Shown: positions 1-64,000 of the stretch, one piece after another
Layout of the letters: the number at the start of each line of letters is the position of its first letter
Position numbering within the stretch: the stretch's first letter is position 1
From: Parafrankia sp. EUN1f
GTDB taxonomy: Bacteria; Actinomycetota; Actinomycetes; Frankiales; Frankiaceae
Reading direction: 5' to 3'
DNA: 64,000 nt
Assembly (NCBI RefSeq): GCF_000177675.1
Contig: NZ_ADGX01000018.1
Coordinates: forward strand, 1 to 64,000
Notes under the pieces: generated by a model
The model's database searches: none
Told to the model about the DNA's origin: nothing
The model's input: the letters and a program-made list of their open reading frames with translations, nothing else
Made by a program: the position numbers and the translations under genes

Positions 1-292
1 CGAGGTAGATGCAGAAGCCAGGGCACTGCTCGGCGGCGTCACGGACCTCCGTGAGCAGCGGCAGCGGCACGACCACGTGGGTGCCGGGCTCGCTCTGCAG
101 CTCGCCGTCGGCGTTCTTCACGTAGGCGAGGCCGTCGATGTCGAACTCGAACACGGAGGGTGCATACTGGACGCACAGACCGTCGCCGGTGCAGGAGTCC
201 TGGTCGATGCGGACCCGGAGGTCGGGCGAGAGGTCGGGCGAATCGCCCGGGTTCACTGGTGTTGCCACAGAGCTCCGATCTTCTGTCACCAT
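1..292 (-). CDS. ferredoxin, 3Fe-4S type (partial, C-terminus beyond window)
   Basis: The minus strand reads about 97 residues from an ATG at 292 (a GTG follows at 289). After a low-complexity lead of about 28 residues comes a small ferredoxin fold: RIDQDSCTGDGLCVQYAP, an acidic stretch ending in VFEFDIDGLAYV, then AAEQCPGFCIYL at the window edge. The Cys spacing (C-x5-C, then a distal CP) is that of single 3Fe-4S/4Fe-4S actinobacterial ferredoxins that pass electrons to P450s and other oxygenases. It is divergent from arc, with about 120 bp between the starts. Ferredoxin genes often lie next to the actinobacterial proteasome locus, which supports the call. The redox partner is not visible. 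The last residues and stop lie outside the window. Confidence 0.8.
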   Translation of the reverse strand, partial: MVTEDRSSVATPVNPGDSPDLSPDLRVRIDQDSCTGDGLCVQYAPSVFEFDIDGLAYVKNADGELQSEPGTHVVVPLPLLTEVRDAAEQCPGFCIYL

Positions 293-412
293 GGCACCGT
301 AACCCGCTGTTTACGGCAAAGCCGCGTCGTACTCGTGCGACAGGCCTGCCAGCGGCTGTGACAACGGTAGTGTTGGTTGCGTCCCGGTCGGCACGGGGGA
401 GGTGGAGGCGCG

Positions 413-2218
413 GTGTCCGGTCCCCGTTCGGGCTCTGGCTCCGGTGGGAGCACGGGTCGTCCTGGTGACGCCGATTCGCAACGGTCGGTGTCCGAGAAGG
501 AAGTACACGAACTCACGACTCAGGTCACCTTCCTGGAGGAAGAAGTGGCCATGCTGCGGCGAAGGCTGTCTGAATCGCCTCGACAGGTACGTGTCCTGGA
601 GGAGCGGCTTGCCCAGATACAGGCGGAGCTACAGACCGCCACTGGGCAGAACGACAGGCTTGTCGCGACCCTGCGGGAGGCACGTGACCAGATCATCTCA
701 CTGAAGGAGGAGGTCGACCGGCTCGCGCAACCGCCGAGCGGGTACGGCGTCTTCGTTCATGGATACGACGACGGCACGGTCGACGTGTTCACGCAGGGCC
801 GAAAGCTCCGCGTGACGGTGTCGCCGAACGTCGACGTCAAGCTCCTGCAGCCCGGTCAGGAGGTCATGCTCAACGAGGCGCTCAACGTCGTGGAGATCCG
901 CGCGTTCGAGCGGCAGGGCGAGATCGTCCTGCTCAAGGAGGTCCTCGAGAGCGGTGACCGGGCTCTGGTGATCGGCCATACCGACGAGGAACGGGTCGTC
1001 ATGCTGGCCCAGCCCCTCCTGGACGGGCCGATCCGAGCGGGCGACTCGCTTCTCATCGAGCCCCGGTCGGGCTTCGCCTTCGAGCGGATCCCGAAGTCCG
1101 AGGTCGAGGAGCTCGTCCTGGAAGAGGTGCCCGACATCGGGTACGAGCAGATCGGTGGGCTCAAGGGTCAGATCGAGTCGATCCGCGACGCCGTCGAGCT
1201 GCCGTTCCTCTACAAGGACCTGTTCCTGGAGCATCAGCTCAAGCCGCCGAAGGGTGTGCTGCTCTACGGCCCACCCGGCTGCGGCAAGACGCTGATCGCC
1301 AAGGCGGTGGCGAACTCCCTGGCCAAGAAGGTCGAGGCGCAGACAGGCCAGGGCTCCGGCCGGGCCTTCTTCCTCAACATCAAGGGTCCGGAGCTGCTCA
1401 ACAAGTACGTCGGTGAGACCGAGCGGCAGATCCGGCTGGTGTTCCAGCGGGCGCGTGAGAAGGCGTCCGAGGGGATGCCGGTGATCGTGTTCTTCGACGA
1501 GATGGACTCGATCTTCCGGACCCGTGGCTCGGGTGTCTCCTCGGACGTGGAGAACACGATCGTTCCGCAGCTGCTCAGCGAGATCGACGGCGTCGAGCAG
1601 CTGGAGAACGTGATCGTGATCGGCGCGTCCAACCGGGAGGACATGATCGACCCGGCGATCCTGCGGCCGGGCCGGCTGGACGTGAAGATCAAGGTGGAGC
1701 GCCCCGACGCCGAGGCGGCCAAGGACATCTTCGCCAAGTACGTCCTGCCCGAGCTCCCGCTGCACGCCGACGATCTCGCCGAGCACGGAGGCAATCGCGA
1801 GGCGACCTGCCAGGGCATGATCCAGCGGGTCGTCGAGCGGATGTACGCCGAGAGCGAGGAGAACCGGTTCCTCGAGGTCACCTACGCCAACGGTGACAAG
1901 GAGGTCCTGTACTTCAAGGACTTCAACTCGGGTGCCATGATCGAGAACATCGTCGCTCGGGCGAAGAAGATGGCGGTGAAGGACCTCATCGAGAGCAACG
2001 TCCGGGGCCTGCGCATGCAGCACCTGCTGTCGGCGTGCCTGGATGAGTTCAAGGAGAACGAGGACCTGCCCAACACCACGAACCCGGACGACTGGGCCCG
2101 GATCTCCGGCAAGAAGGGCGAGCGGATCGTCTACATCCGCACGCTCGTCACCGGGACGAAGGGCACCGAGGCCGGGCGCTCCATCGACACCGTGGCGAAC
2201 ACCGGCCAGTACCTGTAG
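413..2218 (+). CDS. arc: proteasome-associated AAA ATPase ARC/Mpa
   Basis: Ring-shaped unfoldase that recognises pupylated proteins and threads them into the 20S proteasome. With the GTG start at 413 (preceded by GGGAGGTGGAGG) the protein is 601 residues, close to mycobacterial Mpa (609). A TTG at 377 is open but has no ribosome site. A coiled coil at about residues 27-100 binds Pup, tandem OB domains follow to about 240, and the AAA module carries Walker A GPPGCGKT (about 286) and Walker [10 protein letters not shown] (about 361). The chain ends GQYL, the C-terminal motif that docks into the PrcA ring and opens its gate. First gene of the locus on this strand, followed by dop after 552 bp. 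Confidence 0.97.
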
Positions 2219-2420
2219 GTCGGATGAGCAGGTGGGTGCGGGCCGGTGGCGGGCCCGTACCGGTAGGGCACGCGCGGCGGCCGTCTCGCTAGGCGAGGCG
2301 GCCGCCGCCGCTTTGGTTCAGCCCGCCTGCGCGGCGACCCGCTGGAGATCCCGTGCCGCCACACGGCGCGCCAGCAATTCGCGCCAATGGGGCACAGGGC
2401 ACCGAGTCGCTTGGCGGTCC

Positions 2421-2472
2421 GCAAGAAGTGCGGATTTCGGTTGCTGCAGCAGCCAAGATCCTCACTTCTTGC
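2421..2472. repeat. long palindromic hairpin, possible MITE/REP-like element
   Basis: GCAAGAAGTG (2421-2430) is the exact reverse complement of CACTTCTTGC (2463-2472). Between them GGAT pairs with ATCC and GGTTGCTG with CAGCAGCC at the centre, giving a nearly continuous 52-nt hairpin. Weaker outer arms (AATTCGCGC..GGCACAGG at about 2376-2398, and the complementary CCTGTGCC..GCGCGAAATT at about 2562-2579) enclose it. It could be a mobile palindromic element, a terminator for arc or an RNA structure. Confidence 0.6.
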
Positions 2473-2586
2473 TCGAGGGCGGCGGCGGCAACGGCGGCCC
2501 GAAGCTCGGGGGACTCTGCCTACATGCTCCCGGAGCCGGCTGACGATTCGCGCCGTCGGCGCCTGTGCCGCGCGAAATTCAAGATA

Positions 2587-2601
2587 GTCAACGATGTTGA
2601 C
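2587..2601. promoter_or_regulatory. 15-bp palindrome upstream of dop
   Basis: GTCAAC-gat-GTTGAC is a perfect inverted repeat about 170 bp before the dop start. Its size suits a dimeric repressor site; no regulator is identified. Confidence 0.35.
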
Positions 2602-2770
2602 GTGCGGCCGCGTCCAAAAACGATCATGGAAATTCATGCTGCTGTCCGTGGGTTCCGGACCCCGCGAAGACCACACTTCCGTCGCCGGGGACGTTCCGGG
2701 CGGACGGGTCGGAACGACCAAGGGCGCCGTCCGGCCGCCCAGGTGGCTCCTCAGCACCTACGCTTGCAGG

Positions 2771-4288
2771 GTGAGCGTGCGCCGGATCATGGGGATCGAG
2801 ACCGAATACGGCGTGTCCGTGCCCGGTCAACCCAACACAAACCAGATGCTGGCCTCGTCGTTGGTGGTGAACTCGTACGCCAACAGAGCCGCGACCGGGG
2901 GCAGTCGTGCCAGGTGGGACTTCGAGGAGGAGTCGCCACTGCGCGACGCCCGCGGCTTCGAGCTGCCCAGGGAGCCCGCGGTCGATCCGAGCGCACCCGC
3001 GAACGAGGATGACCTGGGGCTGGCGAACGTCATCCTGACCAACGGCGCCCGGCTGTACGTCGACCACGCCCACCCGGAGTTCTCGACGCCCGAGGTGACG
3101 AACCCACGCGACATCGTCCTGTGGGACAAGGCCGGCGAGCGGGTGATGGCGGAGGCGGCCCGCCGTGCTCTCGCGGTTCCCGGCACGATGCCGGTCCACC
3201 TGTACAAGAACAACACCGACAACAAGGGTGTCTCGTACGGGTGCCACGAGAACTACCTGATGGCCCGGTCCACCCCCTTCGGGGAGATCGTGCGGCACCT
3301 GACTCCGTTCTTCGTCTCCCGGCAGGTCTTCTGTGGCGCGGGCCGGGTGGGGATCGGCGCGGACGGGCGCGAGGCGGGCTTCCAGATCAGCCAGCGCGCG
3401 GATTTCTTCGAGGTCGAGGTCGGCCTGGAGACCACGCTCAAGCGCCCCATCATCAACACGCGCGACGAGCCGCACGCCGACCCCGAGAAGTACCGGCGCC
3501 TGCATGTGATCATCGGTGACGCCAACATGAGCGAGATCTCCACCTACCTCAAGGTGGGTACGACCTCGCTGGTGCTCGCCATGATCGAGGCGGGCTGGCT
3601 GGAGGTCGACCTGTCGGTGGACGCGCCGGTCGCGACCCTGCGCGCGATCTCCCACGACCCGTCGCTGCGGCACCTGCTGACGCTGCGGGACGGGCGGCGG
3701 ATGACCGCGGTCCAGCTGCAGATGGAGTACTTCGAGCAGGCCCGCAAGTTCGTCGAGGACCGGCAGGGGGCGGACGTCGACGCCCAGACGGCCGATGTGC
3801 TCTCGCGCTGGGAGTCGGTGCTCGCTCGCCTGGAGGTCGACCCGATGTCCTGCTCGCGGGAGCTGGACTGGGTGGCGAAGCTGTCGATCCTGGAGGGCTA
3901 CCGCTCGCGCGACACGCTCGGCTGGGACTCGCCCCGGCTGCAGCTCGTCGACCTGCAGTACCACGACGTCCGGCCGGAGAAGGGCCTCTACAACCGCCTG
4001 GTGGAGCGTGGGCGCTTCAACCTGCTGCTCGGCGAGGATGAGGTCACCAGCGCGATGACGGAGCCTCCCGAGGACACCAGGGCGTTCTTCCGCGGCCGCT
4101 GCCTGGCGAAGTACCCGCAGCAGGTGGCGGCCGCGTCCTGGGATTCGGTCATCTTCGACATCGGCCGGGAATCGCTGCAGCGTGTGCCAACCCTGGAACC
4201 ACTGCGCGGCACCAAGGCCCATGTGGGTGCGTTGCTCGACCGTTGCCGTACCGCTTCCGACCTGGTGGACGCTCTGTCGGGGAACTGA
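2771..4288 (+). CDS. dop: Pup deamidase/depupylase Dop
   Basis: Carboxylate-amine-ligase-fold enzyme that converts the C-terminal Gln of Pup to Glu and cleaves Pup from conjugates. From the GTG at 2771 the protein is 505 residues and begins [14 protein letters not shown], matching the usual Dop N-terminus. The frame is open 59 codons further upstream, but that part is unlike Dop. The nucleotide/metal motif around MGIETEYG and the loop [18 protein letters not shown] (catalytic Asp about residue 98) are present, as is [17 protein letters not shown]. It is paralogous to PafA at 10532 but has the Dop-specific N-terminal insertion (about residues 35-75). Located before pup, as in other actinobacteria. 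Confidence 0.96.
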
Positions 4289-4510
4289 CACCCAACCGTT
4301 CTGGTGGGCGTGTCTCCGGAGGCCTGCAACCGCGAGGCGGCGGTTCATCCGGGGATGGCGGACGGTGCCATGGGTGGTCGGAGTTTTTGCGCCCTCGGCG
4401 GACGAGGCGACGTCGTCGCAGGTTCGTGATGGAGTGGAGCACGCACCGGTCCATCGGAAGTTGTCGGTGGAGCGGGATAGTGTCGCCCCAGGCGATCGAA
4501 GGAGGCTCCC

Positions 4511-4729
4511 ATGGCCCAGAGGGACAGCGGTGGCGGGCAGCAGCACACCAGCCGCCGCACCGACGAGAGTGGCGAGGCCCAGGTCGAGGAATCCGGTGCC
4601 TCGGACCTCAAGGAAAGGCACGAGAAGCTCTCCGAGGACGTCGACTCCCTGCTTGACGAAATCGACGACGTTCTTGAGGAGAACGCCGAGGAGTTCGTGA
4701 AGGGATACGTCCAGAAGGGCGGCCAGTAG
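4511..4729 (+). CDS. pup: prokaryotic ubiquitin-like protein Pup
   Basis: A 72-residue, acidic and mostly disordered tag that is joined by its C-terminus to lysines of target proteins. The C-terminal half ([23 protein letters not shown]) is the helix that pairs with the Arc coiled coil. The chain ends KGYVQKGGQ. The final Gln means it must be deamidated by Dop before PafA can ligate it. The start ATG follows GAAGGAGG with good spacing. It stands 222 bp after dop and 352 bp before prcB, so it may have its own promoter. Confidence 0.97.
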
Positions 4730-5081
4730 GGTCTGTCGTCCCCGCGGGCGGTCAGGTCGGGCACTCGCCGTGCCCGGCGGGCCGGCCCGCGGAGGGCTGC
4801 GGAGCTTTGACCTGAGCTGCTTTGGTCGGTGCGGCTCCTGCCCTGTGCTGCTTCCGCCCTGCGTTGGCCCACGGTCCGGTTGGTCCCGATGGAGGGTCGG
4901 ATCGGGCCGGGCCGAGTGCCCGGTCTCGATGTGGCCCTGGTGGGACGGAGCGGGGCCACTGCCACTGCGGCCGCCCACCACGCGACCTCACGTGGCATGT
5001 TGTGCGTCACCGGCGGCGGGCTGGGCCAGGGGGCCATCCGACGCTGCCGGGGGGAATGATCGACTATCTGAAGGGGGATGC
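4730..5081. other. pup-prcB intergenic region
   Basis: A 352-bp gap. The prcB frame is open upstream to 4770, but the translation is low-complexity (Arg/Gly/Pro) and unlike PrcB. No clear promoter, hairpin or small gene was found. Confidence 0.5.
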
Positions 5082-5903
5082 GTGCCTGATCCATCGGGAT
5101 TCGGGCGTCTACCGGCTGTGTTCATGACGCCGGGAACGTCGTCGTTCACCGATTTCCTGTCCGTTGCGGCTCCGGAACTGCTTCCGGGCGCCCGCGGTCC
5201 GTTGCCCGCTCCGGTGACCGACGCGGCTCACGGCACCACCATCGTGGCCGTGACCTTTCCCGGTGGTGTGATCATGGCCGGCGACCGCCGTGCCACACAG
5301 GGGCACATGATTGCCCAGCGGGACGTCGAGAAGGTCCACCACGCGGACGAGTTCTCCTGCGTGGGGTACGCCGGCACCGCCGGCGTGGGCGCCGAGCTGA
5401 TCCGCCTGTTCCAGGTGGAGCTGGAGCACTACGAGAAGATCGAGGGCTCCACGCTGAGCCTGGACGCGAAGGCGAACCGGCTCGCGTTCATGGTGAAGGG
5501 CAACCTTCCCATGGCGATGCAGGGCCTCGCGGTCATCCCGCTGTTCGCCGGCTTCGACACCGAGACCGGCCAGGGGCGGATCTTCTCCTACGACGTCGCC
5601 GCGGCGAAGTCCGAGGAGCGCACCTACGAGTCGATCGGGTCGGGTTCGGTCTTCGCCCGCGGCTCGCTCAAGAAGCGCTTCCGCCCGGACCTCAGCGCCG
5701 ACGACGCGGTCCGCATCAGCGTCGAGGCTCTCTACGACGCCGCCGACGACGACTCGGCGACCGGTGGGCCCGACCTCATCCGCAAGCTGTACCCGATCGT
5801 CGCCTCGGTGACCGCGGACGGCTACCGTCGCCTCACCGATGACGAGGTCGGACCGGTGGTCGAGGCGCTCATCGACGCCCGCGCGCAGAACCCAGGAGGC
5901 TGA
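5082..5903 (+). CDS. prcB: 20S proteasome beta subunit PrcB
   Basis: Catalytic subunit of the 20S core. The chosen GTG at 5082 follows AAGGGGG and gives 273 residues. SSFTDFL..APELLPG is the usual propeptide. Autocleavage at HG/TTIVAV would free Thr52 as the N-terminal nucleophile of the mature chain. [14 protein letters not shown] and the SIGSGSVFA and [10 protein letters not shown] segments are family signatures. The stop is one base before the prcA start, so the two subunits are translationally coupled. Confidence 0.97.
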
Positions 5904-5904
5904 C

Positions 5905-6633
5905 GTGACCATGCCGTTCGGCTACGCGAGTCCCGAACAGCAGGTCCGGGACAAGTCCGAGTACGCGCGCAAGGGCATCGCCCGCGGCCGGAGCGTGGTC
6001 GTCCTGACCTACGTGGACGGGATCCTCTTCGTCGCGGAGAACCCGTCCTCGACCCTGCACAAGATCAGCGAGATCTACGACCGCATCGGTTTCGCCGCGG
6101 TCGGCAAGTACAACGAGTTCGAGAACCTCCGCACCGCGGGTATCCGGATCATGGACACGCGGGGCTACATGTACGACCGCCGCGACGTCACCAGCCGGGC
6201 ACTCGCGAACGCCTACGCGCAGACGCTGGGCGCGATCTTCACCGAGAGCATCAAGCCCTACGAGGTCGAGATCGTCGTCGCCGAGGTGGGGGACACCGTC
6301 GCGGCGGACCAGATCTACCGGCTGACCTACGACGGCTCGATCGCGGACGAGCGTGGCTTCATCGCGATCGGTGGGCAGTCCGAGCAGGTGATGACCTCGC
6401 TGCGCGAGCACCACACCGAGGGCCAGCCGCTGGCCACCGCGCTGCGGGTCGCCGTGTCCGCGCTGACCGCCGGTGCCCCTCCGGGAACGGCACAGAACGG
6501 CGAGCGCAGCCTGACGGCGGCCAACCTCGAGGTCGCGATGCTCGACCGCACCCGCAGCCGGCGGCAGTTCAAGCGGATCGCCGGCAGCCAGCTCGAAAGC
6601 CTCCTGGCGGAGTCCGCACCCTCCTCGTCCTGA
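5905..6633 (+). CDS. prcA: 20S proteasome alpha subunit PrcA
   Basis: Forms the outer rings and gate of the core particle and receives the Arc C-terminal tails. The GTG at 5905 (AGGAGG five bases upstream, inside the end of prcB) gives 242 residues; an ATG at 5911 is the alternative. The N-terminal gating segment [24 protein letters not shown] and the [17 protein letters not shown] region match actinobacterial PrcA (about 248 residues). No N-terminal Thr, as expected for a non-catalytic subunit. Ends before a strong bidirectional terminator. Confidence 0.97.
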
Positions 6634-6652
6634 CACGGGCGGTTCTCTCACC

Positions 6653-6684
6653 GCGCCGTCCCGGGGCCAACCCCGGGACGGCGC
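6653..6684. terminator. bidirectional terminator between prcA and rsgA
   Basis: GCGCCGTCCCGGGG (6653-6666) and its exact reverse complement (6671-6684) form a 14-bp stem around the loop CCAA. It sits 19 bp after prcA and 58 bp after the convergent rsgA stop. No U-run follows, which is usual in high-GC actinobacteria. Confidence 0.85.
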
Positions 6685-6742
6685 CGCGGCTCAGTCGGCC
6701 CTACCGCCGTAGGGGCTCGACTGCTGCACTGTCAGGTCCGGC

Positions 6743-8008
6743 TCACCGATGCCGGCCCTGACGCTCACGGTCGGCGTACAGCCGACGCATCTCCTTATGG
6801 GTGCTCTTCCACCGGGCCCGTTCCTCGGCGGCGAGCCGGGCATCGTGACGGGCCTGCATCCAGGTGCTTTCCCGGTGGAGCTTCCGGTAGCTCGCCAGCC
6901 TTCGACTGGGCAGGGAGCCGTCCTCGACCGCGGCGAGCACCGCGCATCCGGGTTCGGAGCTGTGCTCGCAGTCGGTGAACCGGCAGCCGGACGCAAGCTC
7001 GGTGATCTCGGCGAAGGTCGAGTCGACGCCATCACCGGCCCCCCAGAGCCCGACCCCGCGGATGCCGGGAGTATCGATGAGCACTCCGCCGGCGGGCAGA
7101 GCGATCAGCTCCCGGCGGACGGTGGTGTGCCGGCCCTTCCGGTCGCTGGCCCGTACGGGCCCGACGGCGAGCAGGTCCGTGCCGACGAGGGCGTTGACGA
7201 GGGTGGACTTCCCCACGCCAGAAGGTCCGACGAGCACGGCGGAGCGACCGGCTGGGCCGGGCCCGGCCAGCTCGCCGCGCAGTTCGTCCATGCCGAGTCC
7301 GTCCGCGGCGCTCACGGTGAGGACGTCGACGCCGGGTGCGGCGGCCGCCGCAGCAGGCAGCCATGCCGAGTGGGCGGCCGTTCCGGCGGCAGCCAGGTCG
7401 GCCTTCGTCAGGACGATCAGTGGTCTGGCACCACTCTCCCAGGCCAGTGCGAGCAGCCGTTCCAGCCGGGCCATTCGTGGTGGCTCGGTGAGCGCCGCGA
7501 CGACCAGCACCAGATCGATGTTCGCGGCGAGAGCCTGGCCGGTGGAGCGCCCGCCGGCGGTGGCGCGGACGAGCACGCTGTGCCGGGGGAGTACCTCGAG
7601 GATCACTGCGGCACTGGCCGGGTCATGCGTCGCCGGTCGTCGCGGGCTGGGGGTGCCCAGGGTCACCCAGTCGCCGGTGCACGCAGACAGGAGCGGATCG
7701 ACCGCGACGTCCCGGCCGATCTCGGCCTCGCACGGCCCGTGCTCACTGATCAGGCTGCATCTGCTCCGGTCGCGCCGGACGACCCGGGCCGGTGTCTGAC
7801 CCGCCTGGCGACGGGCCGCGAACGCGGTTTCGTCCTTCTCGGTCCAGCCGTAGCGGCTCAGGAGAGGTCGCGGCGCGCTGGGAGTGACGGTTGCCGGGCC
7901 CGACGGGAGGTCGGCGGAGAAGGCGATCTGCTGGCCGGGAACCAGCGGACGAGCGGGATACCGAGAAGACGATGAATTCAGAGAAGATGACGGATTCTGA
8001 GAAGACAT
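6743..8008 (-). CDS. rsgA: ribosome biogenesis GTPase RsgA
   Basis: Circularly permuted GTPase that checks late 30S assembly. The 421-residue chain has an N-terminal OB-like region (QTPARVVRRDRSRCSLI..GDWVTLG), then the permuted order of motifs: TKAD (G4) before GPSGVGKST (G1) and DTPGIRG (G3). A C-terminal zinc site CRFTDCEHSSEPGC (C-x4-C-x-H-x5-C) follows. The first about 35 residues (MSSQNPSSSLNSSSSRYP) are Ser-rich and may be a mis-assigned extension or a disordered tail. It lies inside the proteasome block on the opposite strand, which is not its usual place. Confidence 0.93.
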   Translation of the reverse strand: MSSQNPSSSLNSSSSRYPARPLVPGQQIAFSADLPSGPATVTPSAPRPLLSRYGWTEKDETAFAARRQAGQTPARVVRRDRSRCSLISEHGPCEAEIGRDVAVDPLLSACTGDWVTLGTPSPRRPATHDPASAAVILEVLPRHSVLVRATAGGRSTGQALAANIDLVLVVAALTEPPRMARLERLLALAWESGARPLIVLTKADLAAAGTAAHSAWLPAAAAAAPGVDVLTVSAADGLGMDELRGELAGPGPAGRSAVLVGPSGVGKSTLVNALVGTDLLAVGPVRASDRKGRHTTVRRELIALPAGGVLIDTPGIRGVGLWGAGDGVDSTFAEITELASGCRFTDCEHSSEPGCAVLAAVEDGSLPSRRLASYRKLHRESTWMQARHDARLAAEERARWKSTHKEMRRLYADRERQGRHR

Positions 8009-8355
8009 GGTGGAGACCTTCGGGATGAGGCCTCCCTGACCCTGCCATGAGTACTCAAAGCCACCCGGCCGGGGCCGACTGGCTGGTCGTGGCGAGGTTC
8101 AGACAGAGGCCCTGCGGATGAGACGGAACGGCTCGTCTGAGGCGGTCGCAGTCCGCGTGGTCATGGCCACCTCTCCCGTGTTCTCCTGCTCGGTCATCTG
8201 CCGCCAGCGGCCGTCCAGCCCGGCGTGATCAGGCGCCGCGGTTCTGGTCGTTCTCGCTCGCGGGATGGGACGTTACCGTGCCGGCGTGGTGGTGCCCACC
8301 GGTTTTCCGCGCCGCCCGCGGGGAGCACCCGCCTGCACGCCGGCACGTGGTCCGC
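8009..8355. other. intergenic region between DLH gene and rsgA
   Basis: Both flanking genes run on the minus strand, so this 347-bp gap should hold the rsgA promoter and the dienelactone hydrolase terminator. The only candidate gene is a 21-codon frame at 8099-8164. No clear hairpin or -35/-10 pair was found. Confidence 0.5.
8099..8164 (-). CDS. possible 21-residue leader peptide upstream of rsgA
   Basis: ATG at 8164 follows GGGAGAGGTGGCC (a fair ribosome site) and encodes MTTRTATASDEPFRLIRRAS plus Val before a stop, 90 bp before rsgA on the same strand. It matches no leader peptide I recognise and could be chance. Confidence 0.25.
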   Translation of the reverse strand: MTTRTATASDEPFRLIRRASV

Positions 8356-9114
8356 TCAGGCCGGGCGCACCCGCTGCTCCAGGAATTTGACCGTCCGCCG
8401 CCAGGCGTCGGCGGCCGCCTCGGGGCGGTGGACGGCCGGCCGGTCGTGGCTGTGGAAGGCGTGGCCGGCGCCCGGGTAGCTGACGAGCTCCGTCGGCTGG
8501 CCCGATCGAGCCGCGGCGACCCGAAGCTCGTTGATGTCGGCGAGCGGGATCAGGGCGTCCTCCTCGCCGTACAGGCCGAGCCAGGGGCCCATCAGCGCCG
8601 GCGCGATGTCGAGCAGCGGGGGTACTCCGGGCCAGGCGGAGGCACTGACCGATCCGCCGTAGAACGACACCGCGGCGGCGAGTGGCCGGCGGCTCGCCGT
8701 GGCCAGCGCCACGGTTCCGCCCATGCAGAAGCCGATGACGGCCGTCTGGGACGGGTCGAGGCCGGCGTCGCTCAGGTGCGCGAGGCAGTCATCCACATCC
8801 GCGTGGATCCCGTCACCGGTGAGCGTGCCCATCTGCGGTATCGCGCCGGCCCAGCCGTCGGTGGGGTCGACCTCGGCGATGCCGTCCCGGTGGTACAGGT
8901 GGGGCGCGATCGCGAGATAGCCCGCATCGGCCAGCTCGTCGCAGACGGACAGCAGGTAGGGGGTGATCCCGCGGGCGTCCTGGATCACCACGATCCCGCC
9001 GCGCGGCGGGTCGTCGGCGGCGGGGGCGGTCACGGTCGCGGGCGTGCGGTCCCGGGCCGCCACCTCGGTTCGCAGATGGTCGTGGGTGTGATTCTCGTTG
9101 GCCTCGGTTGTCAT
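8356..9114 (-). CDS. dienelactone hydrolase family protein
   Basis: Cytosolic alpha/beta hydrolase of 252 residues. The nucleophile elbow is VIGFCMGGT (Cys), the acid is in GEEDALIP and the base in GAGHAFH, i.e. the Cys-Asp-His triad of dienelactone hydrolases. The N-terminal GGIVVIQDARGITPYL is also typical. ATG at 9114 is chosen because GGGGGAAGG lies nine bases upstream; ATG at 9123 lies directly on that site. The true substrate is unknown; many members act on lactones or esters outside the chlorocatechol pathway. Its position inside the proteasome locus does not suggest a proteolytic role. Confidence 0.88.
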   Translation of the reverse strand: MTTEANENHTHDHLRTEVAARDRTPATVTAPAADDPPRGGIVVIQDARGITPYLLSVCDELADAGYLAIAPHLYHRDGIAEVDPTDGWAGAIPQMGTLTGDGIHADVDDCLAHLSDAGLDPSQTAVIGFCMGGTVALATASRRPLAAAVSFYGGSVSASAWPGVPPLLDIAPALMGPWLGLYGEEDALIPLADINELRVAAARSGQPTELVSYPGAGHAFHSHDRPAVHRPEAAADAWRRTVKFLEQRVRPA

Positions 9115-9405
9115 GTCGGCCATCCTTCCCCCGCGTGGGGCAGGGCAGCACCATCCGGGCCGATGTTCCCGCTTCGGTTCCCGCTTCCGCTCCCACCCGG
9201 TTGCGGCCAGGTCGTGGCGGACACCCGCGGCGCGCACCGTTTCCGCCGCGGTGTCGGTGACGCGGGCGATGTGGCCTCCGGTGTGGTCCCGCCCGGACAC
9301 GCCACCCCTGATGCCACCCCACCCGGACGCCCTGACCTGCGGGACGCTGCCCCTGGTCGCCCTCTGTAGGGGAGTGGCCGCCGACGGTGGCTTGGTAGTG
9401 GAGGG

Positions 9406-10521
9406 GTGATGGTGCTGACGGTGGAACGCCGCCGCCTGACCATGGTGCGTCGCGCGGCGGCGCTGCCCGTGGGGATGGCTGTCCTGCTCGGCCTGATCGT
9501 CTGCCTCTACGGCTCGACCGTCACCTCCGTGCGCCCTCGTGGCCTGCCGGTGCTCGTGGCGGGCCCGGCGCAGTCGACGAAGGCGTTCATGGACGAGGTC
9601 GAGCACATGTCGCCCGGTGCCATGCGGGTGACCGTCGTCACGGACGCCGATGCCGCCGACCGCGCACTGCGTGACCGCAAGGCGTACGCGGCGTTCGTCT
9701 TCACCGCGGACGGCCTGTCGCTGCGGCTTGCCTCCGCCGCCAGCCCGGCGGTGGCCGAGGCGCTGGTGCGCGGTATGGCGATGACGTTTCCCGATCTGCG
9801 CATCCCGGTCGTGGATGTCGTCCCGAACGCCGCCGCCGATCACCAGGGTGGCGGGGTGTCGGCCGGGTACCTGCCGCTGGTGCTGATCGCGGCGGCGGTG
9901 GGGGTGTTGCTGGCACGTTCGGGCCGGTCCCGGCAGCAGCGTCTCGTGGGCCTGTCGTGCTTCGTGGTCGCCGGTGGGGTGGCTGGCACGCTGGCGTTGA
10001 GCGGTGGTCTTGATGTGCTTCCCGACAACTTCCTGCGCAGCGTGGTCGTGCTGGCCGTGATCACGGCGGCGGTCACCGCGCCCGTGATGGGGCTGGGCGC
10101 GGTTGCCGCTGTGCGCGGTCTCGTCGCCGCCGTCGCCCTGACGGTGGTCGGGGTGGCGTTGTCCGGGGCGTCGTCGGCGCCGGAGATGCTGCCGACCCCG
10201 TGGGGCGGGCTCGGCCAGTTGTTGCCGCCCGGAGCGGGGGTGACCCTGGCGCGGTCGACGCTCTACTTCGACGGGGCTGGTGGAGCCGGGGCCGCCGCGG
10301 TGCTGACGATCTGGGCCGTGGCCGGGATCGCGCTCGTGCTCGTCGGCCGGGAGCGGGCCGGCGCCGGGATCGCCCGTCGGCCGGGAGCCCCGTTGCCGGG
10401 TGAGCCCGCCCCCGCGGAGGTGGGCACGACGCCGGTGACGGGGCAGATCGTACGACCCCGAGAGGGTGGACTCGAGATCAGCCACGGCGTCTCGCCGCGC
10501 GAGGAGGGCTTCCGAGCATAG
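9406..10521 (+). CDS. YhgE/Pip- or ABC-2-permease-like membrane protein
   Basis: About 371 residues. One N-terminal membrane segment ([19 protein letters not shown]) is followed by a soluble domain of about 100 residues ([39 protein letters not shown]), then five hydrophobic segments (about 150-325) and a polar tail. This is the layout of YhgE/Pip and ABC-2 permease relatives in which an extracytoplasmic domain lies between TM1 and TM2. No ATPase is adjacent. The start is ambiguous among GTG 9406, ATG 9409 and GTG 9412; GGAGGGG at 9400-9406 fits GTG 9412 best. It ends only 10 bp before pafA, so the two are probably cotranscribed. Function unknown. Confidence 0.7.
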
Positions 10522-10531
10522 GGTCGGTCTC

Positions 10532-11890
10532 GTGGATCGCCGCATCTTCGGCCTGGAAAACGAGTACGGCGTCACCTGCGTGTTCCGAGGGCAGCGGAGG
10601 CTGTCTCCGGACGAGGTGGCGCGGTACCTGTTTCGGCGTGTCGTGTCCTGGGGGCGCAGCAGCAACGTGTTCCTGAAGAACGGCGCCCGGCTCTATCTGG
10701 ACGTCGGTAGCCACCCGGAGTACGCCACTCCCGAGTGCGATTCCGTGCCGGATCTCGTCACGCACGACAAGGCCGGTGAACGCATCCTGGAGGGCCTCCT
10801 CGTCGAAGCCGAGCGCAGGCTGCGGGAGGAGGGCATCGCGGGCGACATCCATCTGTTCAAGAACAACACGGACTCGGCCGGGAACAGCTACGGCTGCCAC
10901 GAGAACTACCTCGTCGGCCGGCACGGGGAGTTCAGCCGGCTGGCCGACGTCCTGGTGCCGTTCCTGGTCAGCCGCCAGATCCTGTGCGGTGCGGGCAAGG
11001 TGCTGCAGACTCCGCGCGGTGCGGTCTACTGCATCTCGCAGCGCGCCGAGCACATCTGGGAGTCGGTGTCCTCGGCGACGACCCGCTCGCGGCCGATCAT
11101 CAACACCCGCGACGAGCCGCACGCCGATGCGGAGCGCTTCCGTCGCCTGCACGTCATCGTCGGTGACTCGAACATGAGCGAGACGACGATGCTGCTCAAG
11201 CTCGGCTCGACCGACCTCGTGCTGCGCATGATCGAGGCTGGTGTGGTGCTGCGGGACATGTCGCTGGAGAACCCGATCCGGGCCATCCGCGAGGTCTCGC
11301 ACGACATGACCTGTCAGCGTCGGATCAAGCTCGCCAACGGCCGCGAGGTGAGCGCGCTGGACATCCAGCGTGAGTACTACGCGAAGGCGGTGGAGTTCGT
11401 CGAGCGGCGCGGCGGGGATGCCGTCGCGAAGCGGGTCCTCGACCTGTGGGGCCGTACCCTGCTGGCCATCGAGACCGAGGATCTGGAGCTTGTCGCCCGG
11501 GAGATCGACTGGGTGACGAAATACGTGCTGATCGACCGGTTCCGGCATCGGCACGGCCTGCCGTTGTCGTCGCCGCGTGTCGCCGAACTGGACCTGAAGT
11601 ACCACGACATCCACCGCGACCGCGGGCTCTACTACCGGATGGAGCGGGCCGGCCTGGTCGAGCGGGTGTGCCGCGACCTCGACATCTTCGAGGCCAAGTC
11701 GGTTCCGCCGCAGACCACCCGGGCCCGCTTGCGTGGGGAGTTCATCAAGCGGGCGCAGGAGAAGCGGCGCGACTTCACGGTGGACTGGGTCCATCTGAAG
11801 CTCAACGACCAGGCGCAGCGCACGGTGCTGTGCAAGGACCCGTTCCGCTCGGTCGACGACCGGGTGGACAAGCTGATCGCGAGCATGTAG
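10532..11890 (+). CDS. pafA: Pup-protein ligase PafA
   Basis: ATP-dependent ligase that phosphorylates the C-terminal Glu of Pup and forms the isopeptide bond to target lysines. The GTG at 10532 gives 452 residues starting [16 protein letters not shown], the expected PafA N-terminus. The frame runs open upstream into the preceding gene. [19 protein letters not shown] places the catalytic Asp at residue 57, as in known PafA proteins. [33 protein letters not shown] and the C-terminal [20 protein letters not shown] are also conserved. It lacks the Dop-type N-terminal insertion. Confidence 0.97.
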
Positions 11891-11977
11891 GCGCGAGCAG
11901 CCCAAGGCCTTCGGCGCGGCCGGGGCGTTCGCCGCAGCCAGGTCGCGGGTGGTCGGTGTGTGGTCCTCTACAGTCGT

Positions 11978-11991
11978 CTGCACATGTGCAG
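11978..11991. promoter_or_regulatory. 14-bp palindrome upstream of the FKBP gene
   Basis: CTGCACATGTGCAG is a perfect palindrome 88 bp before the FKBP start, in the only intergenic space between pafA and that gene. It may be an operator; no regulator is implied by context. Confidence 0.35.
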
Positions 11992-12078
11992 CCAGCTCGT
12001 CCGGAGTGTGGCGCCGAACGCGGCGGCGGTGTTGCCTGCCGTGCCGGCGTCCCGCGCAAGCAGAGGATCTCAGTTTCC

Positions 12079-12711
12079 GTGACCGTTTTCTCCCGTGACG
12101 TCGCAGCCCGTCATCGTCGCCGGCTGATCGGCCTCGTTCTCCCCGCCGTGCTGCTGGTGCCGATGGCCGCCTGCAGCTCGTCGGACGCCCCCGACGGAAC
12201 CAAGGCCGCTCCGGTTGCGGCGCCGTCCGCGGCGGCGACTGCGGTCGGGGGCGCGCCCGCGGTGGAGAACGCCACCGACCTCAGGCGCAAGCCCGTCGCG
12301 GCGGCCGGTGCGGGCGAGGCACCGTCCGAGCTGGTCACCAAGGACCTGGTGACCGGCGACGGCAAGGTGGCGACCGACTCGAGCACCGTCACGATCCACT
12401 ACGCCGGCACGATCTGGAAGACCGGCAAGCAGTTCGACGCGAGCTGGGACCGGAGCACCCCCGAAACGTTCCCGCTGCAGAACACGGTGACCGGTTTCGG
12501 CCAGGGCATCGCCGGGATGAAGGAGGGCGGTCGTCGCCTGATCGTGATCCCGCCCGACCTGGGCTACGGTCCGATGGGCGGCCAGCCGGCAGCGGGGATC
12601 GAGGCCGATGACACGCTGGTCTTCATCGTCGACCTGCTCGCCGTGGGCAGCGGCGACGCCACCGGCAGCGGCTCCGGGGGTGCGGCGGGCTCGACCTCCG
12701 GGCAACTGTGA
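12079..12711 (+). CDS. FKBP-type peptidyl-prolyl isomerase lipoprotein
   Basis: Predicted cell-surface folding factor. The GTG at 12079 gives 210 residues: a signal peptide with basic RHRRR, hydrophobic LIGLVLPAVLLV and lipobox PMAAC (lipidated Cys about residue 32), an Ala/Pro linker, and a C-terminal FKBP domain of about 110 residues. That domain contains VTIHYAGTIWKTGKQFDASW, GFGQGIAGMKEGGRRLIVIP, LGYGPMG and ADDTLVFIVDLL, the usual active-site aromatic positions. An FKBP gene between pafA and pafB is common in actinobacteria. The open frame further upstream is not FKBP. Confidence 0.93.
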   Translation: MTVFSRDVAARHRRRLIGLVLPAVLLVPMAACSSSDAPDGTKAAPVAAPSAAATAVGGAPAVENATDLRRKPVAAAGAGEAPSELVTKDLVTGDGKVATDSSTVTIHYAGTIWKTGKQFDASWDRSTPETFPLQNTVTGFGQGIAGMKEGGRRLIVIPPDLGYGPMGGQPAAGIEADDTLVFIVDLLAVGSGDATGSGSGGAAGSTSGQL

Positions 12712-12757
12712 GTAGCAGGCGTAGCTGACGATCGGCGTGGTCATCGCGGCAGGCCGG

Positions 12758-12788
12758 TTGCCGAGATCACGCCGAGTACGGCTAGCCT
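12758..12788 (+). promoter_or_regulatory. candidate promoter for pafBC
   Basis: TTGCCG (12758-12763), a 19-bp spacer and TAGCCT (12783-12788). The expected start of transcription is about 12795-12797, exactly at the pafB GTG, so the mRNA could be leaderless. No ribosome-binding site precedes that GTG. The -35 match and long spacer make this tentative. Confidence 0.45.
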
Positions 12789-12796
12789 GATCAGAT

Positions 12797-13951
12797 GTGT
12801 CCCGCCGACGGCTGGAGCGCCTGCTCAATCTGACGATGTGCCTCATGGCGACATCGCGTTTCCTCACCGTGTCCCAGATCGGGGAGATGGTGGACGGCTA
12901 CGAGCCGGGGGAGTCGGAGGAGGCCCGGGAGGCGTTCCGCCGGATGTTCGAGCGAGACAAGCAGTCGCTGCGTGAGATCGGCATCCCGGTCGAGACCGGT
13001 TCCGACTCGGCCTTCAGCGACGAGCTCGGCTACCGCATCCCGCGCGGCGACTACGCGCTCGGCGAGATCCCACTGGATCCCGACGAGTTCGCCGCGCTGG
13101 CACTTGCGGCATCCCTGTGGTCCAGCGAGGCACTGGCCGCGCCGGCGGCGAGCGCGCTGCGCAAGCTCGCCGCCGCCGGGGCGCCGGTCCGTCCCGCGGC
13201 GCTGCGTGGGCCGGACCCGCTGGCTGTCGCCTCCGGGCCCGCGGCCGGGTTCGACGCGGCGGATGGCTTGGGCGGCCTCGGGTCCACCGACGGGTTCGCG
13301 GGGTTCGAACCAAGGGTCGACGCGACGGAGCCGGCGTTCGAGGCCGTGCTCGCCGCCGTCCAGGCCAGGCGAGAGGTGCGCTTCCCCTACCGCCGCCCTG
13401 GCCAGACTGAGGACACCGAGAGGCACCTGCAGCCCTGGGGCGTGTTGTCCTGGCGTGGCCGCTGGTATCTGGTCGGGCACGACCTGAACCGGCAGGCGTC
13501 GCGGGTGTTCCGGCTGTCGCGGGTGACCGGCCCGGTGCGGTCGGTCGGCCCGGCCGAGGCGTTCACCGTGCCACCCGAGGTGGATCTGCGGGCGATGGTG
13601 TCCGCGACGGAGCCCACCGAGCCCACCCGCACGGCCCTGCTGTGGGTCCGGCGTGGCTGTGGGCACGCGCTGCGCCGCCATGGGCGGCCCGCGGGGCCTG
13701 CTCGGGCGGCGGCAGCGGAGCGGGTGGGCCGCCTCCCGGGCGGTGATCTTCTGGAGGTCGAGTTCTCCGATCTGGAGCGCTTCGCCCGCTGGGCGGTCGG
13801 CTACGGTCCCGACGTGGTCGTCCTCGAGCCGGCGGACCTGCGCGGCGAGGTCGTCCGCAGGCTGCGGGCCACTGTCGCGGCGACAGCGCCGCCAACGCCG
13901 GCAGCGCCGCCGGTTGCCCGTGCGGCGGCTGTGGGAACCGGGCCGAGGTGA
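12797..13951 (+). CDS. pafB: WYL-domain transcriptional regulator PafB
   Basis: With PafC it forms the heteromeric activator of the LexA-independent DNA-damage response. 384 residues from GTG 12797. The N-terminal winged helix (RRRLERLLNLTMCLMATSRFLTVSQIGEMV) is followed by the WYL region (HLQPWGVLSWRGRWYLVGHDLNRQASRVFRLSRV at about 210-245) and a C-terminal WCX-like part. Residues about 115-175 hold an Ala/Gly-rich insertion. The stop overlaps the pafC start (GTGA), indicating coupled translation. Confidence 0.92.
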   Translation: MSRRRLERLLNLTMCLMATSRFLTVSQIGEMVDGYEPGESEEAREAFRRMFERDKQSLREIGIPVETGSDSAFSDELGYRIPRGDYALGEIPLDPDEFAALALAASLWSSEALAAPAASALRKLAAAGAPVRPAALRGPDPLAVASGPAAGFDAADGLGGLGSTDGFAGFEPRVDATEPAFEAVLAAVQARREVRFPYRRPGQTEDTERHLQPWGVLSWRGRWYLVGHDLNRQASRVFRLSRVTGPVRSVGPAEAFTVPPEVDLRAMVSATEPTEPTRTALLWVRRGCGHALRRHGRPAGPARAAAAERVGRLPGGDLLEVEFSDLERFARWAVGYGPDVVVLEPADLRGEVVRRLRATVAATAPPTPAAPPVARAAAVGTGPR

Positions 13952-14913
13952 GCGGATCGGTGGATCGGTTCAGCCGCCTGCTCGCGCTGGTTCCGTGGCT
14001 GCGGGCCCACCCGGGGGTATCGCTGGAGGACGCGGCGAGCGAGTTCGGGATCACGGAGCGCCAGCTCCGGGCCGACCTCGATCTGCTGTTCGTCTGCGGG
14101 CTGCCCGGTGGTGCTCCGGGTGACCTCATCGATGTGAGCTACTCCGGGGACCGGGTGACCGTGGTCGACCCGCAGACCCTCGACCGGCCGCTGCGGCTGT
14201 CGGCCGACGAGGCCATGGCGCTTCTCGTCGCTGCCCGGGCGCTGACCGACGTGCCGGGGCTGACCGGCCGCGAGGCCCTCGACCGGGCGGTGCGCAAGGT
14301 GGAGGAGGCCGTCGGTCACGAGTCGGCCCGCCATGTGCGGGTGGCGCTCGACCCGCACGACGAGGTGCTCGCGGTGTTGCAGGAAGCGATCCGCCTGCGC
14401 CGTCGGGTGCGCCTGCGCTACCTGGTCTGGGCCCGGGACGAGATGACCGAGCGGGAGGTCGACCCGATGCGGGTCCTCGTGCGCGGTGGCTACTGGTACC
14501 TGGAGGGCTGGTGCCGTCGGGCTTCGGCGGTGCGTCTGTTCCGGCTCGACCGGATCGATGGCCGCGCGGGCGTCGACGTTCTGGACGTCGCCGCGCAGCC
14601 GCCGCCGGACGCGACCCCCCGGGACACCGCCGAGGGGGTGTACCAGCCGGGGCCGGACGACATCCCGGTCCGGCTCGATCTCGATCCGCGGGCGCGCTGG
14701 GTGGTCGACTACTACCCGGTGTCCCAGGCGTGTGACCTGCCTGACGGGGGGGTCAGCGTGGTGCTGCGGGTGGCCGACCTGGCGTGGCTGAGCCGGCTGG
14801 TCCTCGGCTTGGGCGAGCTGGTGCGCGAAGTGGAGCCGGCGTCGGTCGCCGCGAGCGTGCACGAGGTCGCGGGCCGCGCGCTCGCCGGGTACGGCGACGG
14901 GACCATAGGGTGA
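13948..14913 (+). CDS. pafC: WYL-domain transcriptional regulator PafC
   Basis: Partner of PafB. 321 residues from the GTG that overlaps the pafB stop by four bases. The helix-turn-helix is SLEDAASEFGITERQLRADLDLL (about 28-50). The WYL region is YLVWARDEMTEREVDPMRVLVRGGYWYLEGWCRRASAVRLFRLDRI (about 155-200), with the WYL core itself written WYLEGW. A C-terminal WCX-like domain follows. The WYL domain is thought to sense a nucleic-acid ligand. Its stop TGA shares one base with the next ATG. Confidence 0.92.
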   Translation: MSGSVDRFSRLLALVPWLRAHPGVSLEDAASEFGITERQLRADLDLLFVCGLPGGAPGDLIDVSYSGDRVTVVDPQTLDRPLRLSADEAMALLVAARALTDVPGLTGREALDRAVRKVEEAVGHESARHVRVALDPHDEVLAVLQEAIRLRRRVRLRYLVWARDEMTEREVDPMRVLVRGGYWYLEGWCRRASAVRLFRLDRIDGRAGVDVLDVAAQPPPDATPRDTAEGVYQPGPDDIPVRLDLDPRARWVVDYYPVSQACDLPDGGVSVVLRVADLAWLSRLVLGLGELVREVEPASVAASVHEVAGRALAGYGDGTIG

Positions 14914-15134
14914 TGGGTGTGCCTCTGCTCCTCGTGCATCTCGTGATGATCTTCGGCTCGCTCGGCGTGCTGGCGCTGTGCGCCCTGCGGCTGTGGAGGC
15001 AGATCAAGGCGACGAAATCCGCGGCCTTCGAGCTGAAGGACCGCGCCGCCGACCTCGGAAACAAGGTGTCGGAACTGGCCGAGCGCCTGGAATCCGTGGA
15101 TGTCGCCGCCCGGCTGGCGGCCAACGCGAGGTGA
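14913..15134 (+). CDS. small membrane-anchored protein after pafC
   Basis: 73 residues from ATG 14913, overlapping the pafC stop as TGATG. One N-terminal membrane helix (LLLVHLVMIFGSLGVLALCALRL) is followed by a charged, helical tail (KSAAFELKDRAADLGNKVSELAERLESVDVAARLAA) likely to form a coiled coil. Small proteins of this shape are found in the same place in other actinobacteria. No function is known to me; the overlap suggests cotranslation with pafC. Confidence 0.75.
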   Translation: MGVPLLLVHLVMIFGSLGVLALCALRLWRQIKATKSAAFELKDRAADLGNKVSELAERLESVDVAARLAANAR

Positions 15135-15489
15135 GGCAGTCGACTTCGGCGACGGTCGCGCCAGGTTTCCGTATGGCGACGCCGGGTGCCGATGTGGCCG
15201 TGCGGGGTCACTGAATGACCTCGCAGGGTCATGGTGTCGTGGCGGTCTGATACCAAACGCCGGTCGGTTCCGTCGATAAGGCGTGGTCGGAGTGTCCTGG
15301 ATGCCCTGCGCCGGCGGCCCGGTTTGTAGCGGAAAGTGCCGGTGAGGCAGCTCATCATCTTCGCGTTGCGAAGACGTCACCTGCGGGATACCCGGTTACT
15401 GTCTATCCCTTCCTAGGCTGACCGACGTAGCATCGACCGCACCGGTCTCCCGACCGCGCCGGCATTTGCATTTTTGGAGGACGCCTGCC
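15135..15489. other. intergenic region before tatA
   Basis: A 355-bp gap between genes on the same strand. It contains TAGGCT (15414-15419), a common actinobacterial -10 shape, but no -35 at a normal distance. TGACC-tcgcag-GGTCA is a weak inverted repeat near 15217-15232. No gene is supported on either strand. Confidence 0.5.
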
Positions 15490-15768
15490 ATGCCCAACCT
15501 TGGCACGACCGAGATCATCATCATCGCGCTGGTAGTCATGGTGCTGTTCGGCTCCAAGAAGCTTCCCGACGCGGCCCGTTCCTTCGGCCGGTCGCTGCGC
15601 ATCTTCAAGGCTGAGACGAAGGGCCTCCGCGAGGACGACGTCTCGTCCCAGCCGGCCCCGGCGCCCGCGGCGCAGCCCGTCGCTCCGCTCCCGATCGAGA
15701 GCCGTCCCGTGGTGACTCCGGCCACCTCGGTCAACGGCGCATCGCCGGTCGACGCCGAGCGCCGCTGA
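15490..15768 (+). CDS. tatA: Sec-independent protein translocase TatA
   Basis: Pore-forming component of the twin-arginine export system. 92 residues from ATG 15490, with GGAGGA upstream. The membrane helix [16 protein letters not shown] is followed by the [21 protein letters not shown] amphipathic hinge typical of TatA, then an unstructured Pro/Ala tail. Stands 155 bp before tatC on the same strand. Confidence 0.95.
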
Positions 15769-15922
15769 ACGATGCCGGTGCGGTCCGGGCCGTCAGGCCC
15801 GGACCAGCTTGCCGACTGGTCCGCGCGCTGGCTGGCCCGGCGTGCGCACATCGGCGGAACCTCCGTTTGAACCCCACGGAGCGGTAGCGGCGAGCTGAGC
15901 GACAGCGTCGCCCCGGTCATCC

Positions 15923-17002
15923 GTGGTGAGCCCGTCCGTCCGAACCATCGCCCTCATCGAGCAGGAGCCTCAGCCCGTGCCACGGTTGCCAACGCCGCGC
16001 ACCCTCGCCTCGTCGGTGAACCAGCGGCGCACCCGCACGGTCGAGGACAGCAGGATGCCCCTCACCGAGCACCTGCGCGAGCTACGGAACCGCCTGGCCA
16101 AGGCGCTTCTCGCCTTCGGCATCGCGTCGATCATCTGCTTCATCCGGGAGCCGCACATCTTCCAGTGGCTGATCGACCCGTACTGCTCCCTGCCAGCGGA
16201 CAAGCGCGGTGACTTCGGCGGTGGCGACGGATCCTGCAACCTGTACTTCTTCGGCATCCTGGATGCCTTCACCATCCGGCTGAAGATCGCGATGCTCTCG
16301 GGCGCGGTGTTCTCGGCCCCGATCTGGCTCTACCAGCTCTGGTCGTTCATCACCCCCGGTCTGCACCGCAATGAGCGGCGCTGGTCGCTGACCTTCGTCC
16401 TCGCCTCGCTCGTCCTGTTCGCCGCCGGTGGCTTCTTCGCCTACATCACGCTCCAGACCGGCCTGAAGCTGCTGCTCGGTTTCGGCGGCGATGGTCTTGT
16501 CAGCGTCCTGGACGGAAGCAAGTACCTGAGCTACGTCTTCGCGATGCTGCTGGTCTTCGGGCTGTCGTTCGAGGTGCCGCTGCTCATCACGATGCTGAAC
16601 CTCGCGGGCCTCGTCACGACCGCGAAGCTGCGCTCCTGGCGGCGGGCCGAGATCTTCCTGGTGTTCGTCTTCGCCGCCGTCGTCACGCCGAGCCAGGACC
16701 CCTTCACCATGCTGGCGCTGGGTCTGCCGATGATCATCCTTTATGAGGTGGCGCTGATCATCGGGTGGGCCAACGACCGGCGCAAGATCCGCCGGGGCGA
16801 CACCTCGCCGTACGCGGACCTGGCTGACGACGAGGTCTCACCGCTCGACTTCGACGACACCAGGGCGGACCGCGCGAGCGGCGCGGGCAGCCGCGGTGCC
16901 GGGGCCGCGGCCGGCTCGGGAAGCGGGTTGAACGTGGACACGGTGGTGGCCGGTGCCGCCGGTGCGTCCCCCGCCGACAACCTCCACGGCGACGTCACCT
17001 GA
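15923..17002 (+). CDS. tatC: Sec-independent protein translocase TatC
   Basis: Receptor for twin-arginine signal peptides. The core begins RMPLTEHLRELRNRLAKAL and has six membrane segments, with the conserved FIREPHIFQWLIDPYC region, FTIRLKIAMLSGAVFSAPIWLYQLWSF and VVTPSQDPFTMLALGLPM. The GTG at 15923 gives 359 residues, including about 42 before the conserved core; GTG 15977 or ATG 16054 are possible later starts. The C-terminal about 60 residues are acidic then Gly/Ala-rich and lie outside the family core. tatA and tatC next to pafBC is the usual order. Confidence 0.94.
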   Translation: MVSPSVRTIALIEQEPQPVPRLPTPRTLASSVNQRRTRTVEDSRMPLTEHLRELRNRLAKALLAFGIASIICFIREPHIFQWLIDPYCSLPADKRGDFGGGDGSCNLYFFGILDAFTIRLKIAMLSGAVFSAPIWLYQLWSFITPGLHRNERRWSLTFVLASLVLFAAGGFFAYITLQTGLKLLLGFGGDGLVSVLDGSKYLSYVFAMLLVFGLSFEVPLLITMLNLAGLVTTAKLRSWRRAEIFLVFVFAAVVTPSQDPFTMLALGLPMIILYEVALIIGWANDRRKIRRGDTSPYADLADDEVSPLDFDDTRADRASGAGSRGAGAAAGSGSGLNVDTVVAGAAGASPADNLHGDVT

Positions 17003-17047
17003 TTCCGCCGAACACCCGCTTTTTGCGCCACGCCCAGGCGGCGTAGG

Positions 17048-20002
17048 GTGAGCAACGTGTCCTCCGCGCCTGGCGCCGTCGAGGAATTCGCGGCCCGGTA
17101 TCCCTTCGGGCTCGATCCGTTCCAGTCCGAGGCCGTCAACGCCCTCGCCCAGGGCGAAGGTGTGCTTGTGGCCGCGCCGACGGGCGCCGGCAAGACGGTC
17201 GTCGGCGAGTTCGCGGCGCACCTCGCGCTCGCCACCGGCACCCGCTGCTTCTACACCACGCCGATCAAGGCGCTGTCGAACCAGAAGTACGCGGATCTGG
17301 TCGCCCGCTACGGTGCCGACTCGATCGGCCTGCTGACCGGCGACACGTCGCGCAACGGCGACGCCCCGGTGGTCGTGATGACCACCGAGGTCCTGCGCAA
17401 CATGCTCTACTCCGAGGCCGCGGGCAGCGGCCGGCTCGACGCGCTCGCCTACGTGGTCATGGACGAGGTCCACTACCTCGCCGACCGCCAGCGGGGCGCC
17501 GTGTGGGAGGAAGTGATCATTCACCTTCCTCAGCACGTGCGCCTGGTCTCCCTGTCGGCGACGGTCAGCAACGCCGAGGAGTTCGCCGAGTGGCTGGTCA
17601 CCGTGCGGGGCCACACCAGGGTGATCGTCAGCGAGCATCGCCCGGTGCCGCTCTACCAGCATGTGCTCGCCGATCGGTCCCTGCACGATCTCTTCGTCGA
17701 TCGCTCCTCCGGGTCGCGTGCCACGGCCTCGGACGGCCCGGTCTCCGGCTCCGACGCACGCACCACCACCACCACCACCCCGGACAGCCCCGACACCCCC
17801 GTGGTCGGGAGGCGTGCCGCGAACCGGGCCGCCGCCGCGGAGCGTGTAACGCCGGGCGGCCCGCGGTCGGGTGACTCGGGTGGCCAGGCAGCGGGCGGCC
17901 GGGTGGTCAACCCGGACCTGCTCAGGCTCGCGCGCGAGGAGTCACAGTCCGGCTACGAGCGCGGCCGCGGGCCCCGCTCCGCGCGGCCGGGCCGGCCGGG
18001 TGGCGGTGGCGGTGGCGGTAATGGTGGCGGTCGGCGTCGTTTCGGGCCCCCGAGCCGCCCGGACGTCGTGATCCGGCTCGACCGGGCCGGTCTGCTCCCC
18101 GCGATCGTGTTCATCTTCAGCCGGGTCGGCTGCGACGCCGCGGTCAACTCCTGCGTCCAGGCGGGCCTGCGCCTGACGACATCCGACGAGCGGCGGGAGA
18201 TCAACGCGCATGTGCGGGCCCGGACGGCGGGCATTCCGCAGGCCGACCTCGACGTGCTCGGCTACTGGCAGTGGCTCGACGGGCTGGAACGCGGCATCGC
18301 CGCCCACCACGCCGGCATGCTCCCCACCTTCAAGGAGGTGGTGGAGGAGCTGTTCGTCCGCGGGCTGGTTCGGGCCGTGTTCGCCACCGAGACCCTCGCC
18401 CTGGGCATCAACATGCCGGCTCGCACCGTCGTGCTCGAACGCCTGACGAAGTTCAACGGCCAGACCCGGGCGGACATCACCCCGGGGGAGTACACCCAGC
18501 TCACCGGGCGTGCCGGGCGACGCGGGATCGACGTCGAGGGCCATGCGGTGGTGCTGTGGCAGCCCGGGCTGGACCCACTTGCCCTCGCCGGCCTCGCGTC
18601 GACCCGTACCTACCCGTTGAAGTCGTCGTTCCGGCCGTCGTACAACATGGCCGTCAACCTGGTCGGGCGGCTCGGTGCGCAGCACGCGCGGGTGGTGCTC
18701 GAGTCGTCGTTCGCGCAGTTCCAGGCGGACAAGGCGGTGGTGGGGATCGCCCGTGCCGTACGCCGCAACCAGACCGCGATCGAGGAGCTCACCGCCGCGC
18801 TGGACTGCGACCGCGGTGCCGTCGCGGAGTATGACGAGCTGCGTCGCCAGATCCGGGAGCGGGAGAACAACCTGTCCCGTGCGGGCACGGCGCGCCGGCA
18901 GTCCGAGGTGGCCGAGGCGTTGGCGAGACTGCGCAGTGGGGACGTGGTGCGCGTTCCGTCGGGGCGGCGCGGCGGCCTCGTCGTGGTGCTGGATGCCGGG
19001 CTCGACACCGGGTCGCCGGAAGGGCCCCGGCCGGTCGTCCTCACCGTGGACCGGCAGGTCCGGCGGCTGTCGATGATCGATTTCCCGGTCCCGGTGGAGC
19101 CGCTGGCGCGGGTGCGGATCCCGAAGTCGTTCAACCCCCGCTCACCGCAGGCCCGCCGCGATCTGGCGTCGTCACTGCGCAACACCCGGCTGCCCGAGGA
19201 GCCCGGCCGGCGGGAGCGGATGCGGTCGCTGGCGGCGGACGACACCGAGCTCGCCCGGCTGCGGCGCGCCATGCGGGCCCATCCCGTGCACGACTGCCCG
19301 CAGCGTGAGGCTCACCTGCGTTCCGCCGAGCGCATCGACCGGCTGCGCCGGGAGACCGCCGGCCTCGAACGCAAGGTCGAGGGGCGCACGAACACGGTGG
19401 CCCGAACGTTCGACCGGGTCCGGGACACCCTCGCCGAGCTCGGCTACCTCAGCACCGGCGGCGACTCCGTCACCGAGGCCGGGGCCATGCTGGCACGGAT
19501 CTACACCGAGCAGGACCTGCAGGTCGCGGAATGCCTGCGCACCGGGGCGTGGGAAGGGCTGACCCCGCCCGCGCTGGCCGCGGCCGTCTCGACGCTGGTG
19601 TTCGAACCGCGTGGCGACGACGTCGCGGCTCCCGCGTTGCCCGGCGGTGCGGCCCTGCAGGAAGCCCTCGCGGACATGGCGAACATCTACACCCGTCTGA
19701 GCACGGTCGAGGATGAGCACCGGCTGGGCTTCCTCCGCCCACCGGATCTGGGTTTCGTCGCGGCAGCCTTCGGGTGGGCATCGGGCCGCGGGCTGGAACG
19801 GGTGCTCTCGGAGGCCGGCACCGAGCTCACCGCCGGTGATTTCGTCCGCTGGATGCGCCAACTCCTCGACCTTCTCGACCAGATCGCGCAGCTGGCACCC
19901 AGGTTCATGGCGGGCGAGAGCGGGGCCGGGGTGGGCAAGGCCGCCCGGGACGCGATGGACGCGATCCGCCGCGGAGTGGTCGCCTACTCGATGTCGGTCT
20001 GA
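17048..20002 (+). CDS. helY: Ski2-like DEAD/DEAH-box RNA helicase HelY
   Basis: 984 residues. The helicase core shows Walker A APTGAGKT, DEVH in VVMDEVHYLADRQRG, SAT in SLSATVSNAEEFAEW and motif VI QLTGRAGRRGID. The C-terminal third (EEHRLGFLRPPDLGFVAAAFGWASGRGLERVL) is the DSHCT domain of Ski2/Mtr4-type helicases. Between the two RecA lobes (about residues 225-345) is a low-complexity insertion: a run of Thr, Ala/Arg stretches and GGGGGGNGGG. Likely acts in RNA turnover. GTG 17048 or 17057 may start it; TAGGGT at 17044-17049 lies seven bases before GTG 17057, so a leaderless start there is possible. Homologue of mycobacterial HelY, also found beside tatC. Confidence 0.93.
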   Translation: MSNVSSAPGAVEEFAARYPFGLDPFQSEAVNALAQGEGVLVAAPTGAGKTVVGEFAAHLALATGTRCFYTTPIKALSNQKYADLVARYGADSIGLLTGDTSRNGDAPVVVMTTEVLRNMLYSEAAGSGRLDALAYVVMDEVHYLADRQRGAVWEEVIIHLPQHVRLVSLSATVSNAEEFAEWLVTVRGHTRVIVSEHRPVPLYQHVLADRSLHDLFVDRSSGSRATASDGPVSGSDARTTTTTTPDSPDTPVVGRRAANRAAAAERVTPGGPRSGDSGGQAAGGRVVNPDLLRLAREESQSGYERGRGPRSARPGRPGGGGGGGNGGGRRRFGPPSRPDVVIRLDRAGLLPAIVFIFSRVGCDAAVNSCVQAGLRLTTSDERREINAHVRARTAGIPQADLDVLGYWQWLDGLERGIAAHHAGMLPTFKEVVEELFVRGLVRAVFATETLALGINMPARTVVLERLTKFNGQTRADITPGEYTQLTGRAGRRGIDVEGHAVVLWQPGLDPLALAGLASTRTYPLKSSFRPSYNMAVNLVGRLGAQHARVVLESSFAQFQADKAVVGIARAVRRNQTAIEELTAALDCDRGAVAEYDELRRQIRERENNLSRAGTARRQSEVAEALARLRSGDVVRVPSGRRGGLVVVLDAGLDTGSPEGPRPVVLTVDRQVRRLSMIDFPVPVEPLARVRIPKSFNPRSPQARRDLASSLRNTRLPEEPGRRERMRSLAADDTELARLRRAMRAHPVHDCPQREAHLRSAERIDRLRRETAGLERKVEGRTNTVARTFDRVRDTLAELGYLSTGGDSVTEAGAMLARIYTEQDLQVAECLRTGAWEGLTPPALAAAVSTLVFEPRGDDVAAPALPGGAALQEALADMANIYTRLSTVEDEHRLGFLRPPDLGFVAAAFGWASGRGLERVLSEAGTELTAGDFVRWMRQLLDLLDQIAQLAPRFMAGESGAGVGKAARDAMDAIRRGVVAYSMSV

Positions 20003-20030
20003 GCGCGCGTCGGGCCCGTGCGCACGTTTG

Positions 20031-20074
20031 GCCTGCGTGGACGCCGGGCCTGCGTGGACGTCGGGCCTGCGCGG
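20031..20074. repeat. 17-bp tandem repeat between helY and sugC
   Basis: GCCTGCGTGGACGCCGG (20031-20047) is repeated with one change at 20048-20064 and partly at 20065-20074. It fills the 76-bp space between convergent genes. Confidence 0.7.
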
Positions 20075-20078
20075 ACTC

Positions 20079-21305
20079 TCAGACCCGGGGCGCGGTGAGG
20101 TTGGCACCGCTGACCGGGTCGAACAGGTGGAGCCGTGTCGTGTCCACCCACAGCCGCACCGGCTCGCCCTTGGTCGCGCGGCTGGCCGCGTCGAGCCGCG
20201 CCACCAGCTGCGTGCCGCCGCTGCCGGGCAGGGGCGGATCGATGGGCAGATCGGCGTGCAGATCGGTGCCCAGCGCCACCGGGCCCGCCCAGGAGGAGTG
20301 GACGTACTTGTCGGAGCCGAGGGACTCCACGACCTCGGCGCGCACCGTGCACCGCGCGCCACTGCGGTCGGCGGGGACGAGGGCGGCGTCCTCGAAGTGC
20401 TCGGGACGGATCCCGCACACGAGTGGGCGCTCACCCGACGGCGGTGCCGCCCGGCGCAGCCGCTCCAGCAGCCGCCCGACGTCGGGCTGACGTCCGTCGT
20501 CGGGCTGCGGCCCGTCCAGCCGCCACTCGCCCAGGGGAGTGCGCAGCGCGCGGCCGTCGGCGGTGAGGGTCACCGGAAGGAAGTTCATCGCCGGCGAGCC
20601 GATGAACCCGGCGACGAAGATGTTCACCGGCGCCGCGTAGAGCTCGCCCGGGGGTGCGATCTGCTGGATGCGTCCCGCCCGCATGACCGCCACCCGGTCG
20701 CCCAGCGTCATCGCCTCGGTCTGGTCGTGGGTCACGTACACGGTGGTCGTCCCGAGGCGGTTCTGCAGCCGGGAGATCTGGGTCCGGGTCTGCACGCGCA
20801 GCTTCGCGTCCAGGTTCGAGAGTGGTTCGTCCATGAGGAAGGCCTGCGGCGAGCGGACGATCGCGCGGCCCATCGCCACCCGTTGGCGCTGCCCGCCGGA
20901 CAGTGCGGCCGGCCGGCGTTCGAGGTGTTCGGTCAGGCCGAGGATCCGCGCGGCCTCCTCCACCTTGCGGGCGATCTCGATCTTCGGCAGCTTCGCCAAC
21001 GACAGCGCGAACCCCATGTTCTGCCGCACCGTCATATGCGGGTACAGCGCGTACGACTGGAACACCATCGCGATGTCGCGATCCCTCGGCGGCAGCCGGT
21101 TGACGACCTTCCCGCCGATGCGCAGCTCGCCGGCGGTGATGTCCTCCAGCCCGGCGATCATGTTCAGGGTGGTCGACTTCCCGCATCCTGACGGGCCGAC
21201 CAGGATCAGGAACTCGCCGTCGGCGATCGTCAGGGTGACGTCGTCGACCACGACCCGGCCGTCGGCGAAGCGCTTGCTCACGTGATCCAGAACGATGTCG
21301 GCCAT
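20079..21305 (-). CDS. sugC: trehalose/sugar ABC importer ATP-binding protein SugC
   Basis: Energises the importer encoded just upstream. 408 residues from ATG 21305 (the frame is open to a TTG at 21317). Walker A GPSGCGKST, Q-loop VFQSYALYPHMTV, signature LSGGQRQRVAMGRA, Walker B AFLMDEPLSNLD and H-loop VTHDQTEAMTLGDRV are all intact. The C-terminal about 170 residues form the TOBE/regulatory region found in MalK/UgpC-type ATPases; LVCGIRPEHFEDA is typical. Follows sugB by 15 bp, the lpqY-sugA-sugB-sugC order of mycobacteria. Confidence 0.93.
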   Translation of the reverse strand: MADIVLDHVSKRFADGRVVVDDVTLTIADGEFLILVGPSGCGKSTTLNMIAGLEDITAGELRIGGKVVNRLPPRDRDIAMVFQSYALYPHMTVRQNMGFALSLAKLPKIEIARKVEEAARILGLTEHLERRPAALSGGQRQRVAMGRAIVRSPQAFLMDEPLSNLDAKLRVQTRTQISRLQNRLGTTTVYVTHDQTEAMTLGDRVAVMRAGRIQQIAPPGELYAAPVNIFVAGFIGSPAMNFLPVTLTADGRALRTPLGEWRLDGPQPDDGRQPDVGRLLERLRRAAPPSGERPLVCGIRPEHFEDAALVPADRSGARCTVRAEVVESLGSDKYVHSSWAGPVALGTDLHADLPIDPPLPGSGGTQLVARLDAASRATKGEPVRLWVDTTRLHLFDPVSGANLTAPRV

Positions 21306-21320
21306 GACCGGTGCCAACCC

Positions 21321-22163
21321 CTAGCCCTTCACCGCGCCGGAGGTCAGCCCGGCGACGATCCGTCGTTGGAACAGCAGAACGAAGACGATGATCGGGATGG
21401 TGATGACCACGGCCGCCGCCGCGATCGACCCGATCGGCTGGGCGAACTGCGACGCCCCGGTGAAGAAGGCGATCGCCGCCGGGGCCGTGCGGGACGACTC
21501 CGTGGACGTCAGCGAGATCGCGAACAGGAAGTCGTTCCAGCAGAAGATGAACACCAGGATCGCGGTGGTCACCGTCCCGGGCGCCGCCAGCGGGGCGATC
21601 ACCCGGACGAAGGTCTGAGCCGGCGTGGCCCCGTCCATCGCGGCGGCCTTCTCCAGGTCCGGCGGGATCTCCCGGAAGAACGTGGCGAGGGTGTAGATGG
21701 CCAGCGGCAGCGAGAACGTCAGGTACGGGACGATCAGCCCGATCCAGGTGTCGAAGATCCCCAGCTGGCGCCACAGGTTGAACAGCGGGCTGATCAGGGA
21801 GATCTGCGGGAACATCGCGATCAGCAGCGCCAGCCCCACCAGCGCCCGCCGCCCCGGGAAACGCAGCCGGGCGATCGCGTACGCGGCCAGGCCGCCGATC
21901 CCGACGGCGAGCAGGGTCGAGATCAGCGCGATGCCGAGTGAGTTCACCAGCGCCCGGGTGAACAGCGACTGCGTGAAGATTCCCCGGTAGTTCGCCAGTG
22001 TCGGGTCGGTGGGCACGAGACGGCCGTCGCCGATGGACTCCGGCGTCTTGAACGACAGCGACACCAGCCACAGCAGCGGTACCAGCGACAGGACGACGAC
22101 GACTGTGTTCGCCGTCACCCAGCCCAGCAGGGCCCGGTTTCCGGCTGCCGGGTCGCTGGTCAA
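21321..22163 (-). CDS. sugB: trehalose/sugar ABC importer permease SugB
   Basis: MalG-type inner-membrane permease, 280 residues, six membrane segments. The EAA loop that contacts the ATPase reads [32 protein letters not shown]. The start is taken as a TTG at 22163 that overlaps the sugA stop (TTGA). It gives [15 protein letters not shown] before the first membrane helix; no ATG/GTG fits. The frame is open far upstream through sugA in another reading, which is not coding. Confidence 0.9.
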
Positions 22164-23008
22164 CGGTGGTCCGTTTCCTGGCCCGGCGCCGCCGTACCGA
22201 ATCCCCGGACGAAGACGACGGCGATCAGGGCGACGACTCCGAAGATCAGAACGGACAGCGCGGAGCCGACGCCGAGGTTCAACGCGGTGAACAGGTTGTC
22301 GTAGCCGAGGATCGACACCGAGCGGGTGTCGTGGGCGCCCGCCGTCAGCACATAGATGTCGTCGAAGATGCGGAAGCCGTCCAGGGTGCGGAAAAGCAGC
22401 GCCACCAGGATCGCCGGCTTCATCAGCGGTAGCGTCACCCGGCGCAGCCGCGCCCACGCCCCGGCTCCGTCCACCTGTGCCGCGCGCAGCAGCTCCTCGG
22501 GAACCAGCGCCAGCCCCGCGAGCAGCAGCAATGCCATGAACGGCGTCGTCTTCCACACCTCCGCGAGGATGATCACGGCCACGCCCCAGGTCTGCGAGGT
22601 CAGGGGCGCGGCGTCCCCGAACAGACCGGCCAGGTAGCCGGTGCCCGGCGTCCAGGCGAAACGCCAGCCGAAGGCGGCGACCACGGTCACGATGCCGTAG
22701 GGGATCAGGATCACCGTGCGTACCAGGCCGCGGCCGACCAGCGTCCGGTGCATCAGCAGCGCGAGCGCCAGGCCCAGCACGAACTCGATCGCCACCGAGA
22801 CCACCGTGATGATCATGGTGATCTTCAGCGCCTGCCACCACAGCCCGCTCGACAGCACCGTGCCGTAGTTCGCCAGCCCCACGAACGCCGTGTCGGCGGG
22901 GAAGCGCAGGTCGTACCGGCGCAGCGACAGATAGACCGCGTAGCCGATCGGATACGCGGTGACCAGCAGGATCACCAGCACCGCCGGCGCGCACAGCAGC
23001 CAGCCCAA
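22160..23008 (-). CDS. sugA: trehalose/sugar ABC importer permease SugA
   Basis: MalF-type permease, about 282 residues. Six membrane segments begin at [26 protein letters not shown]. The EAA loop is [30 protein letters not shown]. The listed start is a TTG at 23008. Upstream in frame lies [13 protein letters not shown] back to a CTG at 23047 that overlaps the lpqY stop as CTGA, so the true N-terminus may be about 13 residues longer with a rare CTG start. Product pairs with SugB. Confidence 0.9.
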
Positions 23009-23043
23009 CCGCCGCTCGGCCCGCGCCCGCGGCGACAGCCCGC

Positions 23044-24432
23044 TCAGGGGACCAGCCCCTTCGACTCGAGCGCGTCGGCGATCGCGGTGCGCAGGCCGTC
23101 GAGCCGCCCCACCGAAGCCGACCGTGGCGGCGACAGGGCGTCGGAGATCTGCAACGACACGGTCTGGTACGCCGGGGTCCGCGGCCGGACGCTCGCGTTG
23201 CGCAACGCCTCACCGACCGCGGCGGCGAACGGGTAGCCGCCGTCGATCAGCTCCCGGTCGGTGTAGAGGGCCTCCAACGTGGGCGCCAGCCCACCCCTGA
23301 TCGCGGTACGGATCTGGTTGGCCCGGCCGCGCAGGCATTCGATCGCCCGCCGGGCCAGGTCGGGATGGGCCGAATAGGAACTGACCGCGAGGTTGTAACC
23401 ACCGATGGTGGGATGCGACGGCTGCCCGGCGACGAGGCCAGGCCACTGTGCCCAGCCGATCTCGGGCGCCAGGCCCGGCGCGTTGTGCCGCGCCGACGGA
23501 TAGACGAACGGGTAGTTGAGCTGGAACGCCGCCGCCCCGCTCTCGAATACCAGCCGGTTGTCGTCCTCCCGCTGGTTCGACCAGGACGGGTCGGCCGCCG
23601 GTGAGTCCGCCAGGGCCCGGATCGCCGCCACCGCCTGCTCCGCCGGCGCTCCCAGCCGCACCCGTGATCCGTCCGCGGAGAGGATCGAACCACCCGCCGA
23701 GGCCACCAGCGTGTTGAACAGGACCGTCAGCCCCTCGTACTGGGCTCCCTGCACCTCGACGAGGTGCGGCCTCCCGCGCGCTGCGAGACCGCGGGCCGCC
23801 GCGAGCATCTCGTCCCAGGTCCGCGGGGGAGTGGGCACCAGGTCCTTGCGATACCACAGCAGTTGCACGTTGGTGTTCAACGGTGCCGCGTACAGGTGGT
23901 TCGCCCAGGTGCCGGTGCGGGTCGCGACCGGGAGCGTGCCGGTGGTGATCCGCTGCGCGGTCGCGTCGTCGAACGCCTCGATCCACCCGGCCTCGGCGAA
24001 CTCGGGCGTCCAGGTCACGTCGAGGGCGAGGATGTCCATCGAGGTGTCCTCGGCGGCCAGCCTGCGCACCAGCTGCTGGCGCTGGCCGTCGGCGTCGTTC
24101 GGCAGGACGTCGATGCTGATCCGGTAGGCGCCACCCGAGGACGCGGAGCAGTCCGCCGCCGCTGCCGCGAACGACCCGGACGACTCGTTGTAGACGTACC
24201 AGCGCAGGGCCGGTGGACCGCCGGCCGGCCGGCTCCCGCAGGTGGCGACCAGCATCGTCGCCGAGCCGACCACTACCGTGCGGACCACTACCGTGCGGAC
24301 CGCTGCCGAGCGGACCGCTGCCGAGCGGACCGCTGCCGAGCGGAGCAGCGCTGCGTGGGCCGGCCGCACCAACACCGAGCGGGCCGACCGCGCTTCGAGC
24401 GTCACCGGCCCAGGCCGCCTTCTCGGGAGCAC
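23044..24432 (-). CDS. lpqY: trehalose-binding lipoprotein LpqY
   Basis: Solute-binding subunit of the importer. 462 residues from a GTG at 24432 that follows AGGAAGGAGAGG. Resemblance to mycobacterial LpqY runs the whole length: [81 protein letters not shown]. In mycobacteria LpqY-SugABC recycles trehalose released from mycolate carriers. The lipobox is LVATC (Cys about residue 65). The signal region is unusually long and contains five 5-residue repeats (RSAAV x3, RTVVV x2) encoded by a 15-bp tandem repeat. Confidence 0.9.
24268..24342. repeat. 15-bp tandem repeat, five copies, in the lpqY signal region
   Basis: On the plus strand GACCACTACCGTGCG occurs twice (24268-24297), then GACCGCTGCCGAGCG three times (24298-24342). 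It encodes RTVVV and RSAAV repeats ahead of the LpqY lipobox. Exact copies and a codon-multiple length suggest slippage expansion. Confidence 0.95.
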
Positions 24433-24560
24433 AGCCTCTCCTTCCTGACGGAGATCAGAGTGCTACCCGGTGCGGCCCCATGCCCGGATTTCGTGTGAGA
24501 AGCGTTGCGTGCCGATCACGGCAGGCGTTGTGACTTGGAACAGACAGGTAGAACTCGCCG

Positions 24561-24590
24561 TTGACGGTTCGTTCGGAAATCTCGTAGCCT
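24561..24590 (+). promoter_or_regulatory. promoter of the cobalamin riboswitch/cbtBA-cobD operon
   Basis: TTGACG (24561-24566), 18-bp spacer, TAGCCT (24585-24590). Predicted transcription start about 24597, just ahead of the riboswitch core. Confidence 0.65.
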
Positions 24591-24596
24591 GACTGC

Positions 24597-24705
24597 CGAT
24601 AGTCGTGATGTTGACAGGAAGCCGGTGAGATTCCGGCGCGGCCGCGCCACTGTGACCGCCTGTGGGGATTTCCCTCAAGGGCGGAAGCCAGACCCGATTC
24701 GTCAC
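24597..24705 (+). ncRNA. cobalamin (B12) riboswitch
   Basis: The core reads AGGAAGCCGGTGAGATTCCG (24616-24635), then GCCACTG (24646-24652), and later GCGGAAGCCAGACCC (24681-24695). These are the conserved elements of the adenosylcobalamin aptamer (GCCGGTGARAUUCCGGC, GCCACUGU and GGAAGCCAGA). The leader continues to the cbtB ribosome site; a hairpin of CCA..GGG (24712-24719) with CCCTGG (24730-24735) reaches into the Shine-Dalgarno GGGAGG and could be the switching element. Ends are approximate. Confidence 0.92.
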
Positions 24706-24746
24706 GTAACAACCAGCGGGACGCGTGATCCCTGGGAGGTCCTCGC

Positions 24747-24983
24747 ATGGCCGAGTCCGTTGTTCCCCCGTCTGTTGTCCCCGCTCCGTCAGTCGGCGGC
24801 GCGCGGCCGTTGCAGCTTCCGCTGCGCGAGATCGTTCCGTGGGCTGTGCTCACGGGCGTGCTCATGCTGCTCGTGATCTACTTCGTCGGGTCCGAAGAGG
24901 GCGCCTTCTCGATGGTGGGCGGCACCTGGATCCACGAGTTCGTGCACGATGGTCGGCACCTGCTCGGTTTCCCCTGCCACTGA
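24747..24983 (+). CDS. cbtB: CbtB, cobalt transporter small subunit
   Basis: 78 residues with a single membrane helix (IVPWAVLTGVLMLLVIYFVG) and a C-terminal metal-binding tail WIHEFVHDGRHLLGFPCH rich in His, ending CH. This is the CbtB pattern. CbtB and CbtA form a predicted cobalt importer under B12 riboswitch control. GGGAGGT lies seven bases before the ATG. 50 bp before cbtA. Confidence 0.92.
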   Translation: MAESVVPPSVVPAPSVGGARPLQLPLREIVPWAVLTGVLMLLVIYFVGSEEGAFSMVGGTWIHEFVHDGRHLLGFPCH

Positions 24984-25033
24984 ACCGCCTACGCCCGCGG
25001 AGCTTTCCGCGTTGACGGCGGAGGCCGTTTCAC

Positions 25034-25864
25034 ATGATGCGCAGACTCCTTGTATTTGGCATGCTCGTAGGCCTCCTCGCCGGTCTGGTCGCCTTCGGGT
25101 TCGCCTCCATCGCGGGTGAGCCGCAGGTCGACGCGGCGATCGCCCTCGAGGAGGCAGCGGCCCAAGGGGAGGCCGTGGCCCCGCATTCCCACGGCGAGGA
25201 CGAGGCCGCGGCCACGCACTCGCACGAGGAGCCCGCGGAGGTGTCGCGGTCGACCCAGAAGGGGATCGGCCTCGCCGTCGCGACCGGCCTGTACGGCGTC
25301 GCGATGGGCGGGCTTTTCGCCATCGCGTGCGCCGTCGCCTACGGCCGCATCGGCGTGCCGGGGATGCGGGCCACCGCCGCGACAGTGGCACTGGTCGGTT
25401 TCATCGCGGTCGCCCTGGTTCCCTTTCTCAAATACCCGGCGAACCCCCCGGCTGTGGGGAACCCTGACACCATCGACCGCCGCACCGGCCTGTATGTGGT
25501 GATGGTTCTGGTCTCGGTGCTGGCCGCACTGATCGCGGCGCAGGTCGGCCGGGTGCTCGCCGGCCGGAGCGCCGGACGCGGCGGCGGGTGGAACGCCTGG
25601 CTCGCCTCGGCCGGGGCGTTCACCGTTCTGGTGACGGTGGCCGCCGTGCTCCTGCCCGTGGTCAACGAGGTGCCCGTGTCCTTCCCGGCCGAGCTGTTGT
25701 GGCGTTTCCGGTTGTCCTCGCTGGGCACCCAGGCGCTGGTCTGGGTGGTGCTCGGGCTCGGGTTCGGCCCGCTCGCCGAACGTGTGCTCAACCCGTCACC
25801 GGCCCGGCGTACGACGGCCCTCCCGGTGTCGGCCTCGCCCGCGTCGAGCGGCACGGCCGGTTGA
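25034..25864 (+). CDS. cbtA: CbtA, cobalt transporter membrane subunit
   Basis: 276 residues with about five membrane segments: RRLLVFGMLVGLLAGLVAFGFASI at the N-terminus and others near 90, 125, 160 and 190. A His-rich loop after the first helix (VAPHSHGEDEAAATHSHEEP, about 50-70) is a probable metal-gathering site. Matches CbtA in order and length. The stop overlaps the following gene as TTGA, tying cobalt uptake to cobalamin synthesis. Confidence 0.92.
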   Translation: MMRRLLVFGMLVGLLAGLVAFGFASIAGEPQVDAAIALEEAAAQGEAVAPHSHGEDEAAATHSHEEPAEVSRSTQKGIGLAVATGLYGVAMGGLFAIACAVAYGRIGVPGMRATAATVALVGFIAVALVPFLKYPANPPAVGNPDTIDRRTGLYVVMVLVSVLAALIAAQVGRVLAGRSAGRGGGWNAWLASAGAFTVLVTVAAVLLPVVNEVPVSFPAELLWRFRLSSLGTQALVWVVLGLGFGPLAERVLNPSPARRTTALPVSASPASSGTAG

Positions 25865-26853
25865 TCGACCGGCGAGCCCTGGGTCTGCTGCTTGGCGCGG
25901 GGCTCGACGTGCTTTTCGCGGATCCGGCCCGGTCCCATCCGGTGGCTGGTTTCGGCCGGGTCGCCGGGAGTCTCGAGCAGGTCGTCCATCGCGACAACCG
26001 GCTGGTCGGCGCCGCGTACGCGGCGGTGCTCGTCGGGGTCCCGGCGCTGGCCGCGCACCGGGTGGAACGAGCGCTGGCCGCCCGCCCCGCCAGCCCGGCG
26101 GCCGGGCTGGCCATGACGGCGCTGACCGCCGCGACCACGTGGGCGGTGCTGGGCGGCACGTCGCTGCGTCGGGAGGGCCGGGCGCTCGGCGGTGAGCTGG
26201 CCCGGGCCGACCTGGCCGCCGCGCGTCGCCGGCTGCCGTCGCTGTGCGGGCGGGATCCGTCGGTGCTCGACGCGGCCGGGCTGGCGCGGGCCGGGGTCGA
26301 GTCGCTGGCCGAGAACACCTCGGACGCCGTCGTCGCGCCGCTCCTGTGGGGCGCGGCCGCCGGCCTGCCCGGTCTGGTCGCCTACCGGGCGGTGAACACC
26401 CTGGACGCGATGGTCGGCTACCGCAACGCCCGCCATCGCCGCTTCGGCTGGGCCGCCGCTCGGGCCGACGACCTGGCCAACCTGGTACCCGCCCGGATCT
26501 GCGCGCTGCTCACCTGTGCCTGCGCCCCGGTGGTCGGCGGCTCACCGGCGCAGGCGCTGCGGACGGTGCGCCGGGACGGCCGGCGCCATCCCAGTCCGAA
26601 CTCCGGTATGGCCGAGGCCGCGTTCGCCGGGGCGGCCGGTCTGCGGCTCGGCGGTGAGCTGCGGTATGCCCACGGCGTCGAGCACCGTCCCGAGCTGGGC
26701 GCGGGACGTCGGCCGCAGGTCGAGGACCTGGCGGTCGCGGCGCGACTGTCCGGAGCGGTCACGGTGGCCGCGGCCGGGCTCAGCGCCGGCGTCGCCGCCG
26801 CCGCGGCGCGGTCGCGGTCGAGGTCGAGGGCCGCGGCGGGAAAGCAGGCCTGA
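25861..26853 (+). CDS. cobD: adenosylcobinamide-phosphate synthase CobD/CbiB
   Basis: Membrane enzyme that attaches the aminopropanol (phosphate) arm to adenosylcobyric acid. 330 residues from a TTG at 25861 overlapping the cbtA stop. Conserved segments: GLLLGAGLDVLFADPARSHPVAGFGR, RAGVESLAENTSDAVVAPLLW, AYRAVNTLDAMVGYRN, RHPSPNSGMAEAAFAGA. Only this biosynthetic gene is present here, so the rest of the pathway must be elsewhere. The TTG start has no separate ribosome site and relies on coupling. The C-terminus is an Arg/Ser tail. Confidence 0.93.
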   Translation: MIDRRALGLLLGAGLDVLFADPARSHPVAGFGRVAGSLEQVVHRDNRLVGAAYAAVLVGVPALAAHRVERALAARPASPAAGLAMTALTAATTWAVLGGTSLRREGRALGGELARADLAAARRRLPSLCGRDPSVLDAAGLARAGVESLAENTSDAVVAPLLWGAAAGLPGLVAYRAVNTLDAMVGYRNARHRRFGWAAARADDLANLVPARICALLTCACAPVVGGSPAQALRTVRRDGRRHPSPNSGMAEAAFAGAAGLRLGGELRYAHGVEHRPELGAGRRPQVEDLAVAARLSGAVTVAAAGLSAGVAAAAARSRSRSRAAAGKQA

Positions 26854-27079
26854 TCGCCGGTGCTGCCACGGCGGCGCGCCCTGCTTCGCCCGCTCTGATC
26901 GCCGGGCGATCGCCGGGTGGCGGCACGCCGTCGGCGAATTTCTCGCGATGTCGCGGCCGTGCGGCGATGAGTTTCTGTCGGTGGTCGGGTCCAATCTGTC
27001 GACAGCACGAGCACGGCGACCTGCGGGCGCACCTCCCGCGCCCGGCGCGCCGCGTGCCGCGACGATGAAGGAGCCTGTG

Positions 27080-27874
27080 ATGCCCGCCAACGACACCACC
27101 CTGCCTGGCGCCCCCTGCTGGATCGACCTGATGACCTCGGATGTCGAAGGTGCCCGCACGTTCTACGCGGAGCTGTTCGGCTGGGTCCCGGCGGAGCCGT
27201 CCGAGGAGTTCGGCGGCTACTTCATGTTCTTCAGCAAGGACGGGAAGATGATCGCCGGCGGGATGCCGAAGCAGGAGGCCGAACTCCCCGACGTCTGGAC
27301 CACCTATCTGATGGTGCAGGATGCGGAGAAGACCGTCGCGGCGGCATCCGCGCACGGGGGAAGCGTGCTGGTCCCGCCGATGCCCGTGGCCGACCTGGGA
27401 ACCATGGCCGTGGTGACCGACCCCGCGGGTGCGGTGATCGGCCTGTGGCAGCAGGGCAGCCACCGCGGTTTCCAACTGCTGGCCGAGCCGGGAGCGCCCG
27501 GCTGGTTCGAGCTGATGAGCCGTGACTTCGCCGCCTCCGTCCCCTTCTACCAGGAGGTCTTCGGCTGGAAGACGAAGGTCATGGGCGACACCGACGACTT
27601 CCGCTACCTCGTCCAGGTCGACGACGCCGGCGAGCAGTACGCGGGGATCATGGACGCCGCGCGTTTCCTCCCCGAGGGCGTCCCGTCGCACTGGGGTGTG
27701 TACATCGCGGTGGAGGACACCGACGCCACGGTGGCCCTGGCCGAGAAGCTCGGCGGCACGGTCGCCCAGCCGCCGATCGACACCCCCTACGGCCGGCTCG
27801 CGATCGCGGCCGACCCGTTCGGCGCCGCCTTCAAGCTGGTCGGGCCCAACAAGGAGGAGCAGGCGACTGGCTGA
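27080..27874 (+). CDS. VOC-family protein, two glyoxalase/bleomycin-resistance domains
   Basis: 264 residues made of two similar beta-alpha-beta-beta-beta units: PCWIDLMTSDVEGARTFYAELFGW (first) and GWFELMSRDFAASVPFYQEVFGWK (second). Each unit ends with a DP-x-GA-x-(IGLW or FKLV) strand. Size and layout resemble mycobacterial Rv0577 (261 residues). ATG 27080 is chosen because AAGGAG lies six bases upstream; ATG 27065 is in frame but less well placed. The reaction is unknown; it stands alone between cobD and a convergent monooxygenase gene. Confidence 0.85.
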   Translation: MPANDTTLPGAPCWIDLMTSDVEGARTFYAELFGWVPAEPSEEFGGYFMFFSKDGKMIAGGMPKQEAELPDVWTTYLMVQDAEKTVAAASAHGGSVLVPPMPVADLGTMAVVTDPAGAVIGLWQQGSHRGFQLLAEPGAPGWFELMSRDFAASVPFYQEVFGWKTKVMGDTDDFRYLVQVDDAGEQYAGIMDAARFLPEGVPSHWGVYIAVEDTDATVALAEKLGGTVAQPPIDTPYGRLAIAADPFGAAFKLVGPNKEEQATG

Positions 27875-27924
27875 GGCGGATGCACGCCCGCGGCCCCGGT
27901 GCGATCCGCCCGGCGGGAGGTCCG

Positions 27925-27951
27925 GCCCCGGTGAGAGATGGTTACCGGGGC
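27925..27951. terminator. candidate terminator between VOC and LLM genes
   Basis: GCCCCGGT (27925-27932) pairs with ACCGGGGC (27944-27951) around an 11-nt loop, in the 198-bp gap of a convergent gene pair. Confidence 0.5.
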
Positions 27952-27978
27952 GGGCCGCACGTCGTCCCGGGTTCCGCC

Positions 27979-28023
27979 TGGCCGCTGCCCGCCTGGCCGC
28001 TGCCCGTCCGGCCGCTGGCCGGT
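27979..28023. repeat. 15-bp tandem repeat, three copies
   Basis: TGGCCGCTGCCCGCC at 27979-27993, then copies with one change (27994-28008) and a few changes (28009-28023), in a noncoding convergent gap. Confidence 0.85.
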
Positions 28024-28072
28024 GTCGCGTTCTGCCAGGCCGTCGCGCGAAGGCAGCGTCAGAGCCGATCGA

Positions 28073-29377
28073 TCAGAAGTCGAGCAGGTTGTCGCGGAAC
28101 AGCCGGTGCGGGTACGACCCGCGCATGAGCCCGCGGCGGCGCAGCGCCGGGGCGAGCCCGTCCACGATCTCGCTGACCGAACGGCGGTGCACCGGCGTGG
28201 CGATCAGGAAGCCGTCGCCGCCGACGGCGTCCATCACCTCGCCCATCTGCACGGCGACGGTGTCCGGCGAGCCGACCAGCTCCACCGACTCGACCGTGTC
28301 GTGATCCATCACGGTCTCCCGCAGCGTGCGTCCACCCGCGGCGGCGGCGAACCGGGCCATCGAGCTCTGGTGGCCGTTCACCTGGCCGGTCAGATCCGGG
28401 AAAGGAGCGTCCAGGTCGAACTGCGCGAAATCGATGCCGCTGAAGTAGGACATCTGCCCGAGGATGGTGTCCATGACGTCGGGGTCGTGCTGCCGGGCGC
28501 GGCGCTGGGCCAGGGTCTCGCGGGCCTCCGCGTCGGTCTCGCCCAGAACCGGGTTGACCAGGAACAGCACCTTGCAGTCGGCCGGCTTGCGCCCATGCCG
28601 AAGCATGCGCTCGGAGATGTCGTCCCGGTAGGCGCGCATCGCGTCCACGCCGTGCGGCACCGCGATGATGGTGTCGGCGTACGTCGCGGCGAGCTCCCGG
28701 CCCGCGGGTGACCCGCCGGCCTGGCAGATCACCGGGCGGCCCTGCGGCCCGGCCGGGGCGTTGAGAGGCCCGCGGCTGCGGTGGAAACGCCCGTCGAAGT
28801 CGACGGTGTGCACCTTGCGGTGATCCGCGAAGACCCCGCCACTGGCGACCACCGCGCCGGGCTCCCAGGAGGACAGAAGCTGATCTACCAGGTCCATCCA
28901 CTCGCCGGCCATCTCGTAGCGCAGGTCGTGCTCGAAATGTTCCGCGAAACCGAAGTTCTGGGCCGAGCGGTGGCTGCTGGACGTCACCAGGTTCGCCCCG
29001 ACCCTGCCTTCGGAGAGGTGGTCGAGAGAGGCCAGCATCCGGGCCGCCATGAACGGCGGATAGAACGACGTCGACAGTGTCGCCACCAACCCGATGCGCG
29101 AGGTGGCCTGGCTCATCACGGCCACGGCGGCCATCGGGTCCAGCCGCGGTGACTCCCAGGCGTGGGCGAGATCGACCTCCATCGTCCCCTTGTAGGTATC
29201 AGTGATCATCAGGCCGTCTTCGAGGATCAGATAGTCGAAGAACGCGCGCTCGAGCGAACGGGCGAGATCGGTGTAGAAGCCGCCCCGGGTCCATTCCGCG
29301 GAAAGCGTGCCCGACCACATGTCGTTCCAGGCCTGCGGCCCGAATCCACTGCCGACGAACCAGCCCAGGTGGAACAT
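28073..29377 (-). CDS. FMN-dependent luciferase-like monooxygenase, NtaA/SnaA/DszA type
   Basis: 434 residues from ATG 29377 (a GTG at 29383 is also in frame; AGGAAGAGG overlaps the latter). N-terminal FHLGWFVGSGFGPQAWNDMWSG, RAFFDYLILED, EPRLDPMAA-like segment, ATLSTSFYPPFMAARMLASLDHLSEGRVGANLVTSSSHRSAQNFG and PVICQAGGSPAGRELAATYAD are signatures of the nitrilotriacetate/dibenzothiophene monooxygenase group, which uses reduced flavin from a separate reductase. No reductase gene is adjacent. The substrate cannot be told from sequence. Confidence 0.88.
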   Translation of the reverse strand: MFHLGWFVGSGFGPQAWNDMWSGTLSAEWTRGGFYTDLARSLERAFFDYLILEDGLMITDTYKGTMEVDLAHAWESPRLDPMAAVAVMSQATSRIGLVATLSTSFYPPFMAARMLASLDHLSEGRVGANLVTSSSHRSAQNFGFAEHFEHDLRYEMAGEWMDLVDQLLSSWEPGAVVASGGVFADHRKVHTVDFDGRFHRSRGPLNAPAGPQGRPVICQAGGSPAGRELAATYADTIIAVPHGVDAMRAYRDDISERMLRHGRKPADCKVLFLVNPVLGETDAEARETLAQRRARQHDPDVMDTILGQMSYFSGIDFAQFDLDAPFPDLTGQVNGHQSSMARFAAAAGGRTLRETVMDHDTVESVELVGSPDTVAVQMGEVMDAVGGDGFLIATPVHRRSVSEIVDGLAPALRRRGLMRGSYPHRLFRDNLLDF

Positions 29378-29684
29378 GCGCACCTCTTCCTCACGGTCGT
29401 AACCACGACGGGCGGCGGCGGCCGGGGCCGACGGGGCCGACGGGGCCGTGCACGGGTCGTTGATCCAGGCACGCGGCAGTCTCGTCGCCGTGGATTGCCG
29501 GCCTGGGGCCGTCTGGTTGCCCTGCCGTTGCGCCGGTTGATCCGTCGCGTGGTGCCCGATCGGAGCCCGGTGTGCTTCGATCGCGCCGCCGTACGCGACG
29601 GTGACGCGTGTCAGGGCCGTGCGCCTGGCGGCAGAACTCCCAGCCCCGGCCGGAGCGGCCGGAGGGTCGGCGGACGGCCCTTTT

Positions 29685-29700
29685 CCCGATAATTGTCGGG
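29685..29700. promoter_or_regulatory. palindromic operator candidate for the PadR gene
   Basis: CCCGATAATTGTCGGG is a 16-bp palindrome with one mismatched pair, ending one base before the -35 of the PadR promoter. The position suits autorepression. Confidence 0.6.
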
Positions 29701-29701
29701 T

Positions 29702-29729
29702 TTGACGAAATGGCTGCGGCGCTTATTCT
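29702..29729 (+). promoter_or_regulatory. promoter of the PadR-TPR operon
   Basis: TTGACG (29702-29707), 16-bp spacer, TATTCT (29724-29729). Predicted start about 29736, leaving a leader of about 14 nt containing AAGGG before ATG 29750. Confidence 0.65.
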
Positions 29730-29749
29730 TCCTAGGTAGATTAAGGGTC

Positions 29750-30178
29750 ATGCCGGATCCCACGCGGGTCACGGGCCCGCTTCTCGACGTCCTGGAAGCC
29801 TTTCTTGACGCCATGCAAAAATCCGAGGAGCTCCATGGATGGGTCATCTCCAGGTCGACGGGGAGGTCAGGGCCGACCGTCTACGGAATTCTCGACCGCC
29901 TCGAGGACCTGGGGTGGGTGACCGGCCGGTGGGAGGAGCCGCCGGCGGAGCCGTCCCGGCCCCGTCGCCGCCTGTACGTTCTTTCGGCCGAAGGAGCCGC
30001 GGCGGCGCGGGAACTACTGGCCGAGCGCCGGGGAAGCAGCACCCGCCGGGGAAGCAGCACCCGCCGAGGCGTGGTGCGGCCGGCCGGGTCCGGACCCACA
30101 CGACCCTCTGACGCGCTTCGGGGCCTCTCCTTCACCGGGGCTTGCCGCCGTTTCGTTCTCTTCGGTGGTACGCGGTGA
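29750..30178 (+). CDS. PadR-like winged-helix transcriptional regulator
   Basis: 142 residues from ATG 29750. The winged helix is VTGPLLDVLEAFLDAMQKSEELHGWVISRSTGRSGPTVYGILDRLEDLGWVTGRWEEP, with the wing ending RRRLYVLSAEG and AARELLAE. This is the short PadR-s1 type in which only the DNA-binding domain is clear. The C-terminal about 45 residues are Arg/Ser/Thr-rich and contain RRGSST twice, encoded by an exact 18-bp duplication at 30026-30061. The stop overlaps the next GTG (GTGA), so regulator and TPR protein are coupled, as in PadR plus partner membrane-protein pairs. Confidence 0.8.
   Translation: MPDPTRVTGPLLDVLEAFLDAMQKSEELHGWVISRSTGRSGPTVYGILDRLEDLGWVTGRWEEPPAEPSRPRRRLYVLSAEGAAAARELLAERRGSSTRRGSSTRRGVVRPAGSGPTRPSDALRGLSFTGACRRFVLFGGTR
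30026..30061. repeat. 18-bp tandem duplication inside the PadR gene
   Basis: CGCCGGGGAAGCAGCACC occurs exactly twice in tandem and encodes the repeated RRGSST. Confidence 0.9.
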
Positions 30179-31449
30179 ATATCGCCGGCCCTCTGCTGGG
30201 GATTCTGTGCTGCTATCTGCTGAACGAGATCTACGACATCTCTCCATGGTTTGGCCGGGTGCTCGCCCGCTGGGCCGCACACCTGCGCTATGCGGACCCG
30301 TTGCGAGCCCACGTGCGAGCCGAGGAGCTGGCCGCACACATCGACGCCCGGCCGGGCAAGCTCCTCAAACTGTGTACCGCTGCCGGGCTGTTCGTCTCCG
30401 CTGTCGGGGCCGCGCTCGGGCGGCGGCTAGGCCGGCCTGATCGACTCGCCGCCCGGTCGGCGGCGACCACCTGGCGCCTCAGCGCGATCGAGTCGCTGTC
30501 ACGGGCGATATACGCGTTCGGGGATATCCGTGGTCTGCCACGGGCCAGCCGTCGGCGGTTCATCTCGCTGACGCGGCTGCTGCTCCAGCTGCTCGGCAGC
30601 CCGGCAGGCACGTTCGACCGGCGGAGCAGGGACGCACTGCTCGCTCTGGTCGCCCACACCGGCGCGGTGCTCGTCGAGAACCGCGACGACCGGGCCGGCG
30701 CCGCGCTGATCGCCGCGGCGCGGCCGCACGTGATCCTGCTGGACGCGGATCGGCCAGCGGCGCTGAGCTGCCGCTTCACCGGCGCGATGGCGGCGCTGCG
30801 GATCGGTGACCGTGACTGGGCGGAGAGCGAGCTGCGGGACGTCCACACGAGGCAGACGAGGGTGCTTGGCCCGGGTCATCCCGAGACGGTGGAGTCGTGC
30901 CGCTACCTGGCCTGGGCCCTGGTGCAGCAGGGGCGGCCGGACGAAGCCGAGGTGGTCTTCGCCGAACTCGGGGCCATGATCGAGCAGGCCGTCGACACGA
31001 CCGCGACGCAGCGGCTGCACTTCGACTGCATGTACGCCTGGCTGCTGGGCAGGCAGCGGCGATGGGCCGACGCCGAGGCGGCCTACCGCGCTGTCATCGA
31101 AAGCCGGGCCGCTCTTCTCGGGCCACTGCACGCGGACACGTTGGACGCGGAGCATTCGCTGGCTCAGGTGCTGCTGGCGATGGGGGACACCCCGGGTGCC
31201 CGCGATCTGTGCGCGCGGGTGCTGGTGGCTCGCCGCAGAATATTCGGGGCCAGGCATCCCGACACGCTAGAGACACGGAAGTACCACGCGCTGGCCACGG
31301 CACGGATCGACCGACGGCGTGTTCCGGCGGCGCGCCGCGAGCTGCGGAGGATCCTCCGGACGCAGACGAGCCGTCTCGGCGCGGACCATCCGAGCACCGC
31401 CGACACCCGTGCATGCCTCCTCGAGCTCGTCGGCTCGCCGGGCGCCTGA
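30175..31449 (+). CDS. TPR-repeat protein with N-terminal hydrophobic segment
   Basis: 424 residues from the GTG overlapping the PadR stop. N-terminal NIAGPLLGILCCYLLNEIYDIS and a second hydrophobic stretch LCTAAGLFVSAVGAALG (about 65-82) suggest membrane attachment. From about residue 190 there are tetratricopeptide repeats of the kinesin-light-chain (TPR_10/12) kind: GDRDWAESELRDVHTRQTRVLGPGHPETVESC, RRWADAEAAYRAVIESRAALLGPLHADTLDAE, GDTPGARDLCARVLVARRRIFGARHPDTLETR, RRVPAARRELRRILRTQTSRLGADHPSTADTR. These are protein-binding scaffolds. The partner and function are unknown. Confidence 0.78.
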   Translation: MNIAGPLLGILCCYLLNEIYDISPWFGRVLARWAAHLRYADPLRAHVRAEELAAHIDARPGKLLKLCTAAGLFVSAVGAALGRRLGRPDRLAARSAATTWRLSAIESLSRAIYAFGDIRGLPRASRRRFISLTRLLLQLLGSPAGTFDRRSRDALLALVAHTGAVLVENRDDRAGAALIAAARPHVILLDADRPAALSCRFTGAMAALRIGDRDWAESELRDVHTRQTRVLGPGHPETVESCRYLAWALVQQGRPDEAEVVFAELGAMIEQAVDTTATQRLHFDCMYAWLLGRQRRWADAEAAYRAVIESRAALLGPLHADTLDAEHSLAQVLLAMGDTPGARDLCARVLVARRRIFGARHPDTLETRKYHALATARIDRRRVPAARRELRRILRTQTSRLGADHPSTADTRACLLELVGSPGA

Positions 31450-31491
31450 CCGGGCTTCGCCGTGGGTGGTCATCCCGCGCGCCGCGAGGAC

Positions 31492-31521
31492 GACGTCCCG
31501 AACAAAGACGTCCCGAACAAA
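31492..31521. repeat. 15-bp perfect direct repeat upstream of the TIM-barrel gene
   Basis: GACGTCCCGAACAAA is repeated exactly in tandem (31492-31506, 31507-31521), ending three bases before GAAAGGG, the ribosome site of the next gene. Confidence 0.9.
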
Positions 31522-31537
31522 ACAGAAAGGGACCACC

Positions 31538-32467
31538 GTGGAACTTGGCCTGTTCACCGCCTGTCTGCCGCGGCTCGGGCTCGCCGACATCGCGGCCTGG
31601 TGCGTCCGGTCGGGCTACCAGACGCTGGAGGTCGCTGCCTGGCCGGTCGGAAGCGAGCACGCTCACCAGGCCAGCCACATCGATGCCGAGAGCTTCTCCG
31701 CGGCGGAGGCGACCGCCGTCCGCAAGCTGTTGGCTCAGCACGGACTTTCCATTTCGGCGGTCAGCTACTACGGCAACAACCTTCACGCCGACGAGGACGA
31801 ACGGCGACGGACGCATGACCATCTCCGCCGCTGCGTCGATGCCGCGGCCAGGCTCGAGGTTCCGTGCGTCGGGACCTTCATCGGCAGGGATCCCTCGCGC
31901 ACCGTCGCGGCGAACGTGGAGCTCGCGGAGAAGTCCCTGCCACGGCTGGTCGATTACGCGCGGCGGCGCGATGTGCGGCTCGTCGTCGAGAACTGCCCCA
32001 TGGAAGGCTGGCACCCCGACGGGTATCCGGGGAACCTGGCCTATTCACCGGAGCTGTGGGACTGGATCTTCGATCTCGGTTTCTACCTGAACTACGATCC
32101 GTCCCACCTTTGCTGGCTCGGCATCGACCCCATCGACGCGCTGCGGCCCGCCCTGGAAGGCGGAAAAGTGCTGCATGTGCAGGCGAAGGACATCGAGATC
32201 GACGAACGGCGGCGCAGCCAGTACAGCGTTTTCGGGCGGGCGTTGGGCCGGGTGAGACCCGAGGACGTCGGCTGGTGGCGTTACCGGGTTCCGGGCCGCG
32301 GCCAGCTCGACTGGAACCGCATCATCGACGTCCTCCATGACGGGGGTTTCTCCGGGACGGTCGCCGTCGAGCACGAGGACCCGGTGTGGAGCGGTTCGGA
32401 GGAGAAGGTCAAGAGGGGCCTTGAGATCGCCGCGCGTACTCTCGGCCCGCTGGTCCTGGGCGGATGA
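31538..32467 (+). CDS. xylose-isomerase-like TIM-barrel sugar phosphate isomerase/epimerase
   Basis: 309 residues from GTG 31538 with GAAAGGG upstream. The AP-endonuclease-2 fold is shown by ELGLFTACLPRLGLADIAAWCVRSGYQTLEV, the metal ligands in RLVVENCPMEG, YLNYDPSHLCWLGIDP, VLHVQAKDIEID and TVAVEHEDPVW. Members isomerise or epimerise sugars and cyclitols, often with NAD-dependent dehydrogenases, but none is adjacent here. Stands alone, codirectional with the TPR gene 88 bp upstream. Confidence 0.88.
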   Translation: MELGLFTACLPRLGLADIAAWCVRSGYQTLEVAAWPVGSEHAHQASHIDAESFSAAEATAVRKLLAQHGLSISAVSYYGNNLHADEDERRRTHDHLRRCVDAAARLEVPCVGTFIGRDPSRTVAANVELAEKSLPRLVDYARRRDVRLVVENCPMEGWHPDGYPGNLAYSPELWDWIFDLGFYLNYDPSHLCWLGIDPIDALRPALEGGKVLHVQAKDIEIDERRRSQYSVFGRALGRVRPEDVGWWRYRVPGRGQLDWNRIIDVLHDGGFSGTVAVEHEDPVWSGSEEKVKRGLEIAARTLGPLVLGG

Positions 32468-32509
32468 TTTCTGGGCGAACCCGCCTGCCGGTCCATTCAC
32501 GGGCGGGAC

Positions 32510-32540
32510 TTGACCTCAACCTCTCTTGAGGTCCGATGCT
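32510..32540 (+). promoter_or_regulatory. MerR/SoxR-type promoter and operator of the patatin gene
   Basis: TTGACC (32510-32515) and GATGCT (32535-32540) are separated by 19 bp, the stretched spacing of MerR-family promoters. The spacer is filled by a perfect inverted repeat, GACCTCAA (32512-32519), CCTCTC, TTGAGGTC (32526-32533), close to the CCTCAA..TTGAGG boxes bound by SoxR-like regulators. The expected transcription start, about 32547, coincides with the ATG at 32548. Confidence 0.75.
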
Positions 32541-32547
32541 GGCGCGC

Positions 32548-33357
32548 ATGACCTTCTCTGCTGCCCAGGCGGTCGTGCTCGGTCCCGGTGGGATCGTCGG
32601 CATGGCGTGGCTGTTCGGGCTCGCGGCCGGGCTTCGTGACGAGGGTGTGGACCTGGCGGACGCCGACCTGATCGTGGGAACCTCCGCGGGGGCGATCGCC
32701 GGCGCGGCGCTGGCCTCCGGCGGTGATCTCCGGCGGCTGGCGGCGCCTCCCGAGTCGTCCGGACCGTGGCGCCGGCCAGATCCCGATCTCATGGCCCGGG
32801 TGCGGGCCCTCCTCGGTGATACCGGGCTGGCGCCGGCGGAGGCCCGCCGCCGCGTCGGCCGGCTCGCGCTCACCGCGCCCACCATCGCGCAGGACGAACA
32901 TGTGGCCTCGATGGAGTACCTGGTCGGTGCCGGCGACTGGCCGGACCGCGCAATGCTGATCACCACCGTGGATCTCGATAGCGGTGAGCCCGTGGTGTGG
33001 GACCGCACCAGCGCCGCTCCGCTGGCGAGAGTGGTGGCGGCGAGCTGTGCGATGCCCGGTGCCTATCCGCCGGTCACGATCAACGGCCGTCGTTATATCG
33101 ACGGAGCCCTCGCAGGGGGATCCCATCCGCATCTTGCCGCCGGGGCGAAGACGATTGTCCTGGTAGAGCCCTTCGGGGTCGACTCGGGCGAGGCGCCGGT
33201 GCCTGGCACCCGCACCATCGGAGTCGTCCCCGACGATGCAGCGCGCGTGGCCATCGGCACGGATGTGGGCGACCACACCCGTTGGGTACCGGCCTTCGAG
33301 GCGGGCCTGCGACAGGCCCCGGCGGCCGCCGGGCGAATTCGCCTTCCGGTCCCCTGA
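32548..33357 (+). CDS. patatin-like phospholipase family protein
   Basis: 269 residues. Oxyanion loop GPGGIVGMAW, nucleophile GTSAG (Ser about residue 46) and the dyad Asp in RYIDGALAGG are all present, so it should hydrolyse lipid acyl esters. The frame includes an earlier ATG at 32536, but that codon lies within the predicted -10 box, so ATG 32548 (MTFSAAQAVVLGPGG) is preferred as a leaderless start. No signal peptide, so probably cytosolic. The MerR-type operator suggests induction by a stress or ligand; the regulator is not in this window. Ends 22 bp from the convergent lactate monooxygenase-like gene. Confidence 0.88.
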   Translation: MTFSAAQAVVLGPGGIVGMAWLFGLAAGLRDEGVDLADADLIVGTSAGAIAGAALASGGDLRRLAAPPESSGPWRRPDPDLMARVRALLGDTGLAPAEARRRVGRLALTAPTIAQDEHVASMEYLVGAGDWPDRAMLITTVDLDSGEPVVWDRTSAAPLARVVAASCAMPGAYPPVTINGRRYIDGALAGGSHPHLAAGAKTIVLVEPFGVDSGEAPVPGTRTIGVVPDDAARVAIGTDVGDHTRWVPAFEAGLRQAPAAAGRIRLPVP

Positions 33358-33379
33358 TACCGGACCTCGCGCGGAAGAC

Positions 33380-34603
33380 CTATCGACGGCGCAGGGCCGA
33401 AGGGCCGAGGTCGGCGATCCGTGGGTAACCGTCGACCGCCATGAGCAGGTCGGCCTCGGCAAGCAGCGAACGCAGCACGTGAACGACTCCGTCCTCGCCG
33501 CCGAGCGACAGACCGTACACATAAGGTCTTCCCACGCCGACCGCCCGGGCACCCAGCGCGAGCGCCTTGACGATGTGGTCACCGGAGCGCACACCGGAGT
33601 CGAAGACCACCGGAATCTCGCCGGCGGCCTCGACCACGTCGGGCAGCATGTCGAGCGAGGCCAGACCGCCGTTCGCCTGGCGACCACCATGGTTGGAGCA
33701 GTAGATCGCGTCGACACCACCGTCGACTGCTCGTCGGACGTCCTCGGGATGCATGATCCCTTTGAGGATCAGCGGCAGGCTGGTCATGGACCGGAACCAG
33801 GCCAGGTCCGTCCAGGTCAGGCTCGGGTTGCCGAAGGTCAGCGCCCAGGTCCCCACGGCGGCCTGGAGATCCTCTTTCGGCGGTCTGGCCAGTCGGGAGA
33901 CGAAGACCGGGTCGCTGAAGTAGTTCTCGAGTGCCAGCCCGCGCAACTGGGGAAAGTTCGATCGGGTGAGATCACGGGGCCGCCATCCCGGAACCCAGGT
34001 GTCGAGCGTGACGACAATCCCCCTGAAGCCCGCGTTCTCAGCCCGGTGCACCAGGCTCTCGGCGAGCTCACGGTCGTTGGGTGTGTAGAGCTGGAAGAAT
34101 CCCGGAGTTTCCCCGAGCTGGGACGCGACATCCTCCAACGGGTCGGCCGCGAGAGTGGAGGCGATCATGGGTACGCCGGTCCTCGCCGAAGCCCGCGCCA
34201 CCGCCAGGTCGCCGTGACCGTCCTGGGCGCACAGACCGATCACGCCGACGGGAGCCATCAGCAGCGGCGACGGCAGCGTGATCCCGCAGAGCTCGACCGA
34301 CAGATCCCGGTGGCTGCCGTCGACGAGCATCCTGGGGATCAGGCCCCAGTCGTCGAACACCGAGACGTTGAGATCCTGGGTTCGTTCGTCGCCGGCACCG
34401 CCGGCCACGTACGAGAGCAGCCACGGGTCGAGGGCCCGGGAGCCGCGTTCCTCCAGTTCGGCATAGGTCATCGGCATCGTCGGCATGATGCCGGAGAGAC
34501 CGTTCAGGTAGATCTCAAACTGGTAGTCACCGAAGTTCGCCACAGGGCTCGCCTGCTCGCTCGTAGGTGCCGAAACGTACGCCCGCACCGCCGTATCCGC
34601 CAC
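33380..34603 (-). CDS. FMN-dependent alpha-hydroxy-acid oxidase, lactate 2-monooxygenase type
   Basis: 407 residues from GTG 34603. Close to mycobacterial lactate 2-monooxygenase throughout: [123 protein letters not shown] (catalytic His/Arg), [28 protein letters not shown]. It would oxidise L-lactate or a related 2-hydroxy acid. Lies 59 bp downstream of a GntR/FadR regulator on the same strand, an arrangement typical of lactate-responsive FadR-type control. Confidence 0.9.
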
Positions 34604-34630
34604 GGCCGGTTGCCGGGCGAGCTACCACCG

Positions 34631-34645
34631 CCGGACCATATCCGG
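34631..34645. promoter_or_regulatory. small palindrome before the lactate monooxygenase-like gene
   Basis: CCGGA-ccata-TCCGG in the 59-bp gap after the GntR gene; a similar ATCCGGTC follows at 34657-34664. Possible GntR site; weak. Confidence 0.3.
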
Positions 34646-34662
34646 TCGGACGCCACATCCGG

Positions 34663-35439
34663 TCAGAAGGCGTGTTGCATCAGATCGATGACGGTCTTCG
34701 CGCGCTGTGCGAGCATGACCCGGCCGACGATCTTCATGTGCCCGGCCCAGTGCTCCTCGGCCGCGCCGGCGTCGCCCTGCTCGATGAGGGTGGCGAGCCG
34801 GGCCTGGGAACGCAGGCCGCGCAGTTTGGTGGTGGTGGCGTCGCCGGCGTCGTCGGGCTGGCTCACCGCGGCCACGGCCCGGGCGACGACCTCGTTGAGC
34901 ATTTCGGTGACGATGGCCAGTGTCTGGTTGCCGGCGAGCTCCACGAGCCGGCTGTGAAAACGTGAGTTGGCCTGCCCGAAGGCGTCGGGGTCGTCCACCG
35001 CCTCAAGCTGCTCGGCGGTGAGCCGGCGCAGCTCCGCGGCCGCTGACCGGTGTGAGCGCGACGCGGCCACCATCCGTGCCGCGACCGGCTCGATCAAGCT
35101 GCGGGCGTCGTAGACGTCCACCAGCGGGACGTTGCGGGCCTGCAGGACCATCGCCGCGGTGCGTGCCGTCAGCCGCTCGTCGGGCTGGTGGACGATCACA
35201 CCACCGAGCACCCCGCGGCGCACGGAGATGAGGCCTTCCGTCTCCAGGATGCGCAGCGCCTCCCGCAGCGACGGGCGGGACACCCCGAACCGGTCGACCA
35301 GGTCGGGCTCGCGGCCGAGTGACTCACCCTCCGCCAGTTCGCCCTGCACGATGAGCCGCCGGAGCTCGTCGGCGATCCGCTGCGGCTTCTCGCGGGGCGC
35401 TGCCCGCTCACCGCCGCGGGCGTTCCCGGCCTCGGTCAC
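34663..35439 (-). CDS. GntR-family (FadR/FCD) transcriptional regulator
   Basis: 258 residues from GTG 35439. N-terminal winged helix: RIADELRRLIVQGELAEGESLGREPDLVDRFGVSRPSLREALRILETEGLISVRRGVLGG. C-terminal all-helical FCD ligand domain includes ARSLIEPVAARMVAASR, FHSRLVELAGNQTLAIVTEML and HWAGHMKIV; the D/E and His metal-ligand positions appear retained. Probably controls the hydroxy-acid oxidase gene just downstream. Its own upstream region carries an 11-bp tandem repeat (35508-35540). Confidence 0.9.
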   Translation of the reverse strand: MTEAGNARGGERAAPREKPQRIADELRRLIVQGELAEGESLGREPDLVDRFGVSRPSLREALRILETEGLISVRRGVLGGVIVHQPDERLTARTAAMVLQARNVPLVDVYDARSLIEPVAARMVAASRSHRSAAAELRRLTAEQLEAVDDPDAFGQANSRFHSRLVELAGNQTLAIVTEMLNEVVARAVAAVSQPDDAGDATTTKLRGLRSQARLATLIEQGDAGAAEEHWAGHMKIVGRVMLAQRAKTVIDLMQHAF

Positions 35440-35507
35440 CTGGGTTGACCTTCCTTCCGCTGGTTACCTTCCACGGGTCGCCTTCCGCTGGCCGCCCCGC
35501 CCAGGCC

Positions 35508-35540
35508 ACCTGCCTTACACCTGCCTTCCACCTGCCTTCC
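35508..35540. repeat. 11-bp tandem repeat, three copies
   Basis: ACCTGCCTTAC followed by ACCTGCCTTCC twice, in the 151-bp gap upstream of the GntR gene. Confidence 0.85.
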
Positions 35541-35590
35541 ACGGACCGGCACGCGCTCGGCGCCGGCGGCAACGGCCACGGTCCGCGGGA

Positions 35591-36394
35591 TCAGCTGCAC
35601 TGCCACTTGGGCGTGCGCTTCTCCATGAACGCCTGCGGTCCCTCCTGGGCGTCGTCGGTGCGGACGACGCGTTCGCGGTAGGCCTCGGCCATGATCTCGG
35701 CCTCGTGCAGGGGGAGGTCGCGGCCCTTGCGGATTGCGAGGCGGGTGCCGCGTACGGCGAGGGGGGCGTTGCGGTTCACGATGCCGGCGATCTCGTGTGC
35801 GCGTTCGAGCAGCCGGTCGTGTTCGACGACTTCGGAGACGAGCCCGAGGTCGTAGGCGCGCTGGGCGCTCATGCGCTCGTGCCGGCCCATCAGCGCCATC
35901 CGCATGGCGATGTTGGTGGGCAGGGCGCGGGCGAGGCGGACGGCCTCCCGTCCGCTGACGAGGCCGATGCTCACGTGAGGGTCGAAGAACTCGGCGCGTT
36001 CGGAGGCGATGACGATGTCACCGGTGGTGACCAGGTCGAGTCCGGCGCCGCAGCACAGCCCGTTGATCGCGGCGAGGATCGGCTTGGTCATGGTCCGGAA
36101 GGGAGGTGTGCCTTCCTGCGGGGCCTCCCACTGGGGGTAGGTCGTCAGGTACGGCTCTTCGTAGACGACCCGTCCGTCGCCGGAGATCTCGCCGACGTCG
36201 GCGCCGGCGCAGAAGGCCCGGCCGTTGCCGGTGATGACGAGGATCCAGACGTTGTCGTCGGCTTCGGCCTCGGCATAGGCACGGCGCAGTTCCTCGATCA
36301 TGGCCGGGCTCAGGGCGTTGAGCTGGTCGGGCCGGTCGAAGGTGATCGTGGCGATGCGGTCGGCGACGTCGTACTGGATCGACTCGAACCCCAT
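35591..36394 (-). CDS. crotonase-superfamily protein (enoyl-CoA hydratase/isomerase-like)
   Basis: 267 residues from ATG 36394. Crotonase landmarks: ATITFDRPDQLNALSPAMIEELRRAY, oxyanion AFCAGADVGEI, and GLCCGAGLDLVTTGDIVIASERAEF. The two Glu residues of a true hydratase are not where expected: the equivalent of PE reads DPHVSIGL, and the second site reads AMRMALMG. So it may catalyse a different acyl-CoA reaction (isomerisation, hydrolysis or ring cleavage). Divergent from an SDR gene across a 512-bp regulatory gap. Confidence 0.85.
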   Translation of the reverse strand: MGFESIQYDVADRIATITFDRPDQLNALSPAMIEELRRAYAEAEADDNVWILVITGNGRAFCAGADVGEISGDGRVVYEEPYLTTYPQWEAPQEGTPPFRTMTKPILAAINGLCCGAGLDLVTTGDIVIASERAEFFDPHVSIGLVSGREAVRLARALPTNIAMRMALMGRHERMSAQRAYDLGLVSEVVEHDRLLERAHEIAGIVNRNAPLAVRGTRLAIRKGRDLPLHEAEIMAEAYRERVVRTDDAQEGPQAFMEKRTPKWQCS

Positions 36395-36442
36395 GGGTGA
36401 TTCTCCCTCTCGTCCGTCTGCCCTGCACCGACGTCAGGCGCC

Positions 36443-36470
36443 TTAAACATATATATATTATGGAGCCTAG
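36443..36470. promoter_or_regulatory. AT-rich island motif upstream of the crotonase gene
   Basis: Contains ACATATATATATTATGG followed by AGCCTAG, 49 bp before the minus-strand start. One of a set of similar sites in the catabolic island (see findings). Confidence 0.6.
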
Positions 36471-36705
36471 CTTCTGTCGTGGCGTGCGCGCAACGGTCGC
36501 GGACCGTGCTGCGGTCACCTGTGCCATCCGCCCACCCGCGTGCCGCCGTCGGCTGGGCTGTCGCCGCGGGGGACCCCGCGTGCCGCGCCTGCCGGCGGCG
36601 GTGCGCGGATCGGTGGGGGCGTCGATCCTCCGCGAGGTGTGGCGTGAACGCGACGGCCAAAAAGTGTAGATTTTTTGGAGTTAGCTGGTTCGTTGCCGCA
36701 TCTGG

Positions 36706-36740
36706 ACCGGTCACCCGCGCTGTGCTTGCGGGTGACCGGT
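36706..36740. other. 13-bp-arm inverted repeat
   Basis: ACCGGTCACCCGC (36706-36718) and its exact reverse complement (36728-36740) around a 9-nt loop, between divergent genes. Could be an operator pair, a terminator for an unseen RNA or a transcript-leader structure of the SDR gene. Confidence 0.7.
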
Positions 36741-36745
36741 CCGCA

Positions 36746-36771
36746 GGATAAAAGAAAGAAATACTTTATCC
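36746..36771. promoter_or_regulatory. AT-rich inverted repeat
   Basis: GGATAAA (36746-36752) and TTTATCC (36765-36771) with a 12-bp spacer, immediately after the larger hairpin and about 136 bp before the SDR start. Operator candidate. Confidence 0.45.
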
Positions 36772-36906
36772 AAAATCAGCCTCGCCGCCCGCGGATGTCG
36801 TCCAGTGGGCGGGGCGGCCGAGGCGCGGGCCCACCGCCCGCATCGGGTGGCCGGCCAGGAACCGGCCGGGCCGGCCAGGACGTGAACCTCAGAGAGGAAG
36901 CATCAC

Positions 36907-37668
36907 GTGGAACTGAAAGGCATACGGGCGGTCGCCGTGGGCGGCGCCTCCGGGATGGCCCGTGCGACGGCCGAGCTGATCGGTGCCCGCGGTGGCCGGG
37001 TCGCGATCCTCGACCGCGCCGCAAGTGACGGGGAAGCGGTCGCCGCGGGCCTCAACGGCACGTTCCACCCCTGCGATGTCACCGACTTCGCAGGGTTCGA
37101 GGCGGTCCTGGACGCGGCCGTGGCCGCGCTCGGCGGCATCGACGTCGTGGTGAACACCGCGGGCGGGGCGACACCCGGGCGCACCCTGGGCAAGGCGGGC
37201 CCGCTGCCGATCGAGGAGTTCCAGCGGGTCGTCGACCTCAACCTCGTCGGCACGTTCAACGTGGCCCGGCTGGCCGCCGCACGGATGGCCACCAACGAGC
37301 CGAACGCCGAGGGCGAGCGGGGCGTGATCATCAACACGGCGTCGATCGCCGCGTTCGAGGGCCAGATCGGCCAGATCGCCTACACCGCGGCCAAGGGCGG
37401 CGTCGCGGCGATGAGTCTCACGATGGCCCGGGAGCTGGGCTCGCTGGGGATCCGGGTGAACGCGATCGCGCCCAGCCTGTTCCACACCGGGCTGACCGCG
37501 GGGATCCCCGAGGAGTACGAGAAGGTGCTGACGAAGGACGCGGCCTTCCCCAAGCGGATGGGCCGGCCCGAGGAGTACGCCCTGCTCGCCGTCGGGATCG
37601 TCGAGAACCCGATGCTCAACGGCCAGACGATCCGTCTGGACGGCGGCCAGCGCTTCGCCCCGAAGTGA
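36907..37668 (+). CDS. SDR-family dehydrogenase (3-hydroxyacyl-CoA/17beta-HSD10-like)
   Basis: 253 residues from GTG 36907, with GAGAGGAAG upstream. Cofactor loop AVGGASGMARA, NAG-equivalent VVNTAGGA, catalytic Ser in IINTASIAAFEG, and YTAAK (Tyr-x3-Lys). The resemblance is to type-II 3-hydroxyacyl-CoA dehydrogenases, so an NAD-dependent oxidation of a hydroxyacyl-CoA or hydroxysteroid-like substrate is likely. Overlaps the next gene by four bases (GTGA), making a dehydrogenase-hydratase pair consistent with beta-oxidation steps. Confidence 0.88.
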   Translation: MELKGIRAVAVGGASGMARATAELIGARGGRVAILDRAASDGEAVAAGLNGTFHPCDVTDFAGFEAVLDAAVAALGGIDVVVNTAGGATPGRTLGKAGPLPIEEFQRVVDLNLVGTFNVARLAAARMATNEPNAEGERGVIINTASIAAFEGQIGQIAYTAAKGGVAAMSLTMARELGSLGIRVNAIAPSLFHTGLTAGIPEEYEKVLTKDAAFPKRMGRPEEYALLAVGIVENPMLNGQTIRLDGGQRFAPK

Positions 37669-38426
37669 GCGACCAGATGAGCATCCTCACCGACCTGACC
37701 GACGGCGCGCTCGTCGTCACCATCAACCGCCCCGAGGCCCGCAACGCCCTGAACGGCGAGGTCGGCCAGGGTATCGTCGACGCCCTCGCGCGTGCCTCGG
37801 ACGATGCGGACATCCGCTGTGTCGTTCTCACCGGCGCCGGCGATCGCAGCTTCTGCGCCGGCCTCGATCTCAAGGCCCTGGCCAGGGGCGAGAACCTCAA
37901 GCCCGTCATGGACGGCCTGAACGCGCTGCGTGACTTCCCGAAGCCGCTGCTGGGCGCGGTGAACGGTGCCTGCCTGGGTGGTGGCTTCGAGGTCATGATG
38001 TCCTGTGACCTCGTGGTCGCCGTCGAGAACACGCCGTTCGGGCTGCCCGAGGTCCGGCGCGGCCTGCTGGCCGGTGGCGGTGGCACCCGACTGCCGCAGC
38101 GGCTGCCGATCGCGGTCGCCCTCGAGCTCGGCCTCACGGGTGAGCCGATTCCCGCGGCGGAGGCGCTGCGCTGGGGTCTGATCAACCGCGTGGTTCCCCG
38201 CGAGGAGTTGCTGCCCGCGGCGCTCGAGCTCGCCGCGCGCATCAGGGCCGGCGGCCCGCTCGCTGTCTCCGCGACCAAGCGGCTGATGCGTGCCGAGCTC
38301 GGCGACGACGAGGCGGCGATGAAGCCGGTCTTCGAGGCGATGGGCACGCTCATGGGGAGCGAGGACGCCCAGGAGGCCGGTCGCGCCTTCGCCGAGAAGC
38401 GGACACCAGTCTGGAAGGGCCGCTGA
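37665..38426 (+). CDS. enoyl-CoA hydratase
   Basis: 253 residues from the GTG overlapping the SDR stop; ATG 37677 is a possible later start. VVTINRPEARNALNGEV, SFCAGLDLKALARG, GGGFEVMMSCDLVVA, then GLPEVRRGLLAGGGGTRLPQRLP with the PE Glu, and VALELGLTGEPIPAAEA with the second Glu. Both catalytic Glu positions of a true hydratase appear present, in contrast to the crotonase at 35591. Ends EKRTPVWKGR, the EKR-x-P-x-W tail usual in this group. Confidence 0.9.
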   Translation: MSDQMSILTDLTDGALVVTINRPEARNALNGEVGQGIVDALARASDDADIRCVVLTGAGDRSFCAGLDLKALARGENLKPVMDGLNALRDFPKPLLGAVNGACLGGGFEVMMSCDLVVAVENTPFGLPEVRRGLLAGGGGTRLPQRLPIAVALELGLTGEPIPAAEALRWGLINRVVPREELLPAALELAARIRAGGPLAVSATKRLMRAELGDDEAAMKPVFEAMGTLMGSEDAQEAGRAFAEKRTPVWKGR

Positions 38427-38482
38427 TCGCCAGCGGGCGATAGAGCAACGCCTCTGCGTGGTCGTTCGCATTCTCTGAACCT

Positions 38483-38514
38483 GGATGGCGGATCCTACGA
38501 CTGGTCCGCCATCC
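38483..38514. terminator. bidirectional terminator
   Basis: GGATGGCGGA (38483-38492) pairs exactly with TCCGCCATCC (38505-38514); loop of 12 nt. Lies between the convergent hydratase and amidohydrolase genes. Confidence 0.8.
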
Positions 38515-38540
38515 GGGTTCCCGTGGCATGGCGTCCGCTG

Positions 38541-39374
38541 TTACGAGGCGGGCTTGCGGTCGAAGAAGAAGGCGTCCGCATTTCCGTACAGCCAGTTGTC
38601 GCGGACCTCGTCGGTCAGCGGGAGGGCCTCGGCCTCACCGAGGCACCGCTTGAACGACAGCACGGGGTAGTCCGAGGCGAAGATGACCCGGTTCTTGCCG
38701 CGGGTCGACATGAAGTGCAGCAGCGATTCGGGCAGCCGCTTCGGCGACCACGCCGACGTCATCAGGCGCAGGTTGCGGTACTTGATCATCAGGCGGATCG
38801 CGGTGTCCCACCACGGGTCGGCGCCATGGATCATGCACAGCTTCAGCTCGGGGAACCGGTAGCAGACCCGGTCGATGTGGATCGGGTTCTGCGGTTCGGC
38901 CGGCAGCGGCGGGCCGGGGATGCCGGTGTTGACGCACAGCGGCAGGTCGAGCTCGCAGCACTTGGTGTAGAGGGGGTAGTAGACCGGGTCGGTGGGCGGG
39001 TACATGCCGTCCCCCCAGAAGCTGGGGCCGACGGTGGCGCTCACCACCGGATAGTCGCGGGCGAACGACTCCAGGGCGCGGACCGTCGGCATGGGGTGGA
39101 GCAGGTTGAAGCCGCCGATCGCGAGGGCGAACCGGTCCGGGCGGGCCTCGGCGAACTGGAACGCACGGCCGTCGGGCTTCCCGGCCTTCGCGATCAGGAC
39201 CGCGCGCTCGACACCGTTCGCGTCCATGTCCTCGAGCAACTCGGGAAGCTCCGGGCTGCGGAAGAAGTTGTCGCCGCCCTTGAAGTAGTCCTCCTTCACA
39301 CGGACCATCCAGTCGGGCTGCTTCTTCGTGTCGCCGAAGTCGACGTTCACCAGGCAGTCGATGGCACGGGTCAT
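38541..39374 (-). CDS. amidohydrolase-2-family protein (short, lacks the N-terminal metal His pair)
   Basis: 277 residues from ATG 39374, with AAAGGAG upstream. The C-terminal half is typical of the TIM-barrel family: PELKLCMIHGADPWWDTAIRL and NRVIFASDYPVLSFKRCLGEAEALPL. The N-terminus reads MTRAIDCLVNVDFGDTKK, where active relatives have D-x-H-x-H; both His are absent. It may therefore bind metal differently or have lost hydrolase activity. 70 bp downstream of a kinase-like gene on the same strand. Confidence 0.8.
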   Translation of the reverse strand: MTRAIDCLVNVDFGDTKKQPDWMVRVKEDYFKGGDNFFRSPELPELLEDMDANGVERAVLIAKAGKPDGRAFQFAEARPDRFALAIGGFNLLHPMPTVRALESFARDYPVVSATVGPSFWGDGMYPPTDPVYYPLYTKCCELDLPLCVNTGIPGPPLPAEPQNPIHIDRVCYRFPELKLCMIHGADPWWDTAIRLMIKYRNLRLMTSAWSPKRLPESLLHFMSTRGKNRVIFASDYPVLSFKRCLGEAEALPLTDEVRDNWLYGNADAFFFDRKPAS

Positions 39375-39444
39375 CGTGATCTCCTTTCCTTGTCGGGAGT
39401 GTTCGGCCCGCGTATTCCCCCTGCGCAGTCGCGCTGGGCCGTGG

Positions 39445-40506
39445 TCAGACCTGGGAGAGCACTCGGCGGAGCGCCTGGCTGACCATGTTGTCGTAGGGGA
39501 AGGTGTCGGGCATGAAGCCCATGTCGACGACCAGCTTCCCGATCCGGACCATGATGACGGTGAACCGTAGCCCGGCGAACACCTCGAAGTAGTCGAGGTT
39601 GTCGGTGGGGCGCCCGGTGATCGACTGCCAGAGCGCGGCCGTCTCGTCGCGGGAGGGAAAGCCTGGCAGCCGGTTGACACCGGGGCCGGTGGTGAGGGTC
39701 TCGTCGGCGAAGATCCACCAGCCCAGGTCCAGGAGGGGATCGCCGACGCTCGCCATCTCCCAGTCGAGCACCGCGGCGACCTCGAAGTCCTGGAAGATGA
39801 GGTTGCTGAGCCGGGCGTCGCCCCAACACAGCGCCGGGGCGCCGACGGGCGTGGATGGCTTGTTGCGCTTGAGCCAGGCGAGTGCGTCCCGGGCCAGCTC
39901 GAAGGGCTTGCCCTCCTCGGCCCAGGCCAGGAACCGTTCGTAGCGGTCGATTTCCGCGCCAACCGGATCGTCCGCGGGCACCAGCAGGCCCGCGGGGAGG
40001 TTGAGATCGGCGAATGCGGTGGTGTGGACGCCCGCCAGCGCGCGGACCCCGCTCACCCAGGCCTGTCGCTGCTGCTCGGGAGACGCCTCGGCCAGCCACC
40101 CGGCGGACGCGTAGGGCGGGGTGTCGCTGGGGATCAGGCCCGCGACCCTTTCCATGATCCAAAAAGGGGCGCCGAACCAGGAGATGTCCGGTTCGAACCA
40201 GTGCATGCGGGCCATCGGCACGCTGGAGGCCTCGGCGAGCGCGCGCATCACGTGGAACTGCAGCGCGAACGTGTCGTCGGGGAACACCACGTAGCTCGTC
40301 GGCGCGATGCGCGCGACCAGGCGATGCCGTTCCGGCCCGGCGGGGCCGGCCCAGCTGGCGTCGAACAGGACTGTCTCGTTGGATGCCCCGGTCCCGGCCG
40401 GGATGGTCGGTTCCCCGACCTCGACGTCGGTCAGCCCGCGGACGTCGGTGAGCCAGGTGCGCAGGCGGCTGGCGGTCTCGAGGGGGTCTCGTAACTGGAA
40501 GTCCAT
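39445..40506 (-). CDS. APH/ACAD10-type phosphotransferase
   Basis: 353 residues from ATG 40506. The kinase-like fold shows TIPAGTGASNETVLFDASW (nucleotide loop), the catalytic loop APALCWGDARLSNLIFQD and the metal Asp in AAVLDWEMASVGDPLLDLGWW. In most relatives the catalytic loop is HGD-x4-N; here the His is Trp, though Asp and Asn are kept. Relatives are fused to or sit beside acyl-CoA dehydrogenases and phosphorylate hydroxyacyl substrates. An AT-rich island motif lies 28 bp upstream of the start. Confidence 0.85.
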   Translation of the reverse strand: MDFQLRDPLETASRLRTWLTDVRGLTDVEVGEPTIPAGTGASNETVLFDASWAGPAGPERHRLVARIAPTSYVVFPDDTFALQFHVMRALAEASSVPMARMHWFEPDISWFGAPFWIMERVAGLIPSDTPPYASAGWLAEASPEQQRQAWVSGVRALAGVHTTAFADLNLPAGLLVPADDPVGAEIDRYERFLAWAEEGKPFELARDALAWLKRNKPSTPVGAPALCWGDARLSNLIFQDFEVAAVLDWEMASVGDPLLDLGWWIFADETLTTGPGVNRLPGFPSRDETAALWQSITGRPTDNLDYFEVFAGLRFTVIMVRIGKLVVDMGFMPDTFPYDNMVSQALRRVLSQV

Positions 40507-40533
40507 GGGCAGGCCTCACGATGGTAGCGGCTA

Positions 40534-40554
40534 AAAGAACTATATATTTCGAGG
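40534..40554. promoter_or_regulatory. AT-rich island motif
   Basis: AAAGAACTATATATTTCGAG, 28 bp upstream of the phosphotransferase start. Confidence 0.5.
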
Positions 40555-40722
40555 GTCTGTGCCGCTAGCCTGCAGCCCGCCCCGACGGTGGAAAGCCGCG
40601 CCTGTTCGCGTGCGGAAGTCACGGTACCAGCGGCGTGTGCGGCACGACAGCTCCAGATGCTGGCTGGGCTGGCCCATCGACGCGCTGGATGGGCGGGCGT
40701 CCGCCGTGGATGCCGTGCGGCC

Positions 40723-40741
40723 ATGTATCTAAACTATTCGG
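40723..40741. promoter_or_regulatory. AT-rich island motif
   Basis: ATGTATCTAAACTATTCGG, 98 bp upstream of the SDR start at 40839. Confidence 0.5.
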
Positions 40742-40838
40742 ACCTTCCTCGTCTCCGTCATGGCGTGCGCCTGCCCGCGCGAAGGCAACTACCTTATCTT
40801 CTAAGCTGTCTGCTTTAAGTGAGGGAGGCCTGCATCGG

Positions 40839-41702
40839 ATGACACATCCCCTGAAACTGACCGGAGCCGCCGTGGTCGTCACCGGCGGGGGCAGCGGCAT
40901 CGGACGGGCCAGCGCGCTCGCGTTCGCGCGCCGCGGGGCCCGGGTCGTCGTGAGCGACCTCGACGCGGCCCGGGCCCACGCCGTCGCGACGGAGATCGCC
41001 GCCGCCGGCGGCGAGGCGATCGGCCTGCGCGTCGACGCCACGAGCGAGGCCGACCTCACGGCGCTGCGTACCGCCTGCCTCGAACGGTTCGGCCGGGTCG
41101 ACGTCGTGATGAACAACGTCGGCGTGCTGGCCCTCGGCGCGCCCGAGTCGCTGCCCGACGAGGCCTGGCAACGTGTCCTCGACGTGAACCTGATGAGCGT
41201 GGCGCGCAGTAACCGGGTCTTCCTCCCGCTGCTGCTCGCCCAGGGCTCGGGGCACGTGGTGAACACGTCGTCCGCCTCGGGGCTGCTCGCCTACGGCTTC
41301 GACCGGCTGCCCTACGTGGCGAGCAAGCACGCGATCGTCGGGCTGTCCGAAGCGCTCGCGCTGTACCTGGGCCCCCGCGGTGTCGGGGTCACCTGCCTCT
41401 GCCCCTCGGGTGTGATCACGAACATCGTGGAACAGATCGCCGTCTACGGCGAGATGGCCGCGTCGCCGCGCGCGCCCGACCACCCCCTCGTCTCGGCGGA
41501 GACCGTGGGCGAGCTGGTGGCCGAAGCCGTGGCGCAGGGGCGGTTCCTCGTCCTCACCGTGCCCGAGATCTCCGACGAGCTGGTCGCCCGGGCCGCCGAC
41601 CTGGACGCCTACCTGCGGACCCGTATCGCGCAGCAGTCATCAGACGCCGCGAGCGGCACCCCGCCAACCGTTCCACCCACTGCACGAAAGGAAAGATCAT
41701 GA
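40839..41702 (+). CDS. SDR-family oxidoreductase
   Basis: 287 residues from ATG 40839, ten bases after GAGGGAGG. TGGGSGIGRA cofactor loop, NNVGV, catalytic Ser in VVNTSSASGLLAYG and YVASK (Tyr-x3-Lys). A longer C-terminal part (LVAEAVAQGRFLVLTVPEISDELVARA) resembles SDRs of steroid/terpenoid catabolic clusters. Overlaps the following CMD gene by four bases (ATGA), first of a three-gene chain SDR-CMD-TetR. Confidence 0.87.
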   Translation: MTHPLKLTGAAVVVTGGGSGIGRASALAFARRGARVVVSDLDAARAHAVATEIAAAGGEAIGLRVDATSEADLTALRTACLERFGRVDVVMNNVGVLALGAPESLPDEAWQRVLDVNLMSVARSNRVFLPLLLAQGSGHVVNTSSASGLLAYGFDRLPYVASKHAIVGLSEALALYLGPRGVGVTCLCPSGVITNIVEQIAVYGEMAASPRAPDHPLVSAETVGELVAEAVAQGRFLVLTVPEISDELVARAADLDAYLRTRIAQQSSDAASGTPPTVPPTARKERS

Positions 41703-42463
41703 CTGTGAGTCTGCCCGCCGATGATCTCTACCGCCTGGTGATGACCGTCGAGCCGCCGGCGGTGGAGACGCCCTTCGAAGCCGCGTCCCGCCGGTTCCTG
41801 TTCGGGGAGATCTGGAGCCGGCCGGAACTGGGCATCCGCGACCGGCGCCTGGTGTCACTGGCCTGCGTCGCCGCGGCCGACGCGGCGACGCCGATCGCCG
41901 ACAACGTCTACGCGGCGTTACGCAGCGGCGATCTGACCATCGAGCAGCTGAACGAGGTGACACTGCACTTCGCCGTCTACTGCGGCTGGCCGAAGGCCTC
42001 GTTCCTGGAACAGACCGTCCGTGCGCAGTGGCAGCGGCTGCACGAGGAGCGTGGGCAGGAGGCACCGGCCTCGGCGACCCTGACCGTCGAGGACCTCGGG
42101 CCCGAGGACCGTGCGGAACGGATCCGCGGCGGGCAGGAGGAGTTCCGGACCGTCAACGTCATTCCGGCGCCACCGTCCGACTCGCCGTATTTCTACGCCG
42201 GCATCCTCAACTTCGTCTTCGGCCATGTGTGGCGCCGACCGGGCCTGAGCCGCCGTGAACGACGACTTGTCACGATCCCCTGCGTGGGGGCGTCGGACGC
42301 GGTCGGGCCGATCTTCTCGCACGTCGGTTCGGCACTAGAGTCGGGCGATGTGAGCTACGAGGAGATGCAGGAGATCATTCTGCACTTCAGTGCCTACTAC
42401 GGTTTCGCCAAGGGTGAGGTGCTGCACGACGCTGCTCGACGCTGGCGAGCGGGCCGGTCATGA
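41699..42463 (+). CDS. tandem carboxymuconolactone-decarboxylase-like protein
   Basis: 254 residues with two CMD/AhpD-like units: IRDRRLVSLACVAAADAATPIADNVYAALRSGDLTIEQLNEVTLHFAVYCGWPKA and SRRERRLVTIPCVGASDAVGPIFSHVGSALESGDVSYEEMQEIILHFSAYYGFAK. Neither has the CxxC of peroxidase-type AhpD, so a decarboxylase or isomerase-type role is likelier. Start ATG overlaps the SDR stop; its stop overlaps the TetR ATG. Confidence 0.85.
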   Translation: MTVSLPADDLYRLVMTVEPPAVETPFEAASRRFLFGEIWSRPELGIRDRRLVSLACVAAADAATPIADNVYAALRSGDLTIEQLNEVTLHFAVYCGWPKASFLEQTVRAQWQRLHEERGQEAPASATLTVEDLGPEDRAERIRGGQEEFRTVNVIPAPPSDSPYFYAGILNFVFGHVWRRPGLSRRERRLVTIPCVGASDAVGPIFSHVGSALESGDVSYEEMQEIILHFSAYYGFAKGEVLHDAARRWRAGRS

Positions 42464-43173
42464 GCCAGCCGCAGGGCACCCCGTCGAGCCATGTGCCGGG
42501 CACCCCGCCGGGTGCGATGGCGCTGCGGCTCCTGCTGACCGCGGAGCGGCTGTTCGCCGAGCACGGTATCGACGGGGTGTCCCTGCGGCAGATCGCCGCA
42601 CAGGCCGGCTCGGCCAACAACTCGGCGGTGCACTACCACTTCGGCTCGAAGAGCCAGCTGATCGAAGCGATCTTCGCCCACCGGCTGCCCCAGCTGGTGC
42701 AGCGGCGGGCGCTGCTGCTCGCCCGTAGCGACCGGGACGACCTGCGGGCACGTTTCGAGGCGCAACTGCTGCCGGTGCTCGAACTGGCCGAGTCGCCCGA
42801 CAACTTCTACGTGTCCTTCGTCGAGCAGCTACAGCGCAGTGAGGAGTCGGGCGCGCTCGCCCATTCGGCGGAGATCCAGCGGTCGCAGCAGGATTTCCTC
42901 GAAGACATGCGCCGGCTGCTGGCCCATCTCGATGAGCCGGTGCGCACGATGCGCATCCGCGAGGTGCAGGAGCTCAGCGTGCATGCCGCCGCGCGGCGCG
43001 AGCGGGCGATCGTGGCAGGCGAGCAGGTCAGTCCGTTCGGCCTGTTCGTCAGCACCCTGATCGACGGCTTCACCGGGCACCTCGAGGCCCCGATGTCGCC
43101 GGAGACCCGCCGCTTCCTCCTCGGGACCGACCAGGACCAGGCTTCCTCGGCCATGCCCCTGCCGATGCTCTGA
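42460..43173 (+). CDS. TetR-family transcriptional regulator
   Basis: 237 residues. The N-terminal HTH is MALRLLLTAERLFAEHGIDGVSLRQIAAQAGSANNSAVHYHFGSKSQLIEAIFAHR. The C-terminal ligand domain is unlike well-known members. It overlaps the CMD gene (ATGA) and is followed after five bases by the convergent P450. A perfect inverted repeat in the P450/PRC promoter gap (44412-44433) is a likely operator for it. Confidence 0.9.
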   Translation: MSQPQGTPSSHVPGTPPGAMALRLLLTAERLFAEHGIDGVSLRQIAAQAGSANNSAVHYHFGSKSQLIEAIFAHRLPQLVQRRALLLARSDRDDLRARFEAQLLPVLELAESPDNFYVSFVEQLQRSEESGALAHSAEIQRSQQDFLEDMRRLLAHLDEPVRTMRIREVQELSVHAAARRERAIVAGEQVSPFGLFVSTLIDGFTGHLEAPMSPETRRFLLGTDQDQASSAMPLPML

Positions 43174-43177
43174 CGGC

Positions 43178-44374
43178 CTAGCGGCTGACCGCGAGAGGGA
43201 GGGATTCCCAGCCGCGCATGGTCGAGGTGGAGGACAACGCGGTGTTGTCCCAGTCGACGTCCCATGCCGGGAACCGGTTGAGGAGCTCGTCGAGGGCGAT
43301 GCGGCCCTCGAGCCTCGCCAGGGCGGCGCCCAGGCAGTAGTGGGTACCGAGCCCGAAGGTGATGTGCTGGTCGATCCGGCGGCGGATGTCGTAGCTTTCG
43401 CCGTCGCTCCACCGCCGCTCGTCGCGGTTGGCGGAGGCGACGAGCAGCATCATCGCGCTGCCCGCCGGGACGGTCTGGCCGTGCAGCTCGACGTCCCGTG
43501 TGACATAGCGGGCGATGGCGTGCCCGGTGGGCTCGAAGCGCAGCGTCTCCTCGATGGTGTTCGGGATCAGGTCCCGGTTCGCGACGAGGTCGGCGCGGTG
43601 GGCGGGGTGGCGGTCGAGCAGGGCGACCAGCCAGCCGATCAGGCGGGCGGTGGTCTCGTTCCCGGCCCCGGCCAGGACGGTGACGTAGGTCAGGATCTCC
43701 TCGCGGGTGAGCGTACGGGTGACGCCCTTCTCGTCGACGAACTCGGCGCGCAGGAGCTCTGTCATCAGGTCGTCGGAGGGATGCTCGGCCCGCCAGTCGA
43801 TGTAGTCGGCGAAGATGTCGGTGTCCATGAGCGCGCCGGCCGACACCTTCATCTGATGGCCGGGCTCGGTGCGCAGCTTGGCGTCGGCGCGCTCGCGGAC
43901 GGTCAGCTGGTCGGATTCGGGGATGCCGAGCAGCATGCCGATGACCCGCATGGGCACCTCGTTGGCGAACTCGGTCATCAGGTCGAACCGGTCGGCTCCG
44001 TCGAGCCGGTCGAGGCAGCGGACGCAGTACTCCCGGATCTCGGGCTCCAGCGCGAGCACTCGGCGCGGCGTGAACACCCGCGCGAGCAGCCGCCGGTAGA
44101 TGTCGTGGATGGGCGGGTCCTCCATGAGTAACGTGCCCGGCGGGATCTCGATGTCGGCCTTGATGACCTCGAGGATCGGCCCTTTGGCGGAGGAGTAGGT
44201 GGCCCAGTCGACCAGCCCGCCGTTGACGTCGTCCCAGCGGCTGAGGACCCAGAAGTCGTGGCGGTCGTTGTACCAGAGCGGGGCCTCGGCCCGCAGCCGC
44301 CGGTAGACCGGGTACGGGTCGCGCGCGATCTCACGGTCGAACGGATCCCAGTACACCGGGCTCGAGTCGCTCAC
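43178..44374 (-). CDS. cytochrome P450
   Basis: 398 residues from GTG 44374, which has AGGAGGT seven bases upstream; the longer frame to ATG 44392 would place that site inside the gene. I-helix AGAGNETTARL (oxygen activation), K-helix ETLR, and heme loop FGLGTHYCLGAALARLE (Cys ligand) are intact. It lacks a membrane anchor, as in class I bacterial P450s needing a ferredoxin; none is adjacent. The sequence style (LLMEDPPIHDIYRRLLARVFTPRRV) resembles terpenoid/steroid hydroxylases of actinobacteria. Substrate unknown. Confidence 0.92.
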   Translation of the reverse strand: MSDSSPVYWDPFDREIARDPYPVYRRLRAEAPLWYNDRHDFWVLSRWDDVNGGLVDWATYSSAKGPILEVIKADIEIPPGTLLMEDPPIHDIYRRLLARVFTPRRVLALEPEIREYCVRCLDRLDGADRFDLMTEFANEVPMRVIGMLLGIPESDQLTVRERADAKLRTEPGHQMKVSAGALMDTDIFADYIDWRAEHPSDDLMTELLRAEFVDEKGVTRTLTREEILTYVTVLAGAGNETTARLIGWLVALLDRHPAHRADLVANRDLIPNTIEETLRFEPTGHAIARYVTRDVELHGQTVPAGSAMMLLVASANRDERRWSDGESYDIRRRIDQHITFGLGTHYCLGAALARLEGRIALDELLNRFPAWDVDWDNTALSSTSTMRGWESLPLAVSR

Positions 44375-44686
44375 TCGGACACCTCCTGACATGGCCGCAT
44401 TTCGCGGTCGAAGTTTGAACAGTGATTCAAACTAGCGGTGAGGCTACTGTCAACATCGATTGGCGGCCGGCCGACCCTGACCGGCGGCGGGCCGACCCCG
44501 GGCGGCGGCAGGCTCGCGGCCCCGAGCGGCGAGTCGGCGATTAATAGTTTTGGTGCACCTGACGCCCGAAAATCCGTTTCGCGTGCTGTTGTCCCGCGGC
44601 CGACTATCTTGCCGCCGCGCGTATTAGACGCGCCCCTGCGGGAAAACGAACATCAGTGACCGGACTAATCAGGAGAAGGGGATCGC
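44375..44686. other. divergent P450/PRC-barrel regulatory gap
   Basis: 312-bp gap. It holds the inverted repeat at 44412-44433 and an AT-richer stretch around 44540-44580 and 44620-44670 in front of the PRC gene. No clear -35/-10 pair. Confidence 0.55.
44412..44433. promoter_or_regulatory. TetR-type operator candidate
   Basis: AGTTTGAA (44412-44419), CAGTGA, TTCAAACT (44426-44433): a perfect 22-bp inverted repeat 38 bp upstream of the P450 start. The size and symmetry suit a TetR dimer; the TetR gene at 42460 is the obvious candidate. Confidence 0.7.
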
Positions 44687-45730
44687 ATGCCTGCGCTCAC
44701 CGAATTCGACCGCTGGCCGGGCCGTACCGTCGTCGGCCGCGACGGGGAGAAGATCGGGACGATCTCGACTCTCTACGTCGAGCCCTCCAACACCGAGCGC
44801 CCCGCCTACGCCGCCGTGCACACCGGGCTGTTCGGGACGAAGACGACGGTCGTGCCGCTGGACAAGGCCTCCGTCCAGGGGGACAAGCTCGCCGTGCCAC
44901 TGACCAGGGAGCAGGTGAAGGACGCGCCGAGGATCGATTCCGGCGAGGACATCTCGCCACGCAAGCAGGAGGAGATCAACGCCTACTACGGCTTCGGCAC
45001 CGGCAGGACAGTCCGGGGTTCCGCGGCCGGTTCAGCTGCCGGTACGGCGGCGGGCGCCACGGGAGGGACCCTCGGGACCGGTGAGCGGGCCGACCAGCGA
45101 ACCACCCTGGAGGCGGACGAGCGGGCGGCCAGCCAGCGGACCATGGAGGCAGGCGAGCGATCGGCCGGGCAGCGCGCCATGGAGAAGGAGCAGAGGGCCT
45201 CCCGGCAGGGCGCGTCGGCGACGGACCAGCGGGCCTCCCGGCAGGGCGCGTCGGCGACGGACCAGCGGGCCGGCTCGGCCCGGGGCGCAGCGCCGGACGA
45301 GCGGGAACGCGGCGTACCGGTCCGTGGTGCCGAAGGCGAGATGACCCGTTCGGAGGAACGCCTCCGGATCAGCACCGAGACCGTCGAGACCGGCCGGGCC
45401 CGGCTGCACAAATACGTGGTGACCGAGAATGTCCGCAAGTCCGTTCCGTTCAGCCACGAGGAGGTGCGGCTCGAACGCGAGACCATCACCGATGCCGACC
45501 GGGCCGCGATACGCACCAGGCCCGAGCTGACCGAACAGGATCAGGAGGTGACGCTGCACGCGGAGCGGCCCGTGATCCAGAAGGAGACCGTGCCTGTCGA
45601 ACGTGTGCGGCTGACCACCGAGCGGGTAACCGAGGAGCGGCAGATCGAGGAGCAGCTCCGCCACGAGGAAATCAACATGGACGTCGACGAAAGCCAGGGG
45701 CGCGGCGAACAGCGGCCCCGCCGGCCCTGA
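44687..45730 (+). CDS. PRC-barrel and DUF2382 (YsnF/AvaK-type) stress protein
   Basis: 347 residues. N-terminal PRC barrel: WPGRTVVGRDGEKIGTISTLYVEPSNTERPAYAAVHTGLFGTKTTVVPLDKA. C-terminal DUF2382: MTRSEERLRISTETVETGRARLHKYVVTENVRKSVPFSHEEVRLERETI..RPVIQKETVPVERVRLTTERVTEERQIEEQLRHEEI. The middle (about 115-215) is Ala/Gly then charged repeats (ERAASQRTMEAGERSAGQ, ASRQGASATDQR twice). Such proteins are linked to general stress responses. GGAGAAGGGG precedes the ATG. Not obviously part of the flanking catabolic operons. Confidence 0.88.
   Translation: MPALTEFDRWPGRTVVGRDGEKIGTISTLYVEPSNTERPAYAAVHTGLFGTKTTVVPLDKASVQGDKLAVPLTREQVKDAPRIDSGEDISPRKQEEINAYYGFGTGRTVRGSAAGSAAGTAAGATGGTLGTGERADQRTTLEADERAASQRTMEAGERSAGQRAMEKEQRASRQGASATDQRASRQGASATDQRAGSARGAAPDERERGVPVRGAEGEMTRSEERLRISTETVETGRARLHKYVVTENVRKSVPFSHEEVRLERETITDADRAAIRTRPELTEQDQEVTLHAERPVIQKETVPVERVRLTTERVTEERQIEEQLRHEEINMDVDESQGRGEQRPRRP
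45191..45262. repeat. 36-bp tandem duplication in the PRC-barrel gene
   Basis: Two copies (45191-45226 and 45227-45262) differing at one base, encoding QRASRQGASATD twice in the linker. Confidence 0.9.
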
Positions 45731-45860
45731 AACCCACGCCGGTCGCGGTAGCGGGCGCGCCTCACCTGTGTCGGATACTCGTCCGCTACCCGGGCCGGGC
45801 CCGCACCTGCGCAGTGGGGCGGAGCCGGTGCCGGGAACCGGCGCGACCCTGGCCAGGTGC

Positions 45861-45882
45861 AATAGCTCTAGACATTTTACGG
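45861..45882. promoter_or_regulatory. AT-rich island motif
   Basis: AATAGCTCTAGACATTTTAC, about 100 bp upstream of the amidohydrolase start at 45983. Confidence 0.45.
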
Positions 45883-45982
45883 TCGTGCGGCCTAGGCTGC
45901 TCGCGTTACGCGTCATTTCGATCGCGGGTGCGGGGCCGTGCGCGGCCTTTGCGGCGCGCTCGTCGAGCTTGGGGAGGGTGCT

Positions 45983-47263
45983 GTGAAGGCAGACGACATG
46001 ATCCTGGTGAGCGTCGACGACCACCTCGTCGAGCCTCCGGACGTGTTCGAGGGGCGTTTGCCGGCGAGGTTCGCGGACCTGGCGCCGAAGGTCGTGCGTA
46101 CACCTGAGGGCAGTGATGTGTGGACGTTCAACGGCTCGGTGATCCCGAACATCGGGCTGAACGCGGTGGCGGGGCGGCCGAAGGCGGAGTACGGCATCGA
46201 GCCGACCGCGTTCGAGGAGATGCGGCCTGGTTGTTACGACGTGCACGAGCGGGTCAAGGACATGAACGCCGGTGGTGTGCTGGGTTCGATGTGCTTCCCG
46301 TCGTTCCCGGGGTTCAGCGGCCGGCTTTTTGCCGCGGCGGCGGACAAGGATCTGGCGTTGGCGGTGCTGCGGGCGTACAACGACTGGCACATCGACGAAT
46401 GGTGCGGTGCGTATCCAAACCGGTTCATCCCGATGGCGTTGCCGATCCTGTGGGATGCGGAGCTGTGTGCCGAGGAGGTGCGGAGGGTGGCGGCGAAGGG
46501 CTGCCACTCGCTGACGTTCACGGAGAACCCGGCGACGTTGGGCTACCCGAGTTTTCACAACACCTACTGGGATCCGCTGTGGCGGGCGGTGTCGGAGACG
46601 GGCACGGTGCTGTCGATCCACCTGGGCTCGTCCGGGAAGCTTTCGGTGACGGCGCCGGACGCCCCGGTCGACGTCATGATCACGCTGCAGCCGATGAACA
46701 TCTGCCAGGCGGCGGCGGACCTGCTGTGGTCGCGGGTCATCAAGGAGTTCCCGGATGTGCGGATCGCGTTGTCGGAGGGTGGCACGGGCTGGATTCCGTA
46801 TTTCCTGGACCGTGTTGACCGCACCTATGACATGCATCATCTGTGGACGGGTCAGGACTTCGGCGGGAAGATGCCGAGCGAGGTGTTCCGGGAGCGCTTC
46901 CTGACCTGTTTCATCGCGGATCCGGTCGGGGTCAGGCTGCGGCATGACATCGGCATCGACAACATCTCGTGGGAGTGTGACTACCCGCATTCGGACTCGT
47001 CCTGGCCGTCGGCGGCAGAGGAACTGGAGCGGGTCACCGCGGGCGTCCCCGACGACGAGATCAACAAGATCACTTTCGAGAACGCGTGCCGCTGGTACTC
47101 GTTCGACCCCTTCGCTCACCAGCCGCGGGCGCAGAGCACGGTGGGTGCGCTGCGTGCGCTGGCCGCAGGCCATGACGTGTCCGAGCGGAGCTTCGACCAG
47201 GGCCGGTTCGAGCGTCAGATCGGCGTGCACGCGGCCGACATCGCGAAGAAGGCGTCCGCCTGA
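45983..47263 (+). CDS. amidohydrolase-2-family protein
   Basis: 426 residues from GTG 45983, preceded by GGGGAGGG. N-terminal ILVSVDDHLVEPPDVFEGRLPARF has the D-x-H-x-x-E variant of the metal motif seen in this actinobacterial subfamily. LSIHLGSSGK supplies the next His, RIALSEGGTGWIPYFLDRVD the barrel-end region, and ISWECDYPHSDSSWP the catalytic Asp. Relatives hydrolyse or decarboxylate ring-cleavage products; the substrate here is unknown. Codon use is richer in T-ending and TTG codons than most neighbours. Followed by a tandem-repeat gap. Confidence 0.87.
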   Translation: MKADDMILVSVDDHLVEPPDVFEGRLPARFADLAPKVVRTPEGSDVWTFNGSVIPNIGLNAVAGRPKAEYGIEPTAFEEMRPGCYDVHERVKDMNAGGVLGSMCFPSFPGFSGRLFAAAADKDLALAVLRAYNDWHIDEWCGAYPNRFIPMALPILWDAELCAEEVRRVAAKGCHSLTFTENPATLGYPSFHNTYWDPLWRAVSETGTVLSIHLGSSGKLSVTAPDAPVDVMITLQPMNICQAAADLLWSRVIKEFPDVRIALSEGGTGWIPYFLDRVDRTYDMHHLWTGQDFGGKMPSEVFRERFLTCFIADPVGVRLRHDIGIDNISWECDYPHSDSSWPSAAEELERVTAGVPDDEINKITFENACRWYSFDPFAHQPRAQSTVGALRALAAGHDVSERSFDQGRFERQIGVHAADIAKKASA

Positions 47264-47400
47264 TCCGCCACGAGCCGGGCTGCCGCGGGGGAGATCCCAT
47301 GAGGACCAACCAGCTCGACGGCTCGACCGCGGTATCTGACCAAAGCACCTGACCGCAGTGCCTGGGCGGTGTGGCGACCGGGCCGGCACCAGCGTGCCAG

Positions 47401-47475
47401 CCGGTTCGCCGCACACCGGTTCGCCGCACACCGGTTCGCCGCACACCGGTTCGCCGCACACCGGTTCGCCGCACA
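47401..47475. repeat. 15-bp perfect tandem repeat, five copies
   Basis: CCGGTTCGCCGCACA five times without a mismatch, in the 284-bp gap between two convergent amidohydrolase genes. No spacers, so not CRISPR. The last copy runs into CCACGG. Confidence 0.97.
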
Positions 47476-47547
47476 CCACGGTCAGCGGGCGCTCCCGTCG
47501 GGACGCACGCTGACCGGTGGGCGGAGCTGGGCCGGAACGGAAGCCCG

Positions 47548-48816
47548 CTACCCCGCGAACGTTGCCGGCGACGCGGCGGATGGCGTGTGACTGGTGGCCT
47601 GGACGGTGGCGGGTGCCGGACGTCCGAGCCCGAGCAGGTCGAACATGTTGGTGGACATGATCTTCTCGATCTCGGCCGGGGTCCGGTCGCCGAGCTCGTC
47701 TGCGAACGACAGGGGTTCGGCGAGGCCTTCGGGGTGGGGGTAGTCGGAGCCGAAGCAGACCCGGTCGGCACCCATGAGGCTGATGAGGCCGTCGAGGGAG
47801 TCCTCCCAGAACGGATTGATCCAGATGTTGCGCCGCAGGACCTCGATGGGGTGCGTGGGGAACTCCCGGGGCATCTTCTTCCAGGCGAGCTCGAGGTTCC
47901 TGGCCAGCAGGCCCACCCAGCTTCCGCCGTTCTCGACGCTGATGAGGCGAACGCCGGGGAAGCGGTCGAGCATGCCATGGCAGATGGCGGAGGCGAGGGT
48001 GTCCTGGATGGTACGGCCGCCGTCGGCGACGTAGGCGAAGGTCTTCGGCTTGAAGGCGACGTACTCGCCGGTGTTGCCTTCCCAGGTGTTGAGGTAGTCC
48101 TGGTAGCCGCTGTCGGAGGCGTGCAGGGCGACCAGCACGCCGGCTTCCTGGACACGGGCCCAGAAGGGGTCGAACTCCGGCAGGAACGGGGAGCGCAGGC
48201 CGCGCAGGCCGGCGACCGGTGCCGGACGGACCAGGATCGCGCGGGCGCCGCGTTCCAGGACACGTTCGAGTTCGGCGATGCCACCCTCGACGTCGCAGGG
48301 GGAGATGATCGGGGTGGTGATGATCCGGTCGGCGTAGCTGTACGTCCAGTCGTCGTACAGCCAGTCGTTGAAGGCCCGGATCGCGATCTGGGTGAGCGCC
48401 GGGTCGTCGCGCAGCCGTTCCTCGATGAGGCTGGCCAACGTCGGGAACAGCAGGCAGGCCGCGACGCCCTGCTCATCGAGCAGGGCGAGGCGCGCCGCCG
48501 GTTCGCGGAACGCGGGGAGCGGCCGGATGGGCTTGCCGCTGAGCTCCCGCAGGGACCTGCCCTCGGGGTTGTTGCCCGAATAGAACGCCATGTGGGCGCC
48601 GGGCGCGGCGACGACCTCGAAGGTCGGGTTGGGAATGAACTCGGTGAGGGTGTTGCGCACGACCAGCTTCTTGCGGCCGCCGAGCTCGACGAAGCGGAAC
48701 AGGTCCTTGTGTCGCGCCGGTAGGTGCCGGGTGAAGGCGTCCTCCGTCTCGTACAGGTGGTGATCCGCGTCGAAGACCGGAAAGCCGAGATCCTTGCTGG
48801 TGGTCATCCTGGACAT
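47548..48816 (-). CDS. amidohydrolase-2-family protein
   Basis: 422 residues from ATG 48816 (ATG 48807 is equally plausible, neither with a strong ribosome site). FPVFDADHHLYETEDAFTRHLP carries the N-terminal metal motif (D-x-H-x-x-E form). VALHASDSGYQDYL, VRLISVENGGSWV and DRVCFGSDYPHPEGLAEP complete the site. Same family as the convergent gene at 45983 but clearly diverged, so not a recent duplicate. Probably acts on a carboxylated ring-cleavage intermediate. Confidence 0.88.
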   Translation of the reverse strand: MSRMTTSKDLGFPVFDADHHLYETEDAFTRHLPARHKDLFRFVELGGRKKLVVRNTLTEFIPNPTFEVVAAPGAHMAFYSGNNPEGRSLRELSGKPIRPLPAFREPAARLALLDEQGVAACLLFPTLASLIEERLRDDPALTQIAIRAFNDWLYDDWTYSYADRIITTPIISPCDVEGGIAELERVLERGARAILVRPAPVAGLRGLRSPFLPEFDPFWARVQEAGVLVALHASDSGYQDYLNTWEGNTGEYVAFKPKTFAYVADGGRTIQDTLASAICHGMLDRFPGVRLISVENGGSWVGLLARNLELAWKKMPREFPTHPIEVLRRNIWINPFWEDSLDGLISLMGADRVCFGSDYPHPEGLAEPLSFADELGDRTPAEIEKIMSTNMFDLLGLGRPAPATVQATSHTPSAASPATFAG

Positions 48817-49168
48817 CCTGGGTGCGTAGGGGAAAGTGGCGCTTTCGAAAAATGAAATCATCACTTCGCCGCCCGCGCTGCTCCTCCGATCGCAGTCGGG
48901 CGGATCTGGCGGCGCTCACACGTGCGAGATGCCGCGAGATGCGTCGTGGACCGGCCGACGTGGATCCGTCGGTCGCGGGCGGGAGGTCGCGGGAGGTCGG
49001 GAGCGCCCCTCCTGCTCCGACCGCGCTCACCGGCCGGAGGGGCGCGGGTCTTGCCCGCGGTGCCCTCTTCGGGTTATACCCCAGGGGACGTGAAGACATC
49101 TAGATGTATTGAGGCTCTCCGGCTTGCTGGCTTCGGCACGAGCCGGGCCGCCGTGAGGGAGACCGCCC
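48817..49168. other. divergent regulatory gap with palindromic island motif
   Basis: 352-bp gap between amidohydrolase (-) and F420-type oxidoreductase (+) genes. An AT-rich patch at 48844-48865 faces the minus-strand gene; the palindromic motif at 49096-49115 faces the plus-strand gene. No gene supported. Confidence 0.6.
49096..49115. promoter_or_regulatory. AT-rich island motif, best palindromic copy
   Basis: ACATCTAGATGT (49096-49107) is a perfect 12-bp palindrome continuing as ATTGAGGC, 53 bp upstream of the start at 49169. Confidence 0.65.
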
Positions 49169-50254
49169 ATGACGACCGACCAGCTCACGGAACTTGGCTT
49201 CTACACCCTGCCCGGGCATTCCGGCACGCCTCGTGACCTGGTCATGGAGGTCCTGGCCGGCGAGCGGCTGGGTCTTGGTGCCACGTTCGTCTCCGAGCGG
49301 TTCTCGACGAAGGACGCGGCGGTGCTGTCGGGCGCGGCCGGCGCCCTCACCGAGACGCTCGGGATCGCGACGGCGGCGACCAACCACCACACCCGCCATC
49401 CGCTGGTCACCGCGACCTTCGCGACGACCATGCACCGCCTCACCGGAGGGAGGTTCGCTCTCGGGCTGGGGCGGGGCTTCGACCGGTTCTGGTCCGCGGT
49501 CGGGCTCAGCCCGGTGACCAGCGCCCAGATCGAGGACTTCGCCGGGCTCATGCGCCGGCTGTGGCGAGGGGAGATGATCCTCGGCCACGACGGCCCGACG
49601 GGGAAGTACCCGTACCTGCAGCAGGACCCGGACTTCGACGAGGACATCCCGCTCATGCTCGCCGCGCTCGGCCCGCGCAGCCTCGAGCTCGCCGGGCGCT
49701 GCCTGGACGGCGTCGTCCTGCACACCTTCTTCTCGGACGTCGCGCTGACGGAGTCCGTGGAGGCGGTGCGCCGTGGTGCGAAGGCGGCGGGCCGGGACCC
49801 GGACAGCGTCCGGATCTGGTCGGTGCTGGCCGTCATCGGTGATCACATCCCACCGGACCAGATGCTGCGGCGCACCGTCGGGCGGCTGGCCACCTACCTG
49901 CTGGGCTACGGCGACATCCTGGTGCGGGTCAACGACTGGGACCCGGCGGTGCTCGCCCGGTTCCGGGCCGACGAGTTCGTCCAGGGGTTCCAGGGTGCGT
50001 TCGACGCGAAGGCCGACGAGCGGCAGCTGGAGCATCTCGCCACGCTGATTCCGGCGGAATGGCTGGCGGCGAGCGCGACGGGGACCGCCGAGCAGTGCGC
50101 TGCGGCCGTGGCCCGCCAGTTCGAGCTGGGGGCCACCGGCGTGATCCTGCATGGAGTCTCGCCGGACGAGGTCGCTCCGGTGGTCGAGGCCTATCGCGGG
50201 ATCCGGCCGTCGTCGGTGCGCGGCCTGCCCGCGAACCCGGGCCGGCTGTCCTGA
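49169..50254 (+). CDS. luciferase-like (probably F420-dependent) oxidoreductase
   Basis: 361 residues from ATG 49169, with GAGGGAG upstream. LGFYTLPGHSGTPRDLVMEVLAGERLGLGATFVSERFSTKDAAVLSGAAGALTETLGIATAATNHHTRHPLVTATFATTMHRLTGGRFALGLGRG is the family core, with RHPLVTA and GRFALGLGRG around the cofactor pocket. GLSPVTSAQIEDF and PLMLAALGPRSLELAGRCLDGVVLHTFF fit the TIGR03857-like group of predicted F420 enzymes in mycobacteria and relatives. Substrate unknown. Confidence 0.87.
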   Translation: MTTDQLTELGFYTLPGHSGTPRDLVMEVLAGERLGLGATFVSERFSTKDAAVLSGAAGALTETLGIATAATNHHTRHPLVTATFATTMHRLTGGRFALGLGRGFDRFWSAVGLSPVTSAQIEDFAGLMRRLWRGEMILGHDGPTGKYPYLQQDPDFDEDIPLMLAALGPRSLELAGRCLDGVVLHTFFSDVALTESVEAVRRGAKAAGRDPDSVRIWSVLAVIGDHIPPDQMLRRTVGRLATYLLGYGDILVRVNDWDPAVLARFRADEFVQGFQGAFDAKADERQLEHLATLIPAEWLAASATGTAEQCAAAVARQFELGATGVILHGVSPDEVAPVVEAYRGIRPSSVRGLPANPGRLS

Positions 50255-50623
50255 CAGGCCGGCGATGCCGTACTTCCGCCAGCATGATCCCGAGTGGGCG
50301 CACGCTGCACCGCATGCACTTCACGCGGAGGGGTCGCAGGTGGACCCGGATGGTGCGGCCTCAGCGTGGTCCAGCCTCCTTTCGGTACGTGACTCGGTAC
50401 GCGACTCGGTACGCGACGCGTCGGAGCACCGGGGCCCGGTGCCTGGGGTCGGACGGGGTAGCGCGGGACACACACCCCGAACGTGCGGAGCGGCCGAGAT
50501 GTCGGACCCGACCACGGGGAAAGAATCGGCGGTTTTCCCGGGCCCGTCCACAGTGGAACTACGTAGACGGACTACGGAGATGTCTGACTTGACGTCCGGT
50601 TCCGCGCCCAGAAAAGGTTGGTC
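50255..50623. other. intergenic region before the LuxR-family gene
   Basis: 369-bp gap. Contains a 12-bp tandem repeat (50383-50418) and, nearer the gene, CTTGACGTCC at about 50588-50597 without a matching -10. No gene supported. Confidence 0.5.
50383..50418. repeat. 12-bp tandem repeat, three copies
   Basis: CGGTACGTGACT, CGGTACGCGACT, CGGTACGCGACG in tandem. Confidence 0.85.
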
Positions 50624-52987
50624 ATGACCGCGTCCGTGCCCGGGTCACCGCAGCTGCCCGGTGCCGACCTGCCCACGGAAGTGACCAGCTTCGTCGGCCG
50701 GCGGCAGGAGCGCGCCGACCTACGGCAGCGGCTCGGGCGGTTTCGGCTGGTGACGCTCGTGGGCGTGGGCGGTGTGGGCAAGACGCGGCTGGCCCTGCGT
50801 ACCGCGGCGGAGGTCCGCGGTGAGTTTCCCGACGGGGTGTGGTTCGTCGAACTGGCGCAGCTGCGTGACCCAGACCTGCTCGCGTATCAGCTCGCGGCGA
50901 CGCTCGGCTGCTCGGCGCCGGCGGATCGGACCGTTCTGAGCACGCTGTCGCGGCACCTGAACGAGAGGCGGTTGCTGCTCGTTCTCGACAACTGCGAGCA
51001 CCTGGCGGACGCCTGCGCAGACCTGGTCGACAGGCTGCTGCGGGCGTGCCCGCGGCTGCGTGTTCTCGTGACGAGCCGAGAATCGCTGCGTGTCGAGGGC
51101 GAGTGCACGTACCTGGTCACGCCGTTCTCAATGCCTGAGCGGCCCAGCCTCGAGGATCGCGGTGAGTCCGGCGGCGACGCCGCCACGCTCTTCCTGGAGC
51201 GGGCTCGCGCGGTGTGGTCAGGCATCGATCTCACCCAGGACGACCGCGACGCGATCGGGGACATCTGCCGTCTGGTCGACGGGATCCCGCTCGCGATCGA
51301 GCTGGCGGCCGTCAGGCTGCGGGCGCTGTCGCCAGCCGAGATCCTGCGGCTGCTCCACGAAGGCAGCGAGGTCCTGCGGCACGACGGTCGCCGGATGCCG
51401 GAGCGGCGGCGCACCCTGCGGGGCTGCATCGACTGGAGCTTCGACCTCTGCACCAGTGCCGAACAGCGCCTGTGGGCGCGGCTGTCGGTGTTCGCCGGCG
51501 GCTTCGAACTCGATGCCGTGGAGGGGATCTGCCAGGGCCCGGGGCTGCCTGAGCCGGTGGTCGACCTGATCCTGTCGCTGGTGGACAAGTCCATCCTGAT
51601 GCCCGAGCCGGGCTCCGGGAACGCGCGTTTCCGGCTCCTGGAGATGCTGCGCCAGTACGGCTACGAGAAGCTGCGGGAAAGCGGCGAGGAAACCGCGATG
51701 CGCCGGGCTCACCGCGACTGGTTCCTCGATCTCGCGACGCGGGCGGAGGGCGGGCTGCTCGGCACCGACCGGCGGCAGTGGCTGCACCGCCTGCGCCGTG
51801 ACCACGCCAACCTCCAGCGGGCGATGGCCTACAGCGCCGAGGCGCACGACCACGCGCAGGGGCGCACCATGGCGCGGTCGCTGCAGCACTACTGGGTGGC
51901 CGACGGGCGGTTCGACGAGGGCCGGACCTGGCTCGCGCGGTTCCTGCGCGCCGACGACGGAACCGTGCTGGATCGCCTCCAGACCGTGCATGCCGCAGGC
52001 TGGCTGGCGACCTTACAGGGCGACGCCGTCGCGTCGGCGGCGATCCTGCGCCAGGGAGCACAGCTGGCCGCCAGCAGCGATGACGCCTCGGCCGCCGCTC
52101 TGATCACCCAGCTGGACGGAATGGACGCGCTCTACACCGGGCAGCCGGTGGCGACCGAGCACCTCGAACTCGCACTGGAGCGGTTTCGCCAGGTCGGTGA
52201 CGTCGACCGCCAGTTGGAGACCCTCGCCCTGCTCACCGTGGCCGCGGCGCTCAGCCCCGCCCCCGTGGAGGCCGGGCGTTACCACGCGGAGTGTGGCGCG
52301 CTGGCCAGGTCCCGTCGCGAGCCGGCACTGCGTCTGTACACGGCCTGGCCCTATGCGCTCGCGGTCTGGCGCTCCGGTGACGTGGAAGCCGCGCTGTCGA
52401 GCGCCCGGGACGCGCTGTCCTTCTCGGCCAGCCGCTCGGACCAGCTGAGCCTCGCGCTGTGCCTGGAGACCATCGCCTGGATCGAGGCAGGCCGCGGCCG
52501 GCACGTGACCGCCGCCGTCCTGCTCGGCGCGGCGGATCGACTGTGGTCGCGGATGGGGACGTCCACCGCGGCCTTCCCCGGCCTGTTCCGCTTTCGTCGT
52601 GATTGTGAGACGGACTCCCGCCGGTTGCTCGGTGATGGCCCGTTCGAGGCCGCGCGGGTTCGCGGTGCCGAGCTGACGCTGGAGGAGGCCTGTTCTCGCG
52701 GCCGCGGCCAGCATGAGGAAGGCGTCCCGCCTGGTGTCGCGAGCGGGATCGCCGACAGGGGCCCACTGTCGGCCGCGGGGCTGACCCGCCGCGAACGGGA
52801 GGTCGCCGGCCTGTTGGCCCTGGGGCGGACCAACAGGGAGATCGCGATGGAGCTGATGATCGCTCCGCGGACCGCGGAGTCACATGTCCACCAGGTCCTC
52901 AGCAAGCTCGGCTTCCACTCCCGCGCGAAGGTCACTGTGTGGTTGGCCGACCAGCTTCGTGGCGCCCCCGAGGCGACGGCCAGCTGA
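50624..52987 (+). CDS. LuxR-family regulator with NB-ARC-type ATPase (large ATP-binding regulator)
   Basis: 787 residues from ATG 50624, with AAAAGG six bases upstream. PTEVTSFVGRRQERADL leads to Walker A GVGGVGKTRLA, Walker B LLLVLDNCEHLADAC, and DGIPLAIELAAVRLRALSP (the GxP motif of STAND ATPases). A middle region of about 300 residues is helical and TPR-like. The C-terminus is a LuxR HTH: LTRREREVAGLLALGRTNREIAMELMIAPRTAESHVHQVLSKLGFHSRAKVTVWL. Such proteins switch on genes when a ligand or partner triggers ATP-dependent assembly. The target is probably nearby but cannot be named. Confidence 0.93.
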   Translation: MTASVPGSPQLPGADLPTEVTSFVGRRQERADLRQRLGRFRLVTLVGVGGVGKTRLALRTAAEVRGEFPDGVWFVELAQLRDPDLLAYQLAATLGCSAPADRTVLSTLSRHLNERRLLLVLDNCEHLADACADLVDRLLRACPRLRVLVTSRESLRVEGECTYLVTPFSMPERPSLEDRGESGGDAATLFLERARAVWSGIDLTQDDRDAIGDICRLVDGIPLAIELAAVRLRALSPAEILRLLHEGSEVLRHDGRRMPERRRTLRGCIDWSFDLCTSAEQRLWARLSVFAGGFELDAVEGICQGPGLPEPVVDLILSLVDKSILMPEPGSGNARFRLLEMLRQYGYEKLRESGEETAMRRAHRDWFLDLATRAEGGLLGTDRRQWLHRLRRDHANLQRAMAYSAEAHDHAQGRTMARSLQHYWVADGRFDEGRTWLARFLRADDGTVLDRLQTVHAAGWLATLQGDAVASAAILRQGAQLAASSDDASAAALITQLDGMDALYTGQPVATEHLELALERFRQVGDVDRQLETLALLTVAAALSPAPVEAGRYHAECGALARSRREPALRLYTAWPYALAVWRSGDVEAALSSARDALSFSASRSDQLSLALCLETIAWIEAGRGRHVTAAVLLGAADRLWSRMGTSTAAFPGLFRFRRDCETDSRRLLGDGPFEAARVRGAELTLEEACSRGRGQHEEGVPPGVASGIADRGPLSAAGLTRREREVAGLLALGRTNREIAMELMIAPRTAESHVHQVLSKLGFHSRAKVTVWLADQLRGAPEATAS

Positions 52988-53536
52988 CAGACGCTGTCGG
53001 CGGACCGACGCCCGCCTCGGATCGGCTCGAACATCGGCTTGAAACTTCTGGATATTTCGGCTAGGTTCACTCGTCGGATGATCGTCGTATGTCGGCGGCG
53101 GCTGTCCGGACTCCCGCGGTTCACCCACGACCAACAGGCCCAGGCGATCGTCGCGGTTGCCTCGAGTGCGGTTTCCTGTTCGAGATCCTCCGCCCGTCCG
53201 TATTCTGGACGCAGGGACGATGTACGACATGAAATCCACCGACGAGGCGGCGACGAAGCGGGTCACGTAACCCTCTCGAACGCGTACTTTCCCCGGTCGG
53301 CGGTAGTTGCCGAAATCCTGTGGACAGCGCCGCTGTCAACCGGAGATGAATCGGATTCCTGCCTGGCCGGCGAAAGCGGCCCCCTGCGTCTCCCAGAAGT
53401 ATCTCACCTCGGTGTTTCCGTCTGCTCGGGCAGGGGTCGCCGATTCTATGGACCTCGGCGGCATGGGACAGGCCGCTGACGGCCGGCGAAGCGCCTGCTT
53501 CGTCGCGCGACCGCAATTTACGAAAGGAGCGACGTT
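52988..53536. other. 549-bp intergenic region
   Basis: Lies between the LuxR-type gene and the secreted AttH-like gene, same strand. Open frames here are short or of improbable composition. GAAACTTCTGGATATTTCGG (53041-53060) is a weaker relative of the AT-rich island motifs. No clear promoter or hairpin; AAAGGAGCGACGTT precedes the next ATG. Confidence 0.5.
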
Positions 53537-54676
53537 ATGACGTCGACCAAGGGCTTCCGGGTCCGGCCGCGGTTCCGAAGACTCGCATCGGTCGTGTTAG
53601 GCGCAGCAGCCAGCCTCGCGCTGGTCGCGGTGCATGCGCCGGTGGCCTCGGCGGCGACGCCCCCGGTGGTGCTGCCGGCGGACGAGTCCGCCCACCCGGA
53701 TGCGGGGATGGAGTGGTGGTACTTCACCGGCCACCTCTCCGGCAAGGACGTCTTCGGCAAGAGCCACTCGTACGGCTTCGAGACAATGGTCGTCCGTAAC
53801 GACGGGCTCGACACCGCGCCGACCGGGGTCATCTACAACGTGAACATGTCGGTCACGGACCTGACCAGGGGTACCTTCAAGCAGAACCGGGACATCTACA
53901 GCATCCAGAATGATCAGACCCCGGCCGGCGGCGGATTCAGCTTCGATGTCGGTGGCGTGCACATGGACGGAAAGAACGGCGTCAATCACATCTGGGGAGG
54001 CTTCCCCGACCTCAGCTATGTGTACAGCGGGCTGACGCTGAAGCAGAGCACGCCGGCCGCGCTGCACGGGGGACCCTCGGGCGTGATCCCCTACGGCCCG
54101 TTCGGTGAGTCGGCCTACTACTCGCAGACGAATCTCGACGTCTCCGGGAAGCTCTTCGACCACGGCCTGCTGGTGAACGTCACCGGAAAGGCCTGGATGG
54201 ACCACCAGTGGGGCAACTGGAACCCCGGCAAGGGTGGCTGGGAGTGGTTCAGTATCCAGCTGTCCAACAACACCCAGTACATGCTCTACTTCATCCGCGA
54301 CGAGAACCACAACTACGTCCAGACGGTCGGGACGCTCGTCAAGCCCGACGGCAGCACCGTGAACCTGCCGGCGAGCCAGCTCAGCGAGACGGCGCTCGGC
54401 AGCTGGACCAGTCCACACACCGGAATCGTGTATCCCCAGAACTGGAATGTCACTGTTCCGGGCGGCACGCTGACTGTGACGTCGCAGTTCCCTGACCAGG
54501 AGGTCTACAGCGACATCGTCACGGTGGGATCGTACTGGGAGGGCACCACGACCGTGTCCGGGACGGTCAACGGCCAGGCTGTGACCGGGCAGGCCTACGC
54601 CGAGGTCATCCCGTTCATCGCGATGCCGGGCCACGGCTATGTCTGGGAGCAGGTCGGAGATCTCCTGGGCCTTTAG
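53537..54676 (+). CDS. secreted AttH/CrtC-like (carotenoid-hydratase-fold lipocalin) protein
   Basis: 379 residues. A signal peptide with RVRPRFRR, hydrophobic LASVVLGAAASLALVAV and a cut after VASA gives an exported mature chain. AHPDAGMEWWYFTGHLSGKDVFGKSHSYGFETMVV and later VTGKAWMDHQWGNW match the tandem-lipocalin AttH/CrtC family (carotenoid 1,2-hydratase relatives); WWYFTGHL and MDHQWG are its hallmark. Members bind or hydrate long isoprenoid or lipid chains. Export suggests handling of a hydrophobic substrate outside the membrane. Followed by a terminator hairpin at 54718. Confidence 0.85.
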   Translation: MTSTKGFRVRPRFRRLASVVLGAAASLALVAVHAPVASAATPPVVLPADESAHPDAGMEWWYFTGHLSGKDVFGKSHSYGFETMVVRNDGLDTAPTGVIYNVNMSVTDLTRGTFKQNRDIYSIQNDQTPAGGGFSFDVGGVHMDGKNGVNHIWGGFPDLSYVYSGLTLKQSTPAALHGGPSGVIPYGPFGESAYYSQTNLDVSGKLFDHGLLVNVTGKAWMDHQWGNWNPGKGGWEWFSIQLSNNTQYMLYFIRDENHNYVQTVGTLVKPDGSTVNLPASQLSETALGSWTSPHTGIVYPQNWNVTVPGGTLTVTSQFPDQEVYSDIVTVGSYWEGTTTVSGTVNGQAVTGQAYAEVIPFIAMPGHGYVWEQVGDLLGL

Positions 54677-54717
54677 CCCGTCGTCTGTACCCCTTCTCGG
54701 GAAAATCCGCTGACCTG

Positions 54718-54747
54718 GGTGGCGGGATCCATCACGGACCCGCCACC
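54718..54747 (+). terminator. terminator after the AttH-like gene
   Basis: GGTGGCGGG (54718-54726) pairs with CCCGCCACC (54739-54747); loop of 12 nt beginning ATCC. 41 bp after the stop. Confidence 0.7.
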
Positions 54748-55007
54748 TGGTTGGCGGGGGGCTTGGTGCCAACTCCGTGGAGGAGACCCGGGTCCGCGTA
54801 GGAGCCTCGGCGCAGGGTGCGGCACCCCGGCCCCGGCCCCCGGCGCAGCGGAGAGCTGAGGGCGATGGCGGGCCGGTGCCACGGGTCCGCCATCGCCGGG
54901 CAGGTTCTCGGCCAGCCAGTGAGCGAGAACATGACCCCGGTCGACGACTTCGCGGCGGCCGCACGCGACTACCGGCCGCGTCGAAGGTCGCCACGGAAGG
55001 GTCGGTT

Positions 55008-55033
55008 GATACATCTACATCTATTGCTCTAGG
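55008..55033. promoter_or_regulatory. AT-rich island motif
   Basis: ATACATCTACATCTATTGCT then CTAGG, 43 bp upstream of the acyl-CoA ligase start. Confidence 0.6.
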
Positions 55034-55075
55034 GTTCCGGGAGGCGGTACAGGAACGCGAGGGGGTACGCAGGTC

Positions 55076-56587
55076 ATGGAGCATCCGAAACTGTTCGCGG
55101 AGACGGCGCCTGACCGCGCGGCGGTGATCATTGGTGATCAGGTCGTTTCGTATGCCGAGCTCGAGGCGCGGTCGAACCGGTTGGCGCACGCGCTGAGATC
55201 TTTGGGTCTGGCGACGGGTAGTCATCTGGCTGTGTTGATGGAGAACCGGTCGGAGTATTTCGAGGTTGTGTGGGCGGGGCTGCGTTCCGGGTTGCTGGTG
55301 ACTCCGATCAACTGGCATCTGTCGGCTGCCGAGGCCGAGTACATCGTGGTGGACTGTGGTGCGACGGCTCTGGTCGCCTCGGCGCCGCGGGCGGACATCG
55401 TGGCCGGTATCAACGCGCCGGCGTTGACGGTGCGGCTTGCTGTGGGTGGGCATATCGATGGGTTCGCCTCGTATGAGGAGACCGTCGCGGCTCATCCGTC
55501 GTCGCCGATCGGTGACGAGTGCGAGGGTAACTGGATGTTCTATTCGTCGGGTACGACCGGCCGGCCGAAGGGGATCGCGCCGGCGGTGGTCGGTGGTTCC
55601 CTGGGTGAGCCGACTGGTTTTACCGCGATGGTCCGGTTCCTTTTCGGCGGTGATGAGTCGACTGTGTATCTCAGTCCGGCGCCGTTTTATCATGCGGCGC
55701 CGTTGGGGTGGGCGACGGCGATTCATCGGATCGGTGGGACGGTCGTGGCGGTGGAGCGCTTTGACGCGGGTGAGTTCCTCGGGCTGATCGAACGTCATCG
55801 GGTGACGTTGGCACAGGTGGTGCCGACGCATATGGTTCGGTTGTTGAAGCTGTCCGAGGTGGAGCGGGCCGGGTTCGACCTGTCCAGTCTGCGGACTCTT
55901 GTGCATGCGGCGGCGCCGTGCCCGCCGGAGGTGAAGCGGGCTGTTCTGGACTGGCTGGGGCCGGTGGTCCATGAGTACTACTCCGGCAGCGAGGGCATCG
56001 GGTTCTGCGTGATCGGGCCGGAGGAATGGCTTGCCCACCCGGGATCAGTCGGGAAGTCGATGCTCGGTCCGGTGCACATTGTCGGGGAGGACGGCAACGA
56101 ACTGCCGCCGCGCTCCGAGGGCAGGGTGTATTTCGAGTCGCCGAACGGTTTCGCCTATCACGGTGATCCGGAGAAGACGGCGGGGGCGTTCAACGAGAAG
56201 GGCTGGGGTACGTTCGGGGAGATCGGATGGGTCGATGAGGAGGGGTATCTCTATCTGACCGACCGGGCGTCGAACATGATTATCTCGGGTGGGGTGAACA
56301 TCTATCCGCGTGAGATCGAGGACGTGCTGATCCTGCATCCGGCTGTCGCGGACGTCGTCGTGATCGGTGTGCCGGACGCGGAGATGGGGGAGTCGGTGCG
56401 TGCTGTGGTGGAGCCGGTGAGTCCGCCGGCTGACCCGGCCGTGCTCGAGGCGGAGCTCATCGAGTTCGTCCGGGATCGGATCGCTCGTTACAAGGCCCCG
56501 CGTTCGGTGGTGTTTTTGGCAGAGTTGCCGCGGTTGCTGACCGGAAAGGTCGCCCGGCGGCTGCTGCCCGCGGAGGTAACCCGCTGA
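55076..56587 (+). CDS. acyl-CoA synthetase/AMP-dependent ligase (FadD-like)
   Basis: 503 residues from ATG 55076. Phosphate loop YSSGTTGRPKGI, A5 motif HEYYSGSEGIG, hinge LTDRASNMIISGGVNIYPREIEDVL and the C-terminal lysine in LPRLLTGKVARRLLP are intact. It should activate a carboxylic acid as an acyl-adenylate and then acyl-CoA. Codon use is distinctive: many T-ending codons and TTG for Leu, unlike the strongly C/G-ending genes on either side, hinting at separate ancestry or weak expression. Monocistronic with its own island motif. Confidence 0.92.
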   Translation: MEHPKLFAETAPDRAAVIIGDQVVSYAELEARSNRLAHALRSLGLATGSHLAVLMENRSEYFEVVWAGLRSGLLVTPINWHLSAAEAEYIVVDCGATALVASAPRADIVAGINAPALTVRLAVGGHIDGFASYEETVAAHPSSPIGDECEGNWMFYSSGTTGRPKGIAPAVVGGSLGEPTGFTAMVRFLFGGDESTVYLSPAPFYHAAPLGWATAIHRIGGTVVAVERFDAGEFLGLIERHRVTLAQVVPTHMVRLLKLSEVERAGFDLSSLRTLVHAAAPCPPEVKRAVLDWLGPVVHEYYSGSEGIGFCVIGPEEWLAHPGSVGKSMLGPVHIVGEDGNELPPRSEGRVYFESPNGFAYHGDPEKTAGAFNEKGWGTFGEIGWVDEEGYLYLTDRASNMIISGGVNIYPREIEDVLILHPAVADVVVIGVPDAEMGESVRAVVEPVSPPADPAVLEAELIEFVRDRIARYKAPRSVVFLAELPRLLTGKVARRLLPAEVTR

Positions 56588-56904
56588 ACCGGCGCCCCAT
56601 CGACCGGAAGACGCAGAGTGCGGGGGGCAGGGTCCGACGGCGCGGTGCTCGGTGCTGGAAAGATGTAGATATTATCCTCTAGACTCCGTGCTGCTGGACG
56701 TCCGGCGCGAACCGCAGGCGGTCATGAAGCACCGCGTTTCCGGCTCAGCCCACGGACGGATGGCGCCAGGGCCGGGCGAGGTGCGGCCTCGTTCTGGCGG
56801 CGGGCCGAGAAGACCGGGCCTCCTGCCGCGAGGAGCACCTTTCAGGGGCCTTCGGGACACGTTCACAGGGCGGCCCCCTGGCCGTCGACCCAGCAGGGAG
56901 AAAC
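56588..56904. other. 317-bp intergenic region with island motif
   Basis: Carries the AT-rich motif at 56661-56687, leaving a leader of over 200 bp before the binding-protein gene. No gene supported on either strand. Confidence 0.55.
56661..56687. promoter_or_regulatory. AT-rich island motif
   Basis: AGATGTAGATATTATCCTCT then AGACTCC, 218 bp upstream of the start at 56905. Confidence 0.6.
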
Positions 56905-58188
56905 ATGGATCAGACCAGCAGTACCGCCGGTTTAGGCATGGCGCAGGGCGTGCGGCGCATGGTCGCGGTGGTCGCCGTCGCGGCGCTCACGTTCGTCGGT
57001 GCCGGGTGCGGCAGCAGCGACAAGGACGACTCGAAGCCGCCGGTCGACGCGTCGGTGCTCGGCCCCGACCAGGTGGCGACCGGTACTCCGATCAAGTTCG
57101 GTGTGGTCAGCGACGGCCAGACTCCGGCGTTCGACAACACCATCCAGCTCGACGCCGCCGAGGCCGTCACCAAGTACCTCAACCAGCACCGCAACGGCGT
57201 CGGGGGACACCCGATCGAGCTGGTGACCTGCGAGACCCAGAACGATCCGAGCAAGGCCTCCGACTGCGCCAACCAGTTCGTGCGGGAGAACATCACGCTG
57301 GCGGTGTTCGGCGAGATCGCGACCATGGCACCGGTGTGGAAGCCGCTGCACGACGCCAAGATCCCGGTCTTCACCTACGCGACCACCGAGGCCGAGGCGA
57401 TCCTGGACAAGGACTCCACGTTCGTCCTCGCCAGCCAGATCGCCGGGCTCGCTGACGTGGCCATCGGTGTCGCCAAGGCGAACAAGATCAAGAAAGTCAC
57501 CGCGGTGGTCATCGACGTCCCGCAGGCGACGGCCTTCTACGATGCCGTTGGCAAGCAGGTCTTCGCTGACGCCGGCATCGACCTGAAGGTGGTCAAGGTG
57601 CCGGTCGGCACGGCCGACATGTCGTCGCAGATGGCGGAGATCGCCTCCGGCGGGCCGACCGAGGTGCACATCATCGGCAACGACGCGTTCTGCATAGCGG
57701 CCTTCAACGGGCTGCGCGCGATGAGCTTCGACGGTCCGATCAGTGTCCTGAACCAGTGTGTGTCCGACAGCTCGAGGAAGGCGATCGGGAGCTATCTGGA
57801 GGGCGTCTCGATGGGCTCGCCGCTGGCGATCGGCGACAACGACAACAAGGACCTCAAACTGTGGAACGCGATCGTCGCGACCTACGGTAAGGAAATCGAC
57901 CTCAGCAACTCGATGGGGCCGACGATCTTCATGACGATGATGGCACTGTATTCGGCGCTCGACGGCATCACGGGCGACGTCACGCCCGAGTCGGTCATCG
58001 CGAAGATCAAGGCTGCGGGGAGCCTGCCGGTGCCGGCCAGCGGCGATCTCACCTTCCGCTGCAACGGCAAGGCGTACGCGCTCACACCCGCGGTCTGCAT
58101 CCGCGGCACGCTGCTCACGACGCTCGACGAGGACGGCAACCCCACCCTGCCCTACCGGGCGACGGGCAACTCGCCGGTCGAGGACTGA
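56905..58188 (+). CDS. ABC-type solute-binding lipoprotein, branched-chain amino-acid (LivJ) class
   Basis: 427 residues from ATG 56905 (CAGGGAG upstream). Signal peptide with RRMVAVVAVAALTFV and lipobox GAGC (Cys about residue 35). The periplasmic-binding type-1 fold begins IKFGVVSDGQTPAFDNTIQLDAAEAVTKYLNQHRNGVGGHPIELVTCETQNDPSKASDCANQFV. Similar proteins bind amino acids, but in catabolic clusters they bind aromatic or alicyclic acids. No permease or ATPase gene is adjacent, so it is an orphan here; the remaining transporter may be elsewhere. Confidence 0.9.
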   Translation: MDQTSSTAGLGMAQGVRRMVAVVAVAALTFVGAGCGSSDKDDSKPPVDASVLGPDQVATGTPIKFGVVSDGQTPAFDNTIQLDAAEAVTKYLNQHRNGVGGHPIELVTCETQNDPSKASDCANQFVRENITLAVFGEIATMAPVWKPLHDAKIPVFTYATTEAEAILDKDSTFVLASQIAGLADVAIGVAKANKIKKVTAVVIDVPQATAFYDAVGKQVFADAGIDLKVVKVPVGTADMSSQMAEIASGGPTEVHIIGNDAFCIAAFNGLRAMSFDGPISVLNQCVSDSSRKAIGSYLEGVSMGSPLAIGDNDNKDLKLWNAIVATYGKEIDLSNSMGPTIFMTMMALYSALDGITGDVTPESVIAKIKAAGSLPVPASGDLTFRCNGKAYALTPAVCIRGTLLTTLDEDGNPTLPYRATGNSPVED

Positions 58189-58216
58189 TCGCGGGCTGCG
58201 CACGCACCGACGCCGT

Positions 58217-58246
58217 GCTCCGCGGGATCCACCATCCCCGCGGAGC
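58217..58246. terminator. bidirectional terminator
   Basis: GCTCCGCGGG (58217-58226) and CCCGCGGAGC (58237-58246), exact 10-bp stem, 10-nt loop, between convergent genes. Confidence 0.85.
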
Positions 58247-58311
58247 GCGGCCGTCGCGGTTGCGGAAACTCGGACCGGCCTGGCCTGGTGGTCGGTGGTG
58301 GTCGCTGCGGG

Positions 58312-60030
58312 TCACCAGCCACGGACGATCCTGTCGGCGTCATCCGTGATCAGTGCACGGACGTCGGTCTTCGCCACCTTGCCGGTGGCGGTCTTCGGCA
58401 GCTCGGCGACGACGAACAGCGCCTCGGGACACTTGAAGGCCGCCAGCCGGTCGGCTGCGAAGGCCCGCAGATCCTCGAGGCCGGGCGTGGCACCGGGGCG
58501 CGGTACGACGACCGCACAGACCCGTTCCCCCATCATCGGCTCGTTCAGCCCGACGACGGCTACCTCGACCACACCCGGATGCTCGTGCAGGACGGCCTCG
58601 ACCTCGGTGCAGTAGACGTTCTCGCCGCCCCGGATCACCACGTCCTTCAAACGGTCCACGACGTGCAGGAAGCCTTCGTCGTCGAGGAAACCGATGTCGC
58701 CCGAGCGGAACCAGCCGTCCTGGAACGACGCCGCGGTCGCAGCCTCGTCGTTCCAGTAGCCCCTGGCCACCTGCGGGGAGCGGAAGCAGATCTCGCCGGT
58801 CCGGCCGGTCGGGAGCGGCTCGCCGTCCGCACCGAGGACCTGTACGTCCGCGGTGAGGTTCGGCCGGCCGACGCAGTCCGGATGCGCCTCGAACTCGACG
58901 CCGACATTGGCCACCACGGCGGATGTCGTCTCGGTGAGACCGTAACCGTTGAGGACCTGGACGTCGGGGCCGAGCACCTCGACGGCACGCGAGACGACGT
59001 CGGGGGGAACCGCGGCACCCCCGATCGAGAAGCCCCTGACGTGCTCCGCGAGCGAGGAGATCCGCGGATGCTCGAGCAGCTGCCGTGCCACGGCCGGGAC
59101 GCCTCCGAGCGCGGTCACCTGCTCCGCGGCGGCCAGGCGCAGGGCCTCCTCGACGTCCCACCGGCGCATCATCACGATCTTGGCGCCGCCGAGTGGACTG
59201 GAGATGATGGTGGTGACGCCGCCGATGTGGAACATCGGGCCGGTCGAGAGCGTCGCGGGCTGGCGGTTCTCGCGCGGCACCCGGCCGGCGACGATGCCTT
59301 CGCGCAGGTTCGCGAAGGCCATGTTCCAGATGTTGGCGGTCATCGCCCGGTTCGTGCTGACGGCGCCCTTGGGGCGCCCGGTGGTGCCGGAGGTGAACAA
59401 CAGGGTCACCGGGTCGTCGCGGTCCAGCCGCGCGATGGCGTCGTCGTCGATCGGCTCCGCGGCTGTGAGCTCGGCGAACGGTACGTCACCCAGATCGGAA
59501 CGCACGCCGACGAGGGTCGGGCCGTCGGGCCTGCCGGCCGCGCGCACCCGGCTCAGGCGTTCCTCGTCCGCGAACAGCACCGACACCGCGGCGTCCCGTA
59601 GGGCGTAGTCGAGTTCCGGCGCGGTCCACCATGCGTTCAGCGGCGTGACGATGGCGCCGACGAGGAGGGCGCCCCAGAACGACGTCACGTACTCCGGCAG
59701 GTTGCGCATGGCGATGCCCACCCGGTCGCCGGGACGCACGCCGTGGACGGACCGCAACTGTGCGGCCACCGCCCGCGCCTGCAGCCGGGTCTGGGCGAAG
59801 GTCTGCCGCTCGTCCAGGTAGACCGTGTGGATCAGGGTCTGGTGGGCGGCGCCCATGAGAAAGATGTCGTTGACGGTGCGCGGCCCGCGGGCGAAGTCGC
59901 GCAGTGGGATGCCGTGGAGCTCCACGTTCTCGACCTCGAACGCTCCACCGGGTCCGATGAGGGGAGCCAGCCGCGGATCGTCGCGATAGACCGGAGCGAT
60001 ACCGGAGTCGGCCAGGGTGTGTCGGGTCAT
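58312..60030 (-). CDS. acyl-CoA synthetase/AMP-dependent ligase (FadD-like)
   Basis: 572 residues from ATG 60030; the open frame extends upstream but without family sequence. LLFTSGTTGRPKGAV phosphate loop, GPMFHIGG, LNGYGLTETTSAVV, DIGFLDDEGFLHVVDRLKDVVIRGGENVYCTEVEAVL and LPKTATGKVAKTDVR (catalytic Lys) are all present. Longer than the ligase at 55076, with an N-terminal part (SGIAPVYRDDPRLAPLIGPGGAFEVENVELHGIPLRDFARGP) seen in a mycobacterial/Frankia subgroup. Two different ligases suggest more than one acid entering the pathway. Confidence 0.92.
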   Translation of the reverse strand: MTRHTLADSGIAPVYRDDPRLAPLIGPGGAFEVENVELHGIPLRDFARGPRTVNDIFLMGAAHQTLIHTVYLDERQTFAQTRLQARAVAAQLRSVHGVRPGDRVGIAMRNLPEYVTSFWGALLVGAIVTPLNAWWTAPELDYALRDAAVSVLFADEERLSRVRAAGRPDGPTLVGVRSDLGDVPFAELTAAEPIDDDAIARLDRDDPVTLLFTSGTTGRPKGAVSTNRAMTANIWNMAFANLREGIVAGRVPRENRQPATLSTGPMFHIGGVTTIISSPLGGAKIVMMRRWDVEEALRLAAAEQVTALGGVPAVARQLLEHPRISSLAEHVRGFSIGGAAVPPDVVSRAVEVLGPDVQVLNGYGLTETTSAVVANVGVEFEAHPDCVGRPNLTADVQVLGADGEPLPTGRTGEICFRSPQVARGYWNDEAATAASFQDGWFRSGDIGFLDDEGFLHVVDRLKDVVIRGGENVYCTEVEAVLHEHPGVVEVAVVGLNEPMMGERVCAVVVPRPGATPGLEDLRAFAADRLAAFKCPEALFVVAELPKTATGKVAKTDVRALITDDADRIVRGW

Positions 60031-60133
60031 CGCGGGAGAACCGCCCTTCGTGCGTGGGTCCCTGTCCGTTCCGGCCGCGGAACCGCAGGTCGACGGACCT
60101 TCCCTCGGTGGGTTGTACCGCATCCAGGCAAAA

Positions 60134-60150
60134 ACATCGAGATGTATTGG
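60134..60150. promoter_or_regulatory. AT-rich island motif
   Basis: ACATCGAGATGT (one mismatched central pair from a perfect palindrome) continuing ATTGG, 104 bp upstream of the minus-strand ligase. Confidence 0.6.
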
Positions 60151-60252
60151 AAGTCGGCGGTGGACGCTCCGCCGCGGTGGACGGCCCAGTCGCTGCTTCG
60201 GCGCCTGCCTGAGGGCGGGAGCATCCTGGCGCATCGGGCCCGTCGCGCGTTG

Positions 60253-60277
60253 TTAGATATAGATGTATTACGAGGCT
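60253..60277. promoter_or_regulatory. AT-rich island motif
   Basis: TTAGATATAGATGTATTACG then AGGCT, 179 bp upstream of the thiolase start. Confidence 0.6.
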
Positions 60278-60455
60278 GGTGTGTGGGTCCGCGGTGCGGG
60301 CGCTGGTCCGCGGTGCGGTGAGTGCCCGGGCGAGCGATCAGTTCGCACCCGGCGGACCGCCCGAAGCCCGGTGCCCGGCCGTCCACGGTTCGCGCGCCAT
60401 CCGCCGTAGGTGTCCGGCGACCCCGGGCACAGCCAACCTCCCGGAGGGGTCCACC

Positions 60456-61628
60456 GTGACCGAAGCAGTGATCATCTCGACCGCCCGCACCCCGATCGGA
60501 CGAGCCCGCAAGGGATCTCTGGTGAGCCTGGACGCCTTCGACCTCGCGGAGGTCGTCGTGCCCGCGGTGCTGGAGCGCAGCGGCGTGCCGGCCCGGGACG
60601 TCGACAGCCTGGTGCTCGCCGAGGCCTACCAGGGGGGCGGTGTCATCGCCCGCAACGTCGCGGTACGGCTCGGCCTCGACGACGTCGCCGGGGTGGCCAC
60701 CAACCAGCACTGCGCCGGCGGCCTGAGCGCGGTCGCGATCGCCGCGGGAAGCGTCCGTGCCGGCATGGACAAGGTCGTCATCGCCGGCGGTACGGAGAGC
60801 CTCAGCAACAGCGCCATGACGACCACCCGCAAGGGCGCGGACGGGCAGCCGGTGACCTGGGTGTCGGCGTCGCACCCGGAGAGCCCGCAGGCCCCGGCCT
60901 TCGACATGTCGATCACGGTCGGTGAGAACACCGCCCGCGAGCTGGGCCTGACCCGTCTCGACGTGGACGAGTGGGCCGTCTACAGCCACGCGCAGGCGAC
61001 CGCCTCGATCGATGGCGGGTACTTCACCGAGCAGATCGTGCCGGTGCCGGTGCCCCAGCCGGACGGCTCGACCCGGCTGTTCGACACCGACGAGTTCCCC
61101 CGCCGCGGCACCACGGTGGAGGGGCTGGCCCAGCTGCGGCTGCTGCACCCCGAGCTGCCGAACCCGACGGTCACCGCCGGGAACGCCGCCGGTCTCAACG
61201 ACGCGGCGGCCGCCGTCACGGTGGCCAGCAGCGAGTACGCCGAGGCTCACGGGCTGCGCCCGCTGGCCCGGATCCGGTCGTGGGCCTCGGTCGGGGTGGC
61301 CCCGGCGCTGACCGGCCTCGGCCCCTCCCTCGCGATCCCGAAGGCACTGGACCGTGCGGGGCTGACGCTCGCCGACATCGACCTCTTCGAGGTCAACGAG
61401 GCGTTCTGCTCGGTCCCGGTGGCCACGATCCGCAAGCTCGGGATCCGGCCGGAGATCGTGAACATCAACGGCAGTGGCGCGAGCCTGGGCCACCCGATCG
61501 CCGCCACCGGAGCGCGGATGGTGGTGACCATGGTCGCCGAGCTGCGTCGCAGGGGGAACGCGCTCGGCGTGGTGTCGATGTGCGCCGGTGGTGGAATGGG
61601 TGCCGCGATGGTCATCGAGGCCCTCTGA
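60456..61628 (+). CDS. acetyl-CoA acetyltransferase/3-ketoacyl-CoA thiolase
   Basis: 390 residues from GTG 60456, with GGAGGGG seven bases upstream. TARTPIGRARKGSL, nucleophile in NQHCAGGLSAVAIAAGS (Cys86), NEAFCSVPVATI, GASLGHPIAATGARM (His) and CAGGGMGAAMVIE (second Cys) are all present. It should cleave 3-ketoacyl-CoA with CoA, the last step after the SDR/hydratase reactions. The NEAF loop continues CSV rather than the commoner A-x-x, seen in the FadA-type subgroup that acts on bulky substrates. Confidence 0.93.
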   Translation: MTEAVIISTARTPIGRARKGSLVSLDAFDLAEVVVPAVLERSGVPARDVDSLVLAEAYQGGGVIARNVAVRLGLDDVAGVATNQHCAGGLSAVAIAAGSVRAGMDKVVIAGGTESLSNSAMTTTRKGADGQPVTWVSASHPESPQAPAFDMSITVGENTARELGLTRLDVDEWAVYSHAQATASIDGGYFTEQIVPVPVPQPDGSTRLFDTDEFPRRGTTVEGLAQLRLLHPELPNPTVTAGNAAGLNDAAAAVTVASSEYAEAHGLRPLARIRSWASVGVAPALTGLGPSLAIPKALDRAGLTLADIDLFEVNEAFCSVPVATIRKLGIRPEIVNINGSGASLGHPIAATGARMVVTMVAELRRRGNALGVVSMCAGGGMGAAMVIEAL

Positions 61629-61686
61629 CCCCGGCGGGCTGATGGGCCGGGGAGCGGTCGGTGCCGGTGTGGCGCCCGGTCGGCGC

Positions 61687-61738
61687 TGGCCGCTCCCTGC
61701 TGGCCGCTCCCTGCTGGCCGCTCCACTGGCCGCTCCCT
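61687..61738. repeat. 14-bp imperfect tandem repeat
   Basis: TGGCCGCTCCCTGC at 61687-61700 and 61701-61714, then two 12-bp truncated copies to 61738, between the thiolase and monooxygenase genes. Confidence 0.85.
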
Positions 61739-61760
61739 TGACGACACCCGCCACCGGCGA

Positions 61761-61780
61761 AATATTTAGAGCTATACGGG
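61761..61780. promoter_or_regulatory. AT-rich island motif
   Basis: AATATTTAGAGCTATACGGG, 36 bp upstream of the monooxygenase start. Confidence 0.5.
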
Positions 61781-61815
61781 GGTCGGTTGCTACAGGGATT
61801 CGTGGGGGCGTGGTC

Positions 61816-63480
61816 GTGAGCGACGGGAACGGAACGCGGACAGGTGCCGCCCGGCTGACGGACGCCGCGGACCGGCGCTATGACGCCATCGTGGTGGGTG
61901 CGGGCTTCGCCGGCCTGTACGCACTGCACAGGCTGCGAGCCGACGGCCTGCGGGTGCGGGTGCTCGAGGCCGCCGACAGTGTCGGCGGAACCTGGTTATT
62001 CAACCGATACCCCGGCGCACGCTGTGACATCGAGAGCATCGAGTACTCCTACAGCTTCTCCCCGGAGCTCCAGCAGGAATGGAACTGGTCCGAGGTGCTG
62101 CCGGGCCAGCCGGAGATCGAGGCCTACCTGAACTTCGTCGCGGACCGGCTCGACCTGCGCCGCGACATCCAGTTCGACACCCGGGTCGTCGAGATGTCCT
62201 TCGACGAGGCCGACTCGACGTGGACGGTGCGGACCGAGGCGGGGGAGAGCTTCACCGCGCCGTTCGTCGTCGCCGCCACCGGCATCCTCTCCGCGCCGCT
62301 CGACCCGGGCATACCCGGCCTGGACACCTTCGGTGGCACGGTCCTGTTCAGCAGCCAGTACCCGCGAGAGGGCTTCGACCTCGCCGGCAGGCGGGTGGCG
62401 GTGATCGGTACCGGCTCCACCGGCGTCCAGATCATTCCGGTGGTCGCCGAGCAGGCGGAACACCTCTACGTCCTGCAGCGGTCCGCCGCCTACACGCTGC
62501 CCTCGCCCGCCCGTCCCTACGAGCCGGGCGAGCTCGACGAGCTCAAGGCGAACTACGACGACATCCGGGCCGCCCAGCTGGTCGCCCACGTGGGCGCGGC
62601 CCGCACGAGCGCCTTCTCCGTGTTCATGAACATGGGCGGTTTCCCGCCGCTGAAAACGGCGACGCGCGAGGAGCAGCTGCGCGCGATCGAGGAGAACGGC
62701 GTCAGGGGAGCGCTGTACTGGAGCGACGTGTTGTCCGACCCCGAGGCGGGGGAGCTGGCGACCGCCCTGTACGGCGAGGCGGTCGCACTGATCGTGCGGG
62801 ATCCGCGGACAGCCGCCGGCCTGACCCCGACCTACCCGTTCGGCTGCAAGCGGCCGATCATCGACGTCGGCTACTACGAGACGTTCAACCGGGACAACGT
62901 CACGCTCGTGGACCTGCGCCAGGGCGCGATCGAGGAGATCACCCCCACCGGCATCCGGACCGGGCAGGGCCATCACGAGGTCGACGTGATCCTCTTCGCG
63001 ACCGGCTTCGACGCGCTCACGGGCGCGCTGACACGCATCGACGTCCGTGGTCGGGACGGCGTGGTCCTCGGTGACGTCTGGCGGGACGAGGGACCCGTCG
63101 CCTACCTGGGCCTGGGGGTCGCCGGCTTCCCCAACCTCTTCCTCATCCAGGGGCCGGGCAGTCCGTCCGCGGCGTCGAACTACCTCGCGGCCATGGAGTA
63201 CCACGTCAGGTGGATCGCGGACTGCGTGGCCCACCTGCGCGGCGGCGGCTACCAGACGATCGAGACGCTTCCCGAGGCACAGAGCGAGTGGATCGACGGG
63301 GTGCAGGCGCTCGTGACGGGCAGCGTGCTGCTCCACCCGAAGTGCGACTCCTGGTACAACGGCGCCAACGTCCCGGGCAAGAAGCGGATGTACACGACCT
63401 ACGTCGCGGGCGTTCCGGAGTTCCTCAAACAGTGTGATCAGGTCGTCGCCGCCGGCTACTCCGGCTTCAAGATCTCCTAG
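61816..63480 (+). CDS. FAD/NADPH monooxygenase, Baeyer-Villiger/FMO family with atypical fingerprint
   Basis: 554 residues from GTG 61816. First Rossmann motif VGAGFAG (28-33) for FAD, DSVGGTWLFNRYPGARCDIES typical of cyclohexanone-monooxygenase-like enzymes, second Rossmann IGTGSTG (from about 197) for NADPH, and the ATG motif LFATGFDAL. The linker fingerprint (F-x-G-x3-H-x3-W-P in known Baeyer-Villiger enzymes) reads FGGTVLFSSQYP (172-183) with Phe for His and Tyr for Trp. C-terminal DSWYNGANVPGKKR fits the family. Expected to insert oxygen next to a ketone, giving an ester or lactone for the hydrolase nine bases downstream. Confidence 0.9.
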   Translation: MSDGNGTRTGAARLTDAADRRYDAIVVGAGFAGLYALHRLRADGLRVRVLEAADSVGGTWLFNRYPGARCDIESIEYSYSFSPELQQEWNWSEVLPGQPEIEAYLNFVADRLDLRRDIQFDTRVVEMSFDEADSTWTVRTEAGESFTAPFVVAATGILSAPLDPGIPGLDTFGGTVLFSSQYPREGFDLAGRRVAVIGTGSTGVQIIPVVAEQAEHLYVLQRSAAYTLPSPARPYEPGELDELKANYDDIRAAQLVAHVGAARTSAFSVFMNMGGFPPLKTATREEQLRAIEENGVRGALYWSDVLSDPEAGELATALYGEAVALIVRDPRTAAGLTPTYPFGCKRPIIDVGYYETFNRDNVTLVDLRQGAIEEITPTGIRTGQGHHEVDVILFATGFDALTGALTRIDVRGRDGVVLGDVWRDEGPVAYLGLGVAGFPNLFLIQGPGSPSAASNYLAAMEYHVRWIADCVAHLRGGGYQTIETLPEAQSEWIDGVQALVTGSVLLHPKCDSWYNGANVPGKKRMYTTYVAGVPEFLKQCDQVVAAGYSGFKIS

Positions 63481-63489
63481 GGGCTTCCG

Positions 63490-64000
63490 GTGGCGTTCGC
63501 GAAGGTCGGTGACGTCCGACTGTTCTTCACCGATGAGGGCACCGGCGACCTGCCGCTGCTGCTCATCCACGGCTACACCTCCGATTCGCATGACTGGAGC
63601 TGGCAGCTGCCGTACCTGGCCGCCCGCCGGCGGGTGATCGCCGTCGACCTCCGCGGTCACGGGCGCTCCAGCGCGCCTCCCGACGGCTACACGACCACGC
63701 AGTTCGCCGCCGACCTCGCCGGGCTGCTCGACCAGCTCGAGGTGGAGCGGGTCGTCGCCATCGGCCATTCGATGGGTGGCAGCGTCGCCGGCAGCCTGGC
63801 GGTCGAACACCCCGACCGGGTGGCCGCCATGGTCGGTGTCGACCCCGCCTACCTGCTCCCGGACGAGATCGCCGGTGGCATCCGGCCGCTGCTCGACCTG
63901 CTCGCGGTGTCCGACCCGGTGCCCCTGGTCCAGCAGCTGGTGGGGGGCATGGATTCCCCGGCCCGGGACCTGGCCCTGCGCACCTGGCAGGTTCGCCGCA
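63490..64000 (+). CDS. alpha/beta hydrolase (partial, runs past window end)
   Basis: About 170 residues are visible from GTG 63490. LLLIHGYTSDSHDWSWQLPYLAARRRVIAVDLRGHGRSSAP is the oxyanion/strand region, and AIGHSMGGSVAGSLAVEHPDRVAAMVGVDP contains the Ser nucleophile elbow. The catalytic Asp and His lie beyond the window. Nine bases after the monooxygenase stop, so very likely the same operon; an esterase/lactonase acting on its product would complete ring opening. Confidence 0.9.
   Translation, partial: MAFAKVGDVRLFFTDEGTGDLPLLLIHGYTSDSHDWSWQLPYLAARRRVIAVDLRGHGRSSAPPDGYTTTQFAADLAGLLDQLEVERVVAIGHSMGGSVAGSLAVEHPDRVAAMVGVDPAYLLPDEIAGGIRPLLDLLAVSDPVPLVQQLVGGMDSPARDLALRTWQVRR

Follow-up and report, generated by a model that had tools for sequence, protein, structure and literature searches.

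Predicted SoxR control and predicted leaderless transcription of a patatin-like hydrolase gene in Frankiaceae

The window analysed here, a stretch of 64,000 nucleotides from a Frankia-related soil actinobacterium, carries a gene for a patatin-like hydrolase on its forward strand. The preceding gene on the same strand ends at 32467, 42 bases before a -35 element. The gene convergent with the patatin gene (33380-34603, reverse strand) was read by eye as encoding an FMN-dependent alpha-hydroxy-acid dehydrogenase or lactate monooxygenase-like protein. Between the upstream gene and the patatin start codon, the sequence of 32510-32550 has the order TTGACC-TCAACCTCTCTTGAGGTCC-GATGCT-GGCGCGC-ATG. The features of the locus are as follows:

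32510-32515, forward strand: -35 element TTGACC, unchanged in every intact Frankiaceae ortholog
32512-32533, no strand assigned: perfect inverted repeat GACCTCAA-CCTCTC-TTGAGGTC, single copy in the window, none in 100 shuffles
32514-32531, no strand assigned: SoxR box CCTCAA-N6-TTGAGG, three per genome, none for the reversed control (consensus from PMC4411124)
32516-32534, forward strand: 19-bp spacer of MerR/SoxR type, also 19 bp in G003, G007, G017/F. torreyi, G001, G029 and G377
32535-32540, forward strand: -10 element GATGCT, with A as second and T as sixth base, from sequence inspection and ortholog comparison
32536-32538, forward strand: upstream in-frame ATG, probably unused; overlaps the -10 element, with no ATG there in the G007, G001 and G029 orthologs
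32548-32550, forward strand: ATG start codon, also the predicted start of transcription; ATG kept in all intact Frankiaceae orthologs
32548-33357, forward strand: patatin-like hydrolase gene, 269 amino acids (Pfam PF01734, E 1.6e-23, 84.3 bits against a cut-off of 27.7)
32683-32685, forward strand: predicted catalytic serine codon (Ser46, within the GXSXG motif GTSAG), conserved in the ortholog alignment; GSSAG in G377
33100-33102, forward strand: predicted catalytic aspartate codon (Asp185, within the motif DGA), DG(A/G/S) across the ortholog alignment

Both the GXSXG serine motif and the DG(A/G) aspartate motif are intact in the 269-residue protein. Its only sequence match in the PDB is PlpD (PDB 5fqu, E 3.4e-5), which shares the patatin domain but is distant, the Frankia protein being a single patatin domain. 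Phospholipase or acyl hydrolase activity is predicted from patatin homology only. As a guess, the product would be a patatin-type Ser-Asp acyl hydrolase located in the cytoplasm, most likely helping the cell respond to redox-active, quinone-like compounds.

The original prediction had placed TTGACC and GATGCT 19 bp apart, with a perfect repeat around a 6-bp centre in the spacer region, and the coordinates bear out both statements (spacer 32516-32534, repeat 32512-32533). It had also called the repeat nearly the box of SoxR-like regulators. The likeness holds, but 'nearly' does not, as the half-sites are the exact consensus around the standard 6-bp centre (PMC4411124). The full CCTCAA-N6-TTGAGG box sits inside the longer GACCTCAA-N6-TTGAGGTC repeat; for comparison, the SoxR box of E. 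coli is CCTCAAGTTAACTTGAGG (PMC4411124). The repeats with 8-bp arms and with 6-bp arms are each present as a single copy in the window, and 100 dinucleotide shuffles yielded none. The classification as a stretched promoter of MerR/SoxR type stands as well, since the length of the spacer and the box are those of SoxR promoters and the box is kept before orthologs. The -10 element GATGCT lacks a leading T. Among the 140 promoters of the class-wide survey described below, only 40 have a -10 that starts with T and 100 have another base, so GATGCT can be regarded as an ordinary -10 element.

The first in-frame ATG (32536) is overlapped by the -10 element, as had been claimed, and the second ATG (32548) had been proposed as the start. 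This choice agrees with the ortholog comparison: the ATG at 32536 is missing in G007, G001 and G029, and 32548 is therefore likely to be the true start codon. In the intact Frankiaceae copies, the conserved ATG lies 6-8 bases past the -10 element. Because only 7 bases separate GATGCT from the ATG at 32548, the patatin mRNA is predicted to be leaderless, with its 5' end at or next to the A of this codon.

To the window protein, the five other intact Frankiaceae orthologs show identities of 93% (G003, a near copy of the window that adds little to conservation), 66% (G007), 66% (G017/F. torreyi), 61% (G001) and 54% (G029). F. torreyi CpI1 belongs to the same group as the window's genome, and its ortholog locus L069 is the same sequence as L077 of G017. 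In each of the five, the box has one mismatch at most, the spacer measures 19 bp and the -10 element follows the form (G/C)ANNNT (GACACT, GACGCT, CATCGT and CAGAGT). The conserved promoter spans three Frankiaceae genera. With the window's copy included, a box with at most one mismatch was present within the 220 upstream bases of all six intact copies; by chance, such a box is found in 1-11 of 20,000 random sequences, depending on the ortholog. The 38 bases of the promoter are 84% (G007) and 76% (G017) identical to those of the window, compared to 32% and 29%, respectively, for the 182 bases upstream of the promoter, which is the background level. In G001, the region is shifted by one base and matches at 22 of 31 bases from -35 to -10. 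A homolog from another family (G377) has the arrangement TTGACC-19-CAGGAT-ATG with a degenerate left half-site. The G015 copy (L080) is a pseudogene: ATC stands where the others have ATG, and its box has decayed. In G002, G004 and G009, a matching N-terminal part is missing from the copies. Broken or N-terminally truncated patatin copies were seen at L080, L078, L032 and L033.

The regulator gene had been stated to lie outside the window, and a genome search for a MerR/SoxR-family gene and for further copies of the box had been suggested; both were found. The genome encodes one SoxR equivalog, on contig C189 (TIGR01950, 186.7 bits against a cut-off of 116.9). Its four-cysteine [2Fe-2S] cluster motif CIGCGC...C is present (CIGCGCLSLRRC), and its best PDB match is E. 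coli SoxR (2zhg). The 9.35-Mb genome contains exactly three CCTCAA-N6-TTGAGG boxes, two in addition to that of the window, and no copy of the reversed pattern. All three are combined with a TTGACC -35 element and a 19-bp spacer. One of the other two precedes an NADPH-dependent FMN-reductase-like gene and one an ABC transporter gene, names that were assigned by reading the translations, with weak matches to family models and none for the short ABC fragment. The soxR gene itself (L005:1716-1740, reverse strand) also looks leaderless (TACGGT-6-ATG), and no SoxR box was evident before it.

To see how widely this arrangement occurs, 395 genomes of the class were searched for the box followed by N4-ANNNT, a gap of 5-9 bases and ATG. 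This pattern gave 140 matches, and the reversed pattern gave 0. The gap from -10 to ATG was 6 bases in 60 matches, 7 in 79 and 8 in 1 (n = 140). A soxR gene was present in 88 of the 89 positive genomes versus 224 of the 395 overall (Fisher P ~1e-24 for co-occurrence, with genomes counted as independent and kinship and genome size ignored), and in several genomes soxR adjoins such a box. The only genome of the class sample that has a leaderless CCTCAA box and no SoxR above threshold is G070 (G070:C91:2299-2335), where a second regulator could use the box or a soxR gene could have been missed.

On the basis of these sequence comparisons, it is very likely that 32510-32550 is a SoxR-controlled promoter of a leaderless patatin gene. 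The promoter might be real but read by another activator of the MerR family that recognizes the same half-sites. The 23 MerR_1-domain matches in the genome and the boxed promoter of G070 speak for this reading. We nevertheless consider it unlikely, given the presence of SoxR in nearly all boxed genomes, its adjacency to such boxes and the typical SoxR targets behind the other two boxes of this genome. Furthermore, SoxR binds exactly this box type in S. maltophilia (PMC4411124), and purified SoxR bound a SoxR site in S. coelicolor (PMC4146615). Still less probable is a leadered mRNA made from a promoter further upstream, with GAGG at 32528-32531 serving as the ribosome-binding site of the ATG at 32536 and the palindrome being incidental. 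GAGG does lie 4 bases ahead of this ATG, and read-through is conceivable from the upstream gene, which ends so close to the -35 element. On the other hand, the ATG at 32536 is not conserved, the left half-site is conserved although it would have no use in translation, the spacing to the ATG at 32548 is fixed, and no sigma-70 promoter with a 16-18-bp spacer was found in 32200-32800. It is highly improbable that the repeat, despite its position between two same-strand genes, arose by chance or forms a hairpin that terminates the upstream gene, as no T-run follows it, a terminator scan flags 32447-32463 only, it is kept where the upstream sequence differs, and it carries the exact SoxR consensus; a chance repeat is rejected on the shuffles, the genome counts and the ortholog conservation.

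For the SoxR-controlled promoter, a switching mechanism can be inferred from known SoxR biology. A dimer of the SoxR encoded on contig C189 would occupy CCTCAA-N6-TTGAGG between the -35 and -10 elements, where the 19-bp spacer, about 2 bp too long for RNA polymerase, would keep the promoter weak. Oxidation of the [2Fe-2S] cluster by a redox-active compound would then cause SoxR to distort the DNA and to align -35 with -10, turning transcription on. The transcript would begin at or beside the A of the ATG at 32548 and be translated without a leader. The patatin might either hydrolyse ester groups of quinone-like redox-active compounds, which would fit the reductases and exporters among the companion targets, or clip damaged membrane lipids, which would fit the patatin fold.

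A link between soxR and patatin genes was also found outside the Frankiaceae. In family f17 (G273, G315, G370 and G175), a perfect box lies between soxR and a divergently oriented PPOX gene that is predicted to be leaderless. A patatin homolog comes directly after the PPOX gene, and these homologs are 41-43% identical to the window protein. The same order of soxR, box, PPOX and patatin is seen in G087, with 2 mismatches in the box, whereas in G233 the PPOX gene is missing from the series of soxR, box and patatin. The six soxR-linked patatin loci are L183, L184, L185, L186, L187 and L188. L134, L058, L135 and L136, which the tree places near the clade, have no box, a point against the SoxR reading, and no box was found upstream of the Streptomyces NRRL S-337 and Planosporangium homologs. 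The patatin paralog L034-L039, which served as a negative control, has no box in any of the six genus members (best sites with 4-5 mismatches). In the tree, the soxR-linked patatins form a clade apart from the Frankiaceae clade, with boxless homologs in between. This placement suggests that patatins were recruited to SoxR at least twice; an ancestral link with later losses would be the less likely alternative. We lean towards the view that patatins recur in the SoxR response of actinobacteria as an arm not described before, taken up at least twice, once with the leaderless promoter of Frankiaceae and once with the soxR-box-PPOX-patatin divergon of another family, and that SoxR targets in the class are commonly transcribed without a leader.

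SoxR regulons of antibiotic-producing bacteria comprise exporters and redox or tailoring enzymes. The regulon of S. coelicolor consists of SCO0320ext, SCO1178, SCO1909, SCO2478, SCO4266 and SCO7008 (PMC4146615). It resembles the system proposed here in being single-step, with SoxR boxes immediately upstream of a small number of dispersed genes (PMC4146615), and its reductase SCO2478 and ABC transporter SCO7008 are the same kinds of genes as the other two box targets of this genome. In contrast, none of its six targets is a patatin, and the Frankia target mRNA is predicted to be leaderless. In the mfsA-soxR promoter of S. maltophilia, the -35 and -10 elements are 19 bp apart and have ACCTCAA-N6-TTGAGGT between them, which is a demonstrated SoxR architecture, and its soxR gene is divergent from the target, as in the soxR-PPOX-patatin loci of family f17 (PMC4411124). 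It differs in that the target is an efflux pump in a proteobacterium, and in that soxR is not adjacent in the Frankia genome. The E. coli soxS promoter shares the CCTCAA-N6-TTGAGG half-sites and the length of the centre, but the soxS product is a second regulator. Leaderless mRNAs of mycobacteria likewise have their 5' end at the start codon (PMC4633059, PMC3898074); unlike those described there, the leaderless promoter in Frankia doubles as a predicted SoxR-type switch.

The control of a phospholipase by a redox- or drug-sensing regulator had been called unusual in the original prediction. Patatins are absent from the S. coelicolor SoxR regulon (PMC4146615), and a literature search returned no relevant paper linking SoxR to a patatin target. 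Among the titles and abstracts listed, we found no SoxR work of note in Frankia, and leaderless SoxR targets were not evident among the matches listed. Very probably, the regulation is real; what would be new is the type of target, the regulatory system itself being a known one. A conserved target that is an acyl hydrolase points to ester cleavage or the repair of membrane lipids as one means by which these bacteria cope with redox-active compounds. Additionally, the tight geometry of box, -10 and ATG provides a rule for finding actinobacterial SoxR targets together with their true start codons.

Within the Frankiaceae, the same geometry was observed before genes of PPOX-class F420-dependent oxidoreductases and before one gene for an NAD(P)-binding protein, the latter identified by eye. 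In the genus g7 of this family, SoxR-type boxes precede genes of the PPOX_MSMEG_5819 type (L088, L090, L092, L102 and L096-L099), the distance from the first base of TTGACC to the ATG being 37-38 bases. A box with one mismatch, CCTGAACCTCGGTTGAGG, is common to G000:C350:21000-21026 and G003:C37:30362-30388 and might mark a further SoxR target.
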